NCBI GenBank assembly: GCA_030828465.1
Contig: JAURCL010000004.1
Coordinates: 22,143 to 86,142, forward strand
Direction: 5' to 3'
Origin: Acidimicrobiales bacterium
GTDB lineage: Bacteria; Actinomycetota; Acidimicrobiia; Acidimicrobiales; Ilumatobacteraceae
DNA: 64,000 nucleotides
Made by a program: the position numbers and the translations under genes. Below, in pieces: positions 1 to 64,000 of the stretch; position 1 is the stretch's first letter, and every line of letters starts with the position of its first letter. Below the pieces are notes generated by a model. That model saw only the letters and a list, made by a program, of their open reading frames with translations, searched no databases and was not told where the DNA came from.

Positions 1-1
1 G

Positions 2-796
2 CTCGGGCTCGCGCTGTCGCGTCGGACCGTTGTGGGCAACGGACCCGCCCCTGCTTCGGGAAGCGCATTGGACGAGTCCCATCCCGCCGTGGTCGCCCAC
101 CGAACCGCGGGTGGCTCCGGACCGCTCTGGGGCATCGGCGGCATTCCGATGGGTCGCGGGCTCGGGTTCAGCGGCGCGGCGCGGGTCGCTGGAGCGATGC
201 TCGCGCACGTCGAACGGGACGGACCAGCGGCATCGAACGACCGTGGCACCCGGACCGAGGTTCTCCGTCTCACCGCAGCGCTTGAGGGGCACCCCGACAA
301 TGTCGCGGCCTCGGTGTTCGGAGGGCTGGTGATCGCTGATGGCGACCTCGTCAGCCCGGCTCCCGTCCACCTTGGTCTGAGCGTCGTGGTCTGGGTGCCG
401 GCGGCCGATTCGACGTCGACCGATCGCTCGCGAGCCACGCTGCCCGCGGTCGTCGCGCGACCGGACGCGGTGTTCAACATGGCGCGGGTGGCCGCCTTGG
501 TCATGGCGGCATCAGCCGGCGATCTCGCCCTTCTCCGACGCTCGGTCGCCGATCGCTTGCACCAAGACATCCGCTTCTCCGCGGCGCGGGCATCGGCGGA
601 GGCGGCAGCAGCAATGGAGTCGGTCTCGGGCGTACACGGTGTATGGCTCTCGGGCTCGGGCCCAACGGTCGCCGGATGGGCGCGAGCAGACGAGCTCGAA
701 CAGGTCGCCGCCGCCGTACGAGAAGCGACCGGAGCCTCCGCTGATCAGGTGCTCGGACTTGCGGTGGACCGTGAGGGAGTGCGCGTCGAACCGTAA
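2..796 (+). CDS. thrB: homoserine kinase (C-terminal part, 5' end outside window)
   Basis: Homoserine kinase phosphorylates L-homoserine with ATP on the route to threonine. The frame is already open at the window edge, so the N-terminus is missing. Visible GHMP-kinase features are the glycine-rich ATP loop PMGRGLGFSGAARVAG, the homoserine-kinase signature EGHPDNVAASVFGG, and the late glycine motif LSGSGPTVAGWA. The loop normally reads GLGSS; here it is GLGFS, a small deviation. It ends 31 bp before the convergent exonuclease gene. Other GHMP kinases (IspE, mevalonate kinase) are less likely because of the EGHPDN signature. Confidence 0.85.
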   Translation, partial: LGLALSRRTVVGNGPAPASGSALDESHPAVVAHRTAGGSGPLWGIGGIPMGRGLGFSGAARVAGAMLAHVERDGPAASNDRGTRTEVLRLTAALEGHPDNVAASVFGGLVIADGDLVSPAPVHLGLSVVVWVPAADSTSTDRSRATLPAVVARPDAVFNMARVAALVMAASAGDLALLRRSVADRLHQDIRFSAARASAEAAAAMESVSGVHGVWLSGSGPTVAGWARADELEQVAAAVREATGASADQVLGLAVDREGVRVEP

Positions 797-827
797 ATCG
801 GGCCTCGTCGAGCTACGGGTTTCCCCT

Positions 828-2426
828 CTAGACAGCGAGCGCGAGGCGCGGCACTTCGGTGTCGAATAGCAGGGGGAAGCGCCACTCTCCCGTGCACGAG
901 ACGACCTCGGCGCGTCCGGCGATCCGCTCCAGATGTCGGCCGAGCATGAGCGCCTCGCCGATCGGGTCGACCGGGTCGTGGCCCTTCATCGATGGGTGAT
1001 GGAGCACCCCGCCCTCGATGTGGAACTCGAGTTCACCGTCGCGAACCGTGAGTGCTCCGGCGTCGAGCACCGCTCGGACGAGCGCGGTGCGCTCCAGGGC
1101 GCCGAGCAGTTCGGCCAGCCGATCCCGGCAGGCGGCCGCCTCCTCGAATCGTTGTCCGAGCGCGAGATCGCGCATGCGGGTGGTCGCCTCCTCGACGACC
1201 GCGGTCGTCTCACCGCGGAAGAGGTCGACGATCGTCGCGACCGCGAGGTCGTACTCAGCGCGGTCGGCGAAACCGGCGCAGGGACACGGAGCGACACCTA
1301 ATTGGTGCGCGGTGCACGGCGTTGCCTCGGGACGTGGGGTGTGGCCGCGCGGGAGTCGCACCGAGCACCTTCGGATCGGTACCACTGACTCGATCGCTTC
1401 GATGACCGCAGCGGCGCGACGGTGGGATCCGACCGGGCCGAGATGCGGCGAGCGTCCGTCATCGGCGCGCACCACCGAGAGTCGCGGCCACTCCTGCGTG
1501 GTGTCGAGCCGAATCCATGTCGGCCGCCTCGGGTGACGTCCGACCCGGTTGAACCGAGGGCTCGCGCTGATGATGAGACGGCGCTCGAGGATCTCAGCGG
1601 TGAGGGGATCAGGGGTCTCGAGATGCTCGATAGAGGAGAGCTGTCGCAGCATCGGGCCGATCGTTCGTCGGTCGTCGCCACCGAAATAGCTCCTCACGCG
1701 CTGACGCAGATTGGTCGCCTTGCCGACGTAGATGACATCGCCGACCGCGTCGCGGAAGAGGTAGACGCCGGGCGAGCGGGGGAGATCGGTGGTGAGGCGC
1801 AGCTTCGCGGCCTGCGGGTGTCCGCCAATCGTGCCAAGTTGCATGAGGTCGTCAATACCGGTCACCCCCCAAGCCGAGGCCCGCTCGATGAGCAGATGCA
1901 GTAGGTCGGTGGTCGCCCGGGCGTCGTCGAGGGCCCGGTGGCTCGGTGAGTTCGGGAAGCCGAACCGCTCAGCCAAGGTGCCGAGTCGGAAGTTCGGCAC
2001 CTCGTCGCGCAGCAGCCGTCGAGCGATGGCGAGCGTGTCGAGCACTGGTGGGCGGAACTCCTCGCGTCCAGCCCGCTCGAAGGCGGCGCGAAGGAAACCG
2101 ACGTCGAAGCGGGCGTTGTGCGCGACGACGACGCAGCCCTCGCAGAACGTGGCAAGACTCGGGAGCACCGATTCGATGCGTGGGGCGGTAGCGACCACGG
2201 CGTCGGTCAGCCCGGTGATCAAGGTGATCTGCGGAGGTATCGGTCGGCCCGGGTTGACAAGGGTCTGATACGTGCCGAGCACCTCGCCGCCTCGCACCTT
2301 GACCGCGCCGATCTCGGTGATCGCGTCGGAGTCGGCGCGGGTGCCGGTGGTCTCGAGATCGACGACGCAGAACGTCACCTCGGAGAGTGCGAGCCCCAAG
2401 TCGTCGAGGCTGCGCTGGCGAAACAC
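828..2426 (-). CDS. DEDDh exonuclease fused to UvrC-like GIY-YIG nuclease domain
   Basis: Predicted DNA-repair nuclease of 532 aa. The N-terminal third is a DnaQ-type 3'-5' exonuclease: Exo I VVDLETTGT, Exo II VVAHNARFDVGFL, Exo III HRALDDARA. Next comes a GIY-YIG domain like the UvrC N-terminus (GVYLFRDAVGDVIYVGKA, arginine in NLRQRVRSYF, glutamate in AEILERRL), then a UvrBC-like helical stretch (RDRLAELLGALERTAL). This fusion is known in actinobacteria. I chose GTG at 2426: longer upstream starts would run into the divergent NYN gene and place the SOS box inside the coding region. A LexA-type box lies 13-32 nt upstream of this start, so damage induction is likely. Confidence 0.85.
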   Translation of the reverse strand: MFRQRSLDDLGLALSEVTFCVVDLETTGTRADSDAITEIGAVKVRGGEVLGTYQTLVNPGRPIPPQITLITGLTDAVVATAPRIESVLPSLATFCEGCVVVAHNARFDVGFLRAAFERAGREEFRPPVLDTLAIARRLLRDEVPNFRLGTLAERFGFPNSPSHRALDDARATTDLLHLLIERASAWGVTGIDDLMQLGTIGGHPQAAKLRLTTDLPRSPGVYLFRDAVGDVIYVGKATNLRQRVRSYFGGDDRRTIGPMLRQLSSIEHLETPDPLTAEILERRLIISASPRFNRVGRHPRRPTWIRLDTTQEWPRLSVVRADDGRSPHLGPVGSHRRAAAVIEAIESVVPIRRCSVRLPRGHTPRPEATPCTAHQLGVAPCPCAGFADRAEYDLAVATIVDLFRGETTAVVEEATTRMRDLALGQRFEEAAACRDRLAELLGALERTALVRAVLDAGALTVRDGELEFHIEGGVLHHPSMKGHDPVDPIGEALMLGRHLERIAGRAEVVSCTGEWRFPLLFDTEVPRLALAV

Positions 2427-2438
2427 AGCCCCAGTCGA

Positions 2439-2458
2439 ACACGAACATCTGTTCGTGT
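2439..2458. promoter_or_regulatory. LexA (SOS) box between divergent genes
   Basis: Perfect inverted repeat with 8-bp arms (ACACGAAC / GTTCGTGT) around a 4-nt centre. It matches the Gram-positive LexA consensus CGAAC-N4-GTTCG (CGAAC 2442-2446, GTTCG 2451-2455). A TTGACA hexamer on the minus strand (2462-2457) puts the box in the spacer of a possible promoter for the exonuclease/GIY-YIG gene, whose start would be leaderless or nearly so. The -10 there is weak. Control of the divergent NYN gene is possible but the box lies further from its start. Confidence 0.8.
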
Positions 2459-2486
2459 CAAGCCATCCCATTGACCGGCGCACCGG

Positions 2487-2492
2487 TACGAT
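2487..2492 (+). promoter_or_regulatory. -10 box TACGAT, leaderless type
   Basis: TACGAT ends 6 nt before the ATG of the NYN-domain gene; transcription should start at or next to the start codon. Confidence 0.5.
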
Positions 2493-2498
2493 CGTTCT

Positions 2499-3743
2499 AT
2501 GGCTCGACCGGGGGCGCGACGCGAGGTTCCCCCCGACGACCCCCGGCACCTCCGAGTGTTGATTGAGCTGCTCGTTCCTGTACTCGTGCCCCGTGACGGG
2601 CCGCCGCTCGACTGGTGCCCCGATGCGGTGGTCGACACCGTGGCGACTGCTCCCCGTCCCGACCGCCTCGGGGTCGGACATATCAAGCGGATCGTGGACG
2701 CGCTCTCCGCACCGGACATCCGGCGGAGATGCGCCGAGCTCGTCGACCTCGATCGACTCGATGAGCGGTGCCGACGATGGTTGGCCAACGAGCCGGAATG
2801 GTGGGGTCGAGCGGGCTCGTCGGACACCGAGTCCGATGACGATGGTGGGAGTGACGACGACCCATCGGCGCTCAGGCGCGAGGTCCGCAGACGTCATGCA
2901 GCCGAGCAGAAGGCCGCCCGCGCCGAGGAGGCGTTGACACGGGAGCGGGCCGAGACCACTGACCTTCGTGACCGGATTGCGGAACTCGAGTCGGCGCTCG
3001 ACAAATCAGCCGCTGAGCACGATGCCCTCGATGAGTCGCTTCGCTCCGCGCGGATGGACCTCCGTCATGAGCGCGACCGACACGCCGCCACCACCGCCCG
3101 GCTCGAGCGAGCGACCGAGCAGGCCGGCATCGCAGATGCGGCCGCGCAGGAGGCGGAGGAGGTGCGCGACCGGGTTCTCGATGAGCGTCGGGATCTCCTC
3201 GGCGACATCGAGCATCTCAGCGACATGGTGAAGGGCGCCGAGACCTTGCTCGCCGGGCTTCGGTCCATGCTCCCCCCGCCACGCGAGGGCGATCGTCGCG
3301 AACCGGTCCGAGTACCGGGCGCCTACACCGGATTACCCGACCGGGCGGCCGACCATCTCATGCGGTGTGGCGCGACGGTGATCGTGGATGCCTACAACGT
3401 CACCCTCGGTCGCCTCGGTCACCTCGACATCGCCGAGCAGCGCGAGCGGCTCCTCAGCGGGTGCGAACAGCTCGCGGCCCGCACGGGGGCCGACATCGTG
3501 GTGGCCATCGACGGAGCCAACATCGTCGGCGCTCATGCTCCGGCGCGTCGGCACGTCCGAGTCCTGTACTCGCCCGAGGGTGTCGATGCCGACGACACGA
3601 TCCGGGAGGAGCTTGGCCGAGTGCCCGTCAGCCGTCCCGTCGTCGTCGTCACCGACGACCGGGCGATCCGGACCGACGCCCGCGCCCTCGGCGCCAACCT
3701 CGTCGACAGCCCGGTCTTCGCCGACCTCCTCTGGGGCAGGTGA
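2499..3743 (+). CDS. NYN-domain (YacP-like) ribonuclease-fold protein with coiled coil
   Basis: A 414-aa protein in three parts. Residues about 1-110 form an actinobacteria-type helical region. Residues about 120-260 are a charged coiled coil rich in Glu, Arg and Ala. Residues about 285-414 are a NYN/PIN-like domain beginning TVIVDAYNVTLG, with further acidic motifs VAIDGANI, GVDADDTIREE and VVTDDRAIR. NYN domains are metal-dependent RNases or RNA-processing enzymes; the acidic residues are kept, so activity is plausible. The substrate is unknown. It is divergent from the SOS-boxed nuclease and may share its regulation. Confidence 0.75.
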   Translation: MARPGARREVPPDDPRHLRVLIELLVPVLVPRDGPPLDWCPDAVVDTVATAPRPDRLGVGHIKRIVDALSAPDIRRRCAELVDLDRLDERCRRWLANEPEWWGRAGSSDTESDDDGGSDDDPSALRREVRRRHAAEQKAARAEEALTRERAETTDLRDRIAELESALDKSAAEHDALDESLRSARMDLRHERDRHAATTARLERATEQAGIADAAAQEAEEVRDRVLDERRDLLGDIEHLSDMVKGAETLLAGLRSMLPPPREGDRREPVRVPGAYTGLPDRAADHLMRCGATVIVDAYNVTLGRLGHLDIAEQRERLLSGCEQLAARTGADIVVAIDGANIVGAHAPARRHVRVLYSPEGVDADDTIREELGRVPVSRPVVVVTDDRAIRTDARALGANLVDSPVFADLLWGR

Positions 3744-3770
3744 GCGGTCACTCGACCGGAGGACACCGAC

Positions 3771-4844
3771 ATGCGACGCGACGCTCCACTTCCCACGCTC
3801 GACGAGATCCGCGATCGTCTCGCAGGGCAGGGCATCACCGCGCTCGGTGTGGCTCCGGCCGAGGTGCTCGACCGCGCGCGGTCAGCACTCAAGGAGCGTG
3901 GCTCGGCCGGACTGGCCGACTCGATGGAGTTCACCTACCGAGACCCCGAGCGTTCTACCGATCCTCGGCGCGCGGTCGACGGCGCCCGATCGATCATCGT
4001 CGCGGCGATGCCGTACGCGGCAGGTGTCGAGCCCGAACCGATTCGGCCCGGATGGGCGAGGGTGGCCCGTTACGCCCGAGCCGACCACTACGAGGATCTC
4101 CGACGAGCGCTGCGCGCCGAAGCGCGACTCATTCGGGCCGCCGGCCACCGGGCGGTCGCCTTCGCCGATGACAACTCCCTGGTCGATCGAGAGGCCGCCT
4201 ATCTGGGCGGGCTGGGTTGGTTCGGCCGCAACGCCAACCTGCTGATCTCGGGTGCTGGGAGCTTCTTCATCCTCGGGTCGATCGTCACGACCGCCGACTA
4301 CCCGCGCTCAGATCCGGTTGGCGACGGTTGCGGTACCTGCTCGCGATGTGAGCCCGCCTGTCCGACTGGGGCCATCGTTGCCCCCGGGGTGATCGACGCG
4401 CGGCGCTGTCTCGCCTGGCTTATGCAGAAGCCGGGGACCTTCCCAGTCGAGTACCGGGAGGCGCTCGGAGATCGTCTCTACGGCTGCGATGACTGTCAGG
4501 AGGCCTGCCCGCCAACCGTGCGACTCAGCCCGCGCTCCACCGAGGCCCTCGGCGAGAGTGGACCCTCCCACGTCGACGCCCTCGAGCTCCTCGGCTCCGA
4601 TGATGAGACGTTGCTCGATCGATATGGACGCTGGTACCTCGCCAATCGCGATCCGATCTGGCTCCGCCGAAACGCGGTGATCGTCCTGGGCAACACCGCC
4701 GCACCCGGGGATGGGCCAACGGTCGCTGCTCTTCAACGTCTTGCCGAGGGTGATCAGCCGATGCTCGCCGAGCACGCGCGGTGGTCGCTCGAGCGGCTCC
4801 GCGAGCGCGGTCGGGCCGAGACGGTCGAGGAGGCCGCCCGATGA
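3771..4844 (+). CDS. queG: epoxyqueuosine reductase QueG
   Basis: Cobalamin-dependent iron-sulfur enzyme that reduces epoxyqueuosine to queuosine at the wobble position of GUN-anticodon tRNAs. At 357 aa it has the usual length. Two [4Fe-4S] sites are visible: the ferredoxin pattern in GDGCGTCSRCEPACPTGAI and the later cysteines in LYGCDDCQEACP. A C-terminal HEAT-like stretch follows (RRNAVIVLGNTA). The ATG at 3771 has a purine-rich site (GGAGG) about 8 nt upstream. The stop overlaps the next gene's ATG (ATGA). Confidence 0.93.
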   Translation: MRRDAPLPTLDEIRDRLAGQGITALGVAPAEVLDRARSALKERGSAGLADSMEFTYRDPERSTDPRRAVDGARSIIVAAMPYAAGVEPEPIRPGWARVARYARADHYEDLRRALRAEARLIRAAGHRAVAFADDNSLVDREAAYLGGLGWFGRNANLLISGAGSFFILGSIVTTADYPRSDPVGDGCGTCSRCEPACPTGAIVAPGVIDARRCLAWLMQKPGTFPVEYREALGDRLYGCDDCQEACPPTVRLSPRSTEALGESGPSHVDALELLGSDDETLLDRYGRWYLANRDPIWLRRNAVIVLGNTAAPGDGPTVAALQRLAEGDQPMLAEHARWSLERLRERGRAETVEEAAR

Positions 4845-5959
4845 GACATCTGCTCGTCACCAACGACTTCCCACCCAAGGTGGGAGGCATCCAGTCGCTC
4901 CTCTGGGAGTGGTGGCGGCGCCTGCCTCCCGAGTCCTTCGCGGTGCTGACCAGCCCGCACCGCGATGCGGCCGCCTTCGATGCGGCGCAGCCGTTCGCGA
5001 TCGAGCGCGTTCGGGAGCCGGTGCTGCTCCCGCATCGGTTGATGGTCTCGCGGGTCACCGAAGCGGTCGCTCGCACCGGATCTGAACTCGTCGTCCTCGA
5101 CCCCGCCGTACCCCTCGGCATGATCGGTCCTCGACTCGGCCTGCCCTACGCCGTCGTTCTGCATGGAGCCGAAGTCACGGTGCCCGGACGGCTTCCGGTG
5201 ACGCGTCCTCTGCTCGCGAAGGTGCTGCGAGGGGCGAGCCTGGTCATCTCGGCGGGGGAGTACGCGGCGGTCGAGGCGGAGCGCGCTGCGCGCTTCGAGC
5301 TCCCGATCACGGTGATCCCGCCCGGGGTGGACGTCGATCGGTTCCGTCCGCTCGGAGCCGCCGAGCGAGCTGCTGCTCGGTCGCGTCGCGGGTTGCGATC
5401 CGAGCACGAGGTCGTGGTCGCGGTGTCGCGTCTGGTTCCTCGAAAGGGCTTCGACGTACTCATCAGGGCTGCCGCCCGACTCGCCCCGGCTCGGCCGAAC
5501 CTGCGGGTGCTGATCGCCGGTGCCGGCCGTGATGACCGACGACTCCGGCGCCTTGTCGCCGAGACCGGCGCCCCGGTGAGCCTGCTCGGTCGGGTTCCTG
5601 ATGCCGACCTTCCCGCGCTGTACGCGATCGGAGATGTCGCCTCGATGCTCTGTCGCACTCGGTGGGCCGGCCTCGAGCAGGAGGGCTTCGGCATCGTCTT
5701 CCTCGAGGCTGCCGCGTGTGGTGTCCCACAACTGGCCGGGAGCAGCGGGGGAGCGGCTGAGGCCGTGGAGGACGGGGCCACCGGTCTGGTCGTCGACCGT
5801 CCCGATTCAGTGAACGACGCCGCCGCAGCGCTCAACTCGCTACTCGACGATCCTGCGAGACTTGCTCGCATGGGGGAGCGATCCCGAGAGCGGGCCGAGC
5901 GCCATTTCACCTACGACCTCCTGTCGGCGCGACTCGCGGAAGTGCTCGGAGCGACATGA
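4841..5959 (+). CDS. GT4 glycosyltransferase, PimB-like
   Basis: GT-B fold retaining glycosyltransferase of 372 aa. It starts MRHLLVTNDFPPKVGGIQS, which closely resembles the N-terminus of actinobacterial PimB' (GDP-mannose-dependent phosphatidyl-inositol monomannoside mannosyltransferase). Conserved elements are the acceptor-domain glycine loop GGIQS, the donor phosphate contact SRLVPRKGFDVLIRAA, and the EX7E-type segment EGFGIVFLEAAACGVP. The ATG at 4841 overlaps the queG stop. The donor and acceptor are inferred from resemblance only; other GDP- or UDP-sugar transferases of GT4 remain possible. Confidence 0.8.
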   Translation: MRHLLVTNDFPPKVGGIQSLLWEWWRRLPPESFAVLTSPHRDAAAFDAAQPFAIERVREPVLLPHRLMVSRVTEAVARTGSELVVLDPAVPLGMIGPRLGLPYAVVLHGAEVTVPGRLPVTRPLLAKVLRGASLVISAGEYAAVEAERAARFELPITVIPPGVDVDRFRPLGAAERAAARSRRGLRSEHEVVVAVSRLVPRKGFDVLIRAAARLAPARPNLRVLIAGAGRDDRRLRRLVAETGAPVSLLGRVPDADLPALYAIGDVASMLCRTRWAGLEQEGFGIVFLEAAACGVPQLAGSSGGAAEAVEDGATGLVVDRPDSVNDAAAALNSLLDDPARLARMGERSRERAERHFTYDLLSARLAEVLGAT

Positions 5960-6471
5960 CCGAGCGCTCCGAGTCCGGCGTGATGGCCGACGCCCTCGTT
6001 CGGGTGCACCTCGGATTGACCGCGGTGTTCGTGGTGACGGCGGCCTATGCCGCCGCCTCGTTCTCGACGGCGGCGCAATGGGTGGGAGCCATCACCGCGC
6101 TCGCGCTCTTCGCGGTCGGGGTGGCGGCCTTCCTCTGGGGCTTCTTCAACGCCGTCCAGCGATCGAGAACCGAGGAGATCTCGGTCACGCAACTCTTCTT
6201 GCTCCTCGGCCCGTCGGTGCCCTCGCCGGTGACGAGGGTGATGAACTCGGCGCTTGCGGTGCAGATCATCGTCGCCCTCACCACGACGCTCGCACGACCG
6301 AACGGCCCCGATGGCAACCCTGGGTCGTCACTCGCGGTCGGGTTCCTCGTGCCGATGCTCGGGCTCGGTCTCAATGGACTGTGGGCGGCCCATCATGGCC
6401 GCTTCGAACCCCGACGTTCGGCTGTCACACCCGAGCAGGGGCCGATCGGGCAGAATGAGGACCATGGCTGA
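5956..6471 (+). CDS. conserved membrane protein, unknown function
   Basis: A 171-aa protein with about four hydrophobic segments: near residues 18-38 (LGLTAVFVVTAAYAAASF), 42-66, 95-115 and 128-145. No catalytic motif is recognised. ATG overlaps the glycosyltransferase stop (ATGA), and its end overlaps the SRPBCC gene, so the three are probably translated from one mRNA. The function may relate to the envelope, but that is only context. Confidence 0.65.
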   Translation: MTERSESGVMADALVRVHLGLTAVFVVTAAYAAASFSTAAQWVGAITALALFAVGVAAFLWGFFNAVQRSRTEEISVTQLFLLLGPSVPSPVTRVMNSALAVQIIVALTTTLARPNGPDGNPGSSLAVGFLVPMLGLGLNGLWAAHHGRFEPRRSAVTPEQGPIGQNEDHG

Positions 6472-6898
6472 CAGCGCTTCGGAGACGATCACCATCGAAG
6501 CCCCGATCGACCGGGTCTGGTCGATCGCCACCGACATCGAGGGCTATCCGAACTGGGCCCATGATGTGAAGGAGGTCGTGGTCCGCGCGCGCGACGACGA
6601 GGGGCGCCCGACGGAGGTCGAGTTCCGCGCTTCCGCGCTCGGTCGGAGCACCCACTACACGCTCCGGTACGACTACTCCTCCGCGCCCGCTCGCCTCGTC
6701 TGGTCGATGGTCGACGGCGACATCCAGCGGTCGATCGACGGGGCGTACACGCTCGAGTCGGTCGACGACTCGCGCACTCAGGTCACCTACGACCTCGCCA
6801 TTGAGCTGGTCGTCCCGCTTCCCGGCTTCGTGAAGCGCCGCGCCGAGCGCCGCATCCTCAATGCGGTCCGCGGCCTCAAGGACCTGGCCGAGGCCTGA
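6464..6898 (+). CDS. SRPBCC/START-like lipid-binding family protein
   Basis: A 144-aa polyketide-cyclase/START superfamily protein. The family forms a helix-grip fold around a hydrophobic pocket. The N-terminal pattern ETITIEAPIDRVWSIATDIE and the following YPNWAHDVKEV are typical. ATG at 6464 is chosen; ATG at 6455 in the same frame would add three residues. The gene overlaps the end of the membrane-protein gene. The ligand cannot be told from the sequence. Confidence 0.8.
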   Translation: MADSASETITIEAPIDRVWSIATDIEGYPNWAHDVKEVVVRARDDEGRPTEVEFRASALGRSTHYTLRYDYSSAPARLVWSMVDGDIQRSIDGAYTLESVDDSRTQVTYDLAIELVVPLPGFVKRRAERRILNAVRGLKDLAEA

Positions 6899-6932
6899 GC
6901 GTGCCCGGAGACCGACCGGGGCACCGCTGCTC

Positions 6933-7883
6933 GTGACGAACGGGTTCCGTCTCGGTATCGATGTTGGTGGCACGAAGTGCCTCGGAGTGGTTCTCGACGA
7001 TGCCGGAGCGGTCATCGACGAGGCCCGACAGCCAACCCCAAGGGGCCCGGGCAGTCTCCCGCTTCTCATCGACACCCTCGCTGCGATGGTGTCCGATGTC
7101 GAGACCCGCATCGGTCCGGTGGTCACGGTCGGTATCGGAGTGCCTGGTCTGGTCACCTACGCCGGCGTCCTGCGCGCAGCTCCCAACCTTGACGGTGTCG
7201 CCGACTTCGACGTGGCCGGTCTGCTTGGTGCACGCCTCGATCAGCCCGTGCGGGTCGATAACGACGCCACCTGCGGCACGCTGGCCGAGTGGCGACTCGG
7301 AGCCGGTAGCGACAGCGACGACCTCATGCTCGTGACTCTCGGCACGGGCATCGGAGGGGGTGTCGTCGCCGGAGGGGCCCTCCAGCGAGGCGCACACGGA
7401 TTCGCCGGTGAGTACGGACACATGGTCGTCGACCCCGATGGGCCACCGTGCCCTTGCGGACGCCAGGGATGCTGGGAGCGCTACGCCTCCGGGTCCGGCC
7501 TCGCGCGCCTCGCCCGGGAGTACGCGGTCGGCCGGCGGGTCTCGAGGGTGCTCGAGTTGGCCGGGGGAGACCCGGAGTCGGTGCGCGGCGAGCACGTCCA
7601 GGCGGCGGCCCGCGAGGGGGACCACGACTCGCTCCGAGTCATCGACGCCTTCGGCCGCTGGGTCGCGCTCGGTCTCGTCAACCTCACCAACATCTTGGAC
7701 CCCGATCTCTTCGTGCTCGGCGGAGGTCTCGCGGCCGGCTCCGATCTCTACCTCGGGCCGATCCAACGATGGTTCGGTGAGTTGCTCTACCAACCCGATC
7801 TTCGTCCCCATCCGCGAGTGAAGTTCGCCGAGTTCGGCGAGCGCGCCGGGGCGGTCGGCGCCGCACTCCTCCACGAGACCTGA
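6933..7883 (+). CDS. glk: ROK-family glucokinase
   Basis: Phosphorylates glucose with ATP or polyphosphate; 316 aa. Visible ROK features are the phosphate loop LGIDVGGTKCLG, the catalytic aspartate in RVDNDATCGTLAEW, the second phosphate motif VTLGTGIGGGVV, the histidine in GEYGHMVVD, and the zinc motif CPCGRQGCWERYASG. GTG at 6933 is chosen because it leaves only a short N-terminal extension before the phosphate loop and avoids overlap with the SRPBCC gene. Sugar specificity is inferred from the close match to glucokinase signatures; the phosphoryl donor is unknown. Confidence 0.85.
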   Translation: MTNGFRLGIDVGGTKCLGVVLDDAGAVIDEARQPTPRGPGSLPLLIDTLAAMVSDVETRIGPVVTVGIGVPGLVTYAGVLRAAPNLDGVADFDVAGLLGARLDQPVRVDNDATCGTLAEWRLGAGSDSDDLMLVTLGTGIGGGVVAGGALQRGAHGFAGEYGHMVVDPDGPPCPCGRQGCWERYASGSGLARLAREYAVGRRVSRVLELAGGDPESVRGEHVQAAAREGDHDSLRVIDAFGRWVALGLVNLTNILDPDLFVLGGGLAAGSDLYLGPIQRWFGELLYQPDLRPHPRVKFAEFGERAGAVGAALLHET

Positions 7884-7899
7884 GCAACCGGTGCGCCGG

Positions 7900-7905
7900 T
7901 AGCGT
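7900..7905 (+). promoter_or_regulatory. -10 box TAGCGT, leaderless type
   Basis: TAGCGT ends 6 nt before the GTG of the aminotransferase gene. Confidence 0.5.
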
Positions 7906-7911
7906 GCCGGT

Positions 7912-9117
7912 GTGGAGTTTCGCCGGATCACCAACCTCCCTCCTTACGTCTTCACGATCATCAACGGCCTGAAGCTCGAGGCACGCCGGTCGGGGGCCGA
8001 TGTGATCGATCTCGGATTCGGGAACCCCGACATCCCCTCGCCCGACATCGCCGTCGAGAAGCTCGCCGAGGCGGCGAGGAATCCGCGCAACCATCGCTAC
8101 TCACTCAGTCGCGGTTTGCCGCGCCTCCGCGAAGAGGTCGCGAAGTACTACGCCACCAATTGGGGCGTCGATCTCGATCCAGAACTTGAGATCACCAACA
8201 CCATTGGTTCCAAGGAGGGCTTCTCGCACCTCATGTGGGTGCTCCTCGAACGTGGCGACGCCGCCATCGTGCCGACTCCCTCGTACCCGATCCACATGTA
8301 CGGACCGCTCTTCGCCGGCGCTGATCTCCGTCAGGTGCCGATCCGCGGACTCAGCAATCCCGATGACCGCGACGACTTTGAGGAGGGATTCTTCGAGTCG
8401 CTCCACACCGCCTACGAAGTGGGTTGGCCGAAGCCGAGGGTGCTCGTGATCTCGTTCCCACACAATCCGACTGGGGCAAGCGTCGACCTCGCCTTCATGC
8501 AGCGCGTGGTCGACTTCTGCCGAGAGCGCGAGATGATCGTGGTCCACGACTTCGCCTACGCCGATATCGGCTTCGGTGGAGTGCGCCCCCCGAGCATCTT
8601 GCAGGCGGAGGGAGCCAAGGATGTCGCTGTCGAGCAGTACTCGATGACGAAGTCGTTCTCGATGGCCGGTTGGCGCTCCGCGTTCATGGTGGGCAACGCC
8701 GAGGTCGTGCAGGCCCTCGTCAAGTTGAAGAGCTATCTCGACTACGGGATGTTCCAGCCGGTGCAGATCGCGGCCACCGTCGTGTTCCGGGAGGAGCCCG
8801 ACTACCCGAAGGAGATCTGCTCGATCTACGAGAGCAGATGCGACACCCTCATCGACGGCTTGGCGAAGATCGGCTGGGATGTGCCGAAGCCCGGAGGCAC
8901 GATGTTCGTGTGGGCGCCGATTCCCGAGGCCTATCGCGAGATGGACTCAGTGGAGTTCTGCTCGATGCTGGTCCGCGAGTGCGATGTCGCGCTCTCGCCC
9001 GGTGTCGGTTTCGGCCCCGGTGGTGAGGGTTTCGTTCGTTTCGCGCTGATCGAGAACGAGCAGCGCATCACGCAGGCGATGCGCAACCTGAAGCGCGGCC
9101 TCGTCAAGCTCGGTTGA
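7912..9117 (+). CDS. alaC: PLP aminotransferase, AlaC type
   Basis: Class I/II aminotransferase of 401 aa that probably makes alanine from pyruvate and glutamate. The beginning (RRITNLPPYVFTIINGLK), the GFGNPDIPSP loop, HRYSLSRGLPRLREEV and TIGSKEGFSHLMW follow the E. coli AlaC pattern. The PLP lysine is in SMTKSFSMAGW, and the substrate-carboxylate arginine is probably in GFVRFALI. GTG at 7912 is preceded by a TANNNT box at leaderless distance. An LL-diaminopimelate aminotransferase role is a weaker alternative. Confidence 0.88.
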   Translation: MEFRRITNLPPYVFTIINGLKLEARRSGADVIDLGFGNPDIPSPDIAVEKLAEAARNPRNHRYSLSRGLPRLREEVAKYYATNWGVDLDPELEITNTIGSKEGFSHLMWVLLERGDAAIVPTPSYPIHMYGPLFAGADLRQVPIRGLSNPDDRDDFEEGFFESLHTAYEVGWPKPRVLVISFPHNPTGASVDLAFMQRVVDFCREREMIVVHDFAYADIGFGGVRPPSILQAEGAKDVAVEQYSMTKSFSMAGWRSAFMVGNAEVVQALVKLKSYLDYGMFQPVQIAATVVFREEPDYPKEICSIYESRCDTLIDGLAKIGWDVPKPGGTMFVWAPIPEAYREMDSVEFCSMLVRECDVALSPGVGFGPGGEGFVRFALIENEQRITQAMRNLKRGLVKLG

Positions 9118-9156
9118 TCCGTACCGGCTCGTCACACGGTTGAAACCGCGCCGTCG

Positions 9157-9162
9157 TAGCCT
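9157..9162 (+). promoter_or_regulatory. -10 box TAGCCT, leaderless type
   Basis: TAGCCT ends 6 nt before the GTG of the ACT-domain gene. Confidence 0.5.
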
Positions 9163-9168
9163 TTCGCC

Positions 9169-9777
9169 GTGCACACCGTCGTCGTCCGGGTCTGGTTGCC
9201 CGATCGCCCAGGCGCTCTTGGACAGGTGGCAAGCCGCATAGGCGCTGTTCGCGGCGACGTCCTCGGTATCGAGGTGCTCGAGAGCGGAGCGGGCAGCGTG
9301 ATCGACGAGCTCGTCGTGGTGCTGCCCGATGACGGGCTGGTCGCGCTCATGGTCAGCGAGATCGACGCTGTTGACGGGGTCGCTGTGGAGGATGTCCGAG
9401 CGATCGAGGGAGGACATGTCGACCCTGACCTCGCCGCCCTGGCGCTCATCGCCGAGGTGGCCGAGGTGGCACCCAGTGAGCGTCGAGCGACGCTCGTTTC
9501 CTTACTTGCTGAACTGATCGGCGCCGACTGGGCGGTCCTCCTCCGTGACGGGGTAGAGATGGCCCGAGTGGGTGATCTGCCCGAGGGGGGTGCGCTCGAT
9601 CCCTACCGCCGTGGGCGCGAGCATCCCCTGTCAGCTGGGCCCGAGAGCGACGTCTTCTGGTCGAGTCGGCCCGACGGACCCGTGCTCGTGGCACGCCGAG
9701 CGAGCCGACCCATTCACACCCGTGAGCGCGATCGGGTCGACGCGATCATGCGGGTTGCCGCGAGCCTGCTCGACTAA
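9169..9777 (+). CDS. ACT-domain protein
   Basis: A 202-aa protein. Residues 1-75 look like an ACT domain (VVVRVWLPDRPGALGQVASR, the typical D-R-P-G-xL turn), a fold that binds amino acids or similar small ligands. The C-terminal 110 residues resemble a degenerate GAF-like region (LLAELIGADWAVLLRDG, a later VLVARRASRPIHTRERDRV). No enzyme domain is attached, so it is probably a regulator. Its target is unknown. Confidence 0.65.
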   Translation: MHTVVVRVWLPDRPGALGQVASRIGAVRGDVLGIEVLESGAGSVIDELVVVLPDDGLVALMVSEIDAVDGVAVEDVRAIEGGHVDPDLAALALIAEVAEVAPSERRATLVSLLAELIGADWAVLLRDGVEMARVGDLPEGGALDPYRRGREHPLSAGPESDVFWSSRPDGPVLVARRASRPIHTRERDRVDAIMRVAASLLD

Positions 9778-9783
9778 TTCAGA

Positions 9784-11265
9784 TCAGCTCGCGGCCCAAC
9801 CACGGGACCGCTCGACGGCCCGCAACCACTCGCCGTGGCCGAGGTCGGCGAGCGTCCGGTCAGGCTCGGGCTCAAACGTGGCCTCGACGGACCAGGCTGC
9901 GGCGAGCGACTCCTCATTGGGCCACACCCCCTCGGCGAGGCCCGCGAGATAGGCGGCGCCGAGCGCGGTCGACTCGCGGTCGGCGGGGCGGATCACGCGG
10001 ACTCCCAGTTGGTCAGCCTGGAACTGGAGCAGCAGGTCCATCACGGAGGCTCCGCCATCGACGCGGAGGTCGGTGATCGGAACACCGCTCGCGGCGACCA
10101 TGGCGTCGACGACGTCGCGCACCTGATACGCCATCGATTCAACGACCGCGCGAGCCAGATGCGCTTTCGAGGATCCTCGCGTCAGACCGCAGATCGTGCC
10201 CCGCGCCCGCGGGTCCCACCACGGTGAGCCGAGACCGGCGAAGGCCGGAACCACATAGACACCACCGGAATCGGTGACTGAAGCGGCGAGCGGGCCGATC
10301 TCCGCGGCCTCGGAGATGATGCCGAGGCCGTCGCGCAGCCACTGAATGGCGGCACCGGTCACGAAGACCGCCCCTTCGAGGGCATACGTGACAGAACCGT
10401 CGGCGAGTTGCCATGCGACGGTGGTCAGCATGCCGGGGGTTGGCTCGGGGCATGAGTCGCCGACGTTGAGGAGGATGAAGCTGCCGGTGCCGTAGGTGTT
10501 CTTCGCCTGACCGGGTCGCAGGCAGTTCTGGCCGAAGAGCGCCGCCTGCTGATCGCCAGCGATCCCCGAGACCGGGATGCCCGTCGGTAGGCCCTCGGCC
10601 GCGGTGAGGCACAGTCGTCCGCTCGATGGCCGCACTTCGGGGAGCGCGCTCATCGGGACCGACAGCAGATCGCAGAGCTCTTCATCCCAGCGCAGGTTGG
10701 CGATGTCGAAGAGCATCGTCCGCGAGGCGTTCGTCACATCGGTCAGATGCTCGGCGCCGGAGGTGAGGCGATAGATCAGCCACGAGTCGATGGTGCCGAG
10801 GGCGAGCCGGTCATCGGTCGGGAGCGAGCGCTCGCGAATCAACCATTCGAACTTGGTCCCACTGAAGTAGGGGTCGAGGACGAGGCCTGTGCGGGTTCGG
10901 ATCAGATCGAGGTGCCCGGCTGCGGTGAGCGCCTCGCATCGGTCGGCGGTGCGGCGGTCCTGCCAGACGATGGCGGTTCCGAACGGCTCCCCGGTGGTCC
11001 GATCCCAGGCGACGACGGTCTCGCGTTGGTTGGTGATGCCGATCGCGGCGACGTTGTCGACTCCGACCTCACCGATGACCTCCGACAGCGTGGTGACCAC
11101 CGATGACCAGATCTCGTCTGGGTCGTGCTCGACCCAGCCCGGGTTCGGGAAGTGCTGGGTGAACTCTCGGTAGGAGGCGACCGGAGGGCGACCGTCGACG
11201 TACACCGCCCGAGCGCGGACTCCTGTGGTGCCGGCATCGATCGCGATCACGCAGGTGGCGCTCAT
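9784..11265 (-). CDS. glpK: glycerol kinase
   Basis: ATP-dependent phosphorylation of glycerol to sn-glycerol 3-phosphate; 493 aa, the usual FGGY-family length. Visible motifs are AIDAGTTGVRARAV (phosphate 1), AIGITNQRETVVAWD (glycerol contact), YGTGSFILLNVG (phosphate 2) and RVDGGASVMDLLLQFQAD (adenosine motif). It stands alone without a glycerol facilitator or dehydrogenase next to it. The start ATG is preceded by TACGAT at leaderless distance. Confidence 0.95.
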   Translation of the reverse strand: MSATCVIAIDAGTTGVRARAVYVDGRPPVASYREFTQHFPNPGWVEHDPDEIWSSVVTTLSEVIGEVGVDNVAAIGITNQRETVVAWDRTTGEPFGTAIVWQDRRTADRCEALTAAGHLDLIRTRTGLVLDPYFSGTKFEWLIRERSLPTDDRLALGTIDSWLIYRLTSGAEHLTDVTNASRTMLFDIANLRWDEELCDLLSVPMSALPEVRPSSGRLCLTAAEGLPTGIPVSGIAGDQQAALFGQNCLRPGQAKNTYGTGSFILLNVGDSCPEPTPGMLTTVAWQLADGSVTYALEGAVFVTGAAIQWLRDGLGIISEAAEIGPLAASVTDSGGVYVVPAFAGLGSPWWDPRARGTICGLTRGSSKAHLARAVVESMAYQVRDVVDAMVAASGVPITDLRVDGGASVMDLLLQFQADQLGVRVIRPADRESTALGAAYLAGLAEGVWPNEESLAAAWSVEATFEPEPDRTLADLGHGEWLRAVERSRGWAAS

Positions 11266-11271
11266 TCAGTG

Positions 11272-11277
11272 ATCGTA
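11272..11277 (-). promoter_or_regulatory. -10 box TACGAT, leaderless type
   Basis: On the minus strand TACGAT ends 6 nt before the glpK ATG. Confidence 0.5.
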
Positions 11278-11296
11278 CCCCTCGGTCTCGGATCGC

Positions 11297-11605
11297 TCAG
11301 CGGCGCGGGCGCCCGCCTCCGGTGCGGCGGGTGGGCGCCGGCCGCGGACGAGGGGTGGGCTCGGGAGACGGTTCGGCGACCGCGGGTCGGGCACGGCGCA
11401 GACGGTCGCGCTTGTACCCGAACTTGGCGAGCACGGCGCCGAAGGCGACGTACAGGGGGCCGGACACGAGCAGTCCCGCGACGGCCCCGACTCGGTCGGC
11501 GCCGTCGACCACCAGGACGAGCACGACCAGCATGATGAAGACGTAGACGATCCATTCCCGGACGAGACGTCCCCAGGGGACGGGACGAGTTGAATCCCAA
11601 GCCAT
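11297..11605 (-). CDS. small membrane protein with Arg/Pro-rich tail
   Basis: A 102-aa protein with two hydrophobic segments (about residues 16-35 and 39-58), followed by a basic, proline-rich tail with many Arg-Pro pairs. No family recognised. It lies upstream of glpK on the same strand and is divergent from pfkA. A near -10 box (TAGAAC) ends 6 nt before its ATG. Confidence 0.6.
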   Translation of the reverse strand: MAWDSTRPVPWGRLVREWIVYVFIMLVVLVLVVDGADRVGAVAGLLVSGPLYVAFGAVLAKFGYKRDRLRRARPAVAEPSPEPTPRPRPAPTRRTGGGRPRR

Positions 11606-11631
11606 GCGTTCGTTCTAGCAGCGCTCACTCG

Positions 11632-11637
11632 TAGTAT
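11632..11637 (+). promoter_or_regulatory. -10 box TAGTAT, leaderless type
   Basis: TAGTAT ends 7 nt before the pfkA GTG. Confidence 0.5.
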
Positions 11638-11644
11638 CCGACGG

Positions 11645-12682
11645 GTGCGAGTGGGAGTCCTGACCGGGGGCGGAGACTGCCCGGGTCTCAACGCAGTGAT
11701 CCGGGCCATCGTGCGCAAGGGCGAACGCGTGCTCGGCGACGACATCGTCGGTTTCTTGGATGCCTGGGACGGGGTGATGGACCGTCGGACGATGCCCCTC
11801 ACCGTTGAGAGCATGCGCGGGAGCCTGCCCCGAGGTGGCACCGTCCTCGGCACGCGACGTGGCAGCCCACTCGATCACAGCGACGGGGTGGAGCGCGTCC
11901 GGACGACGATCCACGACCTCGGTCTCGACGGCATCATCGTGATCGGAGGAAACGGCTCGTTGACCGTCGCCGAACTCCTGCACCGAGAACACGGGATCCC
12001 CGTCCTCGGGGTGCCGAAGACGATCGACAACGACATCGTCGGCACCGACCTCACGTTCGGTTTCAACACCGCGGTGCAGATCGCCACCGATGCGATCGAT
12101 CGCCTCCACACCACGGCCGAGAGCCACGACCGCGTCATGGTCGTGGAGGTCATGGGCCGCAACAGCGGTTGGATCGCGACGCACGCGGGGATCGCCGGGG
12201 GCGCGACCGTGGTGCTCGTACCCGAGCATCCCTTCGACGTCGATCAGGTGTGCGAGCGTCTTACCCGACGCCACAGCCGTGGCCGGTACGCCTCAATCGT
12301 GGTGGTGGCCGAAGGCGCGGTGCCGGTCGAGGGCTCCCTCGCCAGCGGATCTGACCCTGAGGTTGATCGCTTCGGACATGCTCGACTCGGCGGGATCGGG
12401 CACATCGTTGCCGACGAGATCGGCCGTCGAACGGGGTTCGAGACCCGACCGGTCCTGCTCGGCCACGTCCAACGCGGTGGCACCCCCACCGCCTTCGACC
12501 GCGTGCTGTCAACGCGATTCGGTGTCGCCGCGATCGACGCCGTACACGGCGGTGCCTGGGGTTCGATGGTGGCGCTCCGAGGCAGTGAGATCGTTACGGT
12601 CCCGCTCGCCGAGGCGGCGGGCCGGAGCCGGCCCGTCGACCTCGCGCTGTTCACCGATGTCGCCGAGATCTTCTTCGCCTGA
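11645..12682 (+). CDS. pfkA: 6-phosphofructokinase
   Basis: Phosphorylates fructose 6-phosphate in glycolysis; 345 aa, group III type as in other actinobacteria. Visible motifs are VLTGGGDCPGLNAVIR, the catalytic loop PKTIDNDIVGTD, and VMGRNSGWIATHAGIAGG. The donor-specificity positions are mixed. GGNGS keeps the glycine (E. coli Gly104) linked to ATP use, while PKTIDND has the lysine (position 124) common in pyrophosphate enzymes. The residue at E. coli Asp103 is Asn here. Some streptomycete ATP enzymes also combine Gly104 and Lys124, so ATP is the better guess. Confidence 0.9.
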   Translation: MRVGVLTGGGDCPGLNAVIRAIVRKGERVLGDDIVGFLDAWDGVMDRRTMPLTVESMRGSLPRGGTVLGTRRGSPLDHSDGVERVRTTIHDLGLDGIIVIGGNGSLTVAELLHREHGIPVLGVPKTIDNDIVGTDLTFGFNTAVQIATDAIDRLHTTAESHDRVMVVEVMGRNSGWIATHAGIAGGATVVLVPEHPFDVDQVCERLTRRHSRGRYASIVVVAEGAVPVEGSLASGSDPEVDRFGHARLGGIGHIVADEIGRRTGFETRPVLLGHVQRGGTPTAFDRVLSTRFGVAAIDAVHGGAWGSMVALRGSEIVTVPLAEAAGRSRPVDLALFTDVAEIFFA

Positions 12683-12685
12683 ACC

Positions 12686-13285
12686 TCACACCCGGGCGGG
12701 GAGCACCGGATAGTCAGGCTGCGCGGACACGGCGTAGCCGGGGAAGTCGAAGGAGCGCAGCAGACCGGTCGTGGTGGCGCCGTCCGGTCGAGGCCAAGGG
12801 AATCGCTGTCCGTCAACGGTGAGCTGAACCGCGTCGACGCCGACGATGTCGGTCGCGGTGAACACGATCTGCGCCACGGCAAGGGTGAGGCCAGATCCCG
12901 ACAATTCGGCGATCGCCGAGGACAGATCGACGTAGAGGACCGAGCCCACCGAGCGGGTGCTCAGCACCTCGAGCTCGGCTGGTAGCGCGGAACTGAGCGG
13001 AAGCGAGAGCTCATCCTCGGTCGGTCCGGCGACGAGGGCGGCGAGCAGATCGTCGCGGGTGCCCGACGACCGGGTCACCGAGCGGACCTGGCGGGGCTCG
13101 GTCGGTGTGAGGAGGTAGATCCGGGCGTCCCCGCCCGACACTCCAGCCGCCGAGATCGGTGACGCCGGGAGCGAGCGGTCCTCGATCGGGATGTCCCGGG
13201 GCGCCGCGTCGGGTCGGATGCCGCATCCGGTGACGAGCACGGCGGTGAGGGCGGCGATGGAGCTCAACGCTCCGATCCGACTCAC
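12686..13285 (-). CDS. GerMN-domain lipoprotein, LpqB-like
   Basis: A 199-aa secreted lipoprotein. The signal peptide ends in a lipobox (LVTGC, cysteine near residue 21), and a GerMN domain fills the rest (DDLLAALVAGPTEDE, VLYVDLSSAIAELSG, AQIVFTATDIVGVDAVQLTVDG). It follows the sensor-kinase gene with overlapping ends, the same place LpqB occupies behind MtrAB in mycobacteria. LpqB modulates MtrB there. This protein lacks the large beta-propeller part of mycobacterial LpqB. Confidence 0.8.
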   Translation of the reverse strand: MSRIGALSSIAALTAVLVTGCGIRPDAAPRDIPIEDRSLPASPISAAGVSGGDARIYLLTPTEPRQVRSVTRSSGTRDDLLAALVAGPTEDELSLPLSSALPAELEVLSTRSVGSVLYVDLSSAIAELSGSGLTLAVAQIVFTATDIVGVDAVQLTVDGQRFPWPRPDGATTTGLLRSFDFPGYAVSAQPDYPVLPARV

Positions 13286-14754
13286 GATTCGTCTCCGAGG
13301 TCCTCGGCGGGCAGTTCGATCACGAAGGCCGACCCGAGGCCCTCGGGGCCCATCTCCACCCAGACCGAGCCGGAGTGGAGACGGACGTGCTCCGCCACGA
13401 GCGCGAGACCGAGGCCAGCCCCATCGTTGTCGCGACGTCTGCCCGATCCGCCGCCGCGGGCAAACCGCTCGAAGATGAGGCGCCGCTCCTCCTCGGGGAC
13501 GCCGGGACCGGAGTCGGACACCTCGATACGGACGCGGGAGATCTCAGCGTCCATCGCCGGAATCCCGACCCGCACCGTCGCTGACCCACCACCGTGAATT
13601 CGGGCGTTGTCGATGAGGTTGGCGATCACGCGCGCCAGTCGTCGCCGGTCGCCGGTGATGAGGGTGTTGTCGGCTCGGTCCTCGACGACCACCGGGGTGT
13701 CGGGAAGGGAACTGACGGCGACCGCCTGGGTCACGAACTCGGCGGTGAGCAACTCGTCCAGATTCGGATGCACCGCGCCGGCGTCGAAGCGGGAGATCTC
13801 GAGGAGGTCCTCCACGAGCGTTCGGAACCGCGCCACGTCGCTCGACAGCAGGTCCACGGCCGCTCGAGCCCGATCGGGCATCTCGTCGCGCCGACCCTCG
13901 ATCACCTCGATCGAGGCGGCGAGGGTCATGAGCGGGGAGCGCAACTCGTGGCTGACGTCGGAGGCGAAGCGCGCGTCGCGCTCGATGCGCTCCTGCAACG
14001 CTCGCGCCATCTCATTGAACGAATCGGCGAGGGCGCCGAGATCGGGGTCAGCGGTGGTGGCCAGCCGTGTCTCGAGCCGACCGCCGGCGATGGCCTTCGC
14101 GGCCATGGCGGCATCGGCCACCGGGCGCACGGCGCGCCGCGAGAGCACCACACCGGCGATGACCGCGAGCGCGATCGTGATCCCACCGGCGAGGTAGAGC
14201 GATAGCTGCACGCTCTGCAGCGTGGTGGAGACGTCGTCGAGGGTGAAGAACTCGAAATAGGCGGCGCCCTCGGCGAGGGGCCAGCCGACGACGACGTGGG
14301 GATCGCCCTCGACATTGGTGATCATCCGCGCCGGGATCACGTCGTCGATGACTCGGTCGACCAAGGCTTGGGGGAGCGCCGCGGCCTGATAGCGGTTGCT
14401 CGAGGCCCACCATTGATCGTTCGACCAGATCAGGGCGCGTTGCACGCCGAGCGACTCGAGGGCGTCGATGGCCGGCTGGGCCGACGGAGCCGGTCCGCGC
14501 AGATTGTTCTGCACCGTCTGCGCGTTGCGACGGGTCGCTTCGATGCCGGCCGTCTCAGTTTGCTGCACGACGTTCGATCGCGTCAGCGCGTAGGTCGCTC
14601 CGGCGAGTAGGACGGCGAGGACGGCTGATCCGAGGGTGAAGATGAGGAGGATCCTGCGCCGGAGTCCGCCGCGCAAACGGCGCCGGACGCCGGTGGGTCC
14701 CGCTGAGTGGTCGGCCGGGGTGCGAGGCGTCGGCGCCTCGGCGATGAGGGTCAC
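13282..14754 (-). CDS. mtrB: sensor histidine kinase, MtrB-like
   Basis: Membrane sensor kinase of 490 aa. Transmembrane helix 1 is near residues 35-57 (ILLIFTLGSAVLAVLLAGATY), with an extracytoplasmic loop of about 125 residues, helix 2 near 184-206 and then a HAMP region. The phosphoacceptor histidine is in SDVSHELRSPL. The ATPase domain shows NLIDNARIHGG, VSDSGPGVPEEE and GAGLGLALV. GTG at 14754 forms a GTGA overlap with the response-regulator stop. Its position between an OmpR regulator and a GerMN lipoprotein supports MtrB, which in relatives senses envelope and division state. The signal is not known. Confidence 0.88.
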   Translation of the reverse strand: MTLIAEAPTPRTPADHSAGPTGVRRRLRGGLRRRILLIFTLGSAVLAVLLAGATYALTRSNVVQQTETAGIEATRRNAQTVQNNLRGPAPSAQPAIDALESLGVQRALIWSNDQWWASSNRYQAAALPQALVDRVIDDVIPARMITNVEGDPHVVVGWPLAEGAAYFEFFTLDDVSTTLQSVQLSLYLAGGITIALAVIAGVVLSRRAVRPVADAAMAAKAIAGGRLETRLATTADPDLGALADSFNEMARALQERIERDARFASDVSHELRSPLMTLAASIEVIEGRRDEMPDRARAAVDLLSSDVARFRTLVEDLLEISRFDAGAVHPNLDELLTAEFVTQAVAVSSLPDTPVVVEDRADNTLITGDRRRLARVIANLIDNARIHGGGSATVRVGIPAMDAEISRVRIEVSDSGPGVPEEERRLIFERFARGGGSGRRRDNDGAGLGLALVAEHVRLHSGSVWVEMGPEGLGSAFVIELPAEDLGDES

Positions 14755-15437
14755 GTCTGGAGGCGGTAGCCGAGGCCCCGGACGGTCACTACATGTCGTG
14801 GATTTGCGGGGTCGGCCTCGATCTTCGTGCGGAGGCGACGGACGTGAACGTCGACCAGGCGACCGTCGCCGAAGTAGTCGTAGCCCCACACCTTGTCGAG
14901 AAGGGCCTCCCGCGAGAACACCTTCCCGGGGTTGTCGGCCAGTTCGCACAGCAGGCGGAACTCGGTCTTCGTCAGGTGCACCTCCGAACCGCCCCGCAGC
15001 ACCTTGCCCTCATCGGGAACCAGTTCGAGGTCGCCGAAGACGAGGCGGGCGTGCGGGGTGGATCCCGGGCGGGCGCGACGCAGAAGGGCCCGGATACGCG
15101 CCGATAGCTCCTTCGGGGCGAAGGGCTTCGTGAGGTAGTCATCGGCCCCGGCCTCGAGCCCAGCGACGATGTCGTGGGTGTCGTTGCGGGCCGTGACCAT
15201 CACTACGGGCACGTCGCTCGATCGCCTGATCCCACGGCAGAGCTCGAAGCCGTCCATGCCGGGCAGCATGATGTCGATCAGCACGACATCTGGTGGGGTG
15301 GTCTGGAAGATGGCGACGGCGTCCTCGCCGCTCTCAGCCTCGTCGACGGTCCAGCCCTCGTCCTCAAGGGCGAGGCGCACGGCGGTCCTGATCCGCTCGT
15401 CGTCCTCCACGGTGAGGATTCGCGTTCCCACGGCCAC
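14751..15437 (-). CDS. mtrA: OmpR-family response regulator, MtrA-like
   Basis: A 228-aa DNA-binding response regulator. The receiver domain has the acidic pair VEDDE, the phosphoacceptor aspartate in VVLIDIMLPGMDGFE, the switch threonine in VMVTAR and the lysine in DYLTKPFAPKEL. The winged-helix domain ends with GYDYFGDGRLVDVHVRRLR and VRGLGYRL. It is the first gene of the pair with the kinase and is probably phosphorylated by it. In actinobacteria MtrA controls cell-wall and division genes, which would link it to the cluster at 22-37 kb; that link is inference. Confidence 0.9.
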   Translation of the reverse strand: MAVGTRILTVEDDERIRTAVRLALEDEGWTVDEAESGEDAVAIFQTTPPDVVLIDIMLPGMDGFELCRGIRRSSDVPVVMVTARNDTHDIVAGLEAGADDYLTKPFAPKELSARIRALLRRARPGSTPHARLVFGDLELVPDEGKVLRGGSEVHLTKTEFRLLCELADNPGKVFSREALLDKVWGYDYFGDGRLVDVHVRRLRTKIEADPANPRHVVTVRGLGYRLQT

Positions 15438-15460
15438 AGTCTGCCCGATCCGCGACCGGG

Positions 15461-16276
15461 TTACCCGTCGCGCCCGTCGCCTCGTGACCGACCGAGCAGT
15501 TCCAGCATCGCCCCATGGGTCCTCGGGGAGGAGACCAGCACTGACCCGGGATGCACCGGCCCGCCCGAGAGGTCGCTAACGGTGGCACCGGCCTCGCGAG
15601 CGATCAGGAGTCCAGCGGCGACATCCCATTCGTTGAGATGCTCCTCGTAGTACGCGTCGAGGGAGCCATCGGCGACGAGGCAGAGATCGACAGCGGCGGA
15701 ACCCGTTCGTCGGATGTCGCGCACCTGGCCGATCAGCGCCGCGACGGTTCGCGCCTGGCGGCGTCGGAGATCGGAGTCGTAACCGAACCCGGTTCCAACG
15801 AGGGCGAGCTGGATCTCGCTGGCGCTCGAGACCGTGATCGAGCGGCCGTCCAGGGTCGCGCCACCGCCAAGATCGGCGGAGTAGGTGCGACCGAGGGCCG
15901 GCAGCCGAACCGCGCCGGCGATCGTGGTGTCCTCACGAGCCACCGCCACCGAGGTGGCCCACAGGGGAAGGCCGTAGGCGAAGTTGGTGGTGCCATCGAT
16001 CGGGTCGATCGCCCAGCGATAGCCGGTGGATCCGGGGCTGGAGCCTTCCTCCTCACCGAGGATTTCGTCGCCGGGGCGCTCGCGTTTGAGCACCTCGCGA
16101 ATGGAGCGTTCGGCCGCGAGGTCGAACTCGGTCACCATGTCCGTTCGCGACGACTTGGTGCCGGCTTCGGGGACACGCCGTCCGCGCCCCTCAAGTGCGA
16201 TCGCTCCCGCGGTCTCAGCCAGTCGCTCGCAGAGGGTTCGCAGTTCGGTGGCCGAGGGGAACGGGCCGGCGCTCAC
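15461..16276 (-). CDS. inositol monophosphatase family protein
   Basis: Metal-dependent phosphatase of 271 aa. The IMPase metal sites are all visible: TDMVTEFD, the glutamates in ILGEEEGS, WAIDPIDGTTNFAYG and NEWDVAAGLLIAREAGA. The substrate could be inositol phosphate, histidinol phosphate (HisN-like) or a related sugar phosphate. GTG at 16276 overlaps the stop of the upstream membrane-protein gene (GTGA), and the response-regulator gene starts 23 nt downstream, so it is likely in the mtrAB-like operon. Confidence 0.85.
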   Translation of the reverse strand: MSAGPFPSATELRTLCERLAETAGAIALEGRGRRVPEAGTKSSRTDMVTEFDLAAERSIREVLKRERPGDEILGEEEGSSPGSTGYRWAIDPIDGTTNFAYGLPLWATSVAVAREDTTIAGAVRLPALGRTYSADLGGGATLDGRSITVSSASEIQLALVGTGFGYDSDLRRRQARTVAALIGQVRDIRRTGSAAVDLCLVADGSLDAYYEEHLNEWDVAAGLLIAREAGATVSDLSGGPVHPGSVLVSSPRTHGAMLELLGRSRGDGRDG

Positions 16277-16569
16277 GGGGCGTGTCCGGCTCGTTCCCGG
16301 TCCTGAATCTCCCGCCACTCGCCCATCGCGCGGAGAGCGAGAACCCCGACGACGGCCATTCCGAGCGCCGCGGAGGTCGCCCCGACGACGAGCCCGAGGG
16401 CGGTCGGGACGTCGCAGTCGCCGGTGCACTGGATGTCGACGAGGGAGTGACCGATGAGACCGCCGGCCAGGCCACCGAGAATCACGCCAACGAAGGCGAC
16501 GGCGCGGGCGGTCACCGAGGGGAGCGCCGACAGACGACGTTCCTCGACGGTCGGAGTCGGACCACTCAT
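16273..16569 (-). CDS. small membrane protein, first gene of the minus-strand operon
   Basis: A 98-aa protein with two hydrophobic helices (about residues 22-45, VTARAVAFVGVILGGLAGGLIG, and 55-80). A short loop between them holds two cysteines (IQCTGDCDV). No known family. The first plausible ATG is at 16569, preceded by TAGTTT at leaderless distance. It probably heads the operon running through the phosphatase, response regulator, kinase and lipoprotein. Confidence 0.65.
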   Translation of the reverse strand: MSGPTPTVEERRLSALPSVTARAVAFVGVILGGLAGGLIGHSLVDIQCTGDCDVPTALGLVVGATSAALGMAVVGVLALRAMGEWREIQDRERAGHAP

Positions 16570-16576
16570 CGACCGG

Positions 16577-16582
16577 AAACTA
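16577..16582 (-). promoter_or_regulatory. -10 box TAGTTT, leaderless type
   Basis: On the minus strand TAGTTT ends 7 nt before the ATG of the small membrane-protein gene; candidate promoter of the five-gene operon. Confidence 0.45.
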
Positions 16583-16623
16583 TCGCCACCCGCGCGGCCG
16601 GTCGACGTGGGAGTATCGGGTCG

Positions 16624-17838
16624 ATGACCGGTGCCGGGGAACCGCGCGTGATCCTCCACGTCGACATGGACGCCTTCTACGTGTCTGTCGAGTTGCTCCG
16701 GCGGCCCGAACTCGTCGGTCGCCCGGTCGTGGTGGGCGGCGATGGCTCGCGAGGAGTGGTGGCCGCGGCGTCCTACGAGGCGCGTCGTCACGGCGTCCAC
16801 TCGGCGATGGCATCAGTCACCGCGCGGAGGCGATGCCCGGACGCAGTGTTTCTGCCTGCCGATCATCACCGATACGCCGAGGTGAGCGCGCAGGTTCGGT
16901 CCGTCTTTGACTCGATCACGCCGCTCGTGGAGCCGCTGGCCCTCGACGAGGCGTTCCTTGACGTCACTGGCGCGCGTGCTCTGCTCGGCGAGCCGCTCGC
17001 CATCGCGCGGCTCGTGCGAACCCGGGTGGCTGAGGAAGTGGGGCTCGGATGCTCGGTCGGCGTGGCGACCAACAAGTTCGTCGCGAAGTTGGCATCGGTC
17101 GAGGCGAAGCCGATCGCCGCGACCGACGGGGTGCGCCCGGGTCGCGGCGTGGTGATCGTCGCACCGGGTGAGGAGGCATCCTTTGTCGCTGGTCTGCCGG
17201 TGGAGCGCCTCTGGGGCGTCGGTCCCAAGACGCTCGCTCGACTGCACGACATAGGGATTCGTCGGGTGCCCGACATCGTCGAGGCACCGGCTGGGCTCCT
17301 TGAGGCCCGGATCGGGGTCTCGGCGGCCGCTCACCTTCGACGGCTGTCGCTCGGAATCGACGACCGTCCGGTGGAGGTCGATCGCGCGGCGAAGTCCATC
17401 GGGCAGGAGGAGACGTTCGGTTCGGATGTCTCCGAGATCGTTACTGCTCGAGCCGAACTCGTTCGTCTGGCCGATGCGGTTGCGGCGCGACTGCGCTCAT
17501 CGACCTTGGCCGCCCGCACAGTGACGCTGAAGGCCAAGTTCGCCGACTTCCAGACCGTCACCCGGTCGGTCACCGACGGGGAACCGCTCGACACCGCCGT
17601 CGAGATCGTGACGCGGCTCGAGCCCGCGCTCGCCGAGGTGATGAGTCGGGGTGCCCTGCGTCTCCTTGGGGTGTCGGCATCGAATCTTGTCGAGCCGGTT
17701 CGGCAACTCGACCTGTGGTCGTCGGAAGCTGATCAGCCCGCCCACGACAGCACCGACCGCGCGCTGGATGAGATCCGGGCGCGTTTCGGTCGGTCGTCGA
17801 TCGTTCGCGCCAGCGGGCTGAAGCCCCGCTCGCGTTGA
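16624..17838 (+). CDS. dinB: DNA polymerase IV (Y family)
   Basis: Error-prone translesion polymerase of 404 aa. The catalytic acidic residues are in HVDMDAFYVSVE and LALDEAFLDVT. The helix-hairpin-helix thumb part is LWGVGPKTLARL, and the little-finger domain begins near KSIGQEETFG. ATG at 16624 gives the canonical N-terminus; the frame is open far upstream but overlaps the minus-strand operon there. No LexA box is visible in the short upstream gap. The C-terminus LDLWSSEADQPAHD may contain a beta-clamp binding peptide (QLDLW). Confidence 0.93.
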   Translation: MTGAGEPRVILHVDMDAFYVSVELLRRPELVGRPVVVGGDGSRGVVAAASYEARRHGVHSAMASVTARRRCPDAVFLPADHHRYAEVSAQVRSVFDSITPLVEPLALDEAFLDVTGARALLGEPLAIARLVRTRVAEEVGLGCSVGVATNKFVAKLASVEAKPIAATDGVRPGRGVVIVAPGEEASFVAGLPVERLWGVGPKTLARLHDIGIRRVPDIVEAPAGLLEARIGVSAAAHLRRLSLGIDDRPVEVDRAAKSIGQEETFGSDVSEIVTARAELVRLADAVAARLRSSTLAARTVTLKAKFADFQTVTRSVTDGEPLDTAVEIVTRLEPALAEVMSRGALRLLGVSASNLVEPVRQLDLWSSEADQPAHDSTDRALDEIRARFGRSSIVRASGLKPRSR

Positions 17839-17910
17839 GGATCTGCCTTCGGGGTGCCAAGATGTGGGTCACGCGATCATCTCCGACCGCGAAACCGCGA
17901 GGTCAAGGTC

Positions 17911-18225
17911 ATGCCCCTCTCCGAAGACGAACAGCGCATCCTCCGCCAGATCGAGCAGGAACTCGAGCAGGATCCCACCTTCGCTGAGCGCGGCTATCGG
18001 GTCTCGCGTCGCCGGCTTGCGCTTGCCGCGGTCGGTGCGATCATCGCACTCTTCGTCACCGTGATCGGTCTGGCGGTCAGCTTCCTGCTGTCGTTCGTCG
18101 GCTTCGTGGTGGTGTTGGTGCTCGCCTCGGTGGTCGCCTCCGAGGTGAGGCTGATCGGGCGTGAGCGCCTCGCCGAGTCCCCGGTGGCGAACTGGCTCGC
18201 CTCCGGGTGGCCGCGCCGTGGCTGA
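17911..18225 (+). CDS. DUF3040 membrane protein
   Basis: A 104-aa actinobacterial DUF3040 protein. It begins MPLSEDEQRILRQIEQELEQ, the family signature, followed by FAERGYRVSRRR and two hydrophobic helices (about residues 35-80). Function unknown; the family often lies near division and cell-wall genes. ATG at 17911 is chosen by family match. Its end overlaps the next gene by 8 nt. Confidence 0.85.
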   Translation: MPLSEDEQRILRQIEQELEQDPTFAERGYRVSRRRLALAAVGAIIALFVTVIGLAVSFLLSFVGFVVVLVLASVVASEVRLIGRERLAESPVANWLASGWPRRG

Positions 18226-19120
18226 GTCCGAGGCCGAGCCGAGCGAACAGCCGTTCAACGTCCTCGCCGTCGACCTCGGGGTCCGACATCTGGTCGCTGG
18301 CGTGGTTGGCCCCGACGGAGAAGTTGGAGTGCGGGATCGGGTGGTGCCCCCGAGTCGTCAGCCATGGGTCGCCCTGACACGACTCGTCGACCGGGTGCTC
18401 GCCGCCACACCGCCTGAGGCGCGGCCAGCGGTGTGCGGGGTCACTGGGCCGGGTCCGGTGCTGGCCGACATCGGTGAGTTCCGCTCGGTGGCAGTGCACG
18501 GTTGGGAGGGGGTGCCACTGCGTCGCCTCATGGCGGAGGCCACCGGCCTCCCGACGGTGCTCAGTTCAACTGGGCACGCGCACGCGATAGCGAACGCGCC
18601 CGATCGAGGTTCGGTCATCGGTGTGTACCTCGGTGATCAGGTCGACGGCGGCATCGTCCGCGATGGGCGTCTCGTGGCGGGCGCAAATGGTCACCTCGGT
18701 GCATTCGGCCACCTCCTGGTGGATCCCGACGGCGCGGTGTGTCCCTGTGGATCGCCGGGTTGTCTCGACCTGTACGCCGGCGCGGTGAGCCTCGAGTCGC
18801 AGTTCGGGCGGGAGGTGTCGAGGGTGCCCGAGGCCACGATCGACCGGGCTGGGATCATGCTGGCTCGCGCCTGTGCGTCGTTGGCTGCCATGCTCGACAT
18901 CCACCGCATCGTGATCGGTGGTCCGGTCGTCACCGCCCTTGGTCGTCGCCTCACCGACGCCTTGAGCGTCGAACTCGACCAGCGGAGCCGCTTGGTGCAC
19001 CTCGAGGAACTCCACATCCGAGCTGTGCGTCAACATGTTCTCGTCGGTGCCGCGTCGGTGGCGAGGCACCGGGTCGCCTCCGGAGGCATAGATCCGGTTC
19101 CGGCGATGTCGCCGTCCTGA
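18218..19120 (+). CDS. degenerate ROK-family protein
   Basis: A 300-aa protein with ROK architecture but altered active site. The phosphate loop reads AVDLGVRHLVAGVV, without the usual GGTK. The catalytic N-D segment is replaced by STGHAHAIANA. Structural features remain: AFGHLLVDPDG (ROK histidine) and the zinc motif CPCGSPGCLDLYAG. It is probably not a sugar kinase, and may be a ligand-binding or regulatory relative. No helix-turn-helix domain precedes it, unlike ROK repressors. GTG at 18218 overlaps DUF3040. Confidence 0.75.
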   Translation: MAESEAEPSEQPFNVLAVDLGVRHLVAGVVGPDGEVGVRDRVVPPSRQPWVALTRLVDRVLAATPPEARPAVCGVTGPGPVLADIGEFRSVAVHGWEGVPLRRLMAEATGLPTVLSSTGHAHAIANAPDRGSVIGVYLGDQVDGGIVRDGRLVAGANGHLGAFGHLLVDPDGAVCPCGSPGCLDLYAGAVSLESQFGREVSRVPEATIDRAGIMLARACASLAAMLDIHRIVIGGPVVTALGRRLTDALSVELDQRSRLVHLEELHIRAVRQHVLVGAASVARHRVASGGIDPVPAMSPS

Positions 19121-19128
19121 GCCCGAAC

Positions 19129-19134
19129 TACTCT
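19129..19134 (+). promoter_or_regulatory. -10 box TACTCT, leaderless type
   Basis: TACTCT ends 6 nt before the ATG of the acyl-CoA dehydrogenase gene. Confidence 0.45.
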
Positions 19135-19140
19135 CAGGGC

Positions 19141-20361
19141 ATGCGCCCCACCTACGAACCCTCCGCTGAGGCCTATCGCGAGAAAGCCCAGGCCTTCCTC
19201 GCCGAGAAGCTCCCGTCCAACTGGTCCGGCATCGGCTCGTTGGAGGGGGCAGCCCTTGAGGAGTTCGTCGCCGAATGGCGTCAGACGCTCTTCGAAGCCG
19301 GTTACCTCGCCCCCGGCTGGCCAGTCCAATACGGCGGCGCCGGGCTGTCGGCGCTCGAACAGGTGATCCTCGCCGAGGAGTTCGCGCGCGCGGGAGTGCC
19401 GACCGGAGGACCGAATGACGTGTTCGGAATCCAGATGCTCGGGAACACGCTGCTGCTCATGGGAACCGACGAGCAGAAGGAGCGCTACCTGCCGAGGATC
19501 CTCTCGGGAGAGGACACCTGGTGCCAGGGCTATAGCGAGCCGAACGCTGGTTCCGATCTCGGCAATCTCGGTCTGAAGGCCGTCCGCGACGGCGACCAGT
19601 GGATTCTCAACGGTCAGAAGATCTGGACCTCGGCCGGCCACCTCGCCGACCACATCTTCACCCTCGCCCGCACCGATCCCGATGCTCCGAAGCACAAGGG
19701 GATCTCCTTCCTGCTGGTCGACATGCGTCAACCGGGCATCGACGTGCGGCCGATCAAGATGATTTCGGGGGAGAGCGAATTCAACGAGGTCTTCTACACC
19801 GATGCCGTCTGCCCGGTCGACGAGGTGGTCGGTGGACTGAACAACGGTTGGGCGGTCGCCATGACCCTCCTCGGCTTCGAGCGCGGAGAGGCGGCTGCCA
19901 CGGCACCGATCCGGTTCCAGGCGGAGGTGGATCGTCTGGTGCTGCTCGCGCGGGAGCGTGGACTCGACCGTGATCCGGTCATCCGCCAGAGGATCGCTCA
20001 GGCGTACTCGAAGGTGCAGGTCATGCGCTACAGCGGCATGCGAGTGCTCACCCAGTTCCTCGCCGGCGCGCACCCGGGTCCCGACGGCGCGATCTCGAAG
20101 CTCTTCTGGAGCGAGTACCACCTCACGGTGACCGAGTTGGCGGTCGACATCCTCGGCGCTGAGGCGATGGTCCCGTCGGGCCGGCAGCCCTCCTCGGCCT
20201 TCCAGACCGACGACGCCGGCGCTCCGAACTCCTCGGCCTCGTGGGTCGGCACATTCCTCAACGCGCGCGCCGGAACGATCTATGCCGGGTCATCGCAGAT
20301 CCAGCGCAACATCATCGGCGAGATGGTCCTCGGTCTGCCGAAGGAGCCCCGACCGGCGTGA
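19141..20361 (+). CDS. acyl-CoA dehydrogenase family protein
   Basis: FAD flavoprotein of 406 aa that introduces a 2,3-double bond in an acyl-CoA. The family signatures are EPNAGSDLGNL, GDQWILNGQKIWTSAGH, the middle-domain GVTV-like VYPVDEVVGG equivalent (CPVDEVVGGLNNGW), and the C-terminal SSQIQRNIIGEMVLGLP. The position of the catalytic glutamate and the chain-length range cannot be told by eye. The following small gene starts within its stop (GTGA). Confidence 0.88.
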   Translation: MRPTYEPSAEAYREKAQAFLAEKLPSNWSGIGSLEGAALEEFVAEWRQTLFEAGYLAPGWPVQYGGAGLSALEQVILAEEFARAGVPTGGPNDVFGIQMLGNTLLLMGTDEQKERYLPRILSGEDTWCQGYSEPNAGSDLGNLGLKAVRDGDQWILNGQKIWTSAGHLADHIFTLARTDPDAPKHKGISFLLVDMRQPGIDVRPIKMISGESEFNEVFYTDAVCPVDEVVGGLNNGWAVAMTLLGFERGEAAATAPIRFQAEVDRLVLLARERGLDRDPVIRQRIAQAYSKVQVMRYSGMRVLTQFLAGAHPGPDGAISKLFWSEYHLTVTELAVDILGAEAMVPSGRQPSSAFQTDDAGAPNSSASWVGTFLNARAGTIYAGSSQIQRNIIGEMVLGLPKEPRPA

Positions 20362-20642
20362 GCCTTCGAGTCGCAGTGCGCGCGCTCGCGGCGATTCTTC
20401 TGCGCCCCGGGCTGTGGCCGAGCGCGATCCGTCAACTCGCGGTGCTTTCTCCCCCGGGGTGGTGGCGCTCTGGGGCGCGTCGGCCCGGACCCCCGATGGA
20501 CTACTTGCGGTTCCGACTCGTCACCCAGTACGGAGGTGACGGATCGGGTCGGGGAGGTCGCTCAGCGGAGCCGCGGGATGTGGTGAACTATCTCGCGTGG
20601 TGTCGCGATTGGCGGAGGATGATCCGCTCACACGCGGGCTGA
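20358..20642 (+). CDS. small conserved protein, unknown function
   Basis: A 94-aa basic protein starting VSLRVAVRALAAILLRPGLW, with a W-rich middle (SPPGWWRSG) and a C-terminal segment DVVNYLAWCRDWRRM. I recall similar small proteins in actinobacteria but no function. GTG at 20358 overlaps the acyl-CoA dehydrogenase stop; the HNH gene starts 17 nt after it ends. The overlap and the even amino-acid composition argue for a real gene. Confidence 0.6.
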   Translation: MSLRVAVRALAAILLRPGLWPSAIRQLAVLSPPGWWRSGARRPGPPMDYLRFRLVTQYGGDGSGRGGRSAEPRDVVNYLAWCRDWRRMIRSHAG

Positions 20643-20659
20643 GAGGCTCCGTCTGACCG

Positions 20660-21157
20660 ATGCGGAACGTGCTCGTGCTCAATGCCTCGTACGAGCCGCT
20701 GAGCATTGTCTCGTTCCGCCGCGCCACCTGCCTCGTCCTCGACGACAAGGCGGAGATCATTGAGCACGACGGTGGTGTGCTCCGCTCGCCCTCGCTGACT
20801 GTGCCCGTGCCCTCAGTGGTTCGTCTGCGGTACATGGTTCGAGTGGCCCGCCGTCGCCAGGCGGTGCTGTCGCGGCGGGCTGTGTTCGCCCGGGATGACC
20901 ACACCTGCCAGTACTGCGGCGGAGCCGCCGATTCCATCGACCATGTGTTTCCCCGATCGCGTGGCGGTGGCCATGACTGGGAGAACCTGGTGGCGGCCTG
21001 TCGTCGGTGCAATCTGGCGAAGCGCGACCGCACCCCCGAGGAGGCCGGCATGAGGCTCCGCCGACCGGGGTGCCCTCCCCGGCCGGGAAGTTGGGTTGTC
21101 GTCGGCGCATCTCGCATGCCCGACGCCTGGAAGCCGTACCTCGCCCGCGCGAGCTGA
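20660..21157 (+). CDS. HNH endonuclease family protein
   Basis: A 165-aa protein of the actinobacterial HNH family. It starts MRNVLVLNASYEPLSIVSFR. The zinc-bound HNH module is DDHTCQYCGG, DSIDHVFPRSRGG, WENLVAACRRCNLAKRD: CxxC pairs plus the D-H and N residues expected for catalysis. The family is widespread and often solitary, with no known restriction partner. None is seen here. Confidence 0.88.
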   Translation: MRNVLVLNASYEPLSIVSFRRATCLVLDDKAEIIEHDGGVLRSPSLTVPVPSVVRLRYMVRVARRRQAVLSRRAVFARDDHTCQYCGGAADSIDHVFPRSRGGGHDWENLVAACRRCNLAKRDRTPEEAGMRLRRPGCPPRPGSWVVVGASRMPDAWKPYLARAS

Positions 21158-21181
21158 GGTCCGACCCGGCGCGTCCGGGCC

Positions 21182-21187
21182 TAGCGT
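21182..21187 (+). promoter_or_regulatory. -10 box TAGCGT, leaderless type
   Basis: TAGCGT ends 7 nt before the GTG of the lipoate-ligase-like gene. Confidence 0.5.
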
Positions 21188-21194
21188 CAACGGG

Positions 21195-21866
21195 GTGTCG
21201 GAGTACGCCGTCGCCGAGGTCTGGAGCCCCGCGGAGTCGCTGCACGCTTGGGACCCTCCATCGGAGTCCATTCTCACCGTGCGTCGCTGCCGGCCCACCG
21301 CGCCCGCGGTGGTGCTCGGATCCCGCCAAGACGAGTCGCTGATCGACCTGCGAGCGATTGGGCAAACGGGGATGGGTCTGGTCAGACGGAAGTCGGGTGG
21401 CGGGTTGGTCCTCGTGGACGACACGCTCGCGATCTGGGTGGATGTGTGGATTCCCCACCGTCCCGGCACGGTGACGGTCGATGTTCGTGCCTCGATGGAC
21501 CTGGTCGGCCGGGCGTGGGCGACCGTTCTCGGTGCGGCGGATGACAACCTCGCCGGGCGCCTTGAAGTGCATGCCGGGGGAGTGACCCATGGCGCTTGGG
21601 CCGAACTCGTCTGCTTTGCCGGGCTCGGTCCGGGGGAGGTGCTTCTCGATGGCCGAAAGCTGGTCGGCATGAGTCAGCGGAGGTCGCGCGACTGGTCGCG
21701 GGTTCAGTGCCAGGTGCACACGGTCGACTCGGTGGCCTTCCCGATCGATCTGTTGTCGACGGCGGTCCGGCCCGACATCGCGGGCCCGGCCGCTATTGCC
21801 TGGCTTCCCCGGGTGACGGTGGAGTCAGCCGTCGGCGCGCTGCCGGCGGCGTTGCTCGCCGGCTGA
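21195..21866 (+). CDS. lipoate-protein ligase A-like protein
   Basis: A 223-aa BPL/LplA/LipB-fold protein. The lipoyl-adenylate motif is present as LVRRKSGGGLVLVDD, and the catalytic lysine as GRKLVGMSQRR. The histidine that usually follows the GGG loop is absent. It lacks the C-terminal accessory domain of E. coli LplA. It is likely to attach or transfer lipoate or a related acyl group, but no lipoyl-domain enzyme lies nearby. GTG at 21195 is preceded by a TANNNT box. Confidence 0.75.
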   Translation: MSEYAVAEVWSPAESLHAWDPPSESILTVRRCRPTAPAVVLGSRQDESLIDLRAIGQTGMGLVRRKSGGGLVLVDDTLAIWVDVWIPHRPGTVTVDVRASMDLVGRAWATVLGAADDNLAGRLEVHAGGVTHGAWAELVCFAGLGPGEVLLDGRKLVGMSQRRSRDWSRVQCQVHTVDSVAFPIDLLSTAVRPDIAGPAAIAWLPRVTVESAVGALPAALLAG

Positions 21867-22021
21867 GACGTCGATCGCCGGTCTGGCGCGCGTTCGCCGC
21901 TCGAGCGCCCTCTCGCGCTTGCGATCGCCGCGCTCAGGTCATTTCGTGCCGCGGCGAGACGTGTCCTTCGATGCTGCCTCGGTGTGCCACTGGATGCTGC
22001 CGGGACCGTTTCGGGACTGTT
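21867..22021 (+). other. non-coding gap before the cell-wall cluster
   Basis: GC-rich spacer of about 155 bp before the MraZ-type repeats. I see no gene, tRNA or clear terminator in it. Two weaker copies of the repeat core (TGGAT at 21991, CGGGA at 22001) may extend the operator upstream. Confidence 0.4.
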
Positions 22022-22056
22022 TGGTGAATAATGGTTGACATTGGTGAAGATTGGAG
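22022..22056 (+). promoter_or_regulatory. MraZ-type operator, four direct repeats
   Basis: Four 5-mers at an exact 10-bp period: TGGTG 22022, TGGTT 22032, TGGTG 22042, TGGAG 22052. MraZ proteins are known to bind TGGG-like repeats separated by 5 bp in front of their own operon. The repeats overlap the -35 and spacer of the likely mraZ promoter, so autorepression is the natural reading. Confidence 0.7.
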
Positions 22057-22064
22057 GCCATACT
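22035..22064 (+). promoter_or_regulatory. promoter of the mraZ cluster
   Basis: TTGACA (22035-22040), an 18-bp spacer and CATACT (22059-22064). Transcription would start near 22071, giving a leader of about 75 nt to the mraZ GTG. It is the best sigma-A-type promoter in the window. Confidence 0.65.
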
Positions 22065-22146
22065 TCTTGAGCCGTCGGGTCCGCCTCCCGGCGTGCGGCA
22101 GAGGCAGCCACCGAAAGCGGATGACAGGAAGGCGAGGACACGGAAG

Positions 22147-22572
22147 GTGTTCGTCGGGGTCTACGACCGCAGCATCGACGACAACGGTCGGCTCTCGCTT
22201 CCGTCGTCGTTTCGGGGCGACCTCGGCGATCGGTGCTACGCCACCCTCGATCCGCAGGGTTGCGTAACCCTGAGGACCGCCGCCGTGTTCGAGGCCGAGG
22301 CTGCCGAGGTGATCGACGCCGTGAAGCGCGATGAGGCCGCGCCCGGTGTCAGGCGGTCACTCGCCACCAACACCACGTCCGTTGCCGTCGACAAGCAGGG
22401 TCGGCTGACCCTCGATGACAAAGCCCGCGAGTTCGCCGGGCTCACCGAGGCCGGCACGGCGATGATCGTCGGCAACCTCAACACGATCGAGCTCTGGCGC
22501 CCCTCCCGCTACGAGACCATCTCGGCCGAGGACGACTACGAGGTCGCCCCGCGGGTGTGGAGGGACGAGTGA
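22147..22572 (+). CDS. mraZ: transcriptional regulator MraZ
   Basis: A 141-aa AbrB-like regulator of the division and cell-wall cluster. The two SpoVT-AbrB half-domains are visible (FVGVYDRSIDDNGRLSLPSS and SVAVDKQGRLTLDDKARE), each with the D-x-GR-x-LP type turn. GTG at 22147 gives the standard N-terminus and length. Repeats matching its binding pattern lie upstream. Its stop overlaps the rsmH start (GTGA). Confidence 0.95.
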   Translation: MFVGVYDRSIDDNGRLSLPSSFRGDLGDRCYATLDPQGCVTLRTAAVFEAEAAEVIDAVKRDEAAPGVRRSLATNTTSVAVDKQGRLTLDDKAREFAGLTEAGTAMIVGNLNTIELWRPSRYETISAEDDYEVAPRVWRDE

Positions 22573-23522
22573 GCAGCGCCGAGCGTTTCGAGCATGAGCC
22601 GGTCATGCGCGAGGAGATCGTGGAGGTCTTCGCCGATGTGCCGCCGGGCGTCGTCCTCGATGCCACTCTCGGCGGGGGAGGACACGCCGAGGCGATCCTC
22701 GAATCTCGCGCCGACCTACAGGTCCTCGGCCTCGACCGCGATCGAGCCGCCTTGGAGGCGGCCGGAGCCCGCTTGGAGCGCTTCGGAAGCAGGTTCACCT
22801 CCGCGCACGCTCGGTTCGACGCGCTGCGCGAGGTGATGGACGAGCGAGAAGTGGGGGAGTTGAGCGGAGCGCTCTTCGACCTCGGTGTCTCAAGTCACCA
22901 GCTCGACAGCGCCGATCGCGGCTTCTCCTATCGGCATGACGGTCCGGTCGACATGCGTATGGATGCCTCGGCGGAGTGGTCGGCCGACGACATCGTCAAC
23001 GGATACGACGAGGCTCGCTTGGCCGATGTGATCGAGCGCCACGGCGACGAACGTTTCGCTCGGCGTATTGCCCGGGCGATCGTCGCCGCCCGCCCGATCG
23101 AACGCACCACCGACCTCGCGGCGGTGGTGACCGCGGCCATTCCCGCTCCGGCCCGACGCACTGGGGGGCATCCTGCCAAGCGGACCTTCCAGGCCATCCG
23201 CATCGAGGTGAACGGGGAACTCGACATCCTTCCCGAGGCGATCGATCAGGCCGTCGACGCCGTGGCCCCCGGAGGTCGCGTCGCCGTGCTGACCTACCAC
23301 TCCGGCGAGGACCGCATCGTCAAGAACCGGTTCCGAGCCGCCGTCGACCGCTGCCTGTGCCCACCTGAGTTGCCCTGCGTTTGCGGAGCCGTCCAGACGG
23401 TCCGTCTGGTGCGAGGACACCGCAAACGGCCCTCGGACACCGAGGTGTCTCGGAACCGCCGCGCCTCCTCGGCCCGGCTCCGAGTCGTGGAGCGGGTCGC
23501 CGCTGAGAGCGGGGAGCGCTGA
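22569..23522 (+). CDS. rsmH: 16S rRNA m4C1402 methyltransferase RsmH
   Basis: SAM-dependent enzyme (also MraW) of 317 aa that N4-methylates C1402 of 16S rRNA. Motifs are HEPVMREEIVE, DATLGGGGHAEAIL (SAM loop), LFDLGVSSHQLDSADRGFSY, AKRTFQAIRIEVN and LTYHSGEDRIVK, with the C-terminal cysteines in CLCPPELPCVCG. GTG at 22569 overlaps mraZ. The stop overlaps the ftsL ATG. Confidence 0.97.
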   Translation: MSSAERFEHEPVMREEIVEVFADVPPGVVLDATLGGGGHAEAILESRADLQVLGLDRDRAALEAAGARLERFGSRFTSAHARFDALREVMDEREVGELSGALFDLGVSSHQLDSADRGFSYRHDGPVDMRMDASAEWSADDIVNGYDEARLADVIERHGDERFARRIARAIVAARPIERTTDLAAVVTAAIPAPARRTGGHPAKRTFQAIRIEVNGELDILPEAIDQAVDAVAPGGRVAVLTYHSGEDRIVKNRFRAAVDRCLCPPELPCVCGAVQTVRLVRGHRKRPSDTEVSRNRRASSARLRVVERVAAESGER

Positions 23523-23983
23523 TGGCGCTTCCGCTCATCGATCTGGCCCGGATCAAGCGGCCGCAGAGTCGACCGAAGCTGAGTCTCGTCCAAACGAGAG
23601 GGCGGGCCGCGCGGGTGATCATCATCGCCTTCACGGCCGCGGCACTCGGCATGGCGCTCATCGCCGTCCTCCACACGCAGATCGCGGCTCGCCAGTTCCA
23701 GATCGACCAGCTCGACCGTCGTATCGCGGCAGCGAACGAGGACTTCGACGCCCTTCGCAGTATCCGCGCTGAACTCCGGTCGCCGACCCGGCTCGACACC
23801 GAAGGGCGCCTCCTCGGCATGGAGCCCGCGTCCTCGAGTCGATTCCTGCCGATCGACCCGCAGGTCCTCGCCATCACGATCGCCCGCACCGGCATGTCCC
23901 CTGAGATCTCCCAGGCGCCCGACAATCTCGGACCGCTCGACCAGTTCCGACTGGTCAAGCGAGTGGGCGGCATGCAGCGATGA
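23522..23983 (+). CDS. ftsL: FtsL-like division protein
   Basis: A 153-aa bitopic protein in the ftsL position. It has a short basic cytoplasmic part, one membrane helix (about residues 31-52, VIIIAFTAAALGMALIAVLH) and a coiled-coil segment (QIAARQFQIDQLDRRIAAANEDFDAL). FtsL forms a complex with FtsQ and a DivIC/FtsB partner and activates FtsWI. Sequence identity in this family is low, so the call rests on topology and position. Confidence 0.82.
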   Translation: MALPLIDLARIKRPQSRPKLSLVQTRGRAARVIIIAFTAAALGMALIAVLHTQIAARQFQIDQLDRRIAAANEDFDALRSIRAELRSPTRLDTEGRLLGMEPASSSRFLPIDPQVLAITIARTGMSPEISQAPDNLGPLDQFRLVKRVGGMQR

Positions 23984-25887
23984 GCCGGCGCACTCCGCCT
24001 CCTCCTGCGGTGCGGCGTCGCACTCCGACGGTCGCTCCGCGGAGCGGACCCAAGCGCAGGCCCGGCGTGACCGTTCCGTCGGGGCACCGCGCCCGTCGCC
24101 CCGCCGAGACGGGTCCGCGTCGGCGCAACGTGCGCACCGCGCGGCCGGCCGCCACGCTCACCGGCGGGGACGCACGTCGTCGCATGCGGTTCGTCACCCT
24201 CGCGATCTGCGGCCTTCTGCTGATCGTCGTCCTCAAGATCGTCGAACTCCAGACCGCCGGGGGAGCGTCGCTTCGAGCGGCTGCCACCGACCAGTGGACA
24301 CGGACCGCCAATATCACCGCCGATCGGGGCACCATCTTCGACCGCAACGGCGAGGAGCTCGCCGTGTCCATCCCCGCCAGCACCATCAGCATCAATCCGA
24401 AGCTCATCGACGACCCATCGTCGACCCTCGCGGTGTTGACCTCGGTGCTCGGGCTCGATGCGAGCGAGCAGGAGCGACTCTGGGGAGAAATGATCGCGAA
24501 GGAGCGCGGGTTCGTCTACGTGCGCCGGCAGGTCGACGACGCCCTCGGTGAGCAACTCGCCGAGCTCCGTCTCTCGGGGGTCAACGTCGACGCGGAACCG
24601 CGCAGGGTGCTTCCCGGCGGGGACACCGGACGATCGGTCATCGGACTCACCGACATCGACGGCATCGGCATCGCCGGACTCGAGATGCAGTTCGACTCGA
24701 TGCTCACCGGTGTCTCGGGGGAGCGTCAGCGCGAGGTCGCCCCGGGTGGTCGGTCGATCCCGGGAAGTGAGGTCGTGATCTCCGCTCCCGTTCCCGGTGA
24801 CGATTTGATCCTCACGATCGATCGTTCGATCCAGCACGCCTGCGAATCCGCGCTCACCGCCCAGGTGAACCAGATCGGCGCGAAGGCGGGCCAGTGCATC
24901 GTCATGGACACCGACACCGGTGATCTGCTCGCCATGGCGACGGTCAAGCGCGAGGTCGAGTCGGGAGAGGTGCGGATCACTTCGGGCAACTTGGCCGCGG
25001 TCGACTCGTACGAGCCGGGCTCGGTCGCCAAGGTCATCACCGTCGCCGCCGGTCTGAACGAGGGTGCGGTCACCGAGGACTCGACGTTCATCGTCCCGTG
25101 GAGGCGCGAGTACGGCGAGGACCTCCTGAAGGACTCCCATGAGCACCCAGATGAGGAGATGAGCGTCCGCCGGATCCTCGTCGAGTCGTCGAACATCGGC
25201 ACGATCGACATCCAGCAGGCGACCGGTCGGCCAACCCACTGGGATTACATGAGGCTGTTCGGCCTCGGCTCCGTGTCAGCTCTCGGGTTCCCAGGCGAGT
25301 CGGCCGGAATCCTCCACCACTGGACCGAGTTGCAAGGGTCCGAGCAGGTGACCGTCAGCTACGGGCAGGGTGTGGCGAGTACGGGCATCCAGTTGGTTTC
25401 GGCCGTCAACGTGATCGCAAACGACGGTCTCTACGTCGCGCCCCGCTTGGTGCGCGCGACCGTCGATCGGGGTGGCGCCATCGAGCCGACCTCGGCATCG
25501 GCCACCCACGAGGTCATCACCCCCGCGGTCGCTGAGACCGTGCAGTCGATGATGGTCGACGTCATCTGCGCCGGCACCGGGTCGCGGGCCCGGGTCGACT
25601 CGTTCAATGTCGCCGGAAAGACCGGCACCGGATTGAAGGCGCAACCGAACGGCGGCTACCTCGACGAGAACGGCCGCTACGCCTACTACTCGAGCTTCGT
25701 TGGGTTCTTCCCTGCTGAGGAACCGCAGATCACGGTGCTCATCAGCATCGACGAGCCGCCGGCGGGCACGATCAACCGCTTCGGAGGCACGGCGGCGGCG
25801 CCGGTGTTCTCGAGACTCGTGCCGACCGTTGCCCACGAACTCGGGATGCAGCCCCCCGACACCCCGCCCACCTGCGAGCAGGCGTGA
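23980..25887 (+). CDS. ftsI: septal peptidoglycan transpeptidase FtsI (PBP3)
   Basis: Class B penicillin-binding protein of 635 aa. The cytoplasmic N-terminus is about 65 residues of Arg/Pro-rich sequence, followed by one membrane anchor (about 67-87, FVTLAICGLLLIVVLKIVELQ) and the pedestal domain with DRNGEELAVS. The transpeptidase shows the active serine in YEPGSVAKVITV, the SxN motif in ESSNIGT and KTG in AGKTGTGLK. No PASTA repeats. It cross-links septal wall with FtsW as partner. ATG overlaps the ftsL stop; the stop overlaps murE. Confidence 0.95.
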   Translation: MSRRTPPPPAVRRRTPTVAPRSGPKRRPGVTVPSGHRARRPAETGPRRRNVRTARPAATLTGGDARRRMRFVTLAICGLLLIVVLKIVELQTAGGASLRAAATDQWTRTANITADRGTIFDRNGEELAVSIPASTISINPKLIDDPSSTLAVLTSVLGLDASEQERLWGEMIAKERGFVYVRRQVDDALGEQLAELRLSGVNVDAEPRRVLPGGDTGRSVIGLTDIDGIGIAGLEMQFDSMLTGVSGERQREVAPGGRSIPGSEVVISAPVPGDDLILTIDRSIQHACESALTAQVNQIGAKAGQCIVMDTDTGDLLAMATVKREVESGEVRITSGNLAAVDSYEPGSVAKVITVAAGLNEGAVTEDSTFIVPWRREYGEDLLKDSHEHPDEEMSVRRILVESSNIGTIDIQQATGRPTHWDYMRLFGLGSVSALGFPGESAGILHHWTELQGSEQVTVSYGQGVASTGIQLVSAVNVIANDGLYVAPRLVRATVDRGGAIEPTSASATHEVITPAVAETVQSMMVDVICAGTGSRARVDSFNVAGKTGTGLKAQPNGGYLDENGRYAYYSSFVGFFPAEEPQITVLISIDEPPAGTINRFGGTAAAPVFSRLVPTVAHELGMQPPDTPPTCEQA

Positions 25888-27335
25888 TCGCCATGGCGAC
25901 CGGTCTCGGTCTCGACGCGGTCGCCGGACGGATCCCGTCCCGACTGCTCCTCACCGTGGAGACCGCGGGCCTCGCGCTCGACGCGGCCGCCGTCGTGGTC
26001 TCCGATGTGCATCACGATTCGCGGGAGGTCACCAAGGGCTGCCTCTTCGCCTGCCTCGTCGGCGCGCGTCACGACGGTCACGACCACGCGGCCGAGGCCG
26101 TCGAGCGTGGCGCTGTCGCCTTGCTGGTCGAGCGGCCCCTCGAGGTAGAGGTCCCCCAAATCGTGGTTAGCGACACGCGCGAGGCGATGGCGCACGCCTC
26201 GGTCGCCGTCCACGGCGATCCGGCGACGAGGCTGCTCATGGTCGGGATTACCGGCACGAACGGCAAGACGACGATCGCCCAACTCCTCGGTCAGATCCTG
26301 GTAGCCGCCGGACACGACGTCGAGGTGATCGGCACCTTGAGTGGGCCCCGGACCACTCCGGAGTCACCTGATCTCCAGCGGGGCCTCGCTCGTTCGGTCA
26401 GTGATGGCCGGACCGCCGTGGTGATGGAGGTCTCCTCGCACGCATTGGTGCTCGACCGGGTGACCGGTGTCCGGTTCGACCTCGCGGTGTTCACCAACCT
26501 CGGTCGTGATCATCTCGACCTGCACGGCACGACCGAGGAGTACTTCCGGGCGAAGGCCCGGCTCTTCTCCTCAGAGCTGTGCCAACGCGCTCTGGTCAAC
26601 GCCGACGACATCCATGGCCGGCTGCTCCTCGACGGGGCGGAGGTGCCGACACAGGCGTACGCCTCGGCCGAGGCGACCGACGTGCGCCTCGGCGTTACTT
26701 CCGTGTCGTTCACCTGGAGGGGGCATCGCGTCGATCTCCCGATGGGAGGGGCCGTCAATGTGCTCAACGCCCTCGCCGTGCTCGACGCAGCAGTCCTTCT
26801 CGGCGTGGACGAGGCGGCGGCAGTCGCCGCCCTTCGCGGATGCGCGCCGGTGCCCGGCCGATTCGAGCCGGTGGCATCGACCGATCCCTCGGCCCCCCTC
26901 GTGGTGGTCGACTACGCCCACACCCCGGATGCGCTGACGAGGCTCATCCAGGGAGCGAGGGAGGCCGCCCCGACGGCTCGCTGCACCGTCGTCATCGGAT
27001 GTGGAGGGGAACGCGACCGTGAGAAGCGTCCCGAAATGGGTCGTGCCGCTCTCGCCGCCGACCGCGCGGTACTGACCTCGGACAACCCGAGGGGTGAACG
27101 GCCCGAGGCGATCCTGTCGGACATGCTCTCGGGTATGTCGGAGTCTGAGCGTGCCGACGTGGTGGTGGAGGTCGACCGCGAGTTGGCAATCCGACGCGCC
27201 ATCGACGAGGCCGGTGCTGGTGAGATCGTGCTGATCGCCGGCAAGGGTCACGAGACGACCCAGGAGAGCGCCGGCGGTCTCCGGCATTTCGACGACCGGG
27301 AGATCGCGCGCGCCGCGCTCGGGGTGGACGCATGA
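25884..27335 (+). CDS. murE: UDP-MurNAc-tripeptide synthetase MurE
   Basis: ATP-dependent ligase of 483 aa that adds the third amino acid to UDP-MurNAc-dipeptide. Motifs are GITGTNGKTTIAQLL (ATP loop), VMEVSSHALVLDRV, FTNLGRDHLDLHG and YAHTPDALTRLI. The third-residue motif reads TSDNPRGERP; DNPR marks diaminopimelate-adding enzymes rather than lysine-adding ones. GTG at 25884 overlaps ftsI; ATG at 25893 is an alternative. It is followed directly by mraY; murF, which usually sits here, is absent. Confidence 0.95.
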   Translation: MIAMATGLGLDAVAGRIPSRLLLTVETAGLALDAAAVVVSDVHHDSREVTKGCLFACLVGARHDGHDHAAEAVERGAVALLVERPLEVEVPQIVVSDTREAMAHASVAVHGDPATRLLMVGITGTNGKTTIAQLLGQILVAAGHDVEVIGTLSGPRTTPESPDLQRGLARSVSDGRTAVVMEVSSHALVLDRVTGVRFDLAVFTNLGRDHLDLHGTTEEYFRAKARLFSSELCQRALVNADDIHGRLLLDGAEVPTQAYASAEATDVRLGVTSVSFTWRGHRVDLPMGGAVNVLNALAVLDAAVLLGVDEAAAVAALRGCAPVPGRFEPVASTDPSAPLVVVDYAHTPDALTRLIQGAREAAPTARCTVVIGCGGERDREKRPEMGRAALAADRAVLTSDNPRGERPEAILSDMLSGMSESERADVVVEVDRELAIRRAIDEAGAGEIVLIAGKGHETTQESAGGLRHFDDREIARAALGVDA

Positions 27336-28381
27336 TCGCGATCATGATCGCCGGAGCCGTGTCGGCGCTGGTGTCGCTCCTCGGAACGCGCTTCCTGATC
27401 GTCTTCTTCCAGGCGCGTGGACAGGGCCAACCGATCCTCGTGGAGGACGACCGGACCCTCGGACTCGAGCACCACATGCCGAAACAGGGCACCCCGACGA
27501 TGGGGGGCCTCGCCATCATCGGCGCGGCGCTCATCGGCTGGATCGTCGCCCACGTGCGCGACCTTCCATTCTCCGACCAGGCGATGATCGTGTGGGTCGG
27601 TGTGCTCGCGATGGCCGCGATGGGGTTCGCCGACGACTGGATCAAGGTTCGCAAACGCCACAACCGAGGCATCTTCTGGAAGCAGAAGAACTACCTCACC
27701 ATGTTGATGAGTTTCGGCATGGCGTGGTGGCTCGTCGCCTCGACCGGCATCTCCGAGACGATCAGCCTGACGCGCGCCGGCGACCTCGGCTTCGAGGTTC
27801 CCCAGTTCGTGTGGATCGTGTGGGCGGGACTGCTCGTCTGGGCGACGACGAACGCCGTGAACGTGACCGACGGACTCGATGGCCTCGCCGGAGGCTCGGC
27901 CCTGATGGGGTTCGGTGCCTTCACCATCATCGGGTACTGGGCATTCAGGAACCCGGACATCTACGAGGTGGTCAACCCACTCGACATGGGGGTGCTCGCG
28001 GCCGCATTCGCCGGGGCGTGCCTCGGGTTCCTCTGGTGGAACGCGGCCCCGGCGCGAATCTTCATGGGCGACGTCGGCGCGCTCGGGATCGGCTCGGCCC
28101 TGGCCTTCTCGGCGCTGACCATGAACACCCATCTCCTCCTCGTCCTCATCTGCGGGATCAACGTGGTGGAGGCGGGTTCGGTGGCGGTGCAGATGGCGGT
28201 GTTCAAGGCATCGGGCCGTCGACGCCGGCTGTTCCGCATGTCACCGATCCATCACCACTTCGAGCTCGGGGGATGGCCGGAGACCACAGTGATCATTCGG
28301 TTCTGGCTGTTGGCCGCCGTCTCGGTGGCCCTGGCGCTCGCGATCTTCATCGGCGACTTCACGAGGATCGCCGCCCGATGA
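27332..28381 (+). CDS. mraY: phospho-MurNAc-pentapeptide translocase MraY
   Basis: Integral membrane enzyme of 349 aa that transfers phospho-MurNAc-pentapeptide to undecaprenyl phosphate to make lipid I. About ten hydrophobic helices are seen. Signature segments are KQGTPTMGGLAIIG, the aspartates in GFADDWIKVRKRHNRG, NAVNVTDGLDGLAGG, FMGDVGALGIGSALA and the histidine cluster SPIHHHFELGGWPE. ATG overlaps the murE stop; the stop overlaps murD. Confidence 0.97.
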   Translation: MIAIMIAGAVSALVSLLGTRFLIVFFQARGQGQPILVEDDRTLGLEHHMPKQGTPTMGGLAIIGAALIGWIVAHVRDLPFSDQAMIVWVGVLAMAAMGFADDWIKVRKRHNRGIFWKQKNYLTMLMSFGMAWWLVASTGISETISLTRAGDLGFEVPQFVWIVWAGLLVWATTNAVNVTDGLDGLAGGSALMGFGAFTIIGYWAFRNPDIYEVVNPLDMGVLAAAFAGACLGFLWWNAAPARIFMGDVGALGIGSALAFSALTMNTHLLLVLICGINVVEAGSVAVQMAVFKASGRRRRLFRMSPIHHHFELGGWPETTVIIRFWLLAAVSVALALAIFIGDFTRIAAR

Positions 28382-29730
28382 CGATCACATCCCTCGTCCA
28401 CGGCCTCGGCATCGCTGGAGCGGCGACGGTGCGGGCGATGCAACGCCTCGGTCACCAAGTGGTTGTCACCGATGACGCCATCGACGACGCGAAGGTCGCG
28501 CAGGCCGCTCGGCTTGGTCTCGAGATCGAACAGCCGCCATCCGACCTCCACGGGTTTGTGCGCGCTTTCGATCTGATCTCGCCGGCTCCCGGGGTGGCCG
28601 AGTCGCATCCGCTCATCCGAGCGGCGAGAGCGGCGGACCGACGCGTCGCCAGCGAGATCGAATTGGCTTGGATGTGGGAGCAGGAGCGCACCGGAGGGGC
28701 GCGTCCGATGGTCGCGGTCACCGGTACCGATGGGAAGACGACGACGGTCTCGATGATCACCGCGATGCTCGAGTCGGCCGGCCGGAGGACCGTCGCCTGC
28801 GGCAACACCGACACCCCGCTCCTCGACGCCCTCGAGATGGACGTCGACGTGTACGTGGTGGAGTGCTCGAGTTTCCGACTCGCGTTCACCGAGGGCTTTC
28901 GCGCTGAGGCAGCGATCTGGCTCAACCTCGCACCCGACCATCTCAATTGGCACGACTCCATGGCCACCTACGAGGCGGCGAAGGCGCGGATCTTCAGTCA
29001 GCAGACCCCCGAGGACGTGTCGATCGGCAACATCGATGACCCGATCGTTCAGCGTCACCTCGCCGATTCGCCGGGTCGATGTGTCTCGGTTGGGGAGAGT
29101 GGCGACTACCGGTTCGTCAAGGGTGCTCTGGTGTCACCGTCCGGCGTAATTATCGAAGCGGGGGACATGCGTCGCAGCCTTCCGCACGACATCTCAAATG
29201 GCCTCGCCGCAGCTGCCTCGGTGATCGAGACCGGTCTCGCCACCGTGTCCGAGGTGGCGGGAGCGCTTGCCGACTTCGAGGCGCCGGCGCATCGCATCTC
29301 GCTCGTCGGCCGGGTCGACGGAATCGACTGCTTCAACGACTCGAAGGCCACCACCCCGCACGCCGCCCTCGCCGCGATCCGCTCCTTCCCGAGTGTCGTG
29401 CTGATCGCCGGCGGGCGTAACAAGGACCTCGACCTCGGCGTACTCGCCGAAGCTGGCTCGCACATTCGCGGGGTCATCGCCATCGGTGAGGCCGCCGCCG
29501 AGATCGATGCGGTGTTCGCCGCCAGCGTTCCGGTGCGTCATGCCGGTTCGATGGAGTCCGCTGTTCGAGCGGCCGTCGACGAGGCCAACAAGGGTGATGT
29601 CGTTCTTCTCTCGCCGGCCTGCGCGAGTTTCGACTGGTATCCGGCCGGTGGATACGCCGCCCGGGGGGAGCACTTCGCTCGCGTGGTCGATGACCTCGCG
29701 CGGAGCGGAGCCATGGTGAAGGGAGCATGA
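28378..29730 (+). CDS. murD: UDP-MurNAc-L-alanine:D-glutamate ligase MurD
   Basis: Cytoplasmic ligase of 450 aa that adds D-glutamate to UDP-MurNAc-L-Ala. The N-terminal Rossmann part is VHGLGIAGAATVRAMQ. The ATP loop is VAVTGTDGKTTTVSMI, and the central motifs are VECSSFRLAFTE and LNLAPDHLNWHDSM. The C-terminal domain has FNDSKATTPHAALAAI and LIAGGRNKDLDL. ATG at 28378 overlaps the mraY stop. The ftsW ATG is 1 nt after its stop. Confidence 0.95.
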   Translation: MTITSLVHGLGIAGAATVRAMQRLGHQVVVTDDAIDDAKVAQAARLGLEIEQPPSDLHGFVRAFDLISPAPGVAESHPLIRAARAADRRVASEIELAWMWEQERTGGARPMVAVTGTDGKTTTVSMITAMLESAGRRTVACGNTDTPLLDALEMDVDVYVVECSSFRLAFTEGFRAEAAIWLNLAPDHLNWHDSMATYEAAKARIFSQQTPEDVSIGNIDDPIVQRHLADSPGRCVSVGESGDYRFVKGALVSPSGVIIEAGDMRRSLPHDISNGLAAAASVIETGLATVSEVAGALADFEAPAHRISLVGRVDGIDCFNDSKATTPHAALAAIRSFPSVVLIAGGRNKDLDLGVLAEAGSHIRGVIAIGEAAAEIDAVFAASVPVRHAGSMESAVRAAVDEANKGDVVLLSPACASFDWYPAGGYAARGEHFARVVDDLARSGAMVKGA

Positions 29731-29731
29731 C

Positions 29732-31027
29732 ATGGGCCTCGCGCTGATCAAGGGGGACGATCTCGCCCGACGACGCCGAGCGGCGATCGAGAAGGGGCGC
29801 GAGAGCGGCCGGGGCAGCCGGCGTCATCAGGATTCGCGCAGTCGGGAGGGGCTCGCGGGTGCGCTTCGACGTGAGCAACTCGACACGGCACCGCTCTCGT
29901 ATTACGCGATCATGGTCGTCGTCGCCGTCCTCGTCCTCCTCGGATTGGTGATGCTCCTGTCGGCCTCGGCGGCCAAGAACGTGGGAGGCGACGCGTCGCC
30001 CTACTCAATGGTGCTGAAACAGGTGATGTGGACCGCACTCGGGATCCTCGGGATGCTCATCGCGATGAGGGTGCCCTACCGATCGATCAGGCCGATCGCG
30101 CTCCCGGCCGCGATCCTCGGGTTCGCGTTGATGGGTCTCCCGTTCGTCGACGGCGTTGGCAAGGAGGTCAACGACGCGCGGTCGTGGGTGAACCTCGGGC
30201 CGATCGGGTTCCAACCCTCGGAGATCCTGAAGATCTTGGTGATCATCCTCGCGGCCGACATGGTCGCCCGACGCGAGCGGTCGGTCGGTGACTGGAGGGT
30301 GATGGCGGTCCCGGTCGCCGGACTCGGTGGCCTCGCCTCCGCGGCCTGCATGGCCCAAGGTGACGTCGGTTCGGCCGTCGTGCTCATGGCCGTCGTGATG
30401 GCCATGCTGCTCTTCTCTGGAGCTCCGCTGCGCCACATCGGGGCGATCGCCGGTGCCAGCGCCTTCGTGCTCCTACTGGTCATCGTCGCCACGCCGAGGC
30501 GCTTCAACCGATTTGTCGCCTTCCTCGACGTGGAGGGAAACAAGGACTACCTCGCCTATCAGTCCTGGCAGGGTCTGCTGTCGATCGCCAATGGCGGTCT
30601 GACGGGATCGGGTATCGGAGGGAGCCGGTCGAAGCTCGGCTACCTCCCACTCGCGCACAGTGATTTCATCTTCGCCATCGTCGCCGACGAGCTGGGCATC
30701 GTCGGATCGATCGCGGTCATCGGCGGGTTCGGCATGCTCGTCTGGTTCGGGATCCAGGCGGCGCTCGCGGCCCCGGACCGGTTCGGGCAGATGCTCGCCG
30801 CGGGAATCGCGTCATGGTTCGGACTGCAGACGTTGGTGAACGTCGGCGGAGTCGTCGCGATCATGCCGGTGACTGGCATCACCCTTCCGTTCTTCTCCTA
30901 CGGCGGCTCGTCGATGTCGACCTCGCTCGTCGCCGCCGGTTTGTTGCTCAATGTGGCGCGTCGCGGCGTGTCGGAACGCTCGGCGGTCTCGGCGCCCGCG
31001 CGGCGTCGCACCACGAAAGCGCGCTGA
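29732..31027 (+). CDS. ftsW: septal SEDS glycosyltransferase FtsW
   Basis: SEDS-family lipid II polymerase of 431 aa that works with FtsI at the septum. The cytoplasmic N-terminus is about 60 basic residues, followed by about ten membrane helices. Family segments are VNDARSWVNLGPIGFQPSE, YQSWQGLLSIANGGLTGSG, LPLAHSDFIFAIVADELG and ITLPFFSYGGSSM. The conserved SEDS aspartate lies in the SDFIFA stretch region. A basic tail ends the protein. Confidence 0.95.
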   Translation: MGLALIKGDDLARRRRAAIEKGRESGRGSRRHQDSRSREGLAGALRREQLDTAPLSYYAIMVVVAVLVLLGLVMLLSASAAKNVGGDASPYSMVLKQVMWTALGILGMLIAMRVPYRSIRPIALPAAILGFALMGLPFVDGVGKEVNDARSWVNLGPIGFQPSEILKILVIILAADMVARRERSVGDWRVMAVPVAGLGGLASAACMAQGDVGSAVVLMAVVMAMLLFSGAPLRHIGAIAGASAFVLLLVIVATPRRFNRFVAFLDVEGNKDYLAYQSWQGLLSIANGGLTGSGIGGSRSKLGYLPLAHSDFIFAIVADELGIVGSIAVIGGFGMLVWFGIQAALAAPDRFGQMLAAGIASWFGLQTLVNVGGVVAIMPVTGITLPFFSYGGSSMSTSLVAAGLLLNVARRGVSERSAVSAPARRRTTKAR

Positions 31028-31041
31028 GGAACGGACGCGTC

Positions 31042-32148
31042 GTGGCCGGGATCCGACTGCTGGTCGCCGGGGGCGGCACCGCTGGCCACGTGCTGCCCGC
31101 GATCTCGGTGTTAGAGGCCGCGATGGCCAACGGGCACCGGCCCGACGATCTGCACTACGTCGGATCCACTCGGGGCGTCGAGGGGGAGATGGTTCCGCCG
31201 CTCGGGGTGCCCTTCACCCTGCTCCGCGTGGTCGGGCTGCAGCGCCGCATTACCGCTGCCAACCTGATGTTCCCGCCACTCATGGTGGCGGCGGTCCTCT
31301 CGTCGCTCGGGCTGCTTCGTCGGCGTCGACCAAGGGTCGTGGTGTCGGTCGGGGGGTACGCCAGTCTCCCCCCGGTTCTCGCCGCCCGGCTCCTCAGAAT
31401 TCCGGTCGTTGTGGTCAGCTACGACCGCCGTCCCGGCCGGGCGAGCACGCTCAGCGCCCGGTTCGCTGCTGCTTGCGCAGTCGCGTTTCCGGACTCAGCG
31501 CTACCGCGGGCGACCTTCACCGGCGCCCCGCTCAGACGCGCGATCCTCACCGCTGACCGGTCGGGTGGCCGCGGCCCGGCCCGAACGCGCCTCGGCATCG
31601 CCGATGACCGCTTCCTCGTGGTTGCTCTCGGCGGGTCACTCGGTTCGGCTGCCCTGAACGCCGCCGTCGTCCGCCTGATCGAGGAGCGCGCCAACGATCG
31701 CGGACTGGCGGTTGTCCACCTCGCCGGTCGTCGCTTCGTGGCTGACCTGCCTGAGGCGCTCGACGGCTCCTCAGGGGTCGCCTACGTGCCTTCGGGCTTC
31801 AGTGAGGACATGTCGACCCTGTACGAGGCGGCCGATCTGGTGATCGGTCGTGGAGGTGCGAGCACCGTTCACGAGGTCGCCGCGGTCGGCGTCCCGTCGG
31901 TGCTGGTTCCCTGGGACGGAGCGGCCGAGGACCACCAGCGGGAGAACGTCCGCTGGCTGGCCGATGGCGGGGGAGCGATCGCGTTGGCCGAGTCCGAACT
32001 CGGGTCGCTTGGCACCGTGATCGATGCATTGCGGAACGACCGCGCCCGACTCGATGACATCGCGCGTCGTGCCCGCGAGATGGGTGCGGTCAGTCGGTCG
32101 GGGCGGCTCGCCGAACTGATCGACGCTGTGGCTGATGGCGACCCCTAA
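31042..32148 (+). CDS. murG: UDP-GlcNAc:lipid I transferase MurG
   Basis: GT28 enzyme of 368 aa that makes lipid II at the inner face of the membrane. Visible are the N-terminal loop VAGGGTAGHVLPAISV, the segment RPRVVVSVGGYASLPPVLAA, the nucleotide-contact loop VALGGSLGSAALN, and GRGGASTVHEVAAVGVPSVLVP followed by EDHQRENVRWL. One oddity: the HEQN-type segment expected after GGYAS reads VSYDRRPGRASTLS. GTG at 31042 gives a normal N-terminus. It overlaps murC by 14 nt. Confidence 0.93.
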   Translation: MAGIRLLVAGGGTAGHVLPAISVLEAAMANGHRPDDLHYVGSTRGVEGEMVPPLGVPFTLLRVVGLQRRITAANLMFPPLMVAAVLSSLGLLRRRRPRVVVSVGGYASLPPVLAARLLRIPVVVVSYDRRPGRASTLSARFAAACAVAFPDSALPRATFTGAPLRRAILTADRSGGRGPARTRLGIADDRFLVVALGGSLGSAALNAAVVRLIEERANDRGLAVVHLAGRRFVADLPEALDGSSGVAYVPSGFSEDMSTLYEAADLVIGRGGASTVHEVAAVGVPSVLVPWDGAAEDHQRENVRWLADGGGAIALAESELGSLGTVIDALRNDRARLDDIARRAREMGAVSRSGRLAELIDAVADGDP

Positions 32149-33577
32149 CGTGACCGAAGTGATCGAGCAGCGCCTTCCGACGGTGATCCCCGACCTCGCT
32201 GAGCCGCGTCGCATCCACGTCGTCGGCGTCGGTGGGCCCGGGATGAGCGCGGTCGCGATCGCCCTCGCCGGGATGGGCCACGACGTGTCAGGTAGTGACA
32301 TTCGGGAGCGCCAGGTGCTCGAGCGGCTCCGGGCGGCGGGGGTCCGCGTACACATCGGTCATGACCGCCGCCATGTGCACGGCTGCGATGTCGTCACCGC
32401 GTCCACGGCCATCCCTATCGATCTCAATGAGTTGGATGAGGCGCGCCGGCGGGGTATCGCCGTGACCTCGCGGGCCGGCATCCTCGCCGCGATCTGCGCG
32501 AGGACCGGAGCGCTCGCCGTCGCTGGCACGCACGGCAAGACGACCACCTCGTCGATGCTCATGCTCATGCTCGCTGCGGCGGGTCGTCGGCCCGGGTTCA
32601 TCATCGGTGGCGATGTGGCTGATGTCGGCACGGGCGCCGAGTGGACCGGCTCGGACTGGTTCGTGGTCGAGGCCGATGAGAGCGATGGCACGCACAGTCA
32701 TCTGCCCCTCGTCGGAACGGTCCTCACCAACATCGACCGCGACCATCTCGATCACTTCGGGTCCTTCGCCGCACTCGTCGAGAGTTTCTCGGACTACCTC
32801 GACCGCGTGGCGGGGCCGCGTGTGGTCTGCCTCGATGATCCGGTCGCCGAGCCGCTCGCTCGCCGCCCCGACTGCGTCTCCTACGGGCTCCACCCCGAGT
32901 CGCGCTATCGAGTCGTCGACGTGGTCGCCTCCGAAGGTCGTCAGGACTTCGCCGTGGAACACCCGGGTGGTCGCACGCAGGTGCGCCTGCCCCTTCGAGG
33001 AGTCCACAACGCGGTGAACGCGACGGGGGCGCTCGCTCTTGCGGTGGAGATCGGGGTCGATCCCGATGTCGCGGCCCGCGCGCTCGGCGCTTTCGGTGGG
33101 GTGGCCCGACGATTCGACATCCGAGCGGTCGATGGGGGAGCCACCTTCGTGGACGACTACGCCCACCTGCCTGCCGAGATCGCCGCTGTGCTCGCCGCGG
33201 CGCGTCACTCGGGCGATGGCTGGCGGCGGGTGATCGCGGTCTTTCAACCGAACCGTTTCAACCGGATGTCGGAGATCTGGCGCGATTACGCCGAGTGCTT
33301 CGCCGATGCGGACCTGGTGGTCCTGACCGACATCTACTCCTCGGGTACGACTCCAATTCCCGGGGTGACCGGGAAACTCGTGGTCAATGCCGTCACGGAG
33401 GCTGACCCGACGCGCCGGGTGGTGTGGATGCGCCAGCGTGAGGACCTGATCCGCTTCCTCGCCGCCGAGGTCGGCGAGGGAGACGTCTGCATCTCGATGG
33501 GTTGCGGAGACATCGCTTCCCTTCCTGATGAGGTGGTGGAGGCCCGGATGCGCAGCGGGCGAGGGTCGGCAGCGTGA
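32135..33577 (+). CDS. murC: UDP-MurNAc:L-alanine ligase MurC
   Basis: First ATP-dependent Mur ligase, 480 aa, adding L-alanine to UDP-MurNAc. Motifs are IHVVGVGGPGMSAVA, the ATP loop AVAGTHGKTTTSSML, VEADESDGTHSHL, LTNIDRDHLDHFG and FVDDYAHLPAEIAAVL. ATG at 32135 is used; GTG at 32150 in the same frame, one base after the murG stop, is an equally possible start. The stop overlaps murB. Confidence 0.95.
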   Translation: MATPNVTEVIEQRLPTVIPDLAEPRRIHVVGVGGPGMSAVAIALAGMGHDVSGSDIRERQVLERLRAAGVRVHIGHDRRHVHGCDVVTASTAIPIDLNELDEARRRGIAVTSRAGILAAICARTGALAVAGTHGKTTTSSMLMLMLAAAGRRPGFIIGGDVADVGTGAEWTGSDWFVVEADESDGTHSHLPLVGTVLTNIDRDHLDHFGSFAALVESFSDYLDRVAGPRVVCLDDPVAEPLARRPDCVSYGLHPESRYRVVDVVASEGRQDFAVEHPGGRTQVRLPLRGVHNAVNATGALALAVEIGVDPDVAARALGAFGGVARRFDIRAVDGGATFVDDYAHLPAEIAAVLAAARHSGDGWRRVIAVFQPNRFNRMSEIWRDYAECFADADLVVLTDIYSSGTTPIPGVTGKLVVNAVTEADPTRRVVWMRQREDLIRFLAAEVGEGDVCISMGCGDIASLPDEVVEARMRSGRGSAA

Positions 33578-34557
33578 TGGACGCCGTTGCGCTCGCCGTC
33601 GCGCTCGGTGCCGTGCAAGGAGTGACGCTCGAGCGGGACAGCCCACTCGGCGAGTTGACGACATATCGCATCGGGGGAACGGCGGCGCTCACGGTCAGCA
33701 TCGACCACGTCGAGGCGCTCATCGAGGTGGGTCGGATCCTCAGTGAGGCTGACACTTCGGTGGTGGTTCTCGGGCGGGGATCCAATGTGTTGGTCGCCGA
33801 CACCGGTTTTGACGGCGTCGTGCTTCGACTGGTCGCGGACTTCGAGGCGGTCTCGATCCCGACCGTCGGAGCCGCCGAACTCGTCGAGGTGAGTGCCGGC
33901 TCGGCGGCGCCCCTGCCGGTGGTGGCGCGGCGCACGGCGGCCGCTGGGCTCGGTGGCTTCGAGTGGGCGGTGGGTGTACCAGGCACGATCGGTGGTGCCG
34001 TACGGATGAATGCCGGGGGGCACGGGTCCGATATGGCCGCATCGATCTCGGGTGCGACGATTCTGACCCTCGGAGGCTCACCCCGTTGGGTTGGTGTCGA
34101 TGGTGTCGGCTTCGGATTCCGCAGTTCGGGTATCGCCGCGGACGATGTCGTGCTCGACGCCACGCTGGTGCTGCGACCCCGCGAAGTGGAGCGGTCGGAG
34201 GCTGAGATCGACGACATCGTTCGGTGGCGTCGGGAGCACCAACCGGGTGGCCAGAACTGCGGGTCGGTTTTCGTCAACCCGGTTCCCGGGGAGATCTCGG
34301 CGGGCGCGCTCATCGACACGCTCGGCCTGCGTGGATGTCGGGACGGAACGGCTTCGGTGTCGGACAAGCACGCCAACTTCATCCTCTCCGAGCCCGGTGG
34401 CGCCGCCTCTGATGTGGTGCGTCTCATGGCTCGTGTCCGCGCGGAGGTGTTGGAACGCACCGGTCACGACTTGCGTTCGGAGGTGCGCCTGCTCGGTTTC
34501 GACGCTGAGGTCGCCGAGGCCGCCGGTGCCCGACCGGCCACCCCGGCGGGTCACTAG
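33574..34557 (+). CDS. murB: UDP-N-acetylenolpyruvoylglucosamine reductase MurB
   Basis: FAD enzyme of 327 aa that reduces the enolpyruvyl group to give UDP-MurNAc. Motifs are TTYRIGGTAAL, LGRGSNVLVAD, WAVGVPGTIGGAVRMNAGG, and the catalytic-serine segment NCGSVFVNPVPG, with the late glutamate in SEVRLLGFD. GTG at 33574 overlaps the murC stop; ATG at 33577 is the next codon. Its stop TAG is part of a TANNNT box serving ftsQ. Confidence 0.95.
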   Translation: MMDAVALAVALGAVQGVTLERDSPLGELTTYRIGGTAALTVSIDHVEALIEVGRILSEADTSVVVLGRGSNVLVADTGFDGVVLRLVADFEAVSIPTVGAAELVEVSAGSAAPLPVVARRTAAAGLGGFEWAVGVPGTIGGAVRMNAGGHGSDMAASISGATILTLGGSPRWVGVDGVGFGFRSSGIAADDVVLDATLVLRPREVERSEAEIDDIVRWRREHQPGGQNCGSVFVNPVPGEISAGALIDTLGLRGCRDGTASVSDKHANFILSEPGGAASDVVRLMARVRAEVLERTGHDLRSEVRLLGFDAEVAEAAGARPATPAGH

Positions 34558-34560
34558 GTT
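34555..34560 (+). promoter_or_regulatory. -10 box TAGGTT, leaderless type
   Basis: TAGGTT overlaps the murB stop and ends 6 nt before the ftsQ ATG, suggesting an internal promoter for ftsQ inside the cluster. Confidence 0.45.
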
Positions 34561-34566
34561 TCGCTC

Positions 34567-35496
34567 ATGGCCGATCGGGACCCCGACCAGCCCACTGGGT
34601 TGCGACGAGTGCTCTCCATCGTCGACGACGACGGCCCTGACTCGGTCTATCTCGATGGCGATCTCAACCCGGGAGGAGCCCGTCACCGCGTGGTCATTGT
34701 GGACGATGGCGCTGACGGTCAACCCCGAGCGACTCGCTCGGCCTCCGAGACCCGGCTGAGAGCCCGGCGTATCGCGGTCAATCGCCAAGCGGGGCGTCGC
34801 CGCCTTCGGCGTCTTGTCGTCCTTGCCGCCCTGCTGCTCGTCGCGGTCGGCCTGCTCGCCTCACTCGGCTCGTCGTCGTTCGGGGTGCGCGAGGCGGATG
34901 TCCGCGTGTCGGGCAACGTGTACACCGACCAGGTGGCGCTCCGTGCGGCGATCGATTCGGTGATCGGCACCCCCGTGATCCTCGTTGACACCGAAGCGCT
35001 CGAGGCCGAGATCGAGGCGATCCCGTGGGTTGACGAGGCGAGCGTTCGCACCGATCTGCCCTACGGGCTGGTGATCGATATCTCCGAACGAGAGCCGGTG
35101 CTCTCCTATCCGGGCCCCGATGACCTCTTTCGGGTGCTCGATGGGGAGGGACGCGTGCTGGACGTGATCGATGGATGGCCCTTCGAGTACCTCCTCCTTG
35201 TCGGGGTGGAGCCCCCGGCGCTCGCCGCCGGTGAGTTCGCGCCCCCCGGCTACGTCGGCGCGGCGACGCTCGGGCGCACGCTGACGGGCTCAATCCTCGA
35301 TCGGGTCTCCCTCGTCCAAGTTGACGAGGCGGGCAACGACCTCGTCGTCGTGCTCGATGACGACACCGAGATCCGCTTCGGTGCCGCTCGAGACCTCTTC
35401 GCCAAGCTGGTTCGGCTCGAGACGGTGTACGCGTCGGGGGCCGCGTCGTCGGCCGCGGTGATCGACGTCTCCACCGACGAGGTGACGATCCGCTGA
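34567..35496 (+). CDS. ftsQ: cell division protein FtsQ
   Basis: Bitopic divisome protein of 309 aa. A long acidic-to-basic cytoplasmic part runs to about residue 78, and the single membrane helix is near 80-100 (RRLVVLAALLLVAVGLLASLG). A POTRA domain follows (VREADVRVSGNVYTDQVALR, IPWVDEASVRTDLPYGLVIDI), then the FtsQ/DivIB domain. It links FtsL and its partner to the ring. Position before ftsZ agrees. Confidence 0.92.
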   Translation: MADRDPDQPTGLRRVLSIVDDDGPDSVYLDGDLNPGGARHRVVIVDDGADGQPRATRSASETRLRARRIAVNRQAGRRRLRRLVVLAALLLVAVGLLASLGSSSFGVREADVRVSGNVYTDQVALRAAIDSVIGTPVILVDTEALEAEIEAIPWVDEASVRTDLPYGLVIDISEREPVLSYPGPDDLFRVLDGEGRVLDVIDGWPFEYLLLVGVEPPALAAGEFAPPGYVGAATLGRTLTGSILDRVSLVQVDEAGNDLVVVLDDDTEIRFGAARDLFAKLVRLETVYASGAASSAAVIDVSTDEVTIR

Positions 35497-35503
35497 CCTG
35501 CGC

Positions 35504-35509
35504 TAGCAT
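35504..35509 (+). promoter_or_regulatory. -10 box TAGCAT upstream of ftsZ
   Basis: TAGCAT lies just after the ftsQ stop; a start near 35516 would give ftsZ a leader of about 130 nt that holds the short coupled frame at 35583-35651. Confidence 0.4.
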
Positions 35510-35582
35510 CCGTCCAGCCCCGGAGAGGTCCGCACCCGCGGAGCCGACACGAGAAGATTTATCGCCGGGAACTAAAGAACGT

Positions 35583-35651
35583 ATGAGACGACTTCGCGAG
35601 AGCAACCCGCTTACCATGATGGGTCGCGCGATGGAAGGGACCCTGAGATGA
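35583..35651 (+). CDS. possible 22-aa leader peptide coupled to ftsZ
   Basis: Short frame of 22 codons (begins [19 protein letters not shown]) in the ftsQ-ftsZ gap. Its TGA overlaps the ftsZ ATG as ATGA, the same coupling seen through the cluster. The ftsZ ribosome-binding site (GGAAGGGA) lies inside it. No clear Shine-Dalgarno precedes its own ATG. It could be a regulatory leader or chance; a short open frame is easy to get in GC-rich DNA. Confidence 0.3.
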
Positions 35652-36709
35652 ACGGTGCGCCTCAGAACTACCTGGCGGTGATCAAGGTGATCGGTGTCGG
35701 TGGCGGCGGAGTCAACGCCGTGAACCGAATGATCGACGCGGGCCTTCGCGGTGTCGAGTTCATCGCCGTCAACACCGACGCCCAAGCCCTGCTCATGAGC
35801 GACGCTGATGTGAAGCTCGATATCGGTCGCGAGTTGACGAGGGGTCTCGGCGCGGGCAGTGACCCCGAGGTCGGCCGAAGCGCGGCGGAGGCGCATGCCG
35901 ACGAGATCGCCGAGATGGTCAAGGGCGCGGACATGGTGTTCATCACCGCGGGTGAGGGCGGTGGCACCGGCACAGGCGCTTCCCCAGTGATCGCTGAGAT
36001 CGCTCGCGAGGCCGGCGCGCTGACCATCGGTGTGGTCACGCGCCCGTTCTCCTTCGAGGGGCGTCGACGCTCGGTAACCGCCGATGCGGGCGTGCAGCGG
36101 CTGAAGGAGAAGGTCGACACGCTGATCGTCATCCCCAACGACCGCCTGCTGTCCGTGGCCAATGAGAAGACGAGCGTGACCGCCGCGTTCAACATCGCCA
36201 ATGAGGTGCTCCTCCAAGGCGTCTCGGGCATCACCAACCTGCTCACCATCCCGGGCCTGATCAACACCGACTTCGCCGATGTGAAAATGGTGCTCGCGAA
36301 CGCCGGGTCGGCCCTCATGGGCATTGGGGAGGCCTCGGGCGAGGACCGCGCGGTCAGCGCCGCCAAGTCCGCCATCTCCTCGCCGCTCCTCGAGTCGGCC
36401 ATCGACGGCGCGCGCGGGGTGCTCCTCAACATCACGGGTCCGTCCAGCATGGGTCTCTTCGAGATGAACGCCGCCGCCGAGATCATCCACGGTGTCGCCC
36501 ATCCCGACGCGAATATCATCTTCGGAACGGTCATCGACGACGAGATCGGCGATTCTCTCCGGATCACTGTGATCGCCGCCGGTTTCGACCGTGTCGAGGC
36601 CGCCGCTTCATCGAGCGAGCGTCCTTCCTCGCGCCTCTCCGATCTCTTCGGGCCGGATGGCGACGATGAGGACGACGACGGTTTCGACGTCCCCGAATTC
36701 CTTCGCTGA
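35648..36709 (+). CDS. ftsZ: cell division GTPase FtsZ
   Basis: Tubulin-like GTPase of 353 aa that forms the division ring. Motifs are [37 protein letters not shown], the GTP signature [17 protein letters not shown], the T7 loop region [19 protein letters not shown], and the C-terminal peptide [11 protein letters not shown], which binds SepF and others. The linker before the tail is short (about 35 residues). ATG at 35648 has an AGGGA site 8 nt upstream. Confidence 0.98.
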
Positions 36710-36713
36710 CGTC

Positions 36714-37385
36714 GTGACCCCCGGTCCCGTGCCGGTCGATCCCGCCGGGGTCGCCGAGCGCCTCCGCGAGGTCAGAGAGCGCGTCGCGCTCGCCGGTGGC
36801 TCCGACGTGGCCGTCGTCGCAGTCACCAAGTCATTTCCCGCCGAAGCGGTGCTCGCGGCAGTGGCCGCGGGTGCCGACGGCATCGGTGAGAACTACGCCC
36901 AGGAGCTCGACGCCAAGGCATCGGCGATTGCCGAGGCAGCCGCGAGTGGCTGCCCAGTCCACTTCATCGGGCAACTTCAGTCCAACAAGGTCCGCGTGGT
37001 CGCGCGCCACGCCAATGTCATCCAGTCGGTGGACCGACCCTCGCTGCTCACCGAGATCGCGCGGCGCGCCTCGGGTCTGTCGGTGATGATCCAGGTATCG
37101 CCGGCCGACGAAACCGGCAAGGGGGGCTGCGACCCGGCGGAGGTGCCGGCCCTCGTCGAGACCGCCCGCCAGATGGGACTCGAGGTGCTTGGGCTCATGT
37201 GTGTGGCGCCGACCTCGGGTGGGGTCGAGGCGGCGGGCCCGCACTTCGCGATGGCGCGCGCACTGGTCGATCATCTCGGTCTCGAGCACTGCTCGATGGG
37301 GATGTCGGGTGACCTGGAGGTCGCTGTGCGCGAGGGCTCGACCATGGTGCGCATCGGTTCGGCCCTCTTCGGCGAGCGCAGCTGA
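36714..37385 (+). CDS. YggS-family PLP homeostasis protein
   Basis: A 223-aa TIM-barrel PLP-binding protein of the YggS/PROSC family, which buffers pyridoxal phosphate and has no known enzyme activity. The PLP lysine is in VAVTKSFPAEAV. Other family segments are GIGENYAQELDAKA, HFIGQLQSNKVR, IQVSPADETGKGGCDP, LMCVAPTSGG and MGMSGDLEVAVREGSTMVRIGSA (shown in parts). GTG at 36714 or 36729 is the start. The ftsZ-yggS-sepF order is standard in Gram-positives. Confidence 0.9.
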   Translation: MTPGPVPVDPAGVAERLREVRERVALAGGSDVAVVAVTKSFPAEAVLAAVAAGADGIGENYAQELDAKASAIAEAAASGCPVHFIGQLQSNKVRVVARHANVIQSVDRPSLLTEIARRASGLSVMIQVSPADETGKGGCDPAEVPALVETARQMGLEVLGLMCVAPTSGGVEAAGPHFAMARALVDHLGLEHCSMGMSGDLEVAVREGSTMVRIGSALFGERS

Positions 37386-37419
37386 GTGAGGGTGCCCGGT
37401 CCCTTCGGTGCCCGTGAAC

Positions 37420-37425
37420 TAGCGT
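37420..37425 (+). promoter_or_regulatory. -10 box TAGCGT before sepF
   Basis: TAGCGT is followed by a 22-nt leader carrying a strong GAGGAGG ribosome-binding site before the sepF ATG, so this mRNA is leadered. Confidence 0.4.
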
Positions 37426-37447
37426 TCGACCCGAGGAGGATCTCGGC

Positions 37448-37915
37448 ATGTCGGTGTGGAAGAAGACGATGGACTATCTCGGGCTCGGCCCCGACGACGC
37501 CTACGACGACTACGACGACGTCGAGGATGTCGAGCGCGACGAGTTCGACCTCGAGGATGAGGAAGAGGTAGTGCCGCCGAACCGGCCGGTGTTCCCCTCG
37601 CGCGGCGACACCGGACCGATCCGCCGACCCACCAGTGAGGATCCCTCGGTGAAGGTGCGCACCGTTCGGCCCTCGGCCCGCAATGCAGATCCGGTGACCG
37701 TCCGGCCACGAGGCTTCGAGCAGGCCCAAGAAGTGGCGGACGCGTTCAAGGTCGGTCAGCCCGTCATCATGAATCTCGAGGGCTCCGATCGCGAGATCGC
37801 GCGACGCCTTATCGATTTCGCGAGCGGCCTCTGCTACGCGCTCGACGGGACGATGGAGAAGATCGCGAACGGCGTGTACTTGCTGAAGCCGTCGAATCAT
37901 CCGGGCGGCGCCTGA
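37448..37915 (+). CDS. sepF: SepF, FtsZ membrane anchor
   Basis: A 155-aa divisome protein that tethers FtsZ to the membrane. The amphipathic N-terminal helix is MSVWKKTMDYLGLG, then a very acidic linker (YDDYDDVEDVERDEFDLEDEE in part) to about residue 75. The SepF core is VTVRPRGFEQAQEVADAF and QPVIMNLEGSDREIARRLID. A strong ribosome-binding site lies 7 nt before ATG. No DivIVA gene follows; the next gene is ileS. Confidence 0.93.
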   Translation: MSVWKKTMDYLGLGPDDAYDDYDDVEDVERDEFDLEDEEEVVPPNRPVFPSRGDTGPIRRPTSEDPSVKVRTVRPSARNADPVTVRPRGFEQAQEVADAFKVGQPVIMNLEGSDREIARRLIDFASGLCYALDGTMEKIANGVYLLKPSNHPGGA

Positions 37916-37950
37916 GTCCGAGCACCCGGAGCGGGTGTCGAACCCACCGG

Positions 37951-37956
37951 TAGCAT
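37951..37956 (+). promoter_or_regulatory. -10 box TAGCAT before ileS
   Basis: TAGCAT lies 37 nt before the ileS GTG, leaving a short leader. No T-box antiterminator is seen. Confidence 0.35.
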
Positions 37957-37993
37957 TCGGCGGGCCGTAACGACGGCCGAGTGAGCGATCAAC

Positions 37994-40900
37994 GTGAAGT
38001 ACCCCGACGTCCCCCCACAGCCCGACTTGCCCTCTCTCGAGAGCGAGGTGATCGCTGCTTGGGAGCGCGACGACACTTTCCGGCGCTCGGTTGAGGCCCG
38101 AGACGCAGGCGCCGATGGGGCCAACGAGTTCGTGTTCTACGACGGCCCACCGTTCGCCAACGGACTCCCTCACTACGGCCACCTGCTCACCGGATACGTC
38201 AAGGACGCGGTGCCGCGATACCAAACGATGCGCGGTCGCCGGGTGGAGCGACGGTTCGGCTGGGACTGCCATGGCCTGCCAGCCGAGGTGCAGGCCGAGA
38301 AGGAACTCGGTATCTCGGGTCACCCTGAGATCTCGGCGTTCGGTATCGATCGGTTCAACGACGCCTGCCGCACCAGCGTGCTGCAGTACACCAACGAGTG
38401 GCGCGCCTACGTCAACCGCCAGGCGCGGTGGGTGGACTTCGACAACGACTACAAGACCCTCGACCTCGACTACATGGAGAGCGTCATGTGGGCTTTCCGT
38501 CAACTCTGGGACAAGGGCCTCATCTACGAGGGGTTCCGGGTTCTGGCGTATTGCTGGCGATGTGAGACACCGCTCAGCAACACCGAGACCCGGATGGACG
38601 ACGTGTACCGCGACCGGCAAGATCCCGCTGTCACGGTCTGGTTCCGCCTCGACACCGGCGAGCGGATCCTTGCGTGGACGACGACACCTTGGACGCTGCC
38701 CTCCAACCTCGCGCTCGCGGTAGGCCCAGACATCGAGTACTCCATCGTCGCGCTCGAAGGGGAGCGGTACATCATCGCCTCCGCCCGACTTGAGTCCTAC
38801 TCCGCCCAACTCGAGGGCGGAGAGGTGGTCGCCACGGTGCTCGGCTCCGAGCTCGTCGGGCGCACCTACGCTCCGGTGTTCGACTTCCTCGCCGGTACCG
38901 AGAACGCCTTCCAGGTGCTTCCGGGTGACTTCGTCACCACCGAGGATGGCACCGGTGTCGTTCACATGGCACCGGGCTTCGGCGAGGAGGACCAGGCCGT
39001 CTGCTCGGCAGCCGGCATCCCGACGATCTGCCCGATGGATGAGCGGGGTCGCTACACGTCAGAGATCTCGCGCTGGGCGGGCACCCACGTCTTTGAGGCG
39101 AATCCCGAGGTGATCCGGGCGCTCAAGGAGATCGGCGCCCTGGTGCGGCACGACAGCTACGACCACGCCTATCCGCACTGCTGGCGGTGCGCGGAGCCGT
39201 TGGTGTACCGCGCGATCTCGTCGTGGTTCGTCGAGGTGACGCGGATCCGAGACCGCATGGTCGAGTTGAACGGCGATATCAACTGGGTGCCCTCCCATGT
39301 GAAGGAAGGCAGTTTCGGCAAGTGGCTGGCGAACGCCCGCGACTGGTCGATCTCCCGGAACCGATTCTGGGGATCCCCGATTCCGGTCTGGGTGAGCGAC
39401 GATCCCGAGTACCCGCGAACCGACGTGTACGGGTCGATCGCCGAGCTCGAGGCGGATTTCAGCGTCCCCGTCACCGACTTGCATCGCCCTGCCATCGACG
39501 ACTTGGTGCGTCCGAACCCCGACGACCCGACGGGTCGGTCGATGATGCGTCGGGTCCCCGAGGTGTTGGACTGCTGGTTCGAGTCGGGGTCGATGCCGTT
39601 CGCCCAGGTGCACTATCCGTTCGAGAACGCTGAGTGGTTTGAGCATCACTATCCGGGGGACTTCATCGTGGAGTACCTCGGTCAGACGCGCGGCTGGTTC
39701 TACACGATGCACGTTCTGGCCACCGCGCTCTTCGACCGACCGGCATTCGAGAACTGTGTGAGCCACGGGATCGTGCTCGGGGACGACGGCTCGAAGATGT
39801 CGAAGTCGCTTCGCAACTATCCGGACCCGAACGAGATGTTCGACGCGCACGGCTCGGATGCGATGCGCTGGTATCTGCTGTCCTCGCCGATCCTCAGAGG
39901 TCTCGACTTCTCCGTGTCGGAGACCGGCATCCGCGACACCGTCAGGCGTGTCGTTCTGCCGTTCTGGAACGCCTACTACTTCTTGACGCTCTACGCCCGC
40001 GCGGCCGGGCGCGAGGGTGTGGAGCGCACCGATCAGACCGATGTCCTCGATCGGTACCTGCTCGGTGAGTTGAACCGCTTGGTCTCGGACTCCACGGCGG
40101 CGATGGAGGCCTACGACCTGTACGGGGCGTGCGAGACCGTGGAGCGCTTCTTGGACACGCTCACCAACTGGTACATCCGTCGAAGCCGTGAACGCTTCTG
40201 GGAGGGCGACCAGGACGCGATCGACACCCTCCACACGGCGATGGTGACGCTCTGTCGGGTGAGCGCGCCCCTGCTCCCGCTCGTGAGCGAGCACATCCAC
40301 ACCGGCCTCGTCGGAGAGGGCAGCGTCCACCTGCTCGACTGGCCGAGCGCCGAGGCATTTCCCGTCGACGCTGACCTCGCGCGGGGCATGGCGCTCGTGC
40401 GCGATGCCTGCTCGACCCTGCTTTCGCTTCGCAAAGCTGAAGGCCTCCGGGTCCGCCTGCCGCTCGCCTCGGCGACCGTGGCTACCCCGGACGCCGAGGT
40501 GCTCCGCCCTCATCTCGGAATCATCCGCGACGAACTCAACCTGAAAGACGTCGTCCTCACCGACGACCTCGCCGCGCATGGGCGTAAAGAGCTCGTTCTG
40601 AACCCGAAGGCGCTGGGTCCGCGGCTCGGAGGAGCCACGCAGGAGGTCATCGTGGCTCACAAGCGCGGGGATTGGTCGGAGACGGTGTCGGGTGTGCGGG
40701 TCGGTGAGCACGATCTCGAGCCGGGAGAGTTCGATTTCCGGTTGGTGTCGGCGGCCGAGGGAGCGGCAGCGACCCTGCCTCGCGATGGCGGCATCGTCGT
40801 GCTCGACACCCAGGTCACCCCTGAACTGGAGATTGAGGGGGTGGCGCGTGACCTGATCCGCCGAGTCCAGCAGGAGCGCCGTGATGTGGGTTTGGACGTG

Positions 40901-41062
40901 AGTGATCGGATCCGGCTGACGGTCAGCGGACCCGATGACGTCATCCGCGCGCTTGACGCCCACCGCGACCTGGTCGCTGGTGAGACCCTTGCGCTCGACG
41001 TGGTGGTGGCCGGTTCAGCGGCTGAGGCCGAGGTCGTTGTGGAGCGGATGTCGGCTGGGTGA
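37994..41062 (+). CDS. ileS: isoleucyl-tRNA synthetase
   Basis: Class I synthetase of 1022 aa that charges tRNA-Ile and edits valine. The HIGH motif is [15 protein letters not shown], and KMSKS is [14 protein letters not shown]. Editing-domain pieces are [19 protein letters not shown] and [16 protein letters not shown]. The C-terminal anticodon-binding domain is long, and the sequence resembles the eukaryote-like, mupirocin-resistant IleS type. GTG at 37994. Confidence 0.96.
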
Positions 41063-41090
41063 TCTCCGTGGCCCGCTTGGTGACGGGCGA

Positions 41091-41096
41091 TAGTGT
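41091..41096 (+). promoter_or_regulatory. -10 box TAGTGT before the DksA-like gene
   Basis: TAGTGT is followed by a 27-nt leader with GGGAGG about 7 nt before the ATG. Confidence 0.4.
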
Positions 41097-41123
41097 TCCC
41101 CGACCAACGACGGGAGGTCCCCC

Positions 41124-42017
41124 ATGGCCGCGAAGAAGTCAGCCGCGAAGAAATCGGTAGCGAAGAAGGCTGCGCCCAAGAAAGCCGCGCCAAAGAAGGC
41201 TGCACCCAAGAAGGCTGCACCCAAGAAGGCCGCGCCAAAGAAGGCTGCACCCAAGAAGGCTGCACCCAAGAAGGCTGCACCAAAGAAGGCTGCACCCAAG
41301 AAGGCTGCACCCAAGAAGGCTGCACCCAAGAAGGTCGCACCCAAGAAGGTCGCACCCAAGAAGGTCGCGCCAAAGAAGGCTGCGCCAAAGAAGGCTGCAC
41401 CCAAGAAGGCTGTGCCTAAGAAGGCTGCGCCAAAGAAGGTCGCACCAAAGAAGGTCGCACCAAAGAAGGCTGCGCCCAAGAAGGCCGCGCTAAAGAAGAC
41501 TGTCGCGAAGCCGGCACCGAAGAAGCCGGAAGCGAAGAAGGTCGCACCGAAGAAGGCCGTTGCCAAGCCGGCACCGCCGAAGAAAGTCGGTCCCGAATTC
41601 CCCAAGCCTCGAGGCACCTCGAAGGATGGAATCGCCTACACCAAGGAATTCGACGTCCGATTCCTTAAGGCTCAGCGCGCTTTGCTCCTTGAGGAGCGCG
41701 AGCGTCTCGTTGGACAAGCCGATCGCCTCGAGCATGACGCTCAGGAACTCATCGACGAGGCCGAGATGGGCGATGTGCAGTTCGACGATGAGGGCGGGGA
41801 GGGCGACACCATGGTGGTGGAGCGCGAACGTGATCTCGCGCTGAGCGCCCAGGCCCGCGAAGCCGTTGCCGAGATCGACGCCGCACTCGAGCGCATCACA
41901 TCGGGTCGGTACGGGTTCTCGCTCATCTCCGCGAGACCTATTCCGAGGGAGCGACTCGAAGCGATTCCCTGGGCTACCGAACTCGTCGAGGAGAAGGTCG
42001 GCGGTATCGGGCGGTGA
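41124..42017 (+). CDS. DksA/TraR-like protein with Lys/Ala/Pro-rich tail, no zinc cysteines
   Basis: A 297-aa protein in two parts. Residues about 1-150 are almost only Lys, Ala, Pro and Val, mostly KKAAP/KKVAP pentapeptides, like histone-H1-type DNA-binding tails. The C-terminal 130 residues match the DksA/TraR pattern: a coiled coil (FLKAQRALLLEERERLVGQA), DDEGGEGDTMVVERERDLAL, ALERITSGRYG and RPIPRERLEAIPWA. The four zinc-finger cysteines of DksA are missing: where YGxCxxCG is expected it reads YGFSLISARP. The ileS/dksA-like/lspA/rluD order is also found in streptomycetes. Likely a nucleic-acid-binding or RNA-polymerase-binding protein. Confidence 0.85.
   Translation: MAAKKSAAKKSVAKKAAPKKAAPKKAAPKKAAPKKAAPKKAAPKKAAPKKAAPKKAAPKKAAPKKAAPKKVAPKKVAPKKVAPKKAAPKKAAPKKAVPKKAAPKKVAPKKVAPKKAAPKKAALKKTVAKPAPKKPEAKKVAPKKAVAKPAPPKKVGPEFPKPRGTSKDGIAYTKEFDVRFLKAQRALLLEERERLVGQADRLEHDAQELIDEAEMGDVQFDDEGGEGDTMVVERERDLALSAQAREAVAEIDAALERITSGRYGFSLISARPIPRERLEAIPWATELVEEKVGGIGR
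41163..41492 (+). repeat. 15-bp tandem repeat, about 22 units, coding KKAAP/KKVAP
   Basis: In-frame tandem array of a 15-mer close to AAGAAGGCTGCACCC. By eye there are 22 units: 11 KKAAP, 3 KKVAP, then mixed KKAAP, KKAVP, KKVAP and KKAAL. Third-codon positions vary (GCT/GCC, GCA/GCG, CCC/CCA), so most copies are not fresh duplications, though runs of identical units at 41193-41327 suggest recent slippage. Confidence 0.92.
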
Positions 42018-42508
42018 GCCGAGACGGGCGGGCCGGTCGTCGCCTCGCCCTGCCGATCGGCGCGGCGGTGATCGTCGTCGACCAGGGCACCAAAGAATGG
42101 GCGCTCGGGCGCCTGAGTGGAGGTCGCACCATCGACCTCGTCTGGACCCTGCGCTTCCGCCTCACGTTCAACGAGGGGATGGCCTTCGGAGCCGGCCAAG
42201 GTCTTGGAGTCGTGATCGGGCTTCTGGCCGCGGTCATCATCGCGCTGCTCATCCGCCAGACCGCCCGCGTGATGCCGCCTGCTCAGGCGATCGCGCTCGG
42301 TCTCATCATGGGGGGTGCCGCGGGCAACCTGATCGACCGGCTGCTACGCGATGAGGGGCTGCTGAGAGGCGCCGTCGTCGATTTCATCGATCTCCAATGG
42401 TTCCCCGTGTTCAACGTGGCCGACGCCGCGATCAACATCGGCGCCGTTCTCCTGGTGCTCGCACTCCTTCTCGAGGCCCGATCCACTGACAGCGGGCGGG
42501 AGACATGA
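42014..42508 (+). CDS. lspA: lipoprotein signal peptidase LspA
   Basis: Membrane aspartic protease of 164 aa that removes signal peptides of diacylglyceryl lipoproteins. Four hydrophobic helices are seen. The catalytic aspartates are in GAAGNLIDRLL and FNVADAAINIG; FNEGMAFGAG is the conserved N-motif. GTG at 42014 overlaps the DksA-like stop (GTGA), and its stop overlaps rluD. Confidence 0.95.
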   Translation: MSRDGRAGRRLALPIGAAVIVVDQGTKEWALGRLSGGRTIDLVWTLRFRLTFNEGMAFGAGQGLGVVIGLLAAVIIALLIRQTARVMPPAQAIALGLIMGGAAGNLIDRLLRDEGLLRGAVVDFIDLQWFPVFNVADAAINIGAVLLVLALLLEARSTDSGRET

Positions 42509-43425
42509 TCGAAGAGGAGGTGCCGGCGGCGCTCAGCGGGGAGCGGCTCGATCGGATCGTGGCGCTCATGCTCGACGTCTCCCGCTCAGCCGCCCAGAGC
42601 GTCGTCGCCTTGGGTGGCGTGTCTGTCGATGGTCATCTCGAGATGGTCGGACGCCTTCGGCTCGAGGAGGGGCAGTTGGTGATCGTCGATGAATCGCGGC
42701 TTCCCGGAGCGGACCTGCCCACCGCGGACCCAGGGGTCGAGTTCGGCGTGGTCCATGCCGATGACTGGATCATCGTCGTCGACAAACCGGCGGGACTGGT
42801 GGTGCACCCGGGTGCGGGAAACCCCGACGGGACCCTCGTCAACGGACTCCTCGCCGCGTATCCCGATCTGGAGGGGATCGGTGATCCGGTGAGGCCGGGC
42901 ATCGTCCATCGTCTCGACGCCGGGAGCACCGGCCTGCTCGTGGTTGCCCGCAGCGAGGCGGCTCGTGAGGCGTTGATCGAGCAGTTCGTCGACCACTCCG
43001 CCGGCCGCACCTATGTCGCGCTGGTGTGGGGTCTCCCCGAGGCGCCTCACGGGGTGATCGACGCGCCGATCGGCCGATCCCAGCGTGATCCGATGCGGAT
43101 GGCGGTGGTCGCCGACGGCCGTGACGCCCGCACCGAGTACGAGGTGTTGCAGGCCTACGAGGATCGTGGTCATCCCACCCTGCTTGAGTGCCGTCTCGAG
43201 ACAGGGCGCACCCATCAGATCCGCGTTCATCTCTCCTCCATCGGTCACCCGTTGATCGGCGACCCCTGGTACGGACAGCGTCGTCCGACCCTCGGACTGG
43301 ATCGTCCGTTCCTGCACGCGAGCCGCCTCGAACTCACCCACCCCGGCTCGGGAGATCGGGTGTCGTTCGAGAGCCCGATTGCCACCGACCTGCGCGGCGT
43401 CCTCGACTCGCTGACTCCGGCTTGA
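42505..43425 (+). CDS. rluD: RluA-family 23S rRNA pseudouridine synthase
   Basis: A 306-aa pseudouridine synthase. An N-terminal S4 RNA-binding domain (LSGERLDRIVALMLDVSRS, then VVALGGVSVDGHL) is followed by the catalytic domain with DKPAGLVVHPGAG, the catalytic aspartate in GIVHRLDAGSTGLLVVA and ETGRTHQIRVHL. RluD acts on helix 69 of 23S rRNA; this assignment within the RluA family rests on domain layout and the lspA neighbour. Confidence 0.9.
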   Translation: MIEEEVPAALSGERLDRIVALMLDVSRSAAQSVVALGGVSVDGHLEMVGRLRLEEGQLVIVDESRLPGADLPTADPGVEFGVVHADDWIIVVDKPAGLVVHPGAGNPDGTLVNGLLAAYPDLEGIGDPVRPGIVHRLDAGSTGLLVVARSEAAREALIEQFVDHSAGRTYVALVWGLPEAPHGVIDAPIGRSQRDPMRMAVVADGRDARTEYEVLQAYEDRGHPTLLECRLETGRTHQIRVHLSSIGHPLIGDPWYGQRRPTLGLDRPFLHASRLELTHPGSGDRVSFESPIATDLRGVLDSLTPA

Positions 43426-43432
43426 GGGGCGC

Positions 43433-43879
43433 TCAGTCCGCGATCGTCGGCCAGGTCGCCGCTCCGCGCGCCATGTCGACGATCGCGGACAGGGTGTAGC
43501 CCTCGAGGTGAGAGCGCATCGTCTCACCGGCCACCTGCCAGATGGATAGGAGCACGCACTGGCCCTCGTGGTCGCAGGCTCCGTCGGCGTGTGGTTCGCC
43601 GAAGTCACCGAGAGTGATCGGACCATCTACCGCCGAAAGGATCTCGCTGAGTCGAATCGCCTCCGGATCGCGGGCGAGCACATAGCCGCCACCGACCCCG
43701 CGCTTCGAGCGCACGATCCCAGCTCCCTTCAACGCGAGAAGGATCTGCTCGAGATAGGGCTGGGGCAGGGCGGTCCGCTCAGCGATGTCGCGCACCGATG
43801 TCGGGCAGGAGGGGTCGTCGCGCAGAGCCAAGGACAGCAGGGCTCGACACGCGTAATCACCTCGTGTCGAGACTCGCAC
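43433..43879 (-). CDS. Rrf2-family transcriptional regulator
   Basis: A 148-aa winged-helix regulator. It starts VRVSTRGDYACRALLSLAL, the family signature, with DIAERTALPQPYLEQILLAL as recognition region and KRGVGGGYVLARDPEAI as wing. The cluster region reads GACDHEGQCVLLSIW: two cysteines spaced C-x5-C, while IscR and NsrR types have a third. An iron-sulfur cofactor is therefore uncertain. GTG at 43879 has TACGAT 6 nt upstream. Its target genes are not evident nearby. Confidence 0.85.
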   Translation of the reverse strand: MRVSTRGDYACRALLSLALRDDPSCPTSVRDIAERTALPQPYLEQILLALKGAGIVRSKRGVGGGYVLARDPEAIRLSEILSAVDGPITLGDFGEPHADGACDHEGQCVLLSIWQVAGETMRSHLEGYTLSAIVDMARGAATWPTIAD

Positions 43880-43885
43880 GAGGCC

Positions 43886-43891
43886 ATCGTA
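43886..43891 (-). promoter_or_regulatory. -10 box TACGAT, leaderless type
   Basis: On the minus strand TACGAT ends 6 nt before the Rrf2 GTG. Confidence 0.5.
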
Positions 43892-43951
43892 GGAGGTCGG
43901 CGGCGGTACCGTTGACACGCGTCGGGATACCTCACCGACCATGTCCGAGCC

Positions 43952-45061
43952 ATGAGCACCCCCGCGACTCCCGTCTTCCCCGACTACGGCGGCGCCTGCC
44001 TTGACGGGCTCATGCCCGCGCTGACCGGATCGGCCCCGCGTCCCCACTGGATGCCGGCCGCGCTCGATGGGGCACGCGCGGTGGTGCTGCTTGTCCTCGA
44101 CGGGCTGGGCTGGCTCCAACTGGAGGAGCGCCGGAGCGCCCTGCCGAACCTGGCCTCCCTTGATGGCTCGTTCATCACCTCGGTTGCCCCGAGCACCACG
44201 GCCACAGCGCTCACCACGATCGCCACAGGATTGACCCCGGGGGAGCACGGCATCGTCGGCTACCGAATGATGGTGGGCGGATCGATCCTCAACTCGCTGC
44301 GCTGGCACGGACCCTCGGGCGATCGACGCTTCGACGCTCCTCCCTCCGAGATCCAGCCGCACCCCCCGTTCCTCGGATCGCGGGTGCCGATCGTGACCCC
44401 GTCGGAACTGATCGGGTCTGCGTTCTCCGAGGCGCATCTGCGAGGAGGCGAACCGGTGGGGTGGAGAGCCTCCTCATCGATTCCGGTGCTTGTGCGCGGC
44501 TTGCTCGACGAGGGCCGACCCCTCGTGTACGCGTACTACGCCGGAGTCGACAAGATCGCGCACGAGCGCGGTCTCGGAGCGTTCTACGACGCCGAACTAC
44601 GCGACGCTGATCGCCTGGTCGGTGACCTCCTCGAGGTGATCGATGCCGATACGGCGCTCGTGGTGACGGCGGATCACGGTCAGGTCGAGGTGGGCGACCG
44701 CATCATCGAGCCCTCCGTCGAGATCCTCGGGCTCACCAGCGGTCAGTCAGGTGAGGGTCGCATGCGGTGGTTTCACGCCCGGCGCGGGGCAACCAACGAC
44801 CTGTACGACGCGGTCGAATCGGAGTTGGGCAGCACGGGTTGGGTGCGCACCATCGAGGAGGTGCTCGACGAGCGCTGGTTCGGCCTGAGGGTTCCGCCTC
44901 CGGTGAGAGCGCGCCTCGGTGACGTGGTCATCGCGGCCCGCGATCCCGTGAGTTACCACGACCCCGATGACAGCGGCCCGTTCGAGTTGATCTGCCGGCA
45001 CGGTTCACTCACCGCTGAGGAGATGCTCGTACCGTTGATGGCCGCCCGAGGTCGGGCCTGA
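43952..45061 (+). CDS. alkaline phosphatase superfamily phosphodiesterase/pyrophosphatase
   Basis: A 369-aa metal-dependent hydrolase of the nucleotide pyrophosphatase/phosphodiesterase type. The first metal aspartate is in VLLVLDGLGW, the nucleophile threonine in VAPSTTATALTT, further ligands in YAGVDKIAHERG and VTADHGQVE, and a late histidine in CRHGSLTAEEM. No signal peptide, so it is cytoplasmic. The substrate is unknown. Divergent from the Rrf2 gene. Confidence 0.82.
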   Translation: MSTPATPVFPDYGGACLDGLMPALTGSAPRPHWMPAALDGARAVVLLVLDGLGWLQLEERRSALPNLASLDGSFITSVAPSTTATALTTIATGLTPGEHGIVGYRMMVGGSILNSLRWHGPSGDRRFDAPPSEIQPHPPFLGSRVPIVTPSELIGSAFSEAHLRGGEPVGWRASSSIPVLVRGLLDEGRPLVYAYYAGVDKIAHERGLGAFYDAELRDADRLVGDLLEVIDADTALVVTADHGQVEVGDRIIEPSVEILGLTSGQSGEGRMRWFHARRGATNDLYDAVESELGSTGWVRTIEEVLDERWFGLRVPPPVRARLGDVVIAARDPVSYHDPDDSGPFELICRHGSLTAEEMLVPLMAARGRA

Positions 45062-45083
45062 GCGCGCAGGGAGGGAGCAGTCG

Positions 45084-45545
45084 ATGAATGAGAACGGAAA
45101 CGACGCCGGAGCAGAGCTCGTGTCGGGCGGGGGAGAGGAATCCGATCAGACCGTCACCGGATCGGTGACCGAACCCGCCAAGGTCATGCGCATCGGCTCG
45201 ATGGTGAAGCAGCTCCTCGAGGAGGTACGGCAGTCGCCCCTTGACGAGGCGAGTCGCGAGCGACTGGCCGAGGTGTACGAGCGCTCGATCATCGAGCTGT
45301 CCGAGGCGCTGTCTCCCGATCTCCAGGACGAACTGCGCATCCTGACGCTGCCCTTCGAGGACGGGGAGGTCCCGTCTGAGAGTGAGCTCCGTGTGGCGCA
45401 GGCGCAACTCGTCGGCTGGCTCGAGGGCCTCTTCCACGGCATCCAGGCAACCCTCTTCGCCCAGCAACTCGCCGCTCGGCAGCAACTCGATCAGATTCGG
45501 CAACTTCCTCAGGGCCCCGCGGAGCGTCCCGGTACGTACCTCTGA
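45084..45545 (+). CDS. bpa: bacterial proteasome activator Bpa (PafE)
   Basis: A 153-aa protein closely following the mycobacterial Bpa/PafE pattern: KVMRIGSMVKQLLEEVRQSPLDE (shown in part), LTLPFEDGEVPSESELRVAQ, AQLVGWLEGLFHGIQATLFA and AARQQLDQIRQ. It ends GTYL, like the GQYL C-terminus that docks into the 20S proteasome. Bpa forms a ring that opens the proteasome gate without ATP. Its presence implies 20S proteasome genes elsewhere. A GGGAGGGAG ribosome-binding site precedes ATG. Confidence 0.92.
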   Translation: MNENGNDAGAELVSGGGEESDQTVTGSVTEPAKVMRIGSMVKQLLEEVRQSPLDEASRERLAEVYERSIIELSEALSPDLQDELRILTLPFEDGEVPSESELRVAQAQLVGWLEGLFHGIQATLFAQQLAARQQLDQIRQLPQGPAERPGTYL

Positions 45546-45586
45546 GGGTGGGCCCGGTCGCCGGATCTCGGTGTGGACGGCTCTGG

Positions 45587-45592
45587 TAGGTT
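45587..45592 (+). promoter_or_regulatory. -10 box TAGGTT before dnaE
   Basis: TAGGTT lies 57 nt before the dnaE GTG; a start near 45599 would fall inside the inverted repeat at 45596-45617. Confidence 0.4.
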
Positions 45593-45595
45593 CGA

Positions 45596-45617
45596 CGAAC
45601 CACATCAATGTGATTCG
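45596..45617. promoter_or_regulatory. inverted repeat at the dnaE promoter
   Basis: Arms CGAACCACAT and ATGTGATTCG match at 9 of 10 positions around a 2-nt centre. The site spans the predicted transcription start of dnaE, where a repressor could bind or the leader could fold. It does not fit the LexA consensus. Confidence 0.4.
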
Positions 45618-45649
45618 TCCCGTCCGCCCCGAACATCCGCAACCGATAC

Positions 45650-48600
45650 GTGCCTGACTCCTTCACTCATCTCCATGTCCACACCGAGTTCTCGATGCTC
45701 GATGGTGCCTCGCGGATCGACGATGTCGTCGCGAAGGCGCTCGACGATGGTCAGCCGGCCCTCGGCATCACGGATCACGGCAACATGTACGGGACCCTTG
45801 AGTTCTACAAGGAGTGCCGGAACCGGGGCATCAAGCCAATCATCGGCACCGAGGCCTACATGGCCCACGACAGTCGTCATGAACGGCCGGCTCGCCGTGG
45901 CCGCATGGATGACTCCGGAGGCGACACCGAGGGTGGGCACAAGCTCTACTACCACCTGACGCTGCTCGCCGAGAATGGCGTCGGCTACCGCAACCTCATC
46001 CAGCTTTCGAGCCTCGCGTTCCTCGAGGGCTACTACTACAAGCCACGGATCGACTGGGAGCTGCTCGAGAAGTACTCCGACGGGCTCATCGCCACCACCG
46101 GCTGCCTGGGAGGGCAGGTGCTGCAGACCCTGATGCGCGGCGACTACGACGGGGCGCTCGCCAAGGCGGCCCGGCTTCAGGACATCTTCGGTCGCGACAA
46201 CCTCTTCGTCGAGCTCCAGGACCACGGCATCCCCGAGCAGCACGAGACGAACCCACAGCTGATCGAGATCGCCAAGGCGATCGGCGCCCCACTCCTTGCG
46301 ACAAACGACTCGCACTACACCCACGCCCACGACCACGAGGCGCACGACGCGCTGCTCTGCGTCCAGACCAGCTCACTGCTCTCCGATCAGGATCGCTTCA
46401 AGTTCAAGGGTGAGGGCAGCCACTATCTGAAGACGGCGGCCGAGATGCGGTACCTGTTCCGCGAGGTCCCCGATGCCTGCGACAACACGCTGTGGATAGC
46501 AGAGCGGGCCGAGCTCGACATCACCTTCGGCGACGCGCTGCTTCCCGACTTTCCTCTGCCCGAGGGGTTCACCGACGATCGGGCCTACCTCGAGCACCTC
46601 ACCTGGGAGGGGGCGAAGCGTCGATGGGGGAACGACCTGCCTCCGGCAGCGGTCGAGCGCCTCTCCTATGAGCTCGAGGTGATCGCCTCGATGGGTTTCT
46701 CCTCGTACTTCCTGATCGTCTGGGATCTCATCCGCCATGCTCGCGACTCAGGTATCCGCGTCGGACCCGGCCGAGGCTCGGCGGCGGGCTGCGCCGTCGC
46801 GTACTGCCTGTGGATCACGGACCTCGACCCGATCCGCTACGACCTGCTCTTCGAACGGTTCTTGAATCCGTCGCGTATCTCGATGCCCGACATCGACATG
46901 GACTTCGACTCGAGGTACCGCGACGAGATGATTCGTTACGCCGCCGACAAGTACGGCCGCGATCACGTCGCGCAGATCATCACGTTCGGCACCATCAAGG
47001 CGCGCAACGCGGTGCGCGACGCCGCCCGGGTGCTCGGCCTGCCGTATGCCGCCGGCGATCGGGTGGCCAAGGCCATGCCGCCGCTCGTAATGGGGCGCGA
47101 CACCCCGTTGCGCTACTGCTTCGAGGAAGACGAGAAGTATCGCGACGGCTACAAGGCCGCGGGAGAGTTGCGCGACATGTACGAGGCGGACCCCGACGTG
47201 CGTCGCATCGTCGATGTCGCCAAGGGGCTCGAGGGCCTGAAGCGCTCGGATGGCATCCATGCGGCGGCCGTGGTCATCACGAAGGACCCGGTCACCGAGT
47301 ACCTGCCGGTGCAGCGCAAACCGGAGTCCAACCAGAACCCCGAGGACGCCCCGCTCGTCACCCAGTTTGAGATGCATGGCGTCGAGGAGCTCGGCCTCCT
47401 CAAGATGGACTTCCTCGGCCTGCGCAACCTCGATGTCATCACCGACACCCAGGCCATGGTTCGAGCCGGCGGGCAGGCGGACTTCGACATCGATCAGGTG
47501 CCCCTCGACGACTCCGCCACCTTCGACCTGCTGTCGCGCGGCGACACCATCGGTGTGTTCCAGCTCGAGTCTCCGCCGATGCGCCAGTTGCTGAAAGCCC
47601 TCGCCCCGAACTCCTTCGAGGACGTCTCAGCGGTCTTGGCGCTCTATCGACCCGGGCCGATGAGCGTCAACATGCACTACGACTACGCGGATCGCAAGAA
47701 CGGGCGAAAGCCGGTGGAGTACTTCCATCCCGACGCCGTCGAGGTGCTCGATGACACCTTCGGGCTGATGATCTATCAGGAGAGCGTCATGCGGGTCGCC
47801 CAGCGATTCGCCGGCTACGACCTCGCCCAGGCGGACAACCTTCGCAAAGCCTGCGGCAAGAAGCAGCGCGACCTCATGGAGGCCGAGCGCGCGATGTTCG
47901 AGGCGGGATGCGTGCAGACCGGCTACGGGGAGAAGCTCGGCCGCGAGCTGTTCGATGTCATTGAGCGATTCGCCGACTACGCCTTCAACAAGAGCCACAC
48001 CTTCGGCTACGGCCTCGTCACCTACCAGACCGCCTACCTGAAGGCCCATTATCCGGTCGAGTACCTGGCGGCGCTGTTGACGAGTGTGAAGGACAAGCTC
48101 GACAAGGCAGCGGTCTACTTGGCTGATTGCCGATCCGCGAGCATTCCGGTCCTCACCCCCGACATCAACCGGGCCGAGACCGACTTCACGGCCCTGCCGG
48201 TCGATCGGGTGCCACCCGGTGTCGAGCTGCCTCATGGCTGCCCCGGCGTGATCGTGTTCGGGCTGTCCGCGGTGCGAAACGTTGGTGTCGGGCTGATGGA
48301 GCAGCTCCTCGAGGAGCGGCGGGACAACGGCCCTTATGAGTCGTTCCACGATTTCGCCGAGCGTGCGCCCGAACCGGTGCTGCATCGCCGCACGGTCGAG
48401 TCGTTGATCAGGGCGGGTGCCTTCGACGCCCTCGGTCATCCGCGCCTCGGTTTGCTCGCCGTATTCGAGCAGATCATCGACACGACCCTCACCCGACGCC
48501 GCGAGCGATCTCAGGGCGTCATGAGCCTCTTTGGTGGCTGGGGAGACGATGACGCGGATCCGGTGTTCTCCGAGACCGTCGAGATTCCGGACCGCGAGTT

Positions 48601-49222
48601 CGACAAGTCGGAGCGTCTTCGCGTCGAGAAGGAGATGCTCGGCCTCTACGTCTCCGATCATCCGTTACGAGGGGCCGAGTCGGCGCTCAGACGCAGGGTC
48701 GAGCGCTCGATCAGCGATCTCGAGACCATGGACGACGGGTCGATCGTGGTGGTCGGCGGTGTGGTGACCTCCCTCGCCCGCAAGTACACCCGGGCCGGAG
48801 ATCAGATGGCCGCCTTCGTGCTCGAGGATCTCGCGGCTTCTATTGAAGTCACCGTGTTCCCGAAGATGCTCGCCAGTCAGGGGCACAAGCTCCAAGACGA
48901 CGTCATTGTCGCCGTGAAGGCCCGGTTGGACCGACGCGACGAGTCTCGATTCGGCCTCATCGCGATGGAGATCTCGGTCCTCGACGGGTTGAGCGACGGT
49001 CCGGCGTCGTTGCTGACCGTGCGGCTGAACGCCAACCAACTTGATGCCGGAGGGATCGACCGACTCCGAGAGATCATCAGCGAGCATCCCGGTCAGACGC
49101 CGGTCGAGATCGAGGTGCCACCCGGCCAGATCGTGCGCCTCCCGGATGATTATCGGGTCGATGTCGACCGAGTGATCGGTGAGATTCGGGTCGCGTTCGG
49201 TCACGATGCGGTCAGGCTCTGA
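45650..49222 (+). CDS. dnaE: DNA polymerase III alpha subunit
   Basis: Main replicative polymerase, 1190 aa. The PHP domain begins HLHVHTEFSMLDGA and keeps several metal-binding histidines (HGNMYGTLEFYK, NDSHYTH). The polymerase active site carries the acidic triad in MPDIDMDFDSRYRD, with GPGRGSAAGCAVAYCL before it. A helix-hairpin-helix region is near KSHTFGYGLVTYQ onward, and an OB fold near the end (IVVVGGVVTSLARKYT). The PHP motif is intact, so proofreading by PHP is possible. GTG at 45650. No imuA/imuB genes are nearby, which supports DnaE1. Confidence 0.96.
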   Translation: MPDSFTHLHVHTEFSMLDGASRIDDVVAKALDDGQPALGITDHGNMYGTLEFYKECRNRGIKPIIGTEAYMAHDSRHERPARRGRMDDSGGDTEGGHKLYYHLTLLAENGVGYRNLIQLSSLAFLEGYYYKPRIDWELLEKYSDGLIATTGCLGGQVLQTLMRGDYDGALAKAARLQDIFGRDNLFVELQDHGIPEQHETNPQLIEIAKAIGAPLLATNDSHYTHAHDHEAHDALLCVQTSSLLSDQDRFKFKGEGSHYLKTAAEMRYLFREVPDACDNTLWIAERAELDITFGDALLPDFPLPEGFTDDRAYLEHLTWEGAKRRWGNDLPPAAVERLSYELEVIASMGFSSYFLIVWDLIRHARDSGIRVGPGRGSAAGCAVAYCLWITDLDPIRYDLLFERFLNPSRISMPDIDMDFDSRYRDEMIRYAADKYGRDHVAQIITFGTIKARNAVRDAARVLGLPYAAGDRVAKAMPPLVMGRDTPLRYCFEEDEKYRDGYKAAGELRDMYEADPDVRRIVDVAKGLEGLKRSDGIHAAAVVITKDPVTEYLPVQRKPESNQNPEDAPLVTQFEMHGVEELGLLKMDFLGLRNLDVITDTQAMVRAGGQADFDIDQVPLDDSATFDLLSRGDTIGVFQLESPPMRQLLKALAPNSFEDVSAVLALYRPGPMSVNMHYDYADRKNGRKPVEYFHPDAVEVLDDTFGLMIYQESVMRVAQRFAGYDLAQADNLRKACGKKQRDLMEAERAMFEAGCVQTGYGEKLGRELFDVIERFADYAFNKSHTFGYGLVTYQTAYLKAHYPVEYLAALLTSVKDKLDKAAVYLADCRSASIPVLTPDINRAETDFTALPVDRVPPGVELPHGCPGVIVFGLSAVRNVGVGLMEQLLEERRDNGPYESFHDFAERAPEPVLHRRTVESLIRAGAFDALGHPRLGLLAVFEQIIDTTLTRRRERSQGVMSLFGGWGDDDADPVFSETVEIPDREFDKSERLRVEKEMLGLYVSDHPLRGAESALRRRVERSISDLETMDDGSIVVVGGVVTSLARKYTRAGDQMAAFVLEDLAASIEVTVFPKMLASQGHKLQDDVIVAVKARLDRRDESRFGLIAMEISVLDGLSDGPASLLTVRLNANQLDAGGIDRLREIISEHPGQTPVEIEVPPGQIVRLPDDYRVDVDRVIGEIRVAFGHDAVRL

Positions 49223-49266
49223 GCGCTGACTTGTCGCCTCATCGTGTTCAGATGGCACAATGGGGG

Positions 49267-49278
49267 GGTAGGCCTACC
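49267..49278. promoter_or_regulatory. 12-bp perfect palindrome upstream of unknown gene
   Basis: GGTAGGCCTACC is a perfect palindrome 14 nt before the next ATG. It sits between a possible promoter (TTGTCG 49231, CACAAT 49256) and a GGGAGAAGGG ribosome-binding site, so it may be an operator. Confidence 0.3.
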
Positions 49279-49292
49279 GTGGGAGAAGGGTT

Positions 49293-49949
49293 ATGTCGGT
49301 AGAAGTGGTGACGAACGACGCCAGTGCGGTCACCGATTCGCAACTGGATGAGATGGCCTCGATGGGGGGCTCTTTCGACATCGGCGCGATCTCGAAAGCC
49401 CGTGAGGAGTGGGTCCTGTCGACCACGGCGCGTATCGGGACGACGTTGCACGGGTTCACCTTCTCGACTCTCGAGCGCATCGGCGGAACGCCCTGTGTGC
49501 TCATCGGCATGATGAGCACAAAGCGCCACGCTAAGCGCGAGACGGTGCTGAGGGGGCTCATGAAGGAGGCGTTCCACCGCGCGCTGATGGCTTTCCCCGA
49601 CGAGGATGTCGTGGTCGGTTCGCGTTTCGTGTCGGCCGATGCGATGGTGATCCTCAAAGATCTCGACGATGTCACGCCGCGGCCGGGAGCGCGGGCGGTC
49701 GGTGAGGAGCGCGCCTGGGGAAGGCGACTCGCGAAGCGCTTCGGCGTTGACTCGACCTATGAGGCGGAGTCGTTCACCGTTACCTCCGACGGTCGTGGCG
49801 GATTCATCGACCACGAGGCTCTCAAGCCTGAGAAGGTCGCAGCGGCGCAGCGCAAACTCTTCTCGGCCGTCGATGACAAGCGTGGCGGCGTCCTGATCGC
49901 CTACGGCTGGACAATGGCCGAGGACCTGGTCAAGCTCGGCGCCCGCTGA
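49293..49949 (+). CDS. conserved protein, unknown function
   Basis: A 218-aa soluble protein. I do not recognise the family. Notable segments are ARIGTTLHGFTFSTLERIGG, TPCVLIGMMSTKRHAKRETV, VVVGSRFVSADAM and, near the end, GGVLIAYGWTMAEDLVKLG. The alternation of strand-like and helix-like parts is compatible with an acyltransferase (GNAT) fold, but no CoA loop is clear. It has a good ribosome-binding site and its own promoter region, and the nitroreductase gene follows after 1 nt. Confidence 0.6.
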   Translation: MSVEVVTNDASAVTDSQLDEMASMGGSFDIGAISKAREEWVLSTTARIGTTLHGFTFSTLERIGGTPCVLIGMMSTKRHAKRETVLRGLMKEAFHRALMAFPDEDVVVGSRFVSADAMVILKDLDDVTPRPGARAVGEERAWGRRLAKRFGVDSTYEAESFTVTSDGRGGFIDHEALKPEKVAAAQRKLFSAVDDKRGGVLIAYGWTMAEDLVKLGAR

Positions 49950-49950
49950 G

Positions 49951-50556
49951 ATGGGCGACCTCGCCGAGGTCGTCCGCAACCGGCGCATGAGCCGGGCCTT
50001 CACCGGCGCTCCGGTCGATCCGGAGATCCTCGACCGCATGGTGGATCTCGCCAGTCGAGCCCCGAGTGCAGGCAAGACCCAGGGGTGGCATCTCGTCGTG
50101 CTGTCCGGGGCGGACACCGCTCGCTACTGGGACGCGACTCTTCCCGAGGAGCGTCGAGCGGGATTCGCGTGGCCCGGCCTGTTGCTCGCGCCGGTGGTGA
50201 TGGTCGTCGTGGCCGATCCCGAGGCCTACCTGTCTCGCTATGCCGAGCCCGATAAGGCGCATACGGGTCTCGGCGTGTCCCGCGAGGCCTGGCCCGTGGC
50301 GTATTGGACGGTCGACGCGTCGATGGCGGCGATGGTGCTGCTTCTCGCCGCCGAGGACGAGGGGCTCGGCGCGCTGTTCTTCGGCCCCTTCGGAGCAACC
50401 GATCAGGTGAGAACGGCGCTCGGGATCCCTGATCGGATGGAGATCGTGGCGACCATCGCCCTCGGCGAGGCCGAGGTGGGGGCGGCCCATCAAGGCCGCA
50501 GCGCGGGTCGGGCCCGACGCGGGGTCGACGCGATCGTGCATCGCTCGCGCTGGTGA
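49951..50556 (+). CDS. nitroreductase-family FMN protein
   Basis: A 201-aa flavoprotein. It starts DLAEVVRNRRMSRAFTGAPVD, with the FMN phosphate contact RNRRMSR, followed by ASRAPSAGKTQGWHLVVL. A late segment EGLGALFFGPFGATDQV and IPDRMEIVATIALGEAE are typical of the family. The substrate is unknown. The gene starts 1 nt after the previous stop and abuts the convergent DUF255 gene without a gap. Confidence 0.85.
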   Translation: MGDLAEVVRNRRMSRAFTGAPVDPEILDRMVDLASRAPSAGKTQGWHLVVLSGADTARYWDATLPEERRAGFAWPGLLLAPVVMVVVADPEAYLSRYAEPDKAHTGLGVSREAWPVAYWTVDASMAAMVLLLAAEDEGLGALFFGPFGATDQVRTALGIPDRMEIVATIALGEAEVGAAHQGRSAGRARRGVDAIVHRSRW

Positions 50557-52542
50557 TCAGCCTCGGCCGGTGAGCTGCGCGAGCAGCGACTCGGGGGAGT
50601 CGGCGGGGAGATCGCAGACCCGGTCGCGGCAGACGTAGGCGAAGCCCGGCTCTCTACCCTCCCAGAGCGGAGAGTCGAATCGCTCACCCCAAGCGAGCAC
50701 CATGTCGGGTCGCCACACCGCCCTGGCCACCCTGACGAGATCGGGGTGTTCGCCGGGGATGACGACCTCGGTGATCCCTCGGTGCCTGACCTCGAGGGCG
50801 GCGAGTGCGTTCGAGAAGGCCGTCGGAGCCCGTTCGATGAGGGCTCCGAGCAGCATGAGGATGCGATCGGCATGGTTGGTGTAGCGCTGGTCGCCGGTCA
50901 ACGATCCGAGCCGGATGAGGGCGAGGGCCGCCGTCGAGTTGGCCGACGGTACGGCCTGGTCGTGCACGTCCTTTTGCCTCACGACGAGTTGCTCGGCATC
51001 GTCGGCGGTGGTGAACAAACCCCCGTTCTCGGCATCCCAAAAGTGATCGAGCATTGTGTCAGCGGTCTCGATGGCTATGAGGGTCCACTCAGCCCGGCCA
51101 GTCGCCTCGCCGAGGCGAGTGAAGGCGTCGACGAGCGCGGCGTGGTCGGCGGCGATCGCGTCATGGCGCGCCCGCGGCTGTCCATCCGCTTGCCAGGAGC
51201 GGAGCCATCGGCCCTCCTCGGTGCGTAGTTCGCTCACCAGGAAGCGGCCGATCTGCTCGGCTGCCCCAACCCAGTCCGGTCGGTCGAGGGCGGTAGCGGC
51301 ATCGAGCAACGCCGAGATGAACAGGGCGTTCCATTCGGTGAGCACCTTGTCGTCACGGCCCGGCCGCGGACGTCGCGAGCGGGCCTCAAGCAGCCGGCGC
51401 CGCCCGTCTTCGATGGCGGGAGGACGCTGGAGCGATCCGCGGGCGTGCAGGCGGTTCGGGATGCTCCGCCCCTCGAAGTTGCCACCCTCATCGATGCCGA
51501 ACCACTCGAGGAGCGCGTCGGCGTCGTCGCCGAGGACCGCTCGCACCTCCTCCGGTGTCCAGGTGTAGAACCAGCCCTCCACCGAAGTGCCGTCGGGGGC
51601 GAGGGAGTCGGCGTCCTCGGCCGAGTGGATCCCGCCGGCGGGGTCGGCGAGCGTGCCGAGGACGTACTCGACGGTCTCCTCGACCACGAGGCGCCAGTCG
51701 TCGCGGCGGAAGAGCGACCATCCCTGTCGGTAGGCGCGGATGAGTAGGGCTTGGTCGTAGAGCATCTTTTCGAAGTGCGGGACCAACCACTCGCGGTCGA
51801 CGGAGTACCGCGCGAAGCCGCCGCCGAGGTGGTCGTACATGCCGCCTGAGGCCATCGCGTCGAGGGTGGTGGTGGCCACCGTCGCGGCGCCCTCGCCTCC
51901 GTTGGTCATGTACGCCCGCATGATCAACTCGAGGTGGAAGGTGGAGGGAAACTTCGGGGCCTGTCCGAAGCCGCCCCAGTCGGCGTCGAAGGCGCCCGCG
52001 AGTCGGTTGAGTACCTCGTTCACCACCTCGAGTCCGGGAAGTTCGTCGCTCGGGGACACGGCGGAGGTGGCATCGACAGCGGCTACGAGGGCCGTGGCGT
52101 TGGCGTCGAGTTCTTCCCGCCGGTCTCGCCACACCTCGCCGAGGGCACCAAGCAAGTTGAGAAACGCCGGCTTCGGGTAGTAGGTCCCACCCCAGAACGG
52201 CCGTGCGTCGTGATCGAGCACCACGGTGAGCGGCCAGCCCCCGCGACCGGTGAGGGCGACGACGGCGTCCATGTAGATCGAGTCGACGTCGGGTCGCTCC
52301 TCTCGGTCGACCTTGATGTTGACGAAACCTGAGTTCATCGCCTCGGCGACTTCGTCATCCTCGAAGCATTCGTGCGCCATGACATGGCACCAGTGGCAGG
52401 CCGAGTAGCCAACGCTCAGAAGGACGGGGACGTCGCGTCGTCGGGCCTCCTCGAAGGCCTCCGGTGACCAGGGGTACCAGTCGACCGGGTTATCCCGGTG
52501 CTGGCGGAGGTAGGGGGAGGTCTCCCCGCCGAGACGGTTCAC
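50557..52542 (-). CDS. DUF255 thioredoxin-fold / six-hairpin protein (YyaL-like)
   Basis: A 661-aa protein of the YyaL/spermatogenesis-associated-20 family. The N-terminal 170 residues are a thioredoxin-like domain with the redox motif [12 protein letters not shown] and [18 protein letters not shown]. The rest is an (alpha/alpha)6 barrel related to sugar epimerases and glycosidases ([26 protein letters not shown]). The role is not known. GTG at 52542 gives the usual start [20 protein letters not shown] and has TAGGGT 7 nt upstream. Confidence 0.92.
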
Positions 52543-52549
52543 GTCCCCG

Positions 52550-52555
52550 ACCCTA
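52550..52555 (-). promoter_or_regulatory. -10 box TAGGGT, leaderless type
   Basis: On the minus strand TAGGGT ends 7 nt before the DUF255 GTG. Confidence 0.45.
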
Positions 52556-52642
52556 GGGGCCGCCGAGGAGCTCGGATGGACGGGCCGCGCAACAGGGTCT
52601 GGGTAGGACGGGCGAGGCAAGACGGTCTAGGCCGACCGCCGG

Positions 52643-52648
52643 TACCCT
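52643..52648 (+). promoter_or_regulatory. -10 box TACCCT, leaderless type
   Basis: TACCCT ends 6 nt before the GTG of the GroES-like gene. Confidence 0.45.
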
Positions 52649-52654
52649 CGCCGC

Positions 52655-52981
52655 GTGACGTCGCCCGCCGACAAACTCCCCATCAAGATGCTCAACGACC
52701 GCCTGCTGGTGCGGATCGGCCGCGATGACGGGGAGCGCCGCTCATCGGGGGGCATCCTCATTCCGGCGACGGCGCAGATGGCCAAACGGCTCATCTGGGC
52801 GGAAGTCGTCGCCCTTGGGCAGAACGTCCGAGCCGCCGAGGTGGGCGATCTCGTGCTCTTCTCGCCGGACGACCGTTACGAGGTCGAGGTGCAGGGTGAG
52901 GACCTGATCATGTTGCGCGAGCGCGATCTACACGCGGTGGCCGCTGAGCGGATTGAGGCGTCGACCGGCCTGTACCTCTAG
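52655..52981 (+). CDS. GroES-like co-chaperonin paralogue
   Basis: A 108-aa cpn10-fold protein. Segments are PIKMLNDRLLVRIG, the mobile-loop region RRSSGGILIPATAQM, VVALGQNVRAAEVGDLVLFS and LIMLRERDLHAV. It differs from true GroES in the loop and stands without groEL. It ends STGLYL; Leu-Tyr-Leu at the C-terminus fits the Hb-Y-X pattern used by proteasome activators such as Bpa, which is encoded 7 kb away. That link is speculative. Confidence 0.85.
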   Translation: MTSPADKLPIKMLNDRLLVRIGRDDGERRSSGGILIPATAQMAKRLIWAEVVALGQNVRAAEVGDLVLFSPDDRYEVEVQGEDLIMLRERDLHAVAAERIEASTGLYL

Positions 52982-52989
52982 CGGCTCCC

Positions 52990-52995
52990 TAGGCT
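52990..52995 (+). promoter_or_regulatory. -10 box TAGGCT, leaderless type
   Basis: TAGGCT ends 6 nt before the hisI GTG. Confidence 0.45.
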
Positions 52996-53001
52996 GGGCC
53001 C

Positions 53002-53367
53002 GTGGAGCACGGCACGAATTGGACCCCGGTGACGGCCACCGACGATCTGCTCGCCATGGTCCGCTTTGATGATCGCGGATTGGTGCCCGCCATTGCGCAG
53101 GATGTGGACTCCGGCGAGGTGCTCATGCTGGCCTGGATGAACGCCGAGTCGCTCTCGATGACCCTCAGTGAGGGCCGCATGGTCTACTGGTCGCGCAGCC
53201 GTTCGGAGTTGTGGCGCAAGGGCGACACCAGCGGCGATCACCAGGAGGTCCGGTGGGCGCGCTACGACTGCGATGGTGACACCTTGCTGTTCGGCGTGGT
53301 GCAGCACGGTCGAGGGGCCTGCCACACAGGTGAGCGGACCTGTTTCTTCCGCCCACTGGCGCCATGA
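53002..53367 (+). CDS. hisI: phosphoribosyl-AMP cyclohydrolase HisI
   Basis: Opens the adenine ring of phosphoribosyl-AMP in histidine synthesis; 121 aa, single-domain form without the HisE part. Motifs are [38 protein letters not shown], the aspartate-rich [12 protein letters not shown] and the zinc-site CHTGERTCF. It is coupled to trpE (ATGA), a common actinobacterial arrangement. Confidence 0.96.
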
Positions 53368-54866
53368 AGCTCCATCCCGACCCGGAAACCTTCCTCGAAC
53401 TCGCCGCCGAACACACGGTGGTGCCGGTGTGGACCGAGGTGCTGGCCGATCTGGAGACCCCGGTCTCGGCTTTCATGAAGCTCGTCGGCGACGATCCCGG
53501 TTTCGTCTTCGAGTCGGTCGAGCACGGTGAGCGCTGGAGCAGGTTCTCCTTCATCGGCCGCGATCCGGTGGCAACCCTGGTGTTGCGCGACGGCCGGGTG
53601 ACGATCTCCGGCGACCCCGGTGTCGACCTTCCCACGGATCAAGGAATGCTCGTCGCCCTCGAGCAACTCCTCGCCGCGCACTCCTCGCCCGAGATCGAGG
53701 ATCTGCCCCCGCTTTTCGGTGGCCTCGCCGGCTTCCTTGGCTACGACGTGGTGCGAGAGATCGAGCACCTGCCCGATGTTCCCGCCGACGACCACGGCAT
53801 GCCCGACGCGGTCATGAGCCTCATCGGCTCCCTCGCGGTCTTCGATCATTGGCGTCAGCGGATCCTGCTCATCGAGTCGGTCATGACGGGAGGTCTCGAT
53901 CGGGACGGTCTGCTCGCCGCCCGGGAGGCCGCTGGCCAGGCGGTCGGCGAGGCGGCGTCCCGGCTCGCTGAGCCCCTCGCCCAGCCGCCAGCCGAACCTC
54001 CCGACCCGTCCGAACCGAATCCGGAGGTGACCTCACCGACCGGTACTGGTGACTACCGGCGGGCGGTGGAGGTGGCGAAGGAGCACATCCTCGCCGGCGA
54101 CATCTTCCAAGTGGTGCTCAGCCAGCGGTTCGACCTGGAACTCGGTGCCGATCCCTTTGACGTGTACCGCGTGTTGCGTCAGGTCAACCCGAGCCCCTAC
54201 ATGTATTTCCTACGCACCGAGGGAGTCACTCTCGTCGGCTCGTCGCCTGAGCCGATGGTGCAATTGCGCGGACGCACGGTGATCAGCCGCCCGATCGCCG
54301 GAACGCGTCGTCGTGGTGTCGATGATGAGCACGATCGCCGGCTGGCGGCCGAGTTGATCGAGCACCCCAAGGAGCGTGCCGAGCACGTGATGCTCGTCGA
54401 TTTGGCCCGAAACGACGTCGGCCGAGTCGCTGAGTTCGGCACCGTGCGACCCGACGAGTTCATGACCCTCGAGCGCTACTCGCATGTCATGCACCTCACC
54501 TCGCAGGTGTCGGGAACCCTTCGCGAGGGCCTCGGCCCGATCGATGTGCTGCGAGCGACGCTGCCGGCTGGCACGGTGAGCGGCGCGCCGAAGGTGCGGG
54601 CCATGGAGATCATCGACGCGCTCGAACCCGTCAAGCGCGGGCCGTACGCCGGCGTGGTCGGCTATCTCGATTGGTCGGGCAATCTCGATACCGCGATCTG
54701 CATCCGCACCATGTTCGTGCGCGCTGATGGCACGACCGCCTCCTTGCAGGCCGGTGCTGGAGTGGTGGCCGATTCGATCCCTGAGGACGAGGATCTCGAA
54801 TGCCACAACAAGGCAGCCGCGCTCCTCGCTGCCATCCCGGCAGCCCGTCGGATGGGACGTCGATGA
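53364..54866 (+). CDS. trpE: anthranilate synthase component I
   Basis: Makes anthranilate from chorismate with the amidotransferase TrpG; 500 aa. Catalytic-domain motifs are [66 protein letters not shown] and [16 protein letters not shown]. The N-terminal feedback domain has [16 protein letters not shown], resembling the ELES-type tryptophan site. trpG is not in the window. The stop overlaps ygfZ. Confidence 0.95.
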
Positions 54867-55504
54867 GCGGGGTCGACTCGTCGTACGTGGTTCCCGGGCC
54901 GAGGGACCTGATCGAGGTCACCGGACCCGACGCGGTCCGTTACCTCCACAGCCAACTCTCCCAAGACGTCGAGTCGCTTGCCACCGGCGCACGGGTGCTC
55001 AGTCTCGTGCTTGAGCCAGATGGGCGGGTCTGCGCCGCGGTTGGCGTGACGCGAACCGCCGAGGACCGCCTCATCGTCGATGTCGACCCGAGCTTCGGGG
55101 AGGCGGTGGTCGCCCGACTGTTGCGTTTCCGTCTGCGGACGGCGGCCGAGTTCACGCTCACCGCGGCCGAGCGCGCACGCGACAGCAGCGAGGAGCAGTC
55201 GCGGATCGTCGACGGATGGCCGGCGCTCGGCAGCGAGATCATCCCGGGCGAGACCCTCGCCGCCGAGACCGGGCTCACCGAGGTGGCCGTCTCGTTCACC
55301 AAGGGGTGCTACCCGGGGCAGGAACTCGTTGAGCGGATGGACTCCCGAGGAGCGGTGCCTCCCCGACGGATCGTCCGGCTCCTCGTCGAGGTCGGCACTG
55401 AGGTTGGATCGCCAGTGGTGCGCGACGGCGCCGAGGTGGGCGAGGTGACGAGCGTCGCCGGTGAGCACGCGCTCGCGCGGGTCGGCCGCGCATTCAGCGA
55501 CTGA
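54863..55504 (+). CDS. ygfZ: folate-binding YgfZ/IbaG-type protein
   Basis: A 213-aa GcvT-like protein that helps assemble or repair certain iron-sulfur enzymes using folate. The family signature K-G-C-Y-x-G-Q-E is present (FTKGCYPGQELVERM), and the N-terminal part shows EVTGPDAVRYLHSQLSQDVE. It is shorter than E. coli YgfZ (326 aa), as usual in actinobacteria. ATG overlaps trpE; its end overlaps the convergent protease gene by 11 nt. Confidence 0.9.
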   Translation: MSGVDSSYVVPGPRDLIEVTGPDAVRYLHSQLSQDVESLATGARVLSLVLEPDGRVCAAVGVTRTAEDRLIVDVDPSFGEAVVARLLRFRLRTAAEFTLTAAERARDSSEEQSRIVDGWPALGSEIIPGETLAAETGLTEVAVSFTKGCYPGQELVERMDSRGAVPPRRIVRLLVEVGTEVGSPVVRDGAEVGEVTSVAGEHALARVGRAFSD

Positions 55505-56141
55505 ATTGGAGCGCCGAGACCTGCGACCAGAGCAGTAGGGCCCCCACCACCACAAGTGAGCGCCACTCGGGGCTCCGCGCCGCCCAGATGATCCCCGCGG
55601 TGGTGAGCATCGCGCTCAGGCCGATCACCGCTCGCACCGCTGCTGGACCGAGGAGCGGACCGACGGCGTGGGAGAGGAGATGCCCGCCATCGAGCGGCCA
55701 GAGGGGAATGAGATTGGCCGCGCCGATCACCACTCCGGCCCACCACACCGCGGTCGCGATACCGCTCGCCGAGATCGCGTCGACGTCGAGAGGATGGGCG
55801 GCCCATGGCAGCAAGCAGATCCATCCGACGGCGATGTGTGTGGCGGGGCCAGCGGCTGAGAGCGCCATCCGACCCGGGGTGGAGATGGGACGGCCCGGCT
55901 GAAACGAGGTGTAGCCGACCATGAATCCGAGCGAGATGGAGGCTTCCGCTCCGAGTCGTCGCGCCACGAGGGCGTGACCGAGTTCGTGGACCATGGTGAA
56001 CACGGCGAGGGAGATCGCGAGGACGAGACCCTCGGGACCGGGGTCGAGACCGAAGACGATCAGGAGGAAGAACCAGAACCCCGAGGTGGCCCGAACCGGG
56101 AATCCGAAGAGCGCGAGCCTGCCTTCAGCAGTGGCGACCAT
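55494..56141 (-). CDS. M50 / site-2-protease-family membrane metalloprotease
   Basis: A 215-aa intramembrane metalloprotease-like protein with about five to six helices. The zinc motif is TMVHELGHALVARRLG (HExxH) and the third ligand lies in LWPLDGGHLLSHAVG. No PDZ domain is present, so it is a short form like SpoIVFB relatives. Substrates are unknown. TACGGT ends 6 nt before ATG. Confidence 0.9.
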   Translation of the reverse strand: MVATAEGRLALFGFPVRATSGFWFFLLIVFGLDPGPEGLVLAISLAVFTMVHELGHALVARRLGAEASISLGFMVGYTSFQPGRPISTPGRMALSAAGPATHIAVGWICLLPWAAHPLDVDAISASGIATAVWWAGVVIGAANLIPLWPLDGGHLLSHAVGPLLGPAAVRAVIGLSAMLTTAGIIWAARSPEWRSLVVVGALLLWSQVSALQFSR

Positions 56142-56147
56142 GGCCGC

Positions 56148-56153
56148 ACCGTA
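56148..56153 (-). promoter_or_regulatory. -10 box TACGGT, leaderless type
   Basis: On the minus strand TACGGT ends 6 nt before the ATG of the M50 protease gene. Confidence 0.45.
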
Positions 56154-56212
56154 CCCGCGAGACGCGATCGCAATGATCGTTGCGACGGTGGTCTCCCCGC
56201 GGTGCCCGCTCG

Positions 56213-56218
56213 TAGACT
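56213..56218 (+). promoter_or_regulatory. -10 box TAGACT, leaderless type
   Basis: TAGACT ends 8 nt before the ppdK GTG. Confidence 0.4.
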
Positions 56219-56226
56219 CGCCAAAC

Positions 56227-58881
56227 GTGCCTTACGTCTACGCATTCGATCACGCCCATCGCAAGCCCCCCATGTCCTACAAGGACCTTCTCGGTGGGAA
56301 GGGGGCGAACCTCGCGGAGATGACCACGGTGCTCGGTCTGCCGGTGCCCCCGGGGTTCACGGTGTCGACCGACGCGTGTCGCGCCTACATGCACGGCGGA
56401 TGGCCGGAGGGTCTCGATGCTGAGGTGACACGTCATGTTGCCAAGCTTGAGAAGACGATGGGTCGCCGTCTCGGTGACGCCGCCGATCCGCTCCTTGTCA
56501 GTGTTCGCTCGGGCGCCAAGTTCTCGATGCCGGGCATGATGGACACCGTCCTCAACCTGGGGTTGAACGACGAGAGCGTGAAGGGTCTCGCCTCGGTGAC
56601 CGGCGATGAGCGCTTCGCATACGACTCGTATCGCCGCTTCATCGCCATGTACGGCCGCATCGTGCTCGGCGTCGACGGTGAGGTCTTCGAGCACCCCCTC
56701 GAGGCCGCCAAGGCCAAGGCCGGCACCTCGAACGACGCCGAACTCGACGCCGCTGTCCTGAAGGGCTTGGTCAAGACGTATCTGACCGCGGTTCGCCGCG
56801 CCACCGGCGCGCCGTTCCCGCAGGATCCCCGCGCCCAGCTCGATGGAGCGATCGAGGCCGTGTTCCGCTCATGGAACGGTGCCCGCGCCATTGCCTACCG
56901 GGTGCGCGAGAAGATCAGCCACGAACTCGGCACCGCCGTCAACGTGCAGACCATGGTCTTCGGCAACCGTGACGACAACTCCAGCACCGGCGTCGGGTTC
57001 ACTCGCAACGCCGCGACCGGCGAGAACCGCCCCTATGGCGACTTCCTCGTGAACGCCCAGGGTGAGGACGTCGTGGCCGGCATCCGCAACACCCTCGGCC
57101 TCGACGATATGAAGCGGCTGTTCCCCAAGATCCACGCTGACCTCCTCAAGATCTTCAAGCGACTCGAGGAGCACTACACCGATATGTGCGACACCGAGTT
57201 CACCATCGAGCAGGGGCGCCTGTGGATGCTGCAGACCCGCGTCGGCAAGCGGACCGGCGCCGCGGCGCTGAGGATGGCGGTCGACATGACCAAGGGCACC
57301 GAGGGCGTGAAGCGCAAGTCGTGGAAGATCTCCCGTGAGGAGGCTGTGATGCGGGTCACCGCCGAGCACCTCGAGTCGGTGCTCCACCCGCAGTTCTCGA
57401 AGAAGACGACGGCGATCGCCAAGGGTCTCGGGGCGTCCCCTGGGGCCGCGGTTGGCCGCGTCTACCTGACCGCCGACGATGCCGAGGCCGCCGCCAAGAA
57501 GGGTGAGAAGGTCATCTTGGTGCGCAGCGAGACGAGCCCCGAGGACGTCCACGGCATGATGGTCGCCCAGGGCATCTTGACCTCTCGCGGCGGGCTCGTC
57601 AGCCACGCCGCCGTGGTCGCCCGTGGCTGGGGCACCCCAGCGGTTGTCGGTGCCGAGCAGGTTCGCATCGACGGCCGCCAGTTCAGTGTTGGGAACACCG
57701 TCGTCAAGCAGGGTGATGTGATCTCCATCGATGGTCACACCGGCGAGATCATGCTTGGCGCCCTCGAGATGGCCAACGCCAAGCCTCCGAAGGAATACGA
57801 CATCATCCTCACCTGGGCCGACGCGATCCGTAAGGGTCGTCTCGCTGTCCGGGCCAACGCCGACACCGGCGCTGACGCCGCCGTCGCCCGCGAGAAGGGT
57901 GCTGAGGGCATTGGCCTCTGCCGTACCGAGCACATGTTCCTGGCCCCCGATCGTCTGCCGATCGTGCGCGCGATGATCCTCGCCGACACCCCGCGCAAGG
58001 AGGCCAAGGCCCTCGAGCAACTTCGCGTGGCTCAGCAGGCCGACTTCGAAGAGATCCTCGAGGCGATGGACGGTCTCCCGGTCACGGTGCGCCTCCTCGA
58101 CCCGCCGTTGCATGAGTTCTTGCCCTCGGTGGAGGAGTTGAAGGTGAAGGCCGCCAAGCGCGGACTCTCCTCGCGTGAGCAGAAGTTGCTCGCGGCCGCC
58201 GAGTCATGGGCCGAGCACAACCCGATGATCGGCACGCGCGGTGTCCGGCTCGGTGTGATCAAGCCGGGCCTCTACGCCATGCAGGTGCGCGCTCTTCTCG
58301 ACGCCGCCGCCAAGCTGCGCGAGGCGGGGGGTCGCCCGATCGTCGAGATCATGATCCCGCTCACGGTCACCCGTGAGGAACTCGCCCTCGCTCGCTCGTG
58401 GGTCCAAGAGGAGGTCGACGCCGCGCTCAAGGGCATGCGCCGTAAGCCGCACATCTCGATCGGCACCATGGTTGAGACGCCGCGGGCCGCCGTGCGCGCC
58501 GATGAGATCGCCGAGGCAGCCGACTTCTTCTCATTCGGCACCAACGACCTCACCCAGTTGACCTTCGGGTTCAGCCGGGACGACGTCGAGAGTCGGATGA
58601 TGCCGGCCTACCTCGAGCAGGGTCTGCTCAAGCGGAACCCGTTCGACACCATCGATCAGTCGGGTGTCGGCGATCTCGTGCGGCTCGGAGCCGAGCGCGG
58701 CCGCTCCACCAAGCCTGACCTGAAACTCGGTGTGTGTGGTGAGCACGGTGGCGATCCCGAATCGATCGAGCTCTTCTATCGACTCGGTCTCGACTACGTG
58801 AGCTGCTCGCCGTTCCGAGTGCCGATCGCTCGGCTCTCCGCGGCGCAGGCCATCGTCGGCTCTAGCGACTCCCAGAAGTGA
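56227..58881 (+). CDS. ppdK: pyruvate, phosphate dikinase
   Basis: Interconverts pyruvate and phosphoenolpyruvate with ATP or pyrophosphate; 884 aa, the usual length. The nucleotide domain begins YAFDHAHRKPPMSYKDLLGG and has SVRSGAKFSMPGMMDTVLNL. The phosphohistidine is in LTSRGGLVSHAAVVARGWG. The PEP domain has GIGLCRTEHMF, IGTRGVRLG, MIPLTVTREEL and GEHGGDPESIEL, with the acid cysteine in VSCSPFRVPIARL. A regulatory PPDK kinase is not seen nearby. GTG at 56227 gives the standard start. Confidence 0.97.
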   Translation: MPYVYAFDHAHRKPPMSYKDLLGGKGANLAEMTTVLGLPVPPGFTVSTDACRAYMHGGWPEGLDAEVTRHVAKLEKTMGRRLGDAADPLLVSVRSGAKFSMPGMMDTVLNLGLNDESVKGLASVTGDERFAYDSYRRFIAMYGRIVLGVDGEVFEHPLEAAKAKAGTSNDAELDAAVLKGLVKTYLTAVRRATGAPFPQDPRAQLDGAIEAVFRSWNGARAIAYRVREKISHELGTAVNVQTMVFGNRDDNSSTGVGFTRNAATGENRPYGDFLVNAQGEDVVAGIRNTLGLDDMKRLFPKIHADLLKIFKRLEEHYTDMCDTEFTIEQGRLWMLQTRVGKRTGAAALRMAVDMTKGTEGVKRKSWKISREEAVMRVTAEHLESVLHPQFSKKTTAIAKGLGASPGAAVGRVYLTADDAEAAAKKGEKVILVRSETSPEDVHGMMVAQGILTSRGGLVSHAAVVARGWGTPAVVGAEQVRIDGRQFSVGNTVVKQGDVISIDGHTGEIMLGALEMANAKPPKEYDIILTWADAIRKGRLAVRANADTGADAAVAREKGAEGIGLCRTEHMFLAPDRLPIVRAMILADTPRKEAKALEQLRVAQQADFEEILEAMDGLPVTVRLLDPPLHEFLPSVEELKVKAAKRGLSSREQKLLAAAESWAEHNPMIGTRGVRLGVIKPGLYAMQVRALLDAAAKLREAGGRPIVEIMIPLTVTREELALARSWVQEEVDAALKGMRRKPHISIGTMVETPRAAVRADEIAEAADFFSFGTNDLTQLTFGFSRDDVESRMMPAYLEQGLLKRNPFDTIDQSGVGDLVRLGAERGRSTKPDLKLGVCGEHGGDPESIELFYRLGLDYVSCSPFRVPIARLSAAQAIVGSSDSQK

Positions 58882-58886
58882 TCTGA

Positions 58887-58911
58887 GCCACGGCCCCGAG
58901 TGGGCCGTGGC
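58887..58911 (+). terminator. hairpin after ppdK
   Basis: Perfect 10-bp inverted repeat GCCACGGCCC / GGGCCGTGGC with a 5-nt loop, 6 nt after the ppdK stop. No T-run follows. In GC-rich actinobacteria such hairpins often end or protect transcripts. Confidence 0.65.
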
Positions 58912-58922
58912 AGGATGACCCC

Positions 58923-59645
58923 ATGGAGATCACCACCCGCCACACACCCGCCTACGGCGTCGCCCGCTTACAGATGCAGGGAGGCGAGTCCGCTCGAGTT
59001 GAGTCGGGGGCGATGATGGCCATGTCGGCTGGGGTGGAGCTGCGGTCGCGGGCGGAGGGCGGCGTCATGAAGTCGCTGAAGCGCGCTGCCCTCGGTGGCG
59101 AGAGCTTCTTCGTGTCCACCTACACGGCCCCCTCTGAGGGTGGTTTCGTCGATGTGGCGGCGCGCCTGCCTGGTGACATCACGGTTCACTCCGTCACTCT
59201 CGACTCGGCGCTGTTCATCTCGAAGGGCTCCTGGTTGGCGAATGAGCAAACCATCGAGATCGACACCAAGTGGGGCGGGTTTCGAAACCTCTTCGGTTCC
59301 GAGGGTGGATTCATCCTCCGCGCGGCTGGCTCCGGGCAGGTCGTGTTCAGTTGTTATGGCGCGCTCGAGGTGTGGAATCTCGAGGCCGGCCAGCACTTCA
59401 CCGTCGACACCGGCCACATGGTGGCCTACACCGAGTCGATTGGCATGCAGATCCGGCAGGCGTCGGGTGGGCTCGTGCAGACCGTGAAGAGCGGTGAGGG
59501 GCTCGTGTTCGATTTCACGGGACCCGGCCGAGTGTGGACGCAGACCCGCAACCCGAATGAGTTGCTCGGGTGGATCTCCGCCGCCGTCGGGGGTGGGTCC
59601 GGTCCGTCGGGTGGCGCGCTCGGTGGCCTCCTCGGCCGTCAATGA
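58923..59645 (+). CDS. AIM24 / TIGR00266 family protein
   Basis: A 240-aa beta-rich protein of the AIM24 (DUF124) family, related to tryptophan-RNA-binding-attenuator-like folds. Segments are ESGAMMAMSAGVELRSRAEG, SLKRAALGGESFFVSTYTA, GSWLANEQTIEID and VAYTESIGMQIRQA. A Gly/Ser-rich tail ends the protein. The molecular role is not known. CAGGAT, a near -10 box, ends 6 nt before ATG. Confidence 0.88.
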   Translation: MEITTRHTPAYGVARLQMQGGESARVESGAMMAMSAGVELRSRAEGGVMKSLKRAALGGESFFVSTYTAPSEGGFVDVAARLPGDITVHSVTLDSALFISKGSWLANEQTIEIDTKWGGFRNLFGSEGGFILRAAGSGQVVFSCYGALEVWNLEAGQHFTVDTGHMVAYTESIGMQIRQASGGLVQTVKSGEGLVFDFTGPGRVWTQTRNPNELLGWISAAVGGGSGPSGGALGGLLGRQ

Positions 59646-59693
59646 TCGGTGTCCGCGGCGTTCTCGCCGCTGATGGACGCGGTGGCTGAGAAC

Positions 59694-59699
59694 TAGATT
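59694..59699 (+). promoter_or_regulatory. -10 box TAGATT, leaderless type
   Basis: TAGATT ends 6 nt before the dnaG ATG. Confidence 0.5.
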
Positions 59700-59705
59700 C
59701 GGCCC

Positions 59706-61484
59706 ATGGCGATCGCGGATGACGACATCGAGCGCATCCGCTCAGCCGCCTCGATCGTCGATGTCGTCGGAGCGCACGTTCAACTGAAGCGCGCCGGCCG
59801 AAACTGGGTCGGTCTCTGTCCGTTCCACGGCGAGAAGACGCCCTCGTTCAACGTTCGCGAGGAGACCGGTCGGTACAAGTGCTTCGGCTGTGACGCCGCC
59901 GGTGACGTCTTCAATTTCGTGCAGTCGATCGAGCACACCGACTTCGTCGGGGCGGTCGAGCATCTCGCCGGTCGACTCGGCATCCAGTTGAATTACACCT
60001 CGACCGGGCAGTCGAAGGAGCGCGCGCGACGCAAGCGCCTCGTCGCCACAATGGGCTCGGCTGTCGAGTGGTATCACGACCGGCTGCTGAACTCAGCGGA
60101 TGCTCGGCCAGCGCGCGATTATCTGCGGGCTCGTGGGCTTGCCGGTGAGACGGCTCGCACGTTCCGCCTCGGATGGGCCCCCGACGACTGGGATGTGCTC
60201 TCGGGCGCGCTCGATGCTCCCCGCGACGATCTGATCGCGACGGGTCTTGCCTTCGTCAACCGTCGCCAACGCCTCCAGGATTCGTTCCGCGCGCGGGTGA
60301 TCTTCCCCATCTTCGATGAGAACGGTGAAGCGGTCGCGCTCGGTGGGCGGATCCTGCCCGGCTCCGATGATCCGGCGAAGTACAAGAACTCCTCGGAGAC
60401 CCCGATCTACACGAAGTCACGCACCCTCTACGGCTTGAACTGGGCGAAGAGCGAGATCGTGCGGCAGAACCGGGCGATCGTGTGCGAGGGCTACACCGAC
60501 GTGATCGGCTTCCACTCGAGTGGTCTCCCGATCGCGGTCGCGACGTGCGGCACCGCCTTCACCGAAGAGCACGTGCGTCTCCTCAAGCGCTACACCTCGC
60601 GCGTGGTGCTGGCCTTCGACGCCGACGCGGCCGGCCAGGGCGCCGCCGAGCGCTTCTATGAGTGGGAGCAGAAGTACGACATCGAGGTGTCGGTGGCGCG
60701 CTTCCCCGGTGGCCGCGATCCGGGAGATCTGGCGCTCGACGACCCGGAGGCGCTCGCCGCGAGCATCGACTCGGCCATGCCGTTTCTCGCCTTCCGGCTC
60801 GATCGGGTGCTCCAGGCTCAGCCGGCCGACACCCCCGAGCAGCGGGTGCGGGCCGGTGAGCGAGCCATGGCGGTCGTGAACGAGCACCCGAACGTGAATG
60901 TTCGAAAGATCTACGCCGGTCAGGTGGCCACGCAACTCGGACTGGCGGTTGGTGATCTCGTGAAGATCGCTGAGCGTGGCACCCGCCGTCCGCAGATGGA
61001 GGCTCCGAGGCCGTCAGGCACGGCTCGGCACCGAGACACTGCCGAATTCGCTGTGTTGAGCGCTCTCGTCCAGTCGTGGGATGAGGTAGCGCCGATCCTG
61101 GTCGGTGAACTGTTCCTCGACGAGGTCAATCGGCGGGCCTTCGACGCGATCGCCGCCAACCCCGGTGATCTGCACGGCGCCCTGACCGCGGCTGATCCGG
61201 AGGCCCGCGAGATCTTGGAGCGGGCCGCCATTGTCGATCTCGAGATCGATCCGGAGGTGGAGGTGCGTCATCTGGCCGCGACGGCGGTTCGTCGAGCGCT
61301 GCGAGGCCCGGTCGATCCGTCGCGGATCGTGGCTGACACGGAGGCCCGACGGTTGATTGAGGTGCTTCACGACTCCGACCGCGGCCGCGAGGCCCTCGAT
61401 CTGCTCCTCGGTTGGCTGACCGAGCGGGATCCGACCGGATCGATGGATTCCCCGGCGTCGCCCCAGTCCGGCGGTGTCTTGTGA
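59706..61484 (+). CDS. dnaG: DNA primase
   Basis: Synthesises RNA primers at the replication fork; 592 aa. The zinc-binding domain is [11 protein letters not shown] with [13 protein letters not shown] (C-H-C-C ligands). The polymerase core and Toprim part show [20 protein letters not shown], the glutamate in [11 protein letters not shown] and the acidic pair in [11 protein letters not shown]. The C-terminal region would bind DnaB. Its stop overlaps the sigma-factor gene (GTGA). Confidence 0.97.
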
Positions 61485-62725
61485 GCGGGCTGTCACGGTC
61501 GGTATCCGCATCGGCGGCGGGGCCGACCCCACTGGCTGGTGTGTCCGAGGTGGAATGGGGCGAGCTCATTGAACTGGGTCGGGTGAGCGGATCGATACAA
61601 GCGGACCGGATCGCGCACGTCTTCCGCGAGGTTGAACTCAACGAGGACAACCTTGGGGTGATCACGGGGGCGCTCGCGGCGCTTGGCATCGAGATCGATG
61701 ACCGGGTCGATCACGATGACACCCCGTCGGGTGGGGTCGAGCCCGACGATGAACGTCTTCTCGATCGGCGCAGAACGAGTCGCCGCAGTCGACGGGGTCG
61801 CGGCGAGGAAGGCGGGGGTGACAGCGTTCGGATGTATCTCCGCGATATCGGACGCGTGGACCTGCTCACGGTCGAGGAGGAGCGTCGGCTCGCCCAACTC
61901 GTCGAGCAGGGAGCCGCCGCTGCCGCCTCGATTGACGCGGGGGTGGAGGATCCGTCGGAGGTCCGACGGCTGACGCGCCAGGTGACCATGGGGGAGCGGG
62001 CGCGGAGCGAACTCACTCAGGCCAACTTGCGCCTGGTGGTGAGCATCGCCAAGCGGTACTCGAACCGCGGGGTGCAACTGCTCGATTTGGTGCAGGAGGG
62101 CAACCTCGGGTTGATGCGCGCGGTCGAGAAGTTTGACCACGCCAAGGGTTTCAAGTTCTCCACCTACGCGACCTGGTGGATCCGTCAGGCGATCACTCGC
62201 TGCATCGCTGATCAGGCCCGCACCATTCGGATACCGGTGCACATGGTGGAGCACATCAACCGCCTGACCCGGACCCGTCGCGAGTTGTTGTCGGAGTTGC
62301 AGCGCGACCCGACTCCCGAGGAGTTGGCGGCCCGACTGCACATCCCGGTGGAGCGGGTTGAGGAGTTGCTGCAGATCTCCATGGAACCGCTCTCTCTCGA
62401 CAGCCCGGTCGGAGAGGACGAGGACGCGGTGCGCGGTGACTTCGTTGAGGATCGTGGTTCAGCGCCCGACGCGGAAGCCGCGCGGCGCCTCCTTGAACAG
62501 ACCGTCAATCAGGTGATTGGTTCCCTCGGTGAGCGCGAGGCCGAGATCATCAAGATGCGTTTTGGGATCGGACCGACGAACAGCCGCCCGCTGACCCTCG
62601 AGGAGGTGGGCGAGGCGCTCGGGGTGACCCGGGAGCGCATCCGACAGATCGAGGCGAAGACCCTGATGAAGCTTCGGTCGCCCGGAACGGCTCAGCGCCT
62701 CCGCGAGTTCCTTGACGCCGAATGA
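61481..62725 (+). CDS. rpoD: primary sigma-70 factor RpoD/SigA
   Basis: Principal sigma factor, 414 aa. Region 1.1-like residues are [14 protein letters not shown] through ALGIEIDDR. Region 1.2 is [20 protein letters not shown]. Region 2 has [20 protein letters not shown]-type [19 protein letters not shown] and [16 protein letters not shown]. Region 3 has [14 protein letters not shown], and region 4 has [23 protein letters not shown] at 61481 overlaps dnaG; GTG at 61541 is a possible shorter start. The dnaG-rpoD pairing is the classic macromolecular-synthesis arrangement. Confidence 0.95.
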
Positions 62726-62752
62726 GGGCGTGGCCGCTCGGAGGCTGACCGG

Positions 62753-62758
62753 TAGTGT
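62753..62758 (+). promoter_or_regulatory. -10 box TAGTGT for the tRNA genes
   Basis: TAGTGT lies 11 nt before the first base of tRNA-Asn. No convincing -35 is seen. Confidence 0.4.
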
Positions 62759-62769
62759 GTGGGAGCCAT

Positions 62770-62842
62770 TCCGGGATAGCTCAGTTGGCAGAGCAGCTGA
62801 CTGTTAATCAGCGGGTCGCAGGTTCGAGCCCTGCTCCCGGAG
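62770..62842 (+). tRNA. tRNA-Asn (GTT)
   Basis: Full cloverleaf: acceptor arms TCCGGGA / TCCCGGA, anticodon stem GCTGA / TCAGC around CTGTTAA with GTT at 62803-62805, T-arm GCAGG-TTCGAGC-CCTGC. The 3' CCA is not encoded. Confidence 0.97.
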
Positions 62843-62849
62843 CTGGGAG

Positions 62850-62869
62850 CGGGGCCCTTCGGGGCCCCG
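62850..62869 (+). terminator. UUCG hairpin between the two tRNAs
   Basis: Perfect 8-bp stem CGGGGCCC / GGGCCCCG closed by a TTCG tetraloop, with no strong T-run after it. It may end transcription after tRNA-Asn or separate the two tRNAs for processing. Confidence 0.6.
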
Positions 62870-62877
62870 TTCGTATT

Positions 62878-62950
62878 GGGGCGGTAGCTCAGTGGTCAGA
62901 GCAAGGGACTCATAATCCCCGGGTCGTGGGTTCGATCCCCACCCGCCCCA
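62878..62950 (+). tRNA. tRNA-Met (CAT)
   Basis: Acceptor arms GGGGCGG / CCGCCCC, anticodon CAT at 62911-62913 in loop CTCATAA, T-arm GTGGG-TTCGATC-CCCAC. The outer anticodon-stem pair (A-C) is mismatched. CCA is not encoded. The first acceptor pair is G-C, so it is not the initiator. A lysidine-modified tRNA-Ile2 cannot be ruled out by eye. Confidence 0.9.
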
Positions 62951-63014
62951 CCGAGTTGGTTTGGGGTGCTATTGGGTCGTTCCCCAGCATCTGATGAGGC
63001 GGTGAAGCGAAGTT

Positions 63015-63039
63015 CTCCATCCGTAATGCTCGGATGAAG
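63015..63039. promoter_or_regulatory. inverted repeat upstream of the ArsC-like gene
   Basis: Arms CTCCATCCG and CGGATGAAG match at 8 of 9 positions around a 7-nt centre. The right arm ends just before the TAGACA box, so the site could be an operator. Confidence 0.35.
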
Positions 63040-63045
63040 TAGACA
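63040..63045 (+). promoter_or_regulatory. -10-like box TAGACA, leaderless spacing
   Basis: TAGACA ends 6 nt before the GTG at 63052, the same spacing as the TANNNT boxes elsewhere in the window, though the last base is A. It supports 63052, upstream of the in-frame TGA, as the true start. Confidence 0.35.
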
Positions 63046-63051
63046 AGGCCT

Positions 63052-63411
63052 GTGAGCGTCACGATCTACCACAACCCGCATTGAGGCAGCAGTAGCAATG
63101 CCGTGAGCATTGCCGAGGAACTTGGCGTCAAGTTCGAGATCGTCCTCTACGGGAAGACCCCGCCCGACGAGCCGACACTGCGCGACATCATCGCGAAACT
63201 TGAGGACCCGGCGACCAACCTGGTGCGTCGCGACAGCCTCTGGAAGAAACTCGGTCTCACCGAGGATGACGTGGCGACTGACGATCAGGTGGTGGCCGTG
63301 CTCGTGAAGCACAAGCAACTGCTCCAGCGACCGGTCGTGGTGACCGCGACTCGGGCGATCATCGGCCGTCCGAAGGATCGGGTGCGAGAGCTCCTCAGCG
63401 GCGACGGGTGA
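63052..63411 (+). CDS. arsC: ArsC-family reductase with selenocysteine (in-frame TGA) at the catalytic position
   Basis: Arsenate-reductase-like protein of 119 aa if TGA 63082-63084 is read as selenocysteine. The start reads VSVTIYHNPH, then TGA, then GSSSNAVSIAEELG. In the ArsC family the residue after NPx is the catalytic cysteine (E. coli NPACGTSRN). The three arginines that bind the oxyanion in E. coli ArsC are matched by R59 (LVRRD), R93 (LQRPVVV) and R106 (GRPKDRV). No other stop breaks the frame. A 7-bp hairpin follows the TGA at SECIS distance. The redox partner and substrate are unknown; some family members act on substrates other than arsenate. A nonsense mutation is the alternative reading. 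Confidence 0.82.
63085..63113 (+). promoter_or_regulatory. candidate bacterial SECIS element
   Basis: Perfect stem GCAATGC (63095-63101) / GCATTGC (63107-63113) with loop CGTGA. The loop starts 17 nt after the TGA and has G at its second position. The known rules for bacterial SECIS elements, as I recall them, ask for 16-37 nt to the loop, a loop of 3-14 nt and a G in its first two bases. All are met. Confidence 0.7.
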
Positions 63412-63414
63412 CGG

Positions 63415-64000
63415 TCAATCCTGGCGATGCCAGGCGTAGGCCGAGGAGATGATCTCGCGCAGACGGCGCGTCGCTGTCCACCCGAGCGTTCGCTCCGCGA
63501 GGGTCGAATCGGCGAACACCGTCGCCGGGTCACCCAGTCGGCGTCCCGAGACGCGATGGGGTACCTCGGCACCATGGATCTCGGCGGTCATCGCGAGGAT
63601 CTCGAGCACCGAGGTGCCGGTACCCGTGCCGAGATTCACCGTCAAGTTCTCACCTCCGGCCTCGAGATAGCGCAAGGCCGCCAGATGGGCCTCTGAGAGA
63701 TCCTCGACGTGGATGTAGTCGCGCACCCCTGAGCCATCCGGTGTGTCGAAATCGGTGCCGAACACCTCGACCGGACCGACGTCGGTGAGGGCCGCCTGCA
63801 TCACGAGTGGCACGAGATTGGTCGTTGAGCTCCAGTCCTCGCCGATCACGCCGTCGGCACTGGCGCCGGCGGCGTTGAAATAGCGCAGGCTCGCCCAGCG
63901 CAGACCGCTCGTGACGCCGTACCACTCGATGATCCGCTCCATCATCGCCTTGGTCTCGGCGTAGACGTTCTCGGGTCGGATTGGCGCCTCCTCGGTGATC
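63415..64000 (-). CDS. galE: UDP-glucose 4-epimerase (C-terminal part, 5' end outside window)
   Basis: Short-chain dehydrogenase-type sugar epimerase that interconverts UDP-glucose and UDP-galactose. The part in the window starts before the catalytic pair Y-x3-K (NVYAETKAMME). It continues with LRYFNAAGASADGVIGEDWS, VFGTDFDTPDGSGVRDYIHV, VNLGTGTGTSVLEIL and a C-terminal DPATVFADSTLAERTLGW. RYFNAAGA and RDYIHV are GalE signatures. The N-terminal NAD domain lies beyond 64000. It ends 3 bp after the convergent ArsC gene. Confidence 0.93.
   Translation of the reverse strand, partial: ITEEAPIRPENVYAETKAMMERIIEWYGVTSGLRWASLRYFNAAGASADGVIGEDWSSTTNLVPLVMQAALTDVGPVEVFGTDFDTPDGSGVRDYIHVEDLSEAHLAALRYLEAGGENLTVNLGTGTGTSVLEILAMTAEIHGAEVPHRVSGRRLGDPATVFADSTLAERTLGWTATRRLREIISSAYAWHRQD

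Follow-up and report, generated by a model that had tools for sequence, protein, structure and literature searches.

The gene and its surroundings

The window, by which we mean the whole 64,000-nucleotide stretch of Ilumatobacteraceae DNA that was analysed, contains near its end a predicted ArsC-family gene, which stands alone between tRNA genes and galE (Table 1). The reading frame is interrupted once only, by a TGA, and the read-through translation has the form VSVTIYHNPH-TGA-GSSSN...LLSGDG-stop. This single break had been reported in the initial annotation and is confirmed on the sequence, as is its location at the catalytic cysteine when the protein is aligned with E. coli ArsC. An in-frame TAG (63040–63042) lies four codons upstream of the GTG at 63052, which is the sole ATG, GTG or TTG between that TAG and the TGA. 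The tRNA with the CAT anticodon lies close before the gene, and the 3′ end of the same tRNA also precedes the gene in L020, a locus from the same genus.

Table 1. Positions of the ArsC-family gene, its predicted elements and its neighbors in the window.
Feature	Position	Strand	Remarks
tRNA-Asn (context)	62770..62843	+	upstream of the ArsC-family gene
tRNA-Met (CAT) (context)	62878..62952	+	directly upstream of the ArsC-family gene
TAGACA, leaderless-type −10 box	63040..63045	+	begins 12 nt before GTG 63052
ArsC-family selenoprotein gene, predicted	63052..63411	+	GTG start, TGA stop; 119 residues; predicted Sec is residue 11
In-frame UGA, predicted Sec codon	63082..63084	+	position of E. coli ArsC Cys12
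Predicted bacterial SECIS hairpin	63095..63113	+	7-bp stem GCAAUGC/GCAUUGC, loop CGUGA 63102–63106
GTG of the mechanical 102-residue ORF (false start)	63103..63105	+	inside the SECIS hairpin loop
Arg59 codon	63226..63228	+	E. coli ArsC Arg60; R in 98/98 Sec rows
Arg93 codon	63328..63330	+	E. coli ArsC Arg94; R in 98/98 Sec rows
Arg106 codon	63367..63369	+	E. coli ArsC Arg107; R in 98/98 Sec rows
galE (context)	63415..63999	−	convergent; extends past the end of the window; its partial protein scores 212.8 bits with TIGR01179 (cut-off 262.3)

Conservation of the in-frame TGA

A search of 200 genomes of the family gave matches in 85, from which 70 regions, each from a separate genome, were aligned (L019–L088). 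The active-site codon is TGA in 64 of these and a Cys codon in six. Eighty further loci were taken from named genome records (the best 80 of 263 relatives), which overlap with the family collection; over the 150 loci, some of them counted in both sets, the codon is TGA in 139, TGC in eight and TGT in three. Among 296 genomes drawn from across the class, 101 had matches, many of them distant, and 18 further loci were aligned, some being genomes of the named-record set, with TGA in 11 and TGC in seven. Partial or paralogous matches (G016, G132, G150, G151, G164 and the second matches of G037 and G012) were left out of all counts, as were the 33–40% identical matches in the window's genus. Two of the records, titled Bifidobacterium breve (L100) and Vicinamibacterales (L125), do not fit a gene of Ilumatobacteraceae type, and are probably mislabelled or mixed MAGs.

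The best 120 homologues in the protein database, one of which is the window's own, were also inspected. Exactly 102 residues are found in 46 of them, with a start corresponding to the GTG at 63103, and this is consistent with the same TGA being present in their genes. Another 73 have at least 112 residues and have Cys at the site in every case, and the Cys forms align at the same residue, which was one of the checks suggested for this locus. Gene finders that take the UGA as a stop lose the active site; the initial annotation had predicted that they would begin this gene at 63103, which is what the 102-residue proteins display.

The window's genome is a draft (1.83 Mb, 99 contigs, 92.6% complete), and one base is enough to turn TGC or TGT into TGA. 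On these grounds the codon might be an artefact of sequencing or assembly, or else a recent nonsense mutation in a gene that is decaying. Against this stand the recurrence of the TGA in the separate family genomes and in the overall set, the truncation of the 46 database homologues at the same place, and the downstream frame, which is open and constrained (pN/pS 0.379 for the 3′ part, over 400 random pairs). An error is refuted by the independent relatives with the same TGA, and a chance nonsense mutation, already thought improbable at this one codon, is hard to reconcile with 139 loci of 150. Further disabling mutations in relatives, which would have pointed to decay, are absent from most of them: the TGA is kept and the frame is otherwise open. 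Error and decay can thus be given practically no probability.

The abundance of 102-residue proteins in the databases would also fit the idea that the real protein is the ORF starting at GTG 63103, with the part upstream untranslated. The nine codons before the TGA, however, specify (V)TIYHNP, a conserved strand of ArsC, and their pN/pS in the same 400 random pairs is 0.326; they are under purifying selection. The leaderless-type box described below likewise points to a start before the TGA, and a protein lacking the catalytic residue would hardly be expected to retain all three catalytic arginines. We consider the short protein extremely improbable.

Of the 64 family TGA loci, 62 have T as the last base of the codon that precedes the TGA (63079–63081 in the window), compared with three of 18 Cys loci, some of them duplicated, in which the base is otherwise C (13) or G (2). 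A T before the UGA is possibly a 5′ context specific to Sec.

The initial annotation had also noted a leaderless-type box at the start. A TANNNT at such spacing is the pattern of leaderless transcription in actinobacteria. Of 106 loci, 67 have such a hexamer starting 11–13 nt before the start codon, whereas the other offsets have 1.0 each on average, so the box is common in relatives, although the window's own TAGACA is not a strict TANNNT. From the leaderless pattern it follows that about 30 nt would separate the UGA from the 5′ end of the mRNA. Read-through of selW in Campylobacter is described in PMC11955535, whose consulted excerpts do not mention leaderless mRNA, and in the excerpts of PMC3847290 selenoproteins appear in the reference list only.

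Predicted SECIS hairpins

Bacterial SECIS elements lie just downstream of the UGA and have a conserved G in the apical loop, according to the relevant section of PMC2398784. This locus shows both features, in the predicted structure and in the constraint on it. The 64 family TGA loci had been picked by homology search, without any hairpin criterion. In all 64, the six pairs of the stem CAAUGC/GCAUUG (here called type 1) are formed, and GU is present in the loop, again in 64 of 64. This stem starts 11 nt after the UGA; the seventh pair in the window shifts the start to 10 nt. Over the same loci, codons +4 to +9 have a synonymous identity of 1.0, the highest among 97 six-codon intervals (mean 0.571). 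Given that the type-1 stem is almost invariant, its evidence is one of constraint more than of covariation.

When all lineages are taken together there are 101 distinct TGA segments, comprising 70 of type 1 (loop CGUG(A/C)), 29 of type 2 and two of neither, where a segment was put in a class if it formed five or more of the six pairs, at positions derived from the same sequences in which they were counted. Type 2 has a CUUGGC/GCCGAG-like stem with a GGUC loop, starts 17 nt after the UGA, and is hosted by other Acidimicrobiia and by records titled Verrucomicrobia. One or other hairpin is present in 99 of the 101 distinct TGA segments, compared with none of 15 Cys segments. When synonymous codons were resampled (200 draws), the hairpins were formed on average by 0.94 of the 70 and 1.36 of the 29 segments, with maxima of 4 and 5 respectively.

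In the type-2 stem 100% of cells are paired and 11 cells are changed on both sides, and none of 500 shuffles was as high for cells paired, double changes or covariation score. Two measures are within the shuffle range, namely pairs changed on both sides (2; 140/500) and further pair types (4; 150/500). Sliding the partner strand by 1–3 columns abolishes the pairing and covariation signal.

In a 27-nt piece of the window the hairpin is the favoured fold (−9.3 kcal/mol, z −2.84), and the minimum-energy fold of its 45-nt segment is a different one (−12.3 kcal/mol, z −0.57). Rfam gave no SECIS match. RNAalifold found no structure when run on the full set of Sec segments, probably owing to the mixture of two hairpin registers.

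The two segments that fit neither hairpin (L131 and L158) come from TGA-ArsC genes in records titled Acidimicrobiales or Acidimicrobiia, and are perhaps a third SECIS form. Five type-2 Sec-ArsC genes from records titled Verrucomicrobia (L156, L159, L161, L162 and L168) fall among Acidimicrobiia rows in the tree; a transfer between phyla is possible, as is misbinning of the contigs. A type-1-like hairpin was fitted by two of 1688 TGAs; the second of these (3933, minus strand) was rejected because its frame extends over just 7 codons on the 5′ side and 13 on the 3′ side.

Selenocysteine machinery and the distribution of Sec and Cys forms

A search for the selenocysteine machinery in the same genome had been proposed as a check, and all of its components are present: selA (325.6 bits), selB directly after it (243.4 bits, barely above the cut-off of 242.25), selD (307.5 bits), and a tRNA-Sec (63.1 bits, cut-off 47) whose anticodon is tca by ARAGORN. 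A mycoredoxin-like glutaredoxin gene (L189, C22:40421–40597) lies about 4 kb from selD (L009, C22:44744–45649).

In the 64 family genomes with the TGA gene, selA is found in 58 (including a weak match in G114, E 9.5e-4), tRNA-Sec in 55, either in 63 and both in 50. The sole genome with neither is G101, which is 74% complete. The background in the family is, however, high, with selA in 151 and tRNA-Sec in 135 of the 200 genomes. Since selA is common anyway, its co-occurrence with the TGA gene is weak evidence by itself, and the wide spread of selA and tRNA-Sec implies that the pathway serves other proteins too.

The existence of Cys homologues at the same position could suggest that the UGA is read as Cys or Trp, by a changed code or by stop read-through. 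The gene itself ends in TGA, though, as does a sigma-factor-like ORF (recognized by eye) just upstream (62723–62725), and the genome has the full Sec pathway including its tRNA. Together with the near-perfect split of the SECIS-type hairpin between TGA and Cys segments, this makes decoding as Cys or Trp a reading to which we attach almost no weight. Most relatives keep both the UGA and a matching hairpin, and the UGA is therefore likely to be read as selenocysteine. We consider it very probable, from codon conservation, hairpin constraint, the Sec machinery and the Cys homologues, that 63052–63411 encodes an ArsC-family protein whose catalytic UGA is decoded as Sec, directed by the predicted SECIS 10 nt downstream. 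The proposal of a probable selenoprotein made in the initial annotation is thus upheld.

The Cys-form genomes of the clade are G010, G011, G015, G026 and G044. Neither selA nor tRNA-Sec was found in G010, which is 99% complete, and the other four have both, so that loss of the pathway can explain only one of the five. A FastTree tree of 164 rows, with many forks unresolved, gave 13 changes between Sec and Cys, three of which are forced by well-supported branches. We lean towards a picture in which one orthologous gene, expressed from leaderless mRNAs, uses two SECIS hairpins in two registers and has exchanged Sec for Cys, or the reverse, several times at its active site. If this holds, the recoding signal would have moved inside the coding sequence while recoding was kept. 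The combination of two hairpin registers with a leaderless-type start would make the rules of bacterial SECIS recognition testable on one gene, and the closely related Sec and Cys forms, which include one from a genome where no Sec pathway was detected, provide a natural test of Sec retention and loss.

Fold, active site and relation to known families

The protein matches Pfam ArsC (PF03960) with 57.3 bits (cut-off 24). The TIGR00014 arsC equivalog, which is glutaredoxin-linked, gave 99.1 bits for the sequence with Cys substituted for Sec, which is below its cut-off of 106.05; the protein is therefore filed under Pfam ArsC and not under this equivalog. The sequence matches to solved structures include 3rdw (75.2 bits) and E. 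coli 1jzw (66.3 bits). An AlphaFold model, made from a 34-sequence alignment with Cys in place of Sec, has a mean pLDDT of 89.2, and its best 11 PDB matches are all ArsC chains. Compared with the E. coli plasmid ArsC (1jzw, 1i9d), the model has a TM-score of 0.78–0.82 by query length and 34–36% identity over the structural alignment.

The three arginines that had been picked out as conserved are indeed kept. They align with E. coli R60, R94 and R107, which we take to be the anion-binding and catalytic arginines, and are Arg in 8 of 8 Cys rows as well as throughout the Sec rows (Table 1). The active-site motif is U11-G-S-S14 (UxxS), with S14 in 98 of 98 rows. Another Cys is absent from 97 of 98 Sec-ArsC proteins, and any thiol for resolution would consequently have to be external. 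The protein thus shares with E. coli ArsC the three arginines and one catalytic chalcogen residue, and differs from it in the predicted Sec in place of Cys12 and in that its gene does not lie in an ars operon. E. coli ArsC uses glutathione and glutaredoxin, whereas here mycothiol and mycoredoxin would probably take their place.

That ArsC-like selenoproteins had been predicted from marine metagenomes, as stated in the initial annotation, is borne out by the Global Ocean Sampling study of 2008 (PMC2398784), whose consulted section lists 'Arsenate reductase (ArsC) 1' (pfam03960, UxxS) with 77 sequences from 23 samples. An arsenate reductase of UxxS type, with the reference MBT3519430.1, is also listed in the relevant parts of PMC9312934 and PMC13188914, and ArsC-like selenoproteins in deltaproteobacteria are described in a section of PMC1794560. 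The UxxS Sec-ArsC is thus already catalogued, and the family is not new. The present protein resembles the UxxS family, as described in that part of PMC2398784, in its Pfam ArsC domain, catalytic Sec, UxxS motif (here U-G-S-S) and Cys homologues.

A term search of the accessible text of PMC2398784, PMC9312934 and PMC13188914 found no mention of Actinobacteria, and one of the accessible text of PMC5029168 and PMC12013277 found none of ArsC or arsenate. In the open-licence literature searched, no home of Sec-ArsC in Acidimicrobiia or Ilumatobacteraceae was found in print; Ilumatobacter occurs with selenocysteine in one soil metaproteomics paper only, in the text covered by the search. The view that a Sec form in an actinobacterium deserves description therefore holds as regards the host, but not as regards the family. 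What goes beyond the UxxS family as listed is the host (Ilumatobacteraceae/Acidimicrobiia, together with the Verrucomicrobia-titled records), the two SECIS registers and the leaderless-type start; what the present analysis contributes is the host lineage, the natural Sec/Cys series and the two SECIS registers. The Sec-ArsC family known from ocean reads in 2008 now has a named lineage, and an isolate-titled genome, Ilumatobacter nonamiensis YM16-303 (L124). A practical consequence is that many Sec-ArsC copies in public protein collections are cut before the active site.

Two other listed groups are also ArsC-related, namely 'Arsenate reductase 2' (cd03032, in the consulted section of PMC2398784) and 'arsenate reductase-like' (NF041106, in that of PMC13188914), but these are UxxC. 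The UxxC selenoproteins have a second Cys, unlike the UxxS protein described here.

Arsenic context and possible function

No ars operon was recognized by eye around 22 loci (17 Sec and 5 Cys, considering GC3-chosen ORFs, at most two on each side). The window's genome does have, on another contig, an acr3 gene (371.9 bits against a cut-off of 282.8) next to a gene of the ArsR family (81.1 bits, cut-off 55). It also has an ArsJ-associated GAPDH (508.7 bits, cut-off 450) and an ArsJ fragment which is cut by the end of the locus (238.7 bits, cut-off 400), as well as two mycoredoxin-like glutaredoxins (70.7 and 55.8 bits), neither of which reaches the cut-off of 89.5. In the family, 38 of the 69 genomes that have the ArsC gene (Sec or Cys) also have acr3, compared with 10 of 131 others, as raw counts uncorrected for kinship, genome size or completeness. 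No acr3 was found in 30 of the 64 Sec-ArsC genomes, including G013, which is 91% identical and 98% complete.

The predicted fold, the three arginines and the acr3- and ArsJ-type genes all fit reduction of arsenate, which is the likely function of Sec-ArsC. A true selenoprotein could, however, be a general thiol/selenol oxidoreductase in the ArsC fold, acting in demycothiolation or on another oxyanion. This is suggested by the stand-alone position of the gene next to tRNAs and galE, the many Sec-ArsC genomes in which acr3 was not found, the missed TIGR00014 cut-off, and the fact that the ArsC fold is common to Spx proteins. Spx/MgsR regulators have a CxxC redox switch, which is not present here, since nearly all of the proteins have no second Cys; the arginine triad is kept without exception in the Sec rows; the best matches in fold and in sequence are to ArsC, with Spx scoring at best 28.8 bits against 75.2; and the association with acr3 is positive. 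On balance we regard a role other than arsenate reduction as rather unlikely.

As an arsenate reductase, the protein might work as follows. Transcription would begin at GTG 63052 or right beside it, giving a leaderless mRNA. SelB, loaded with Sec-tRNA, would attach to the loop of the hairpin, and Sec would be inserted at residue 11. The mature protein, having no Cys of its own, would bind arsenate or a similar oxyanion through the selenolate and the three arginines and reduce it to arsenite. An external thiol would next have to resolve the selenenyl adduct, and mycothiol acting with a mycoredoxin-like glutaredoxin is the probable candidate. The arsenite would exit the cell through Acr3.

The ArsJ-associated genes of the window's genome lie in a row with an ArsR-LMWPc fusion on contig C76 (L188, minus strand, 3–2163). 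This row is predicted to be an organoarsenical efflux set, and the ArsR-LMWPc fusion could be an alternative arsenate reductase in this genome.
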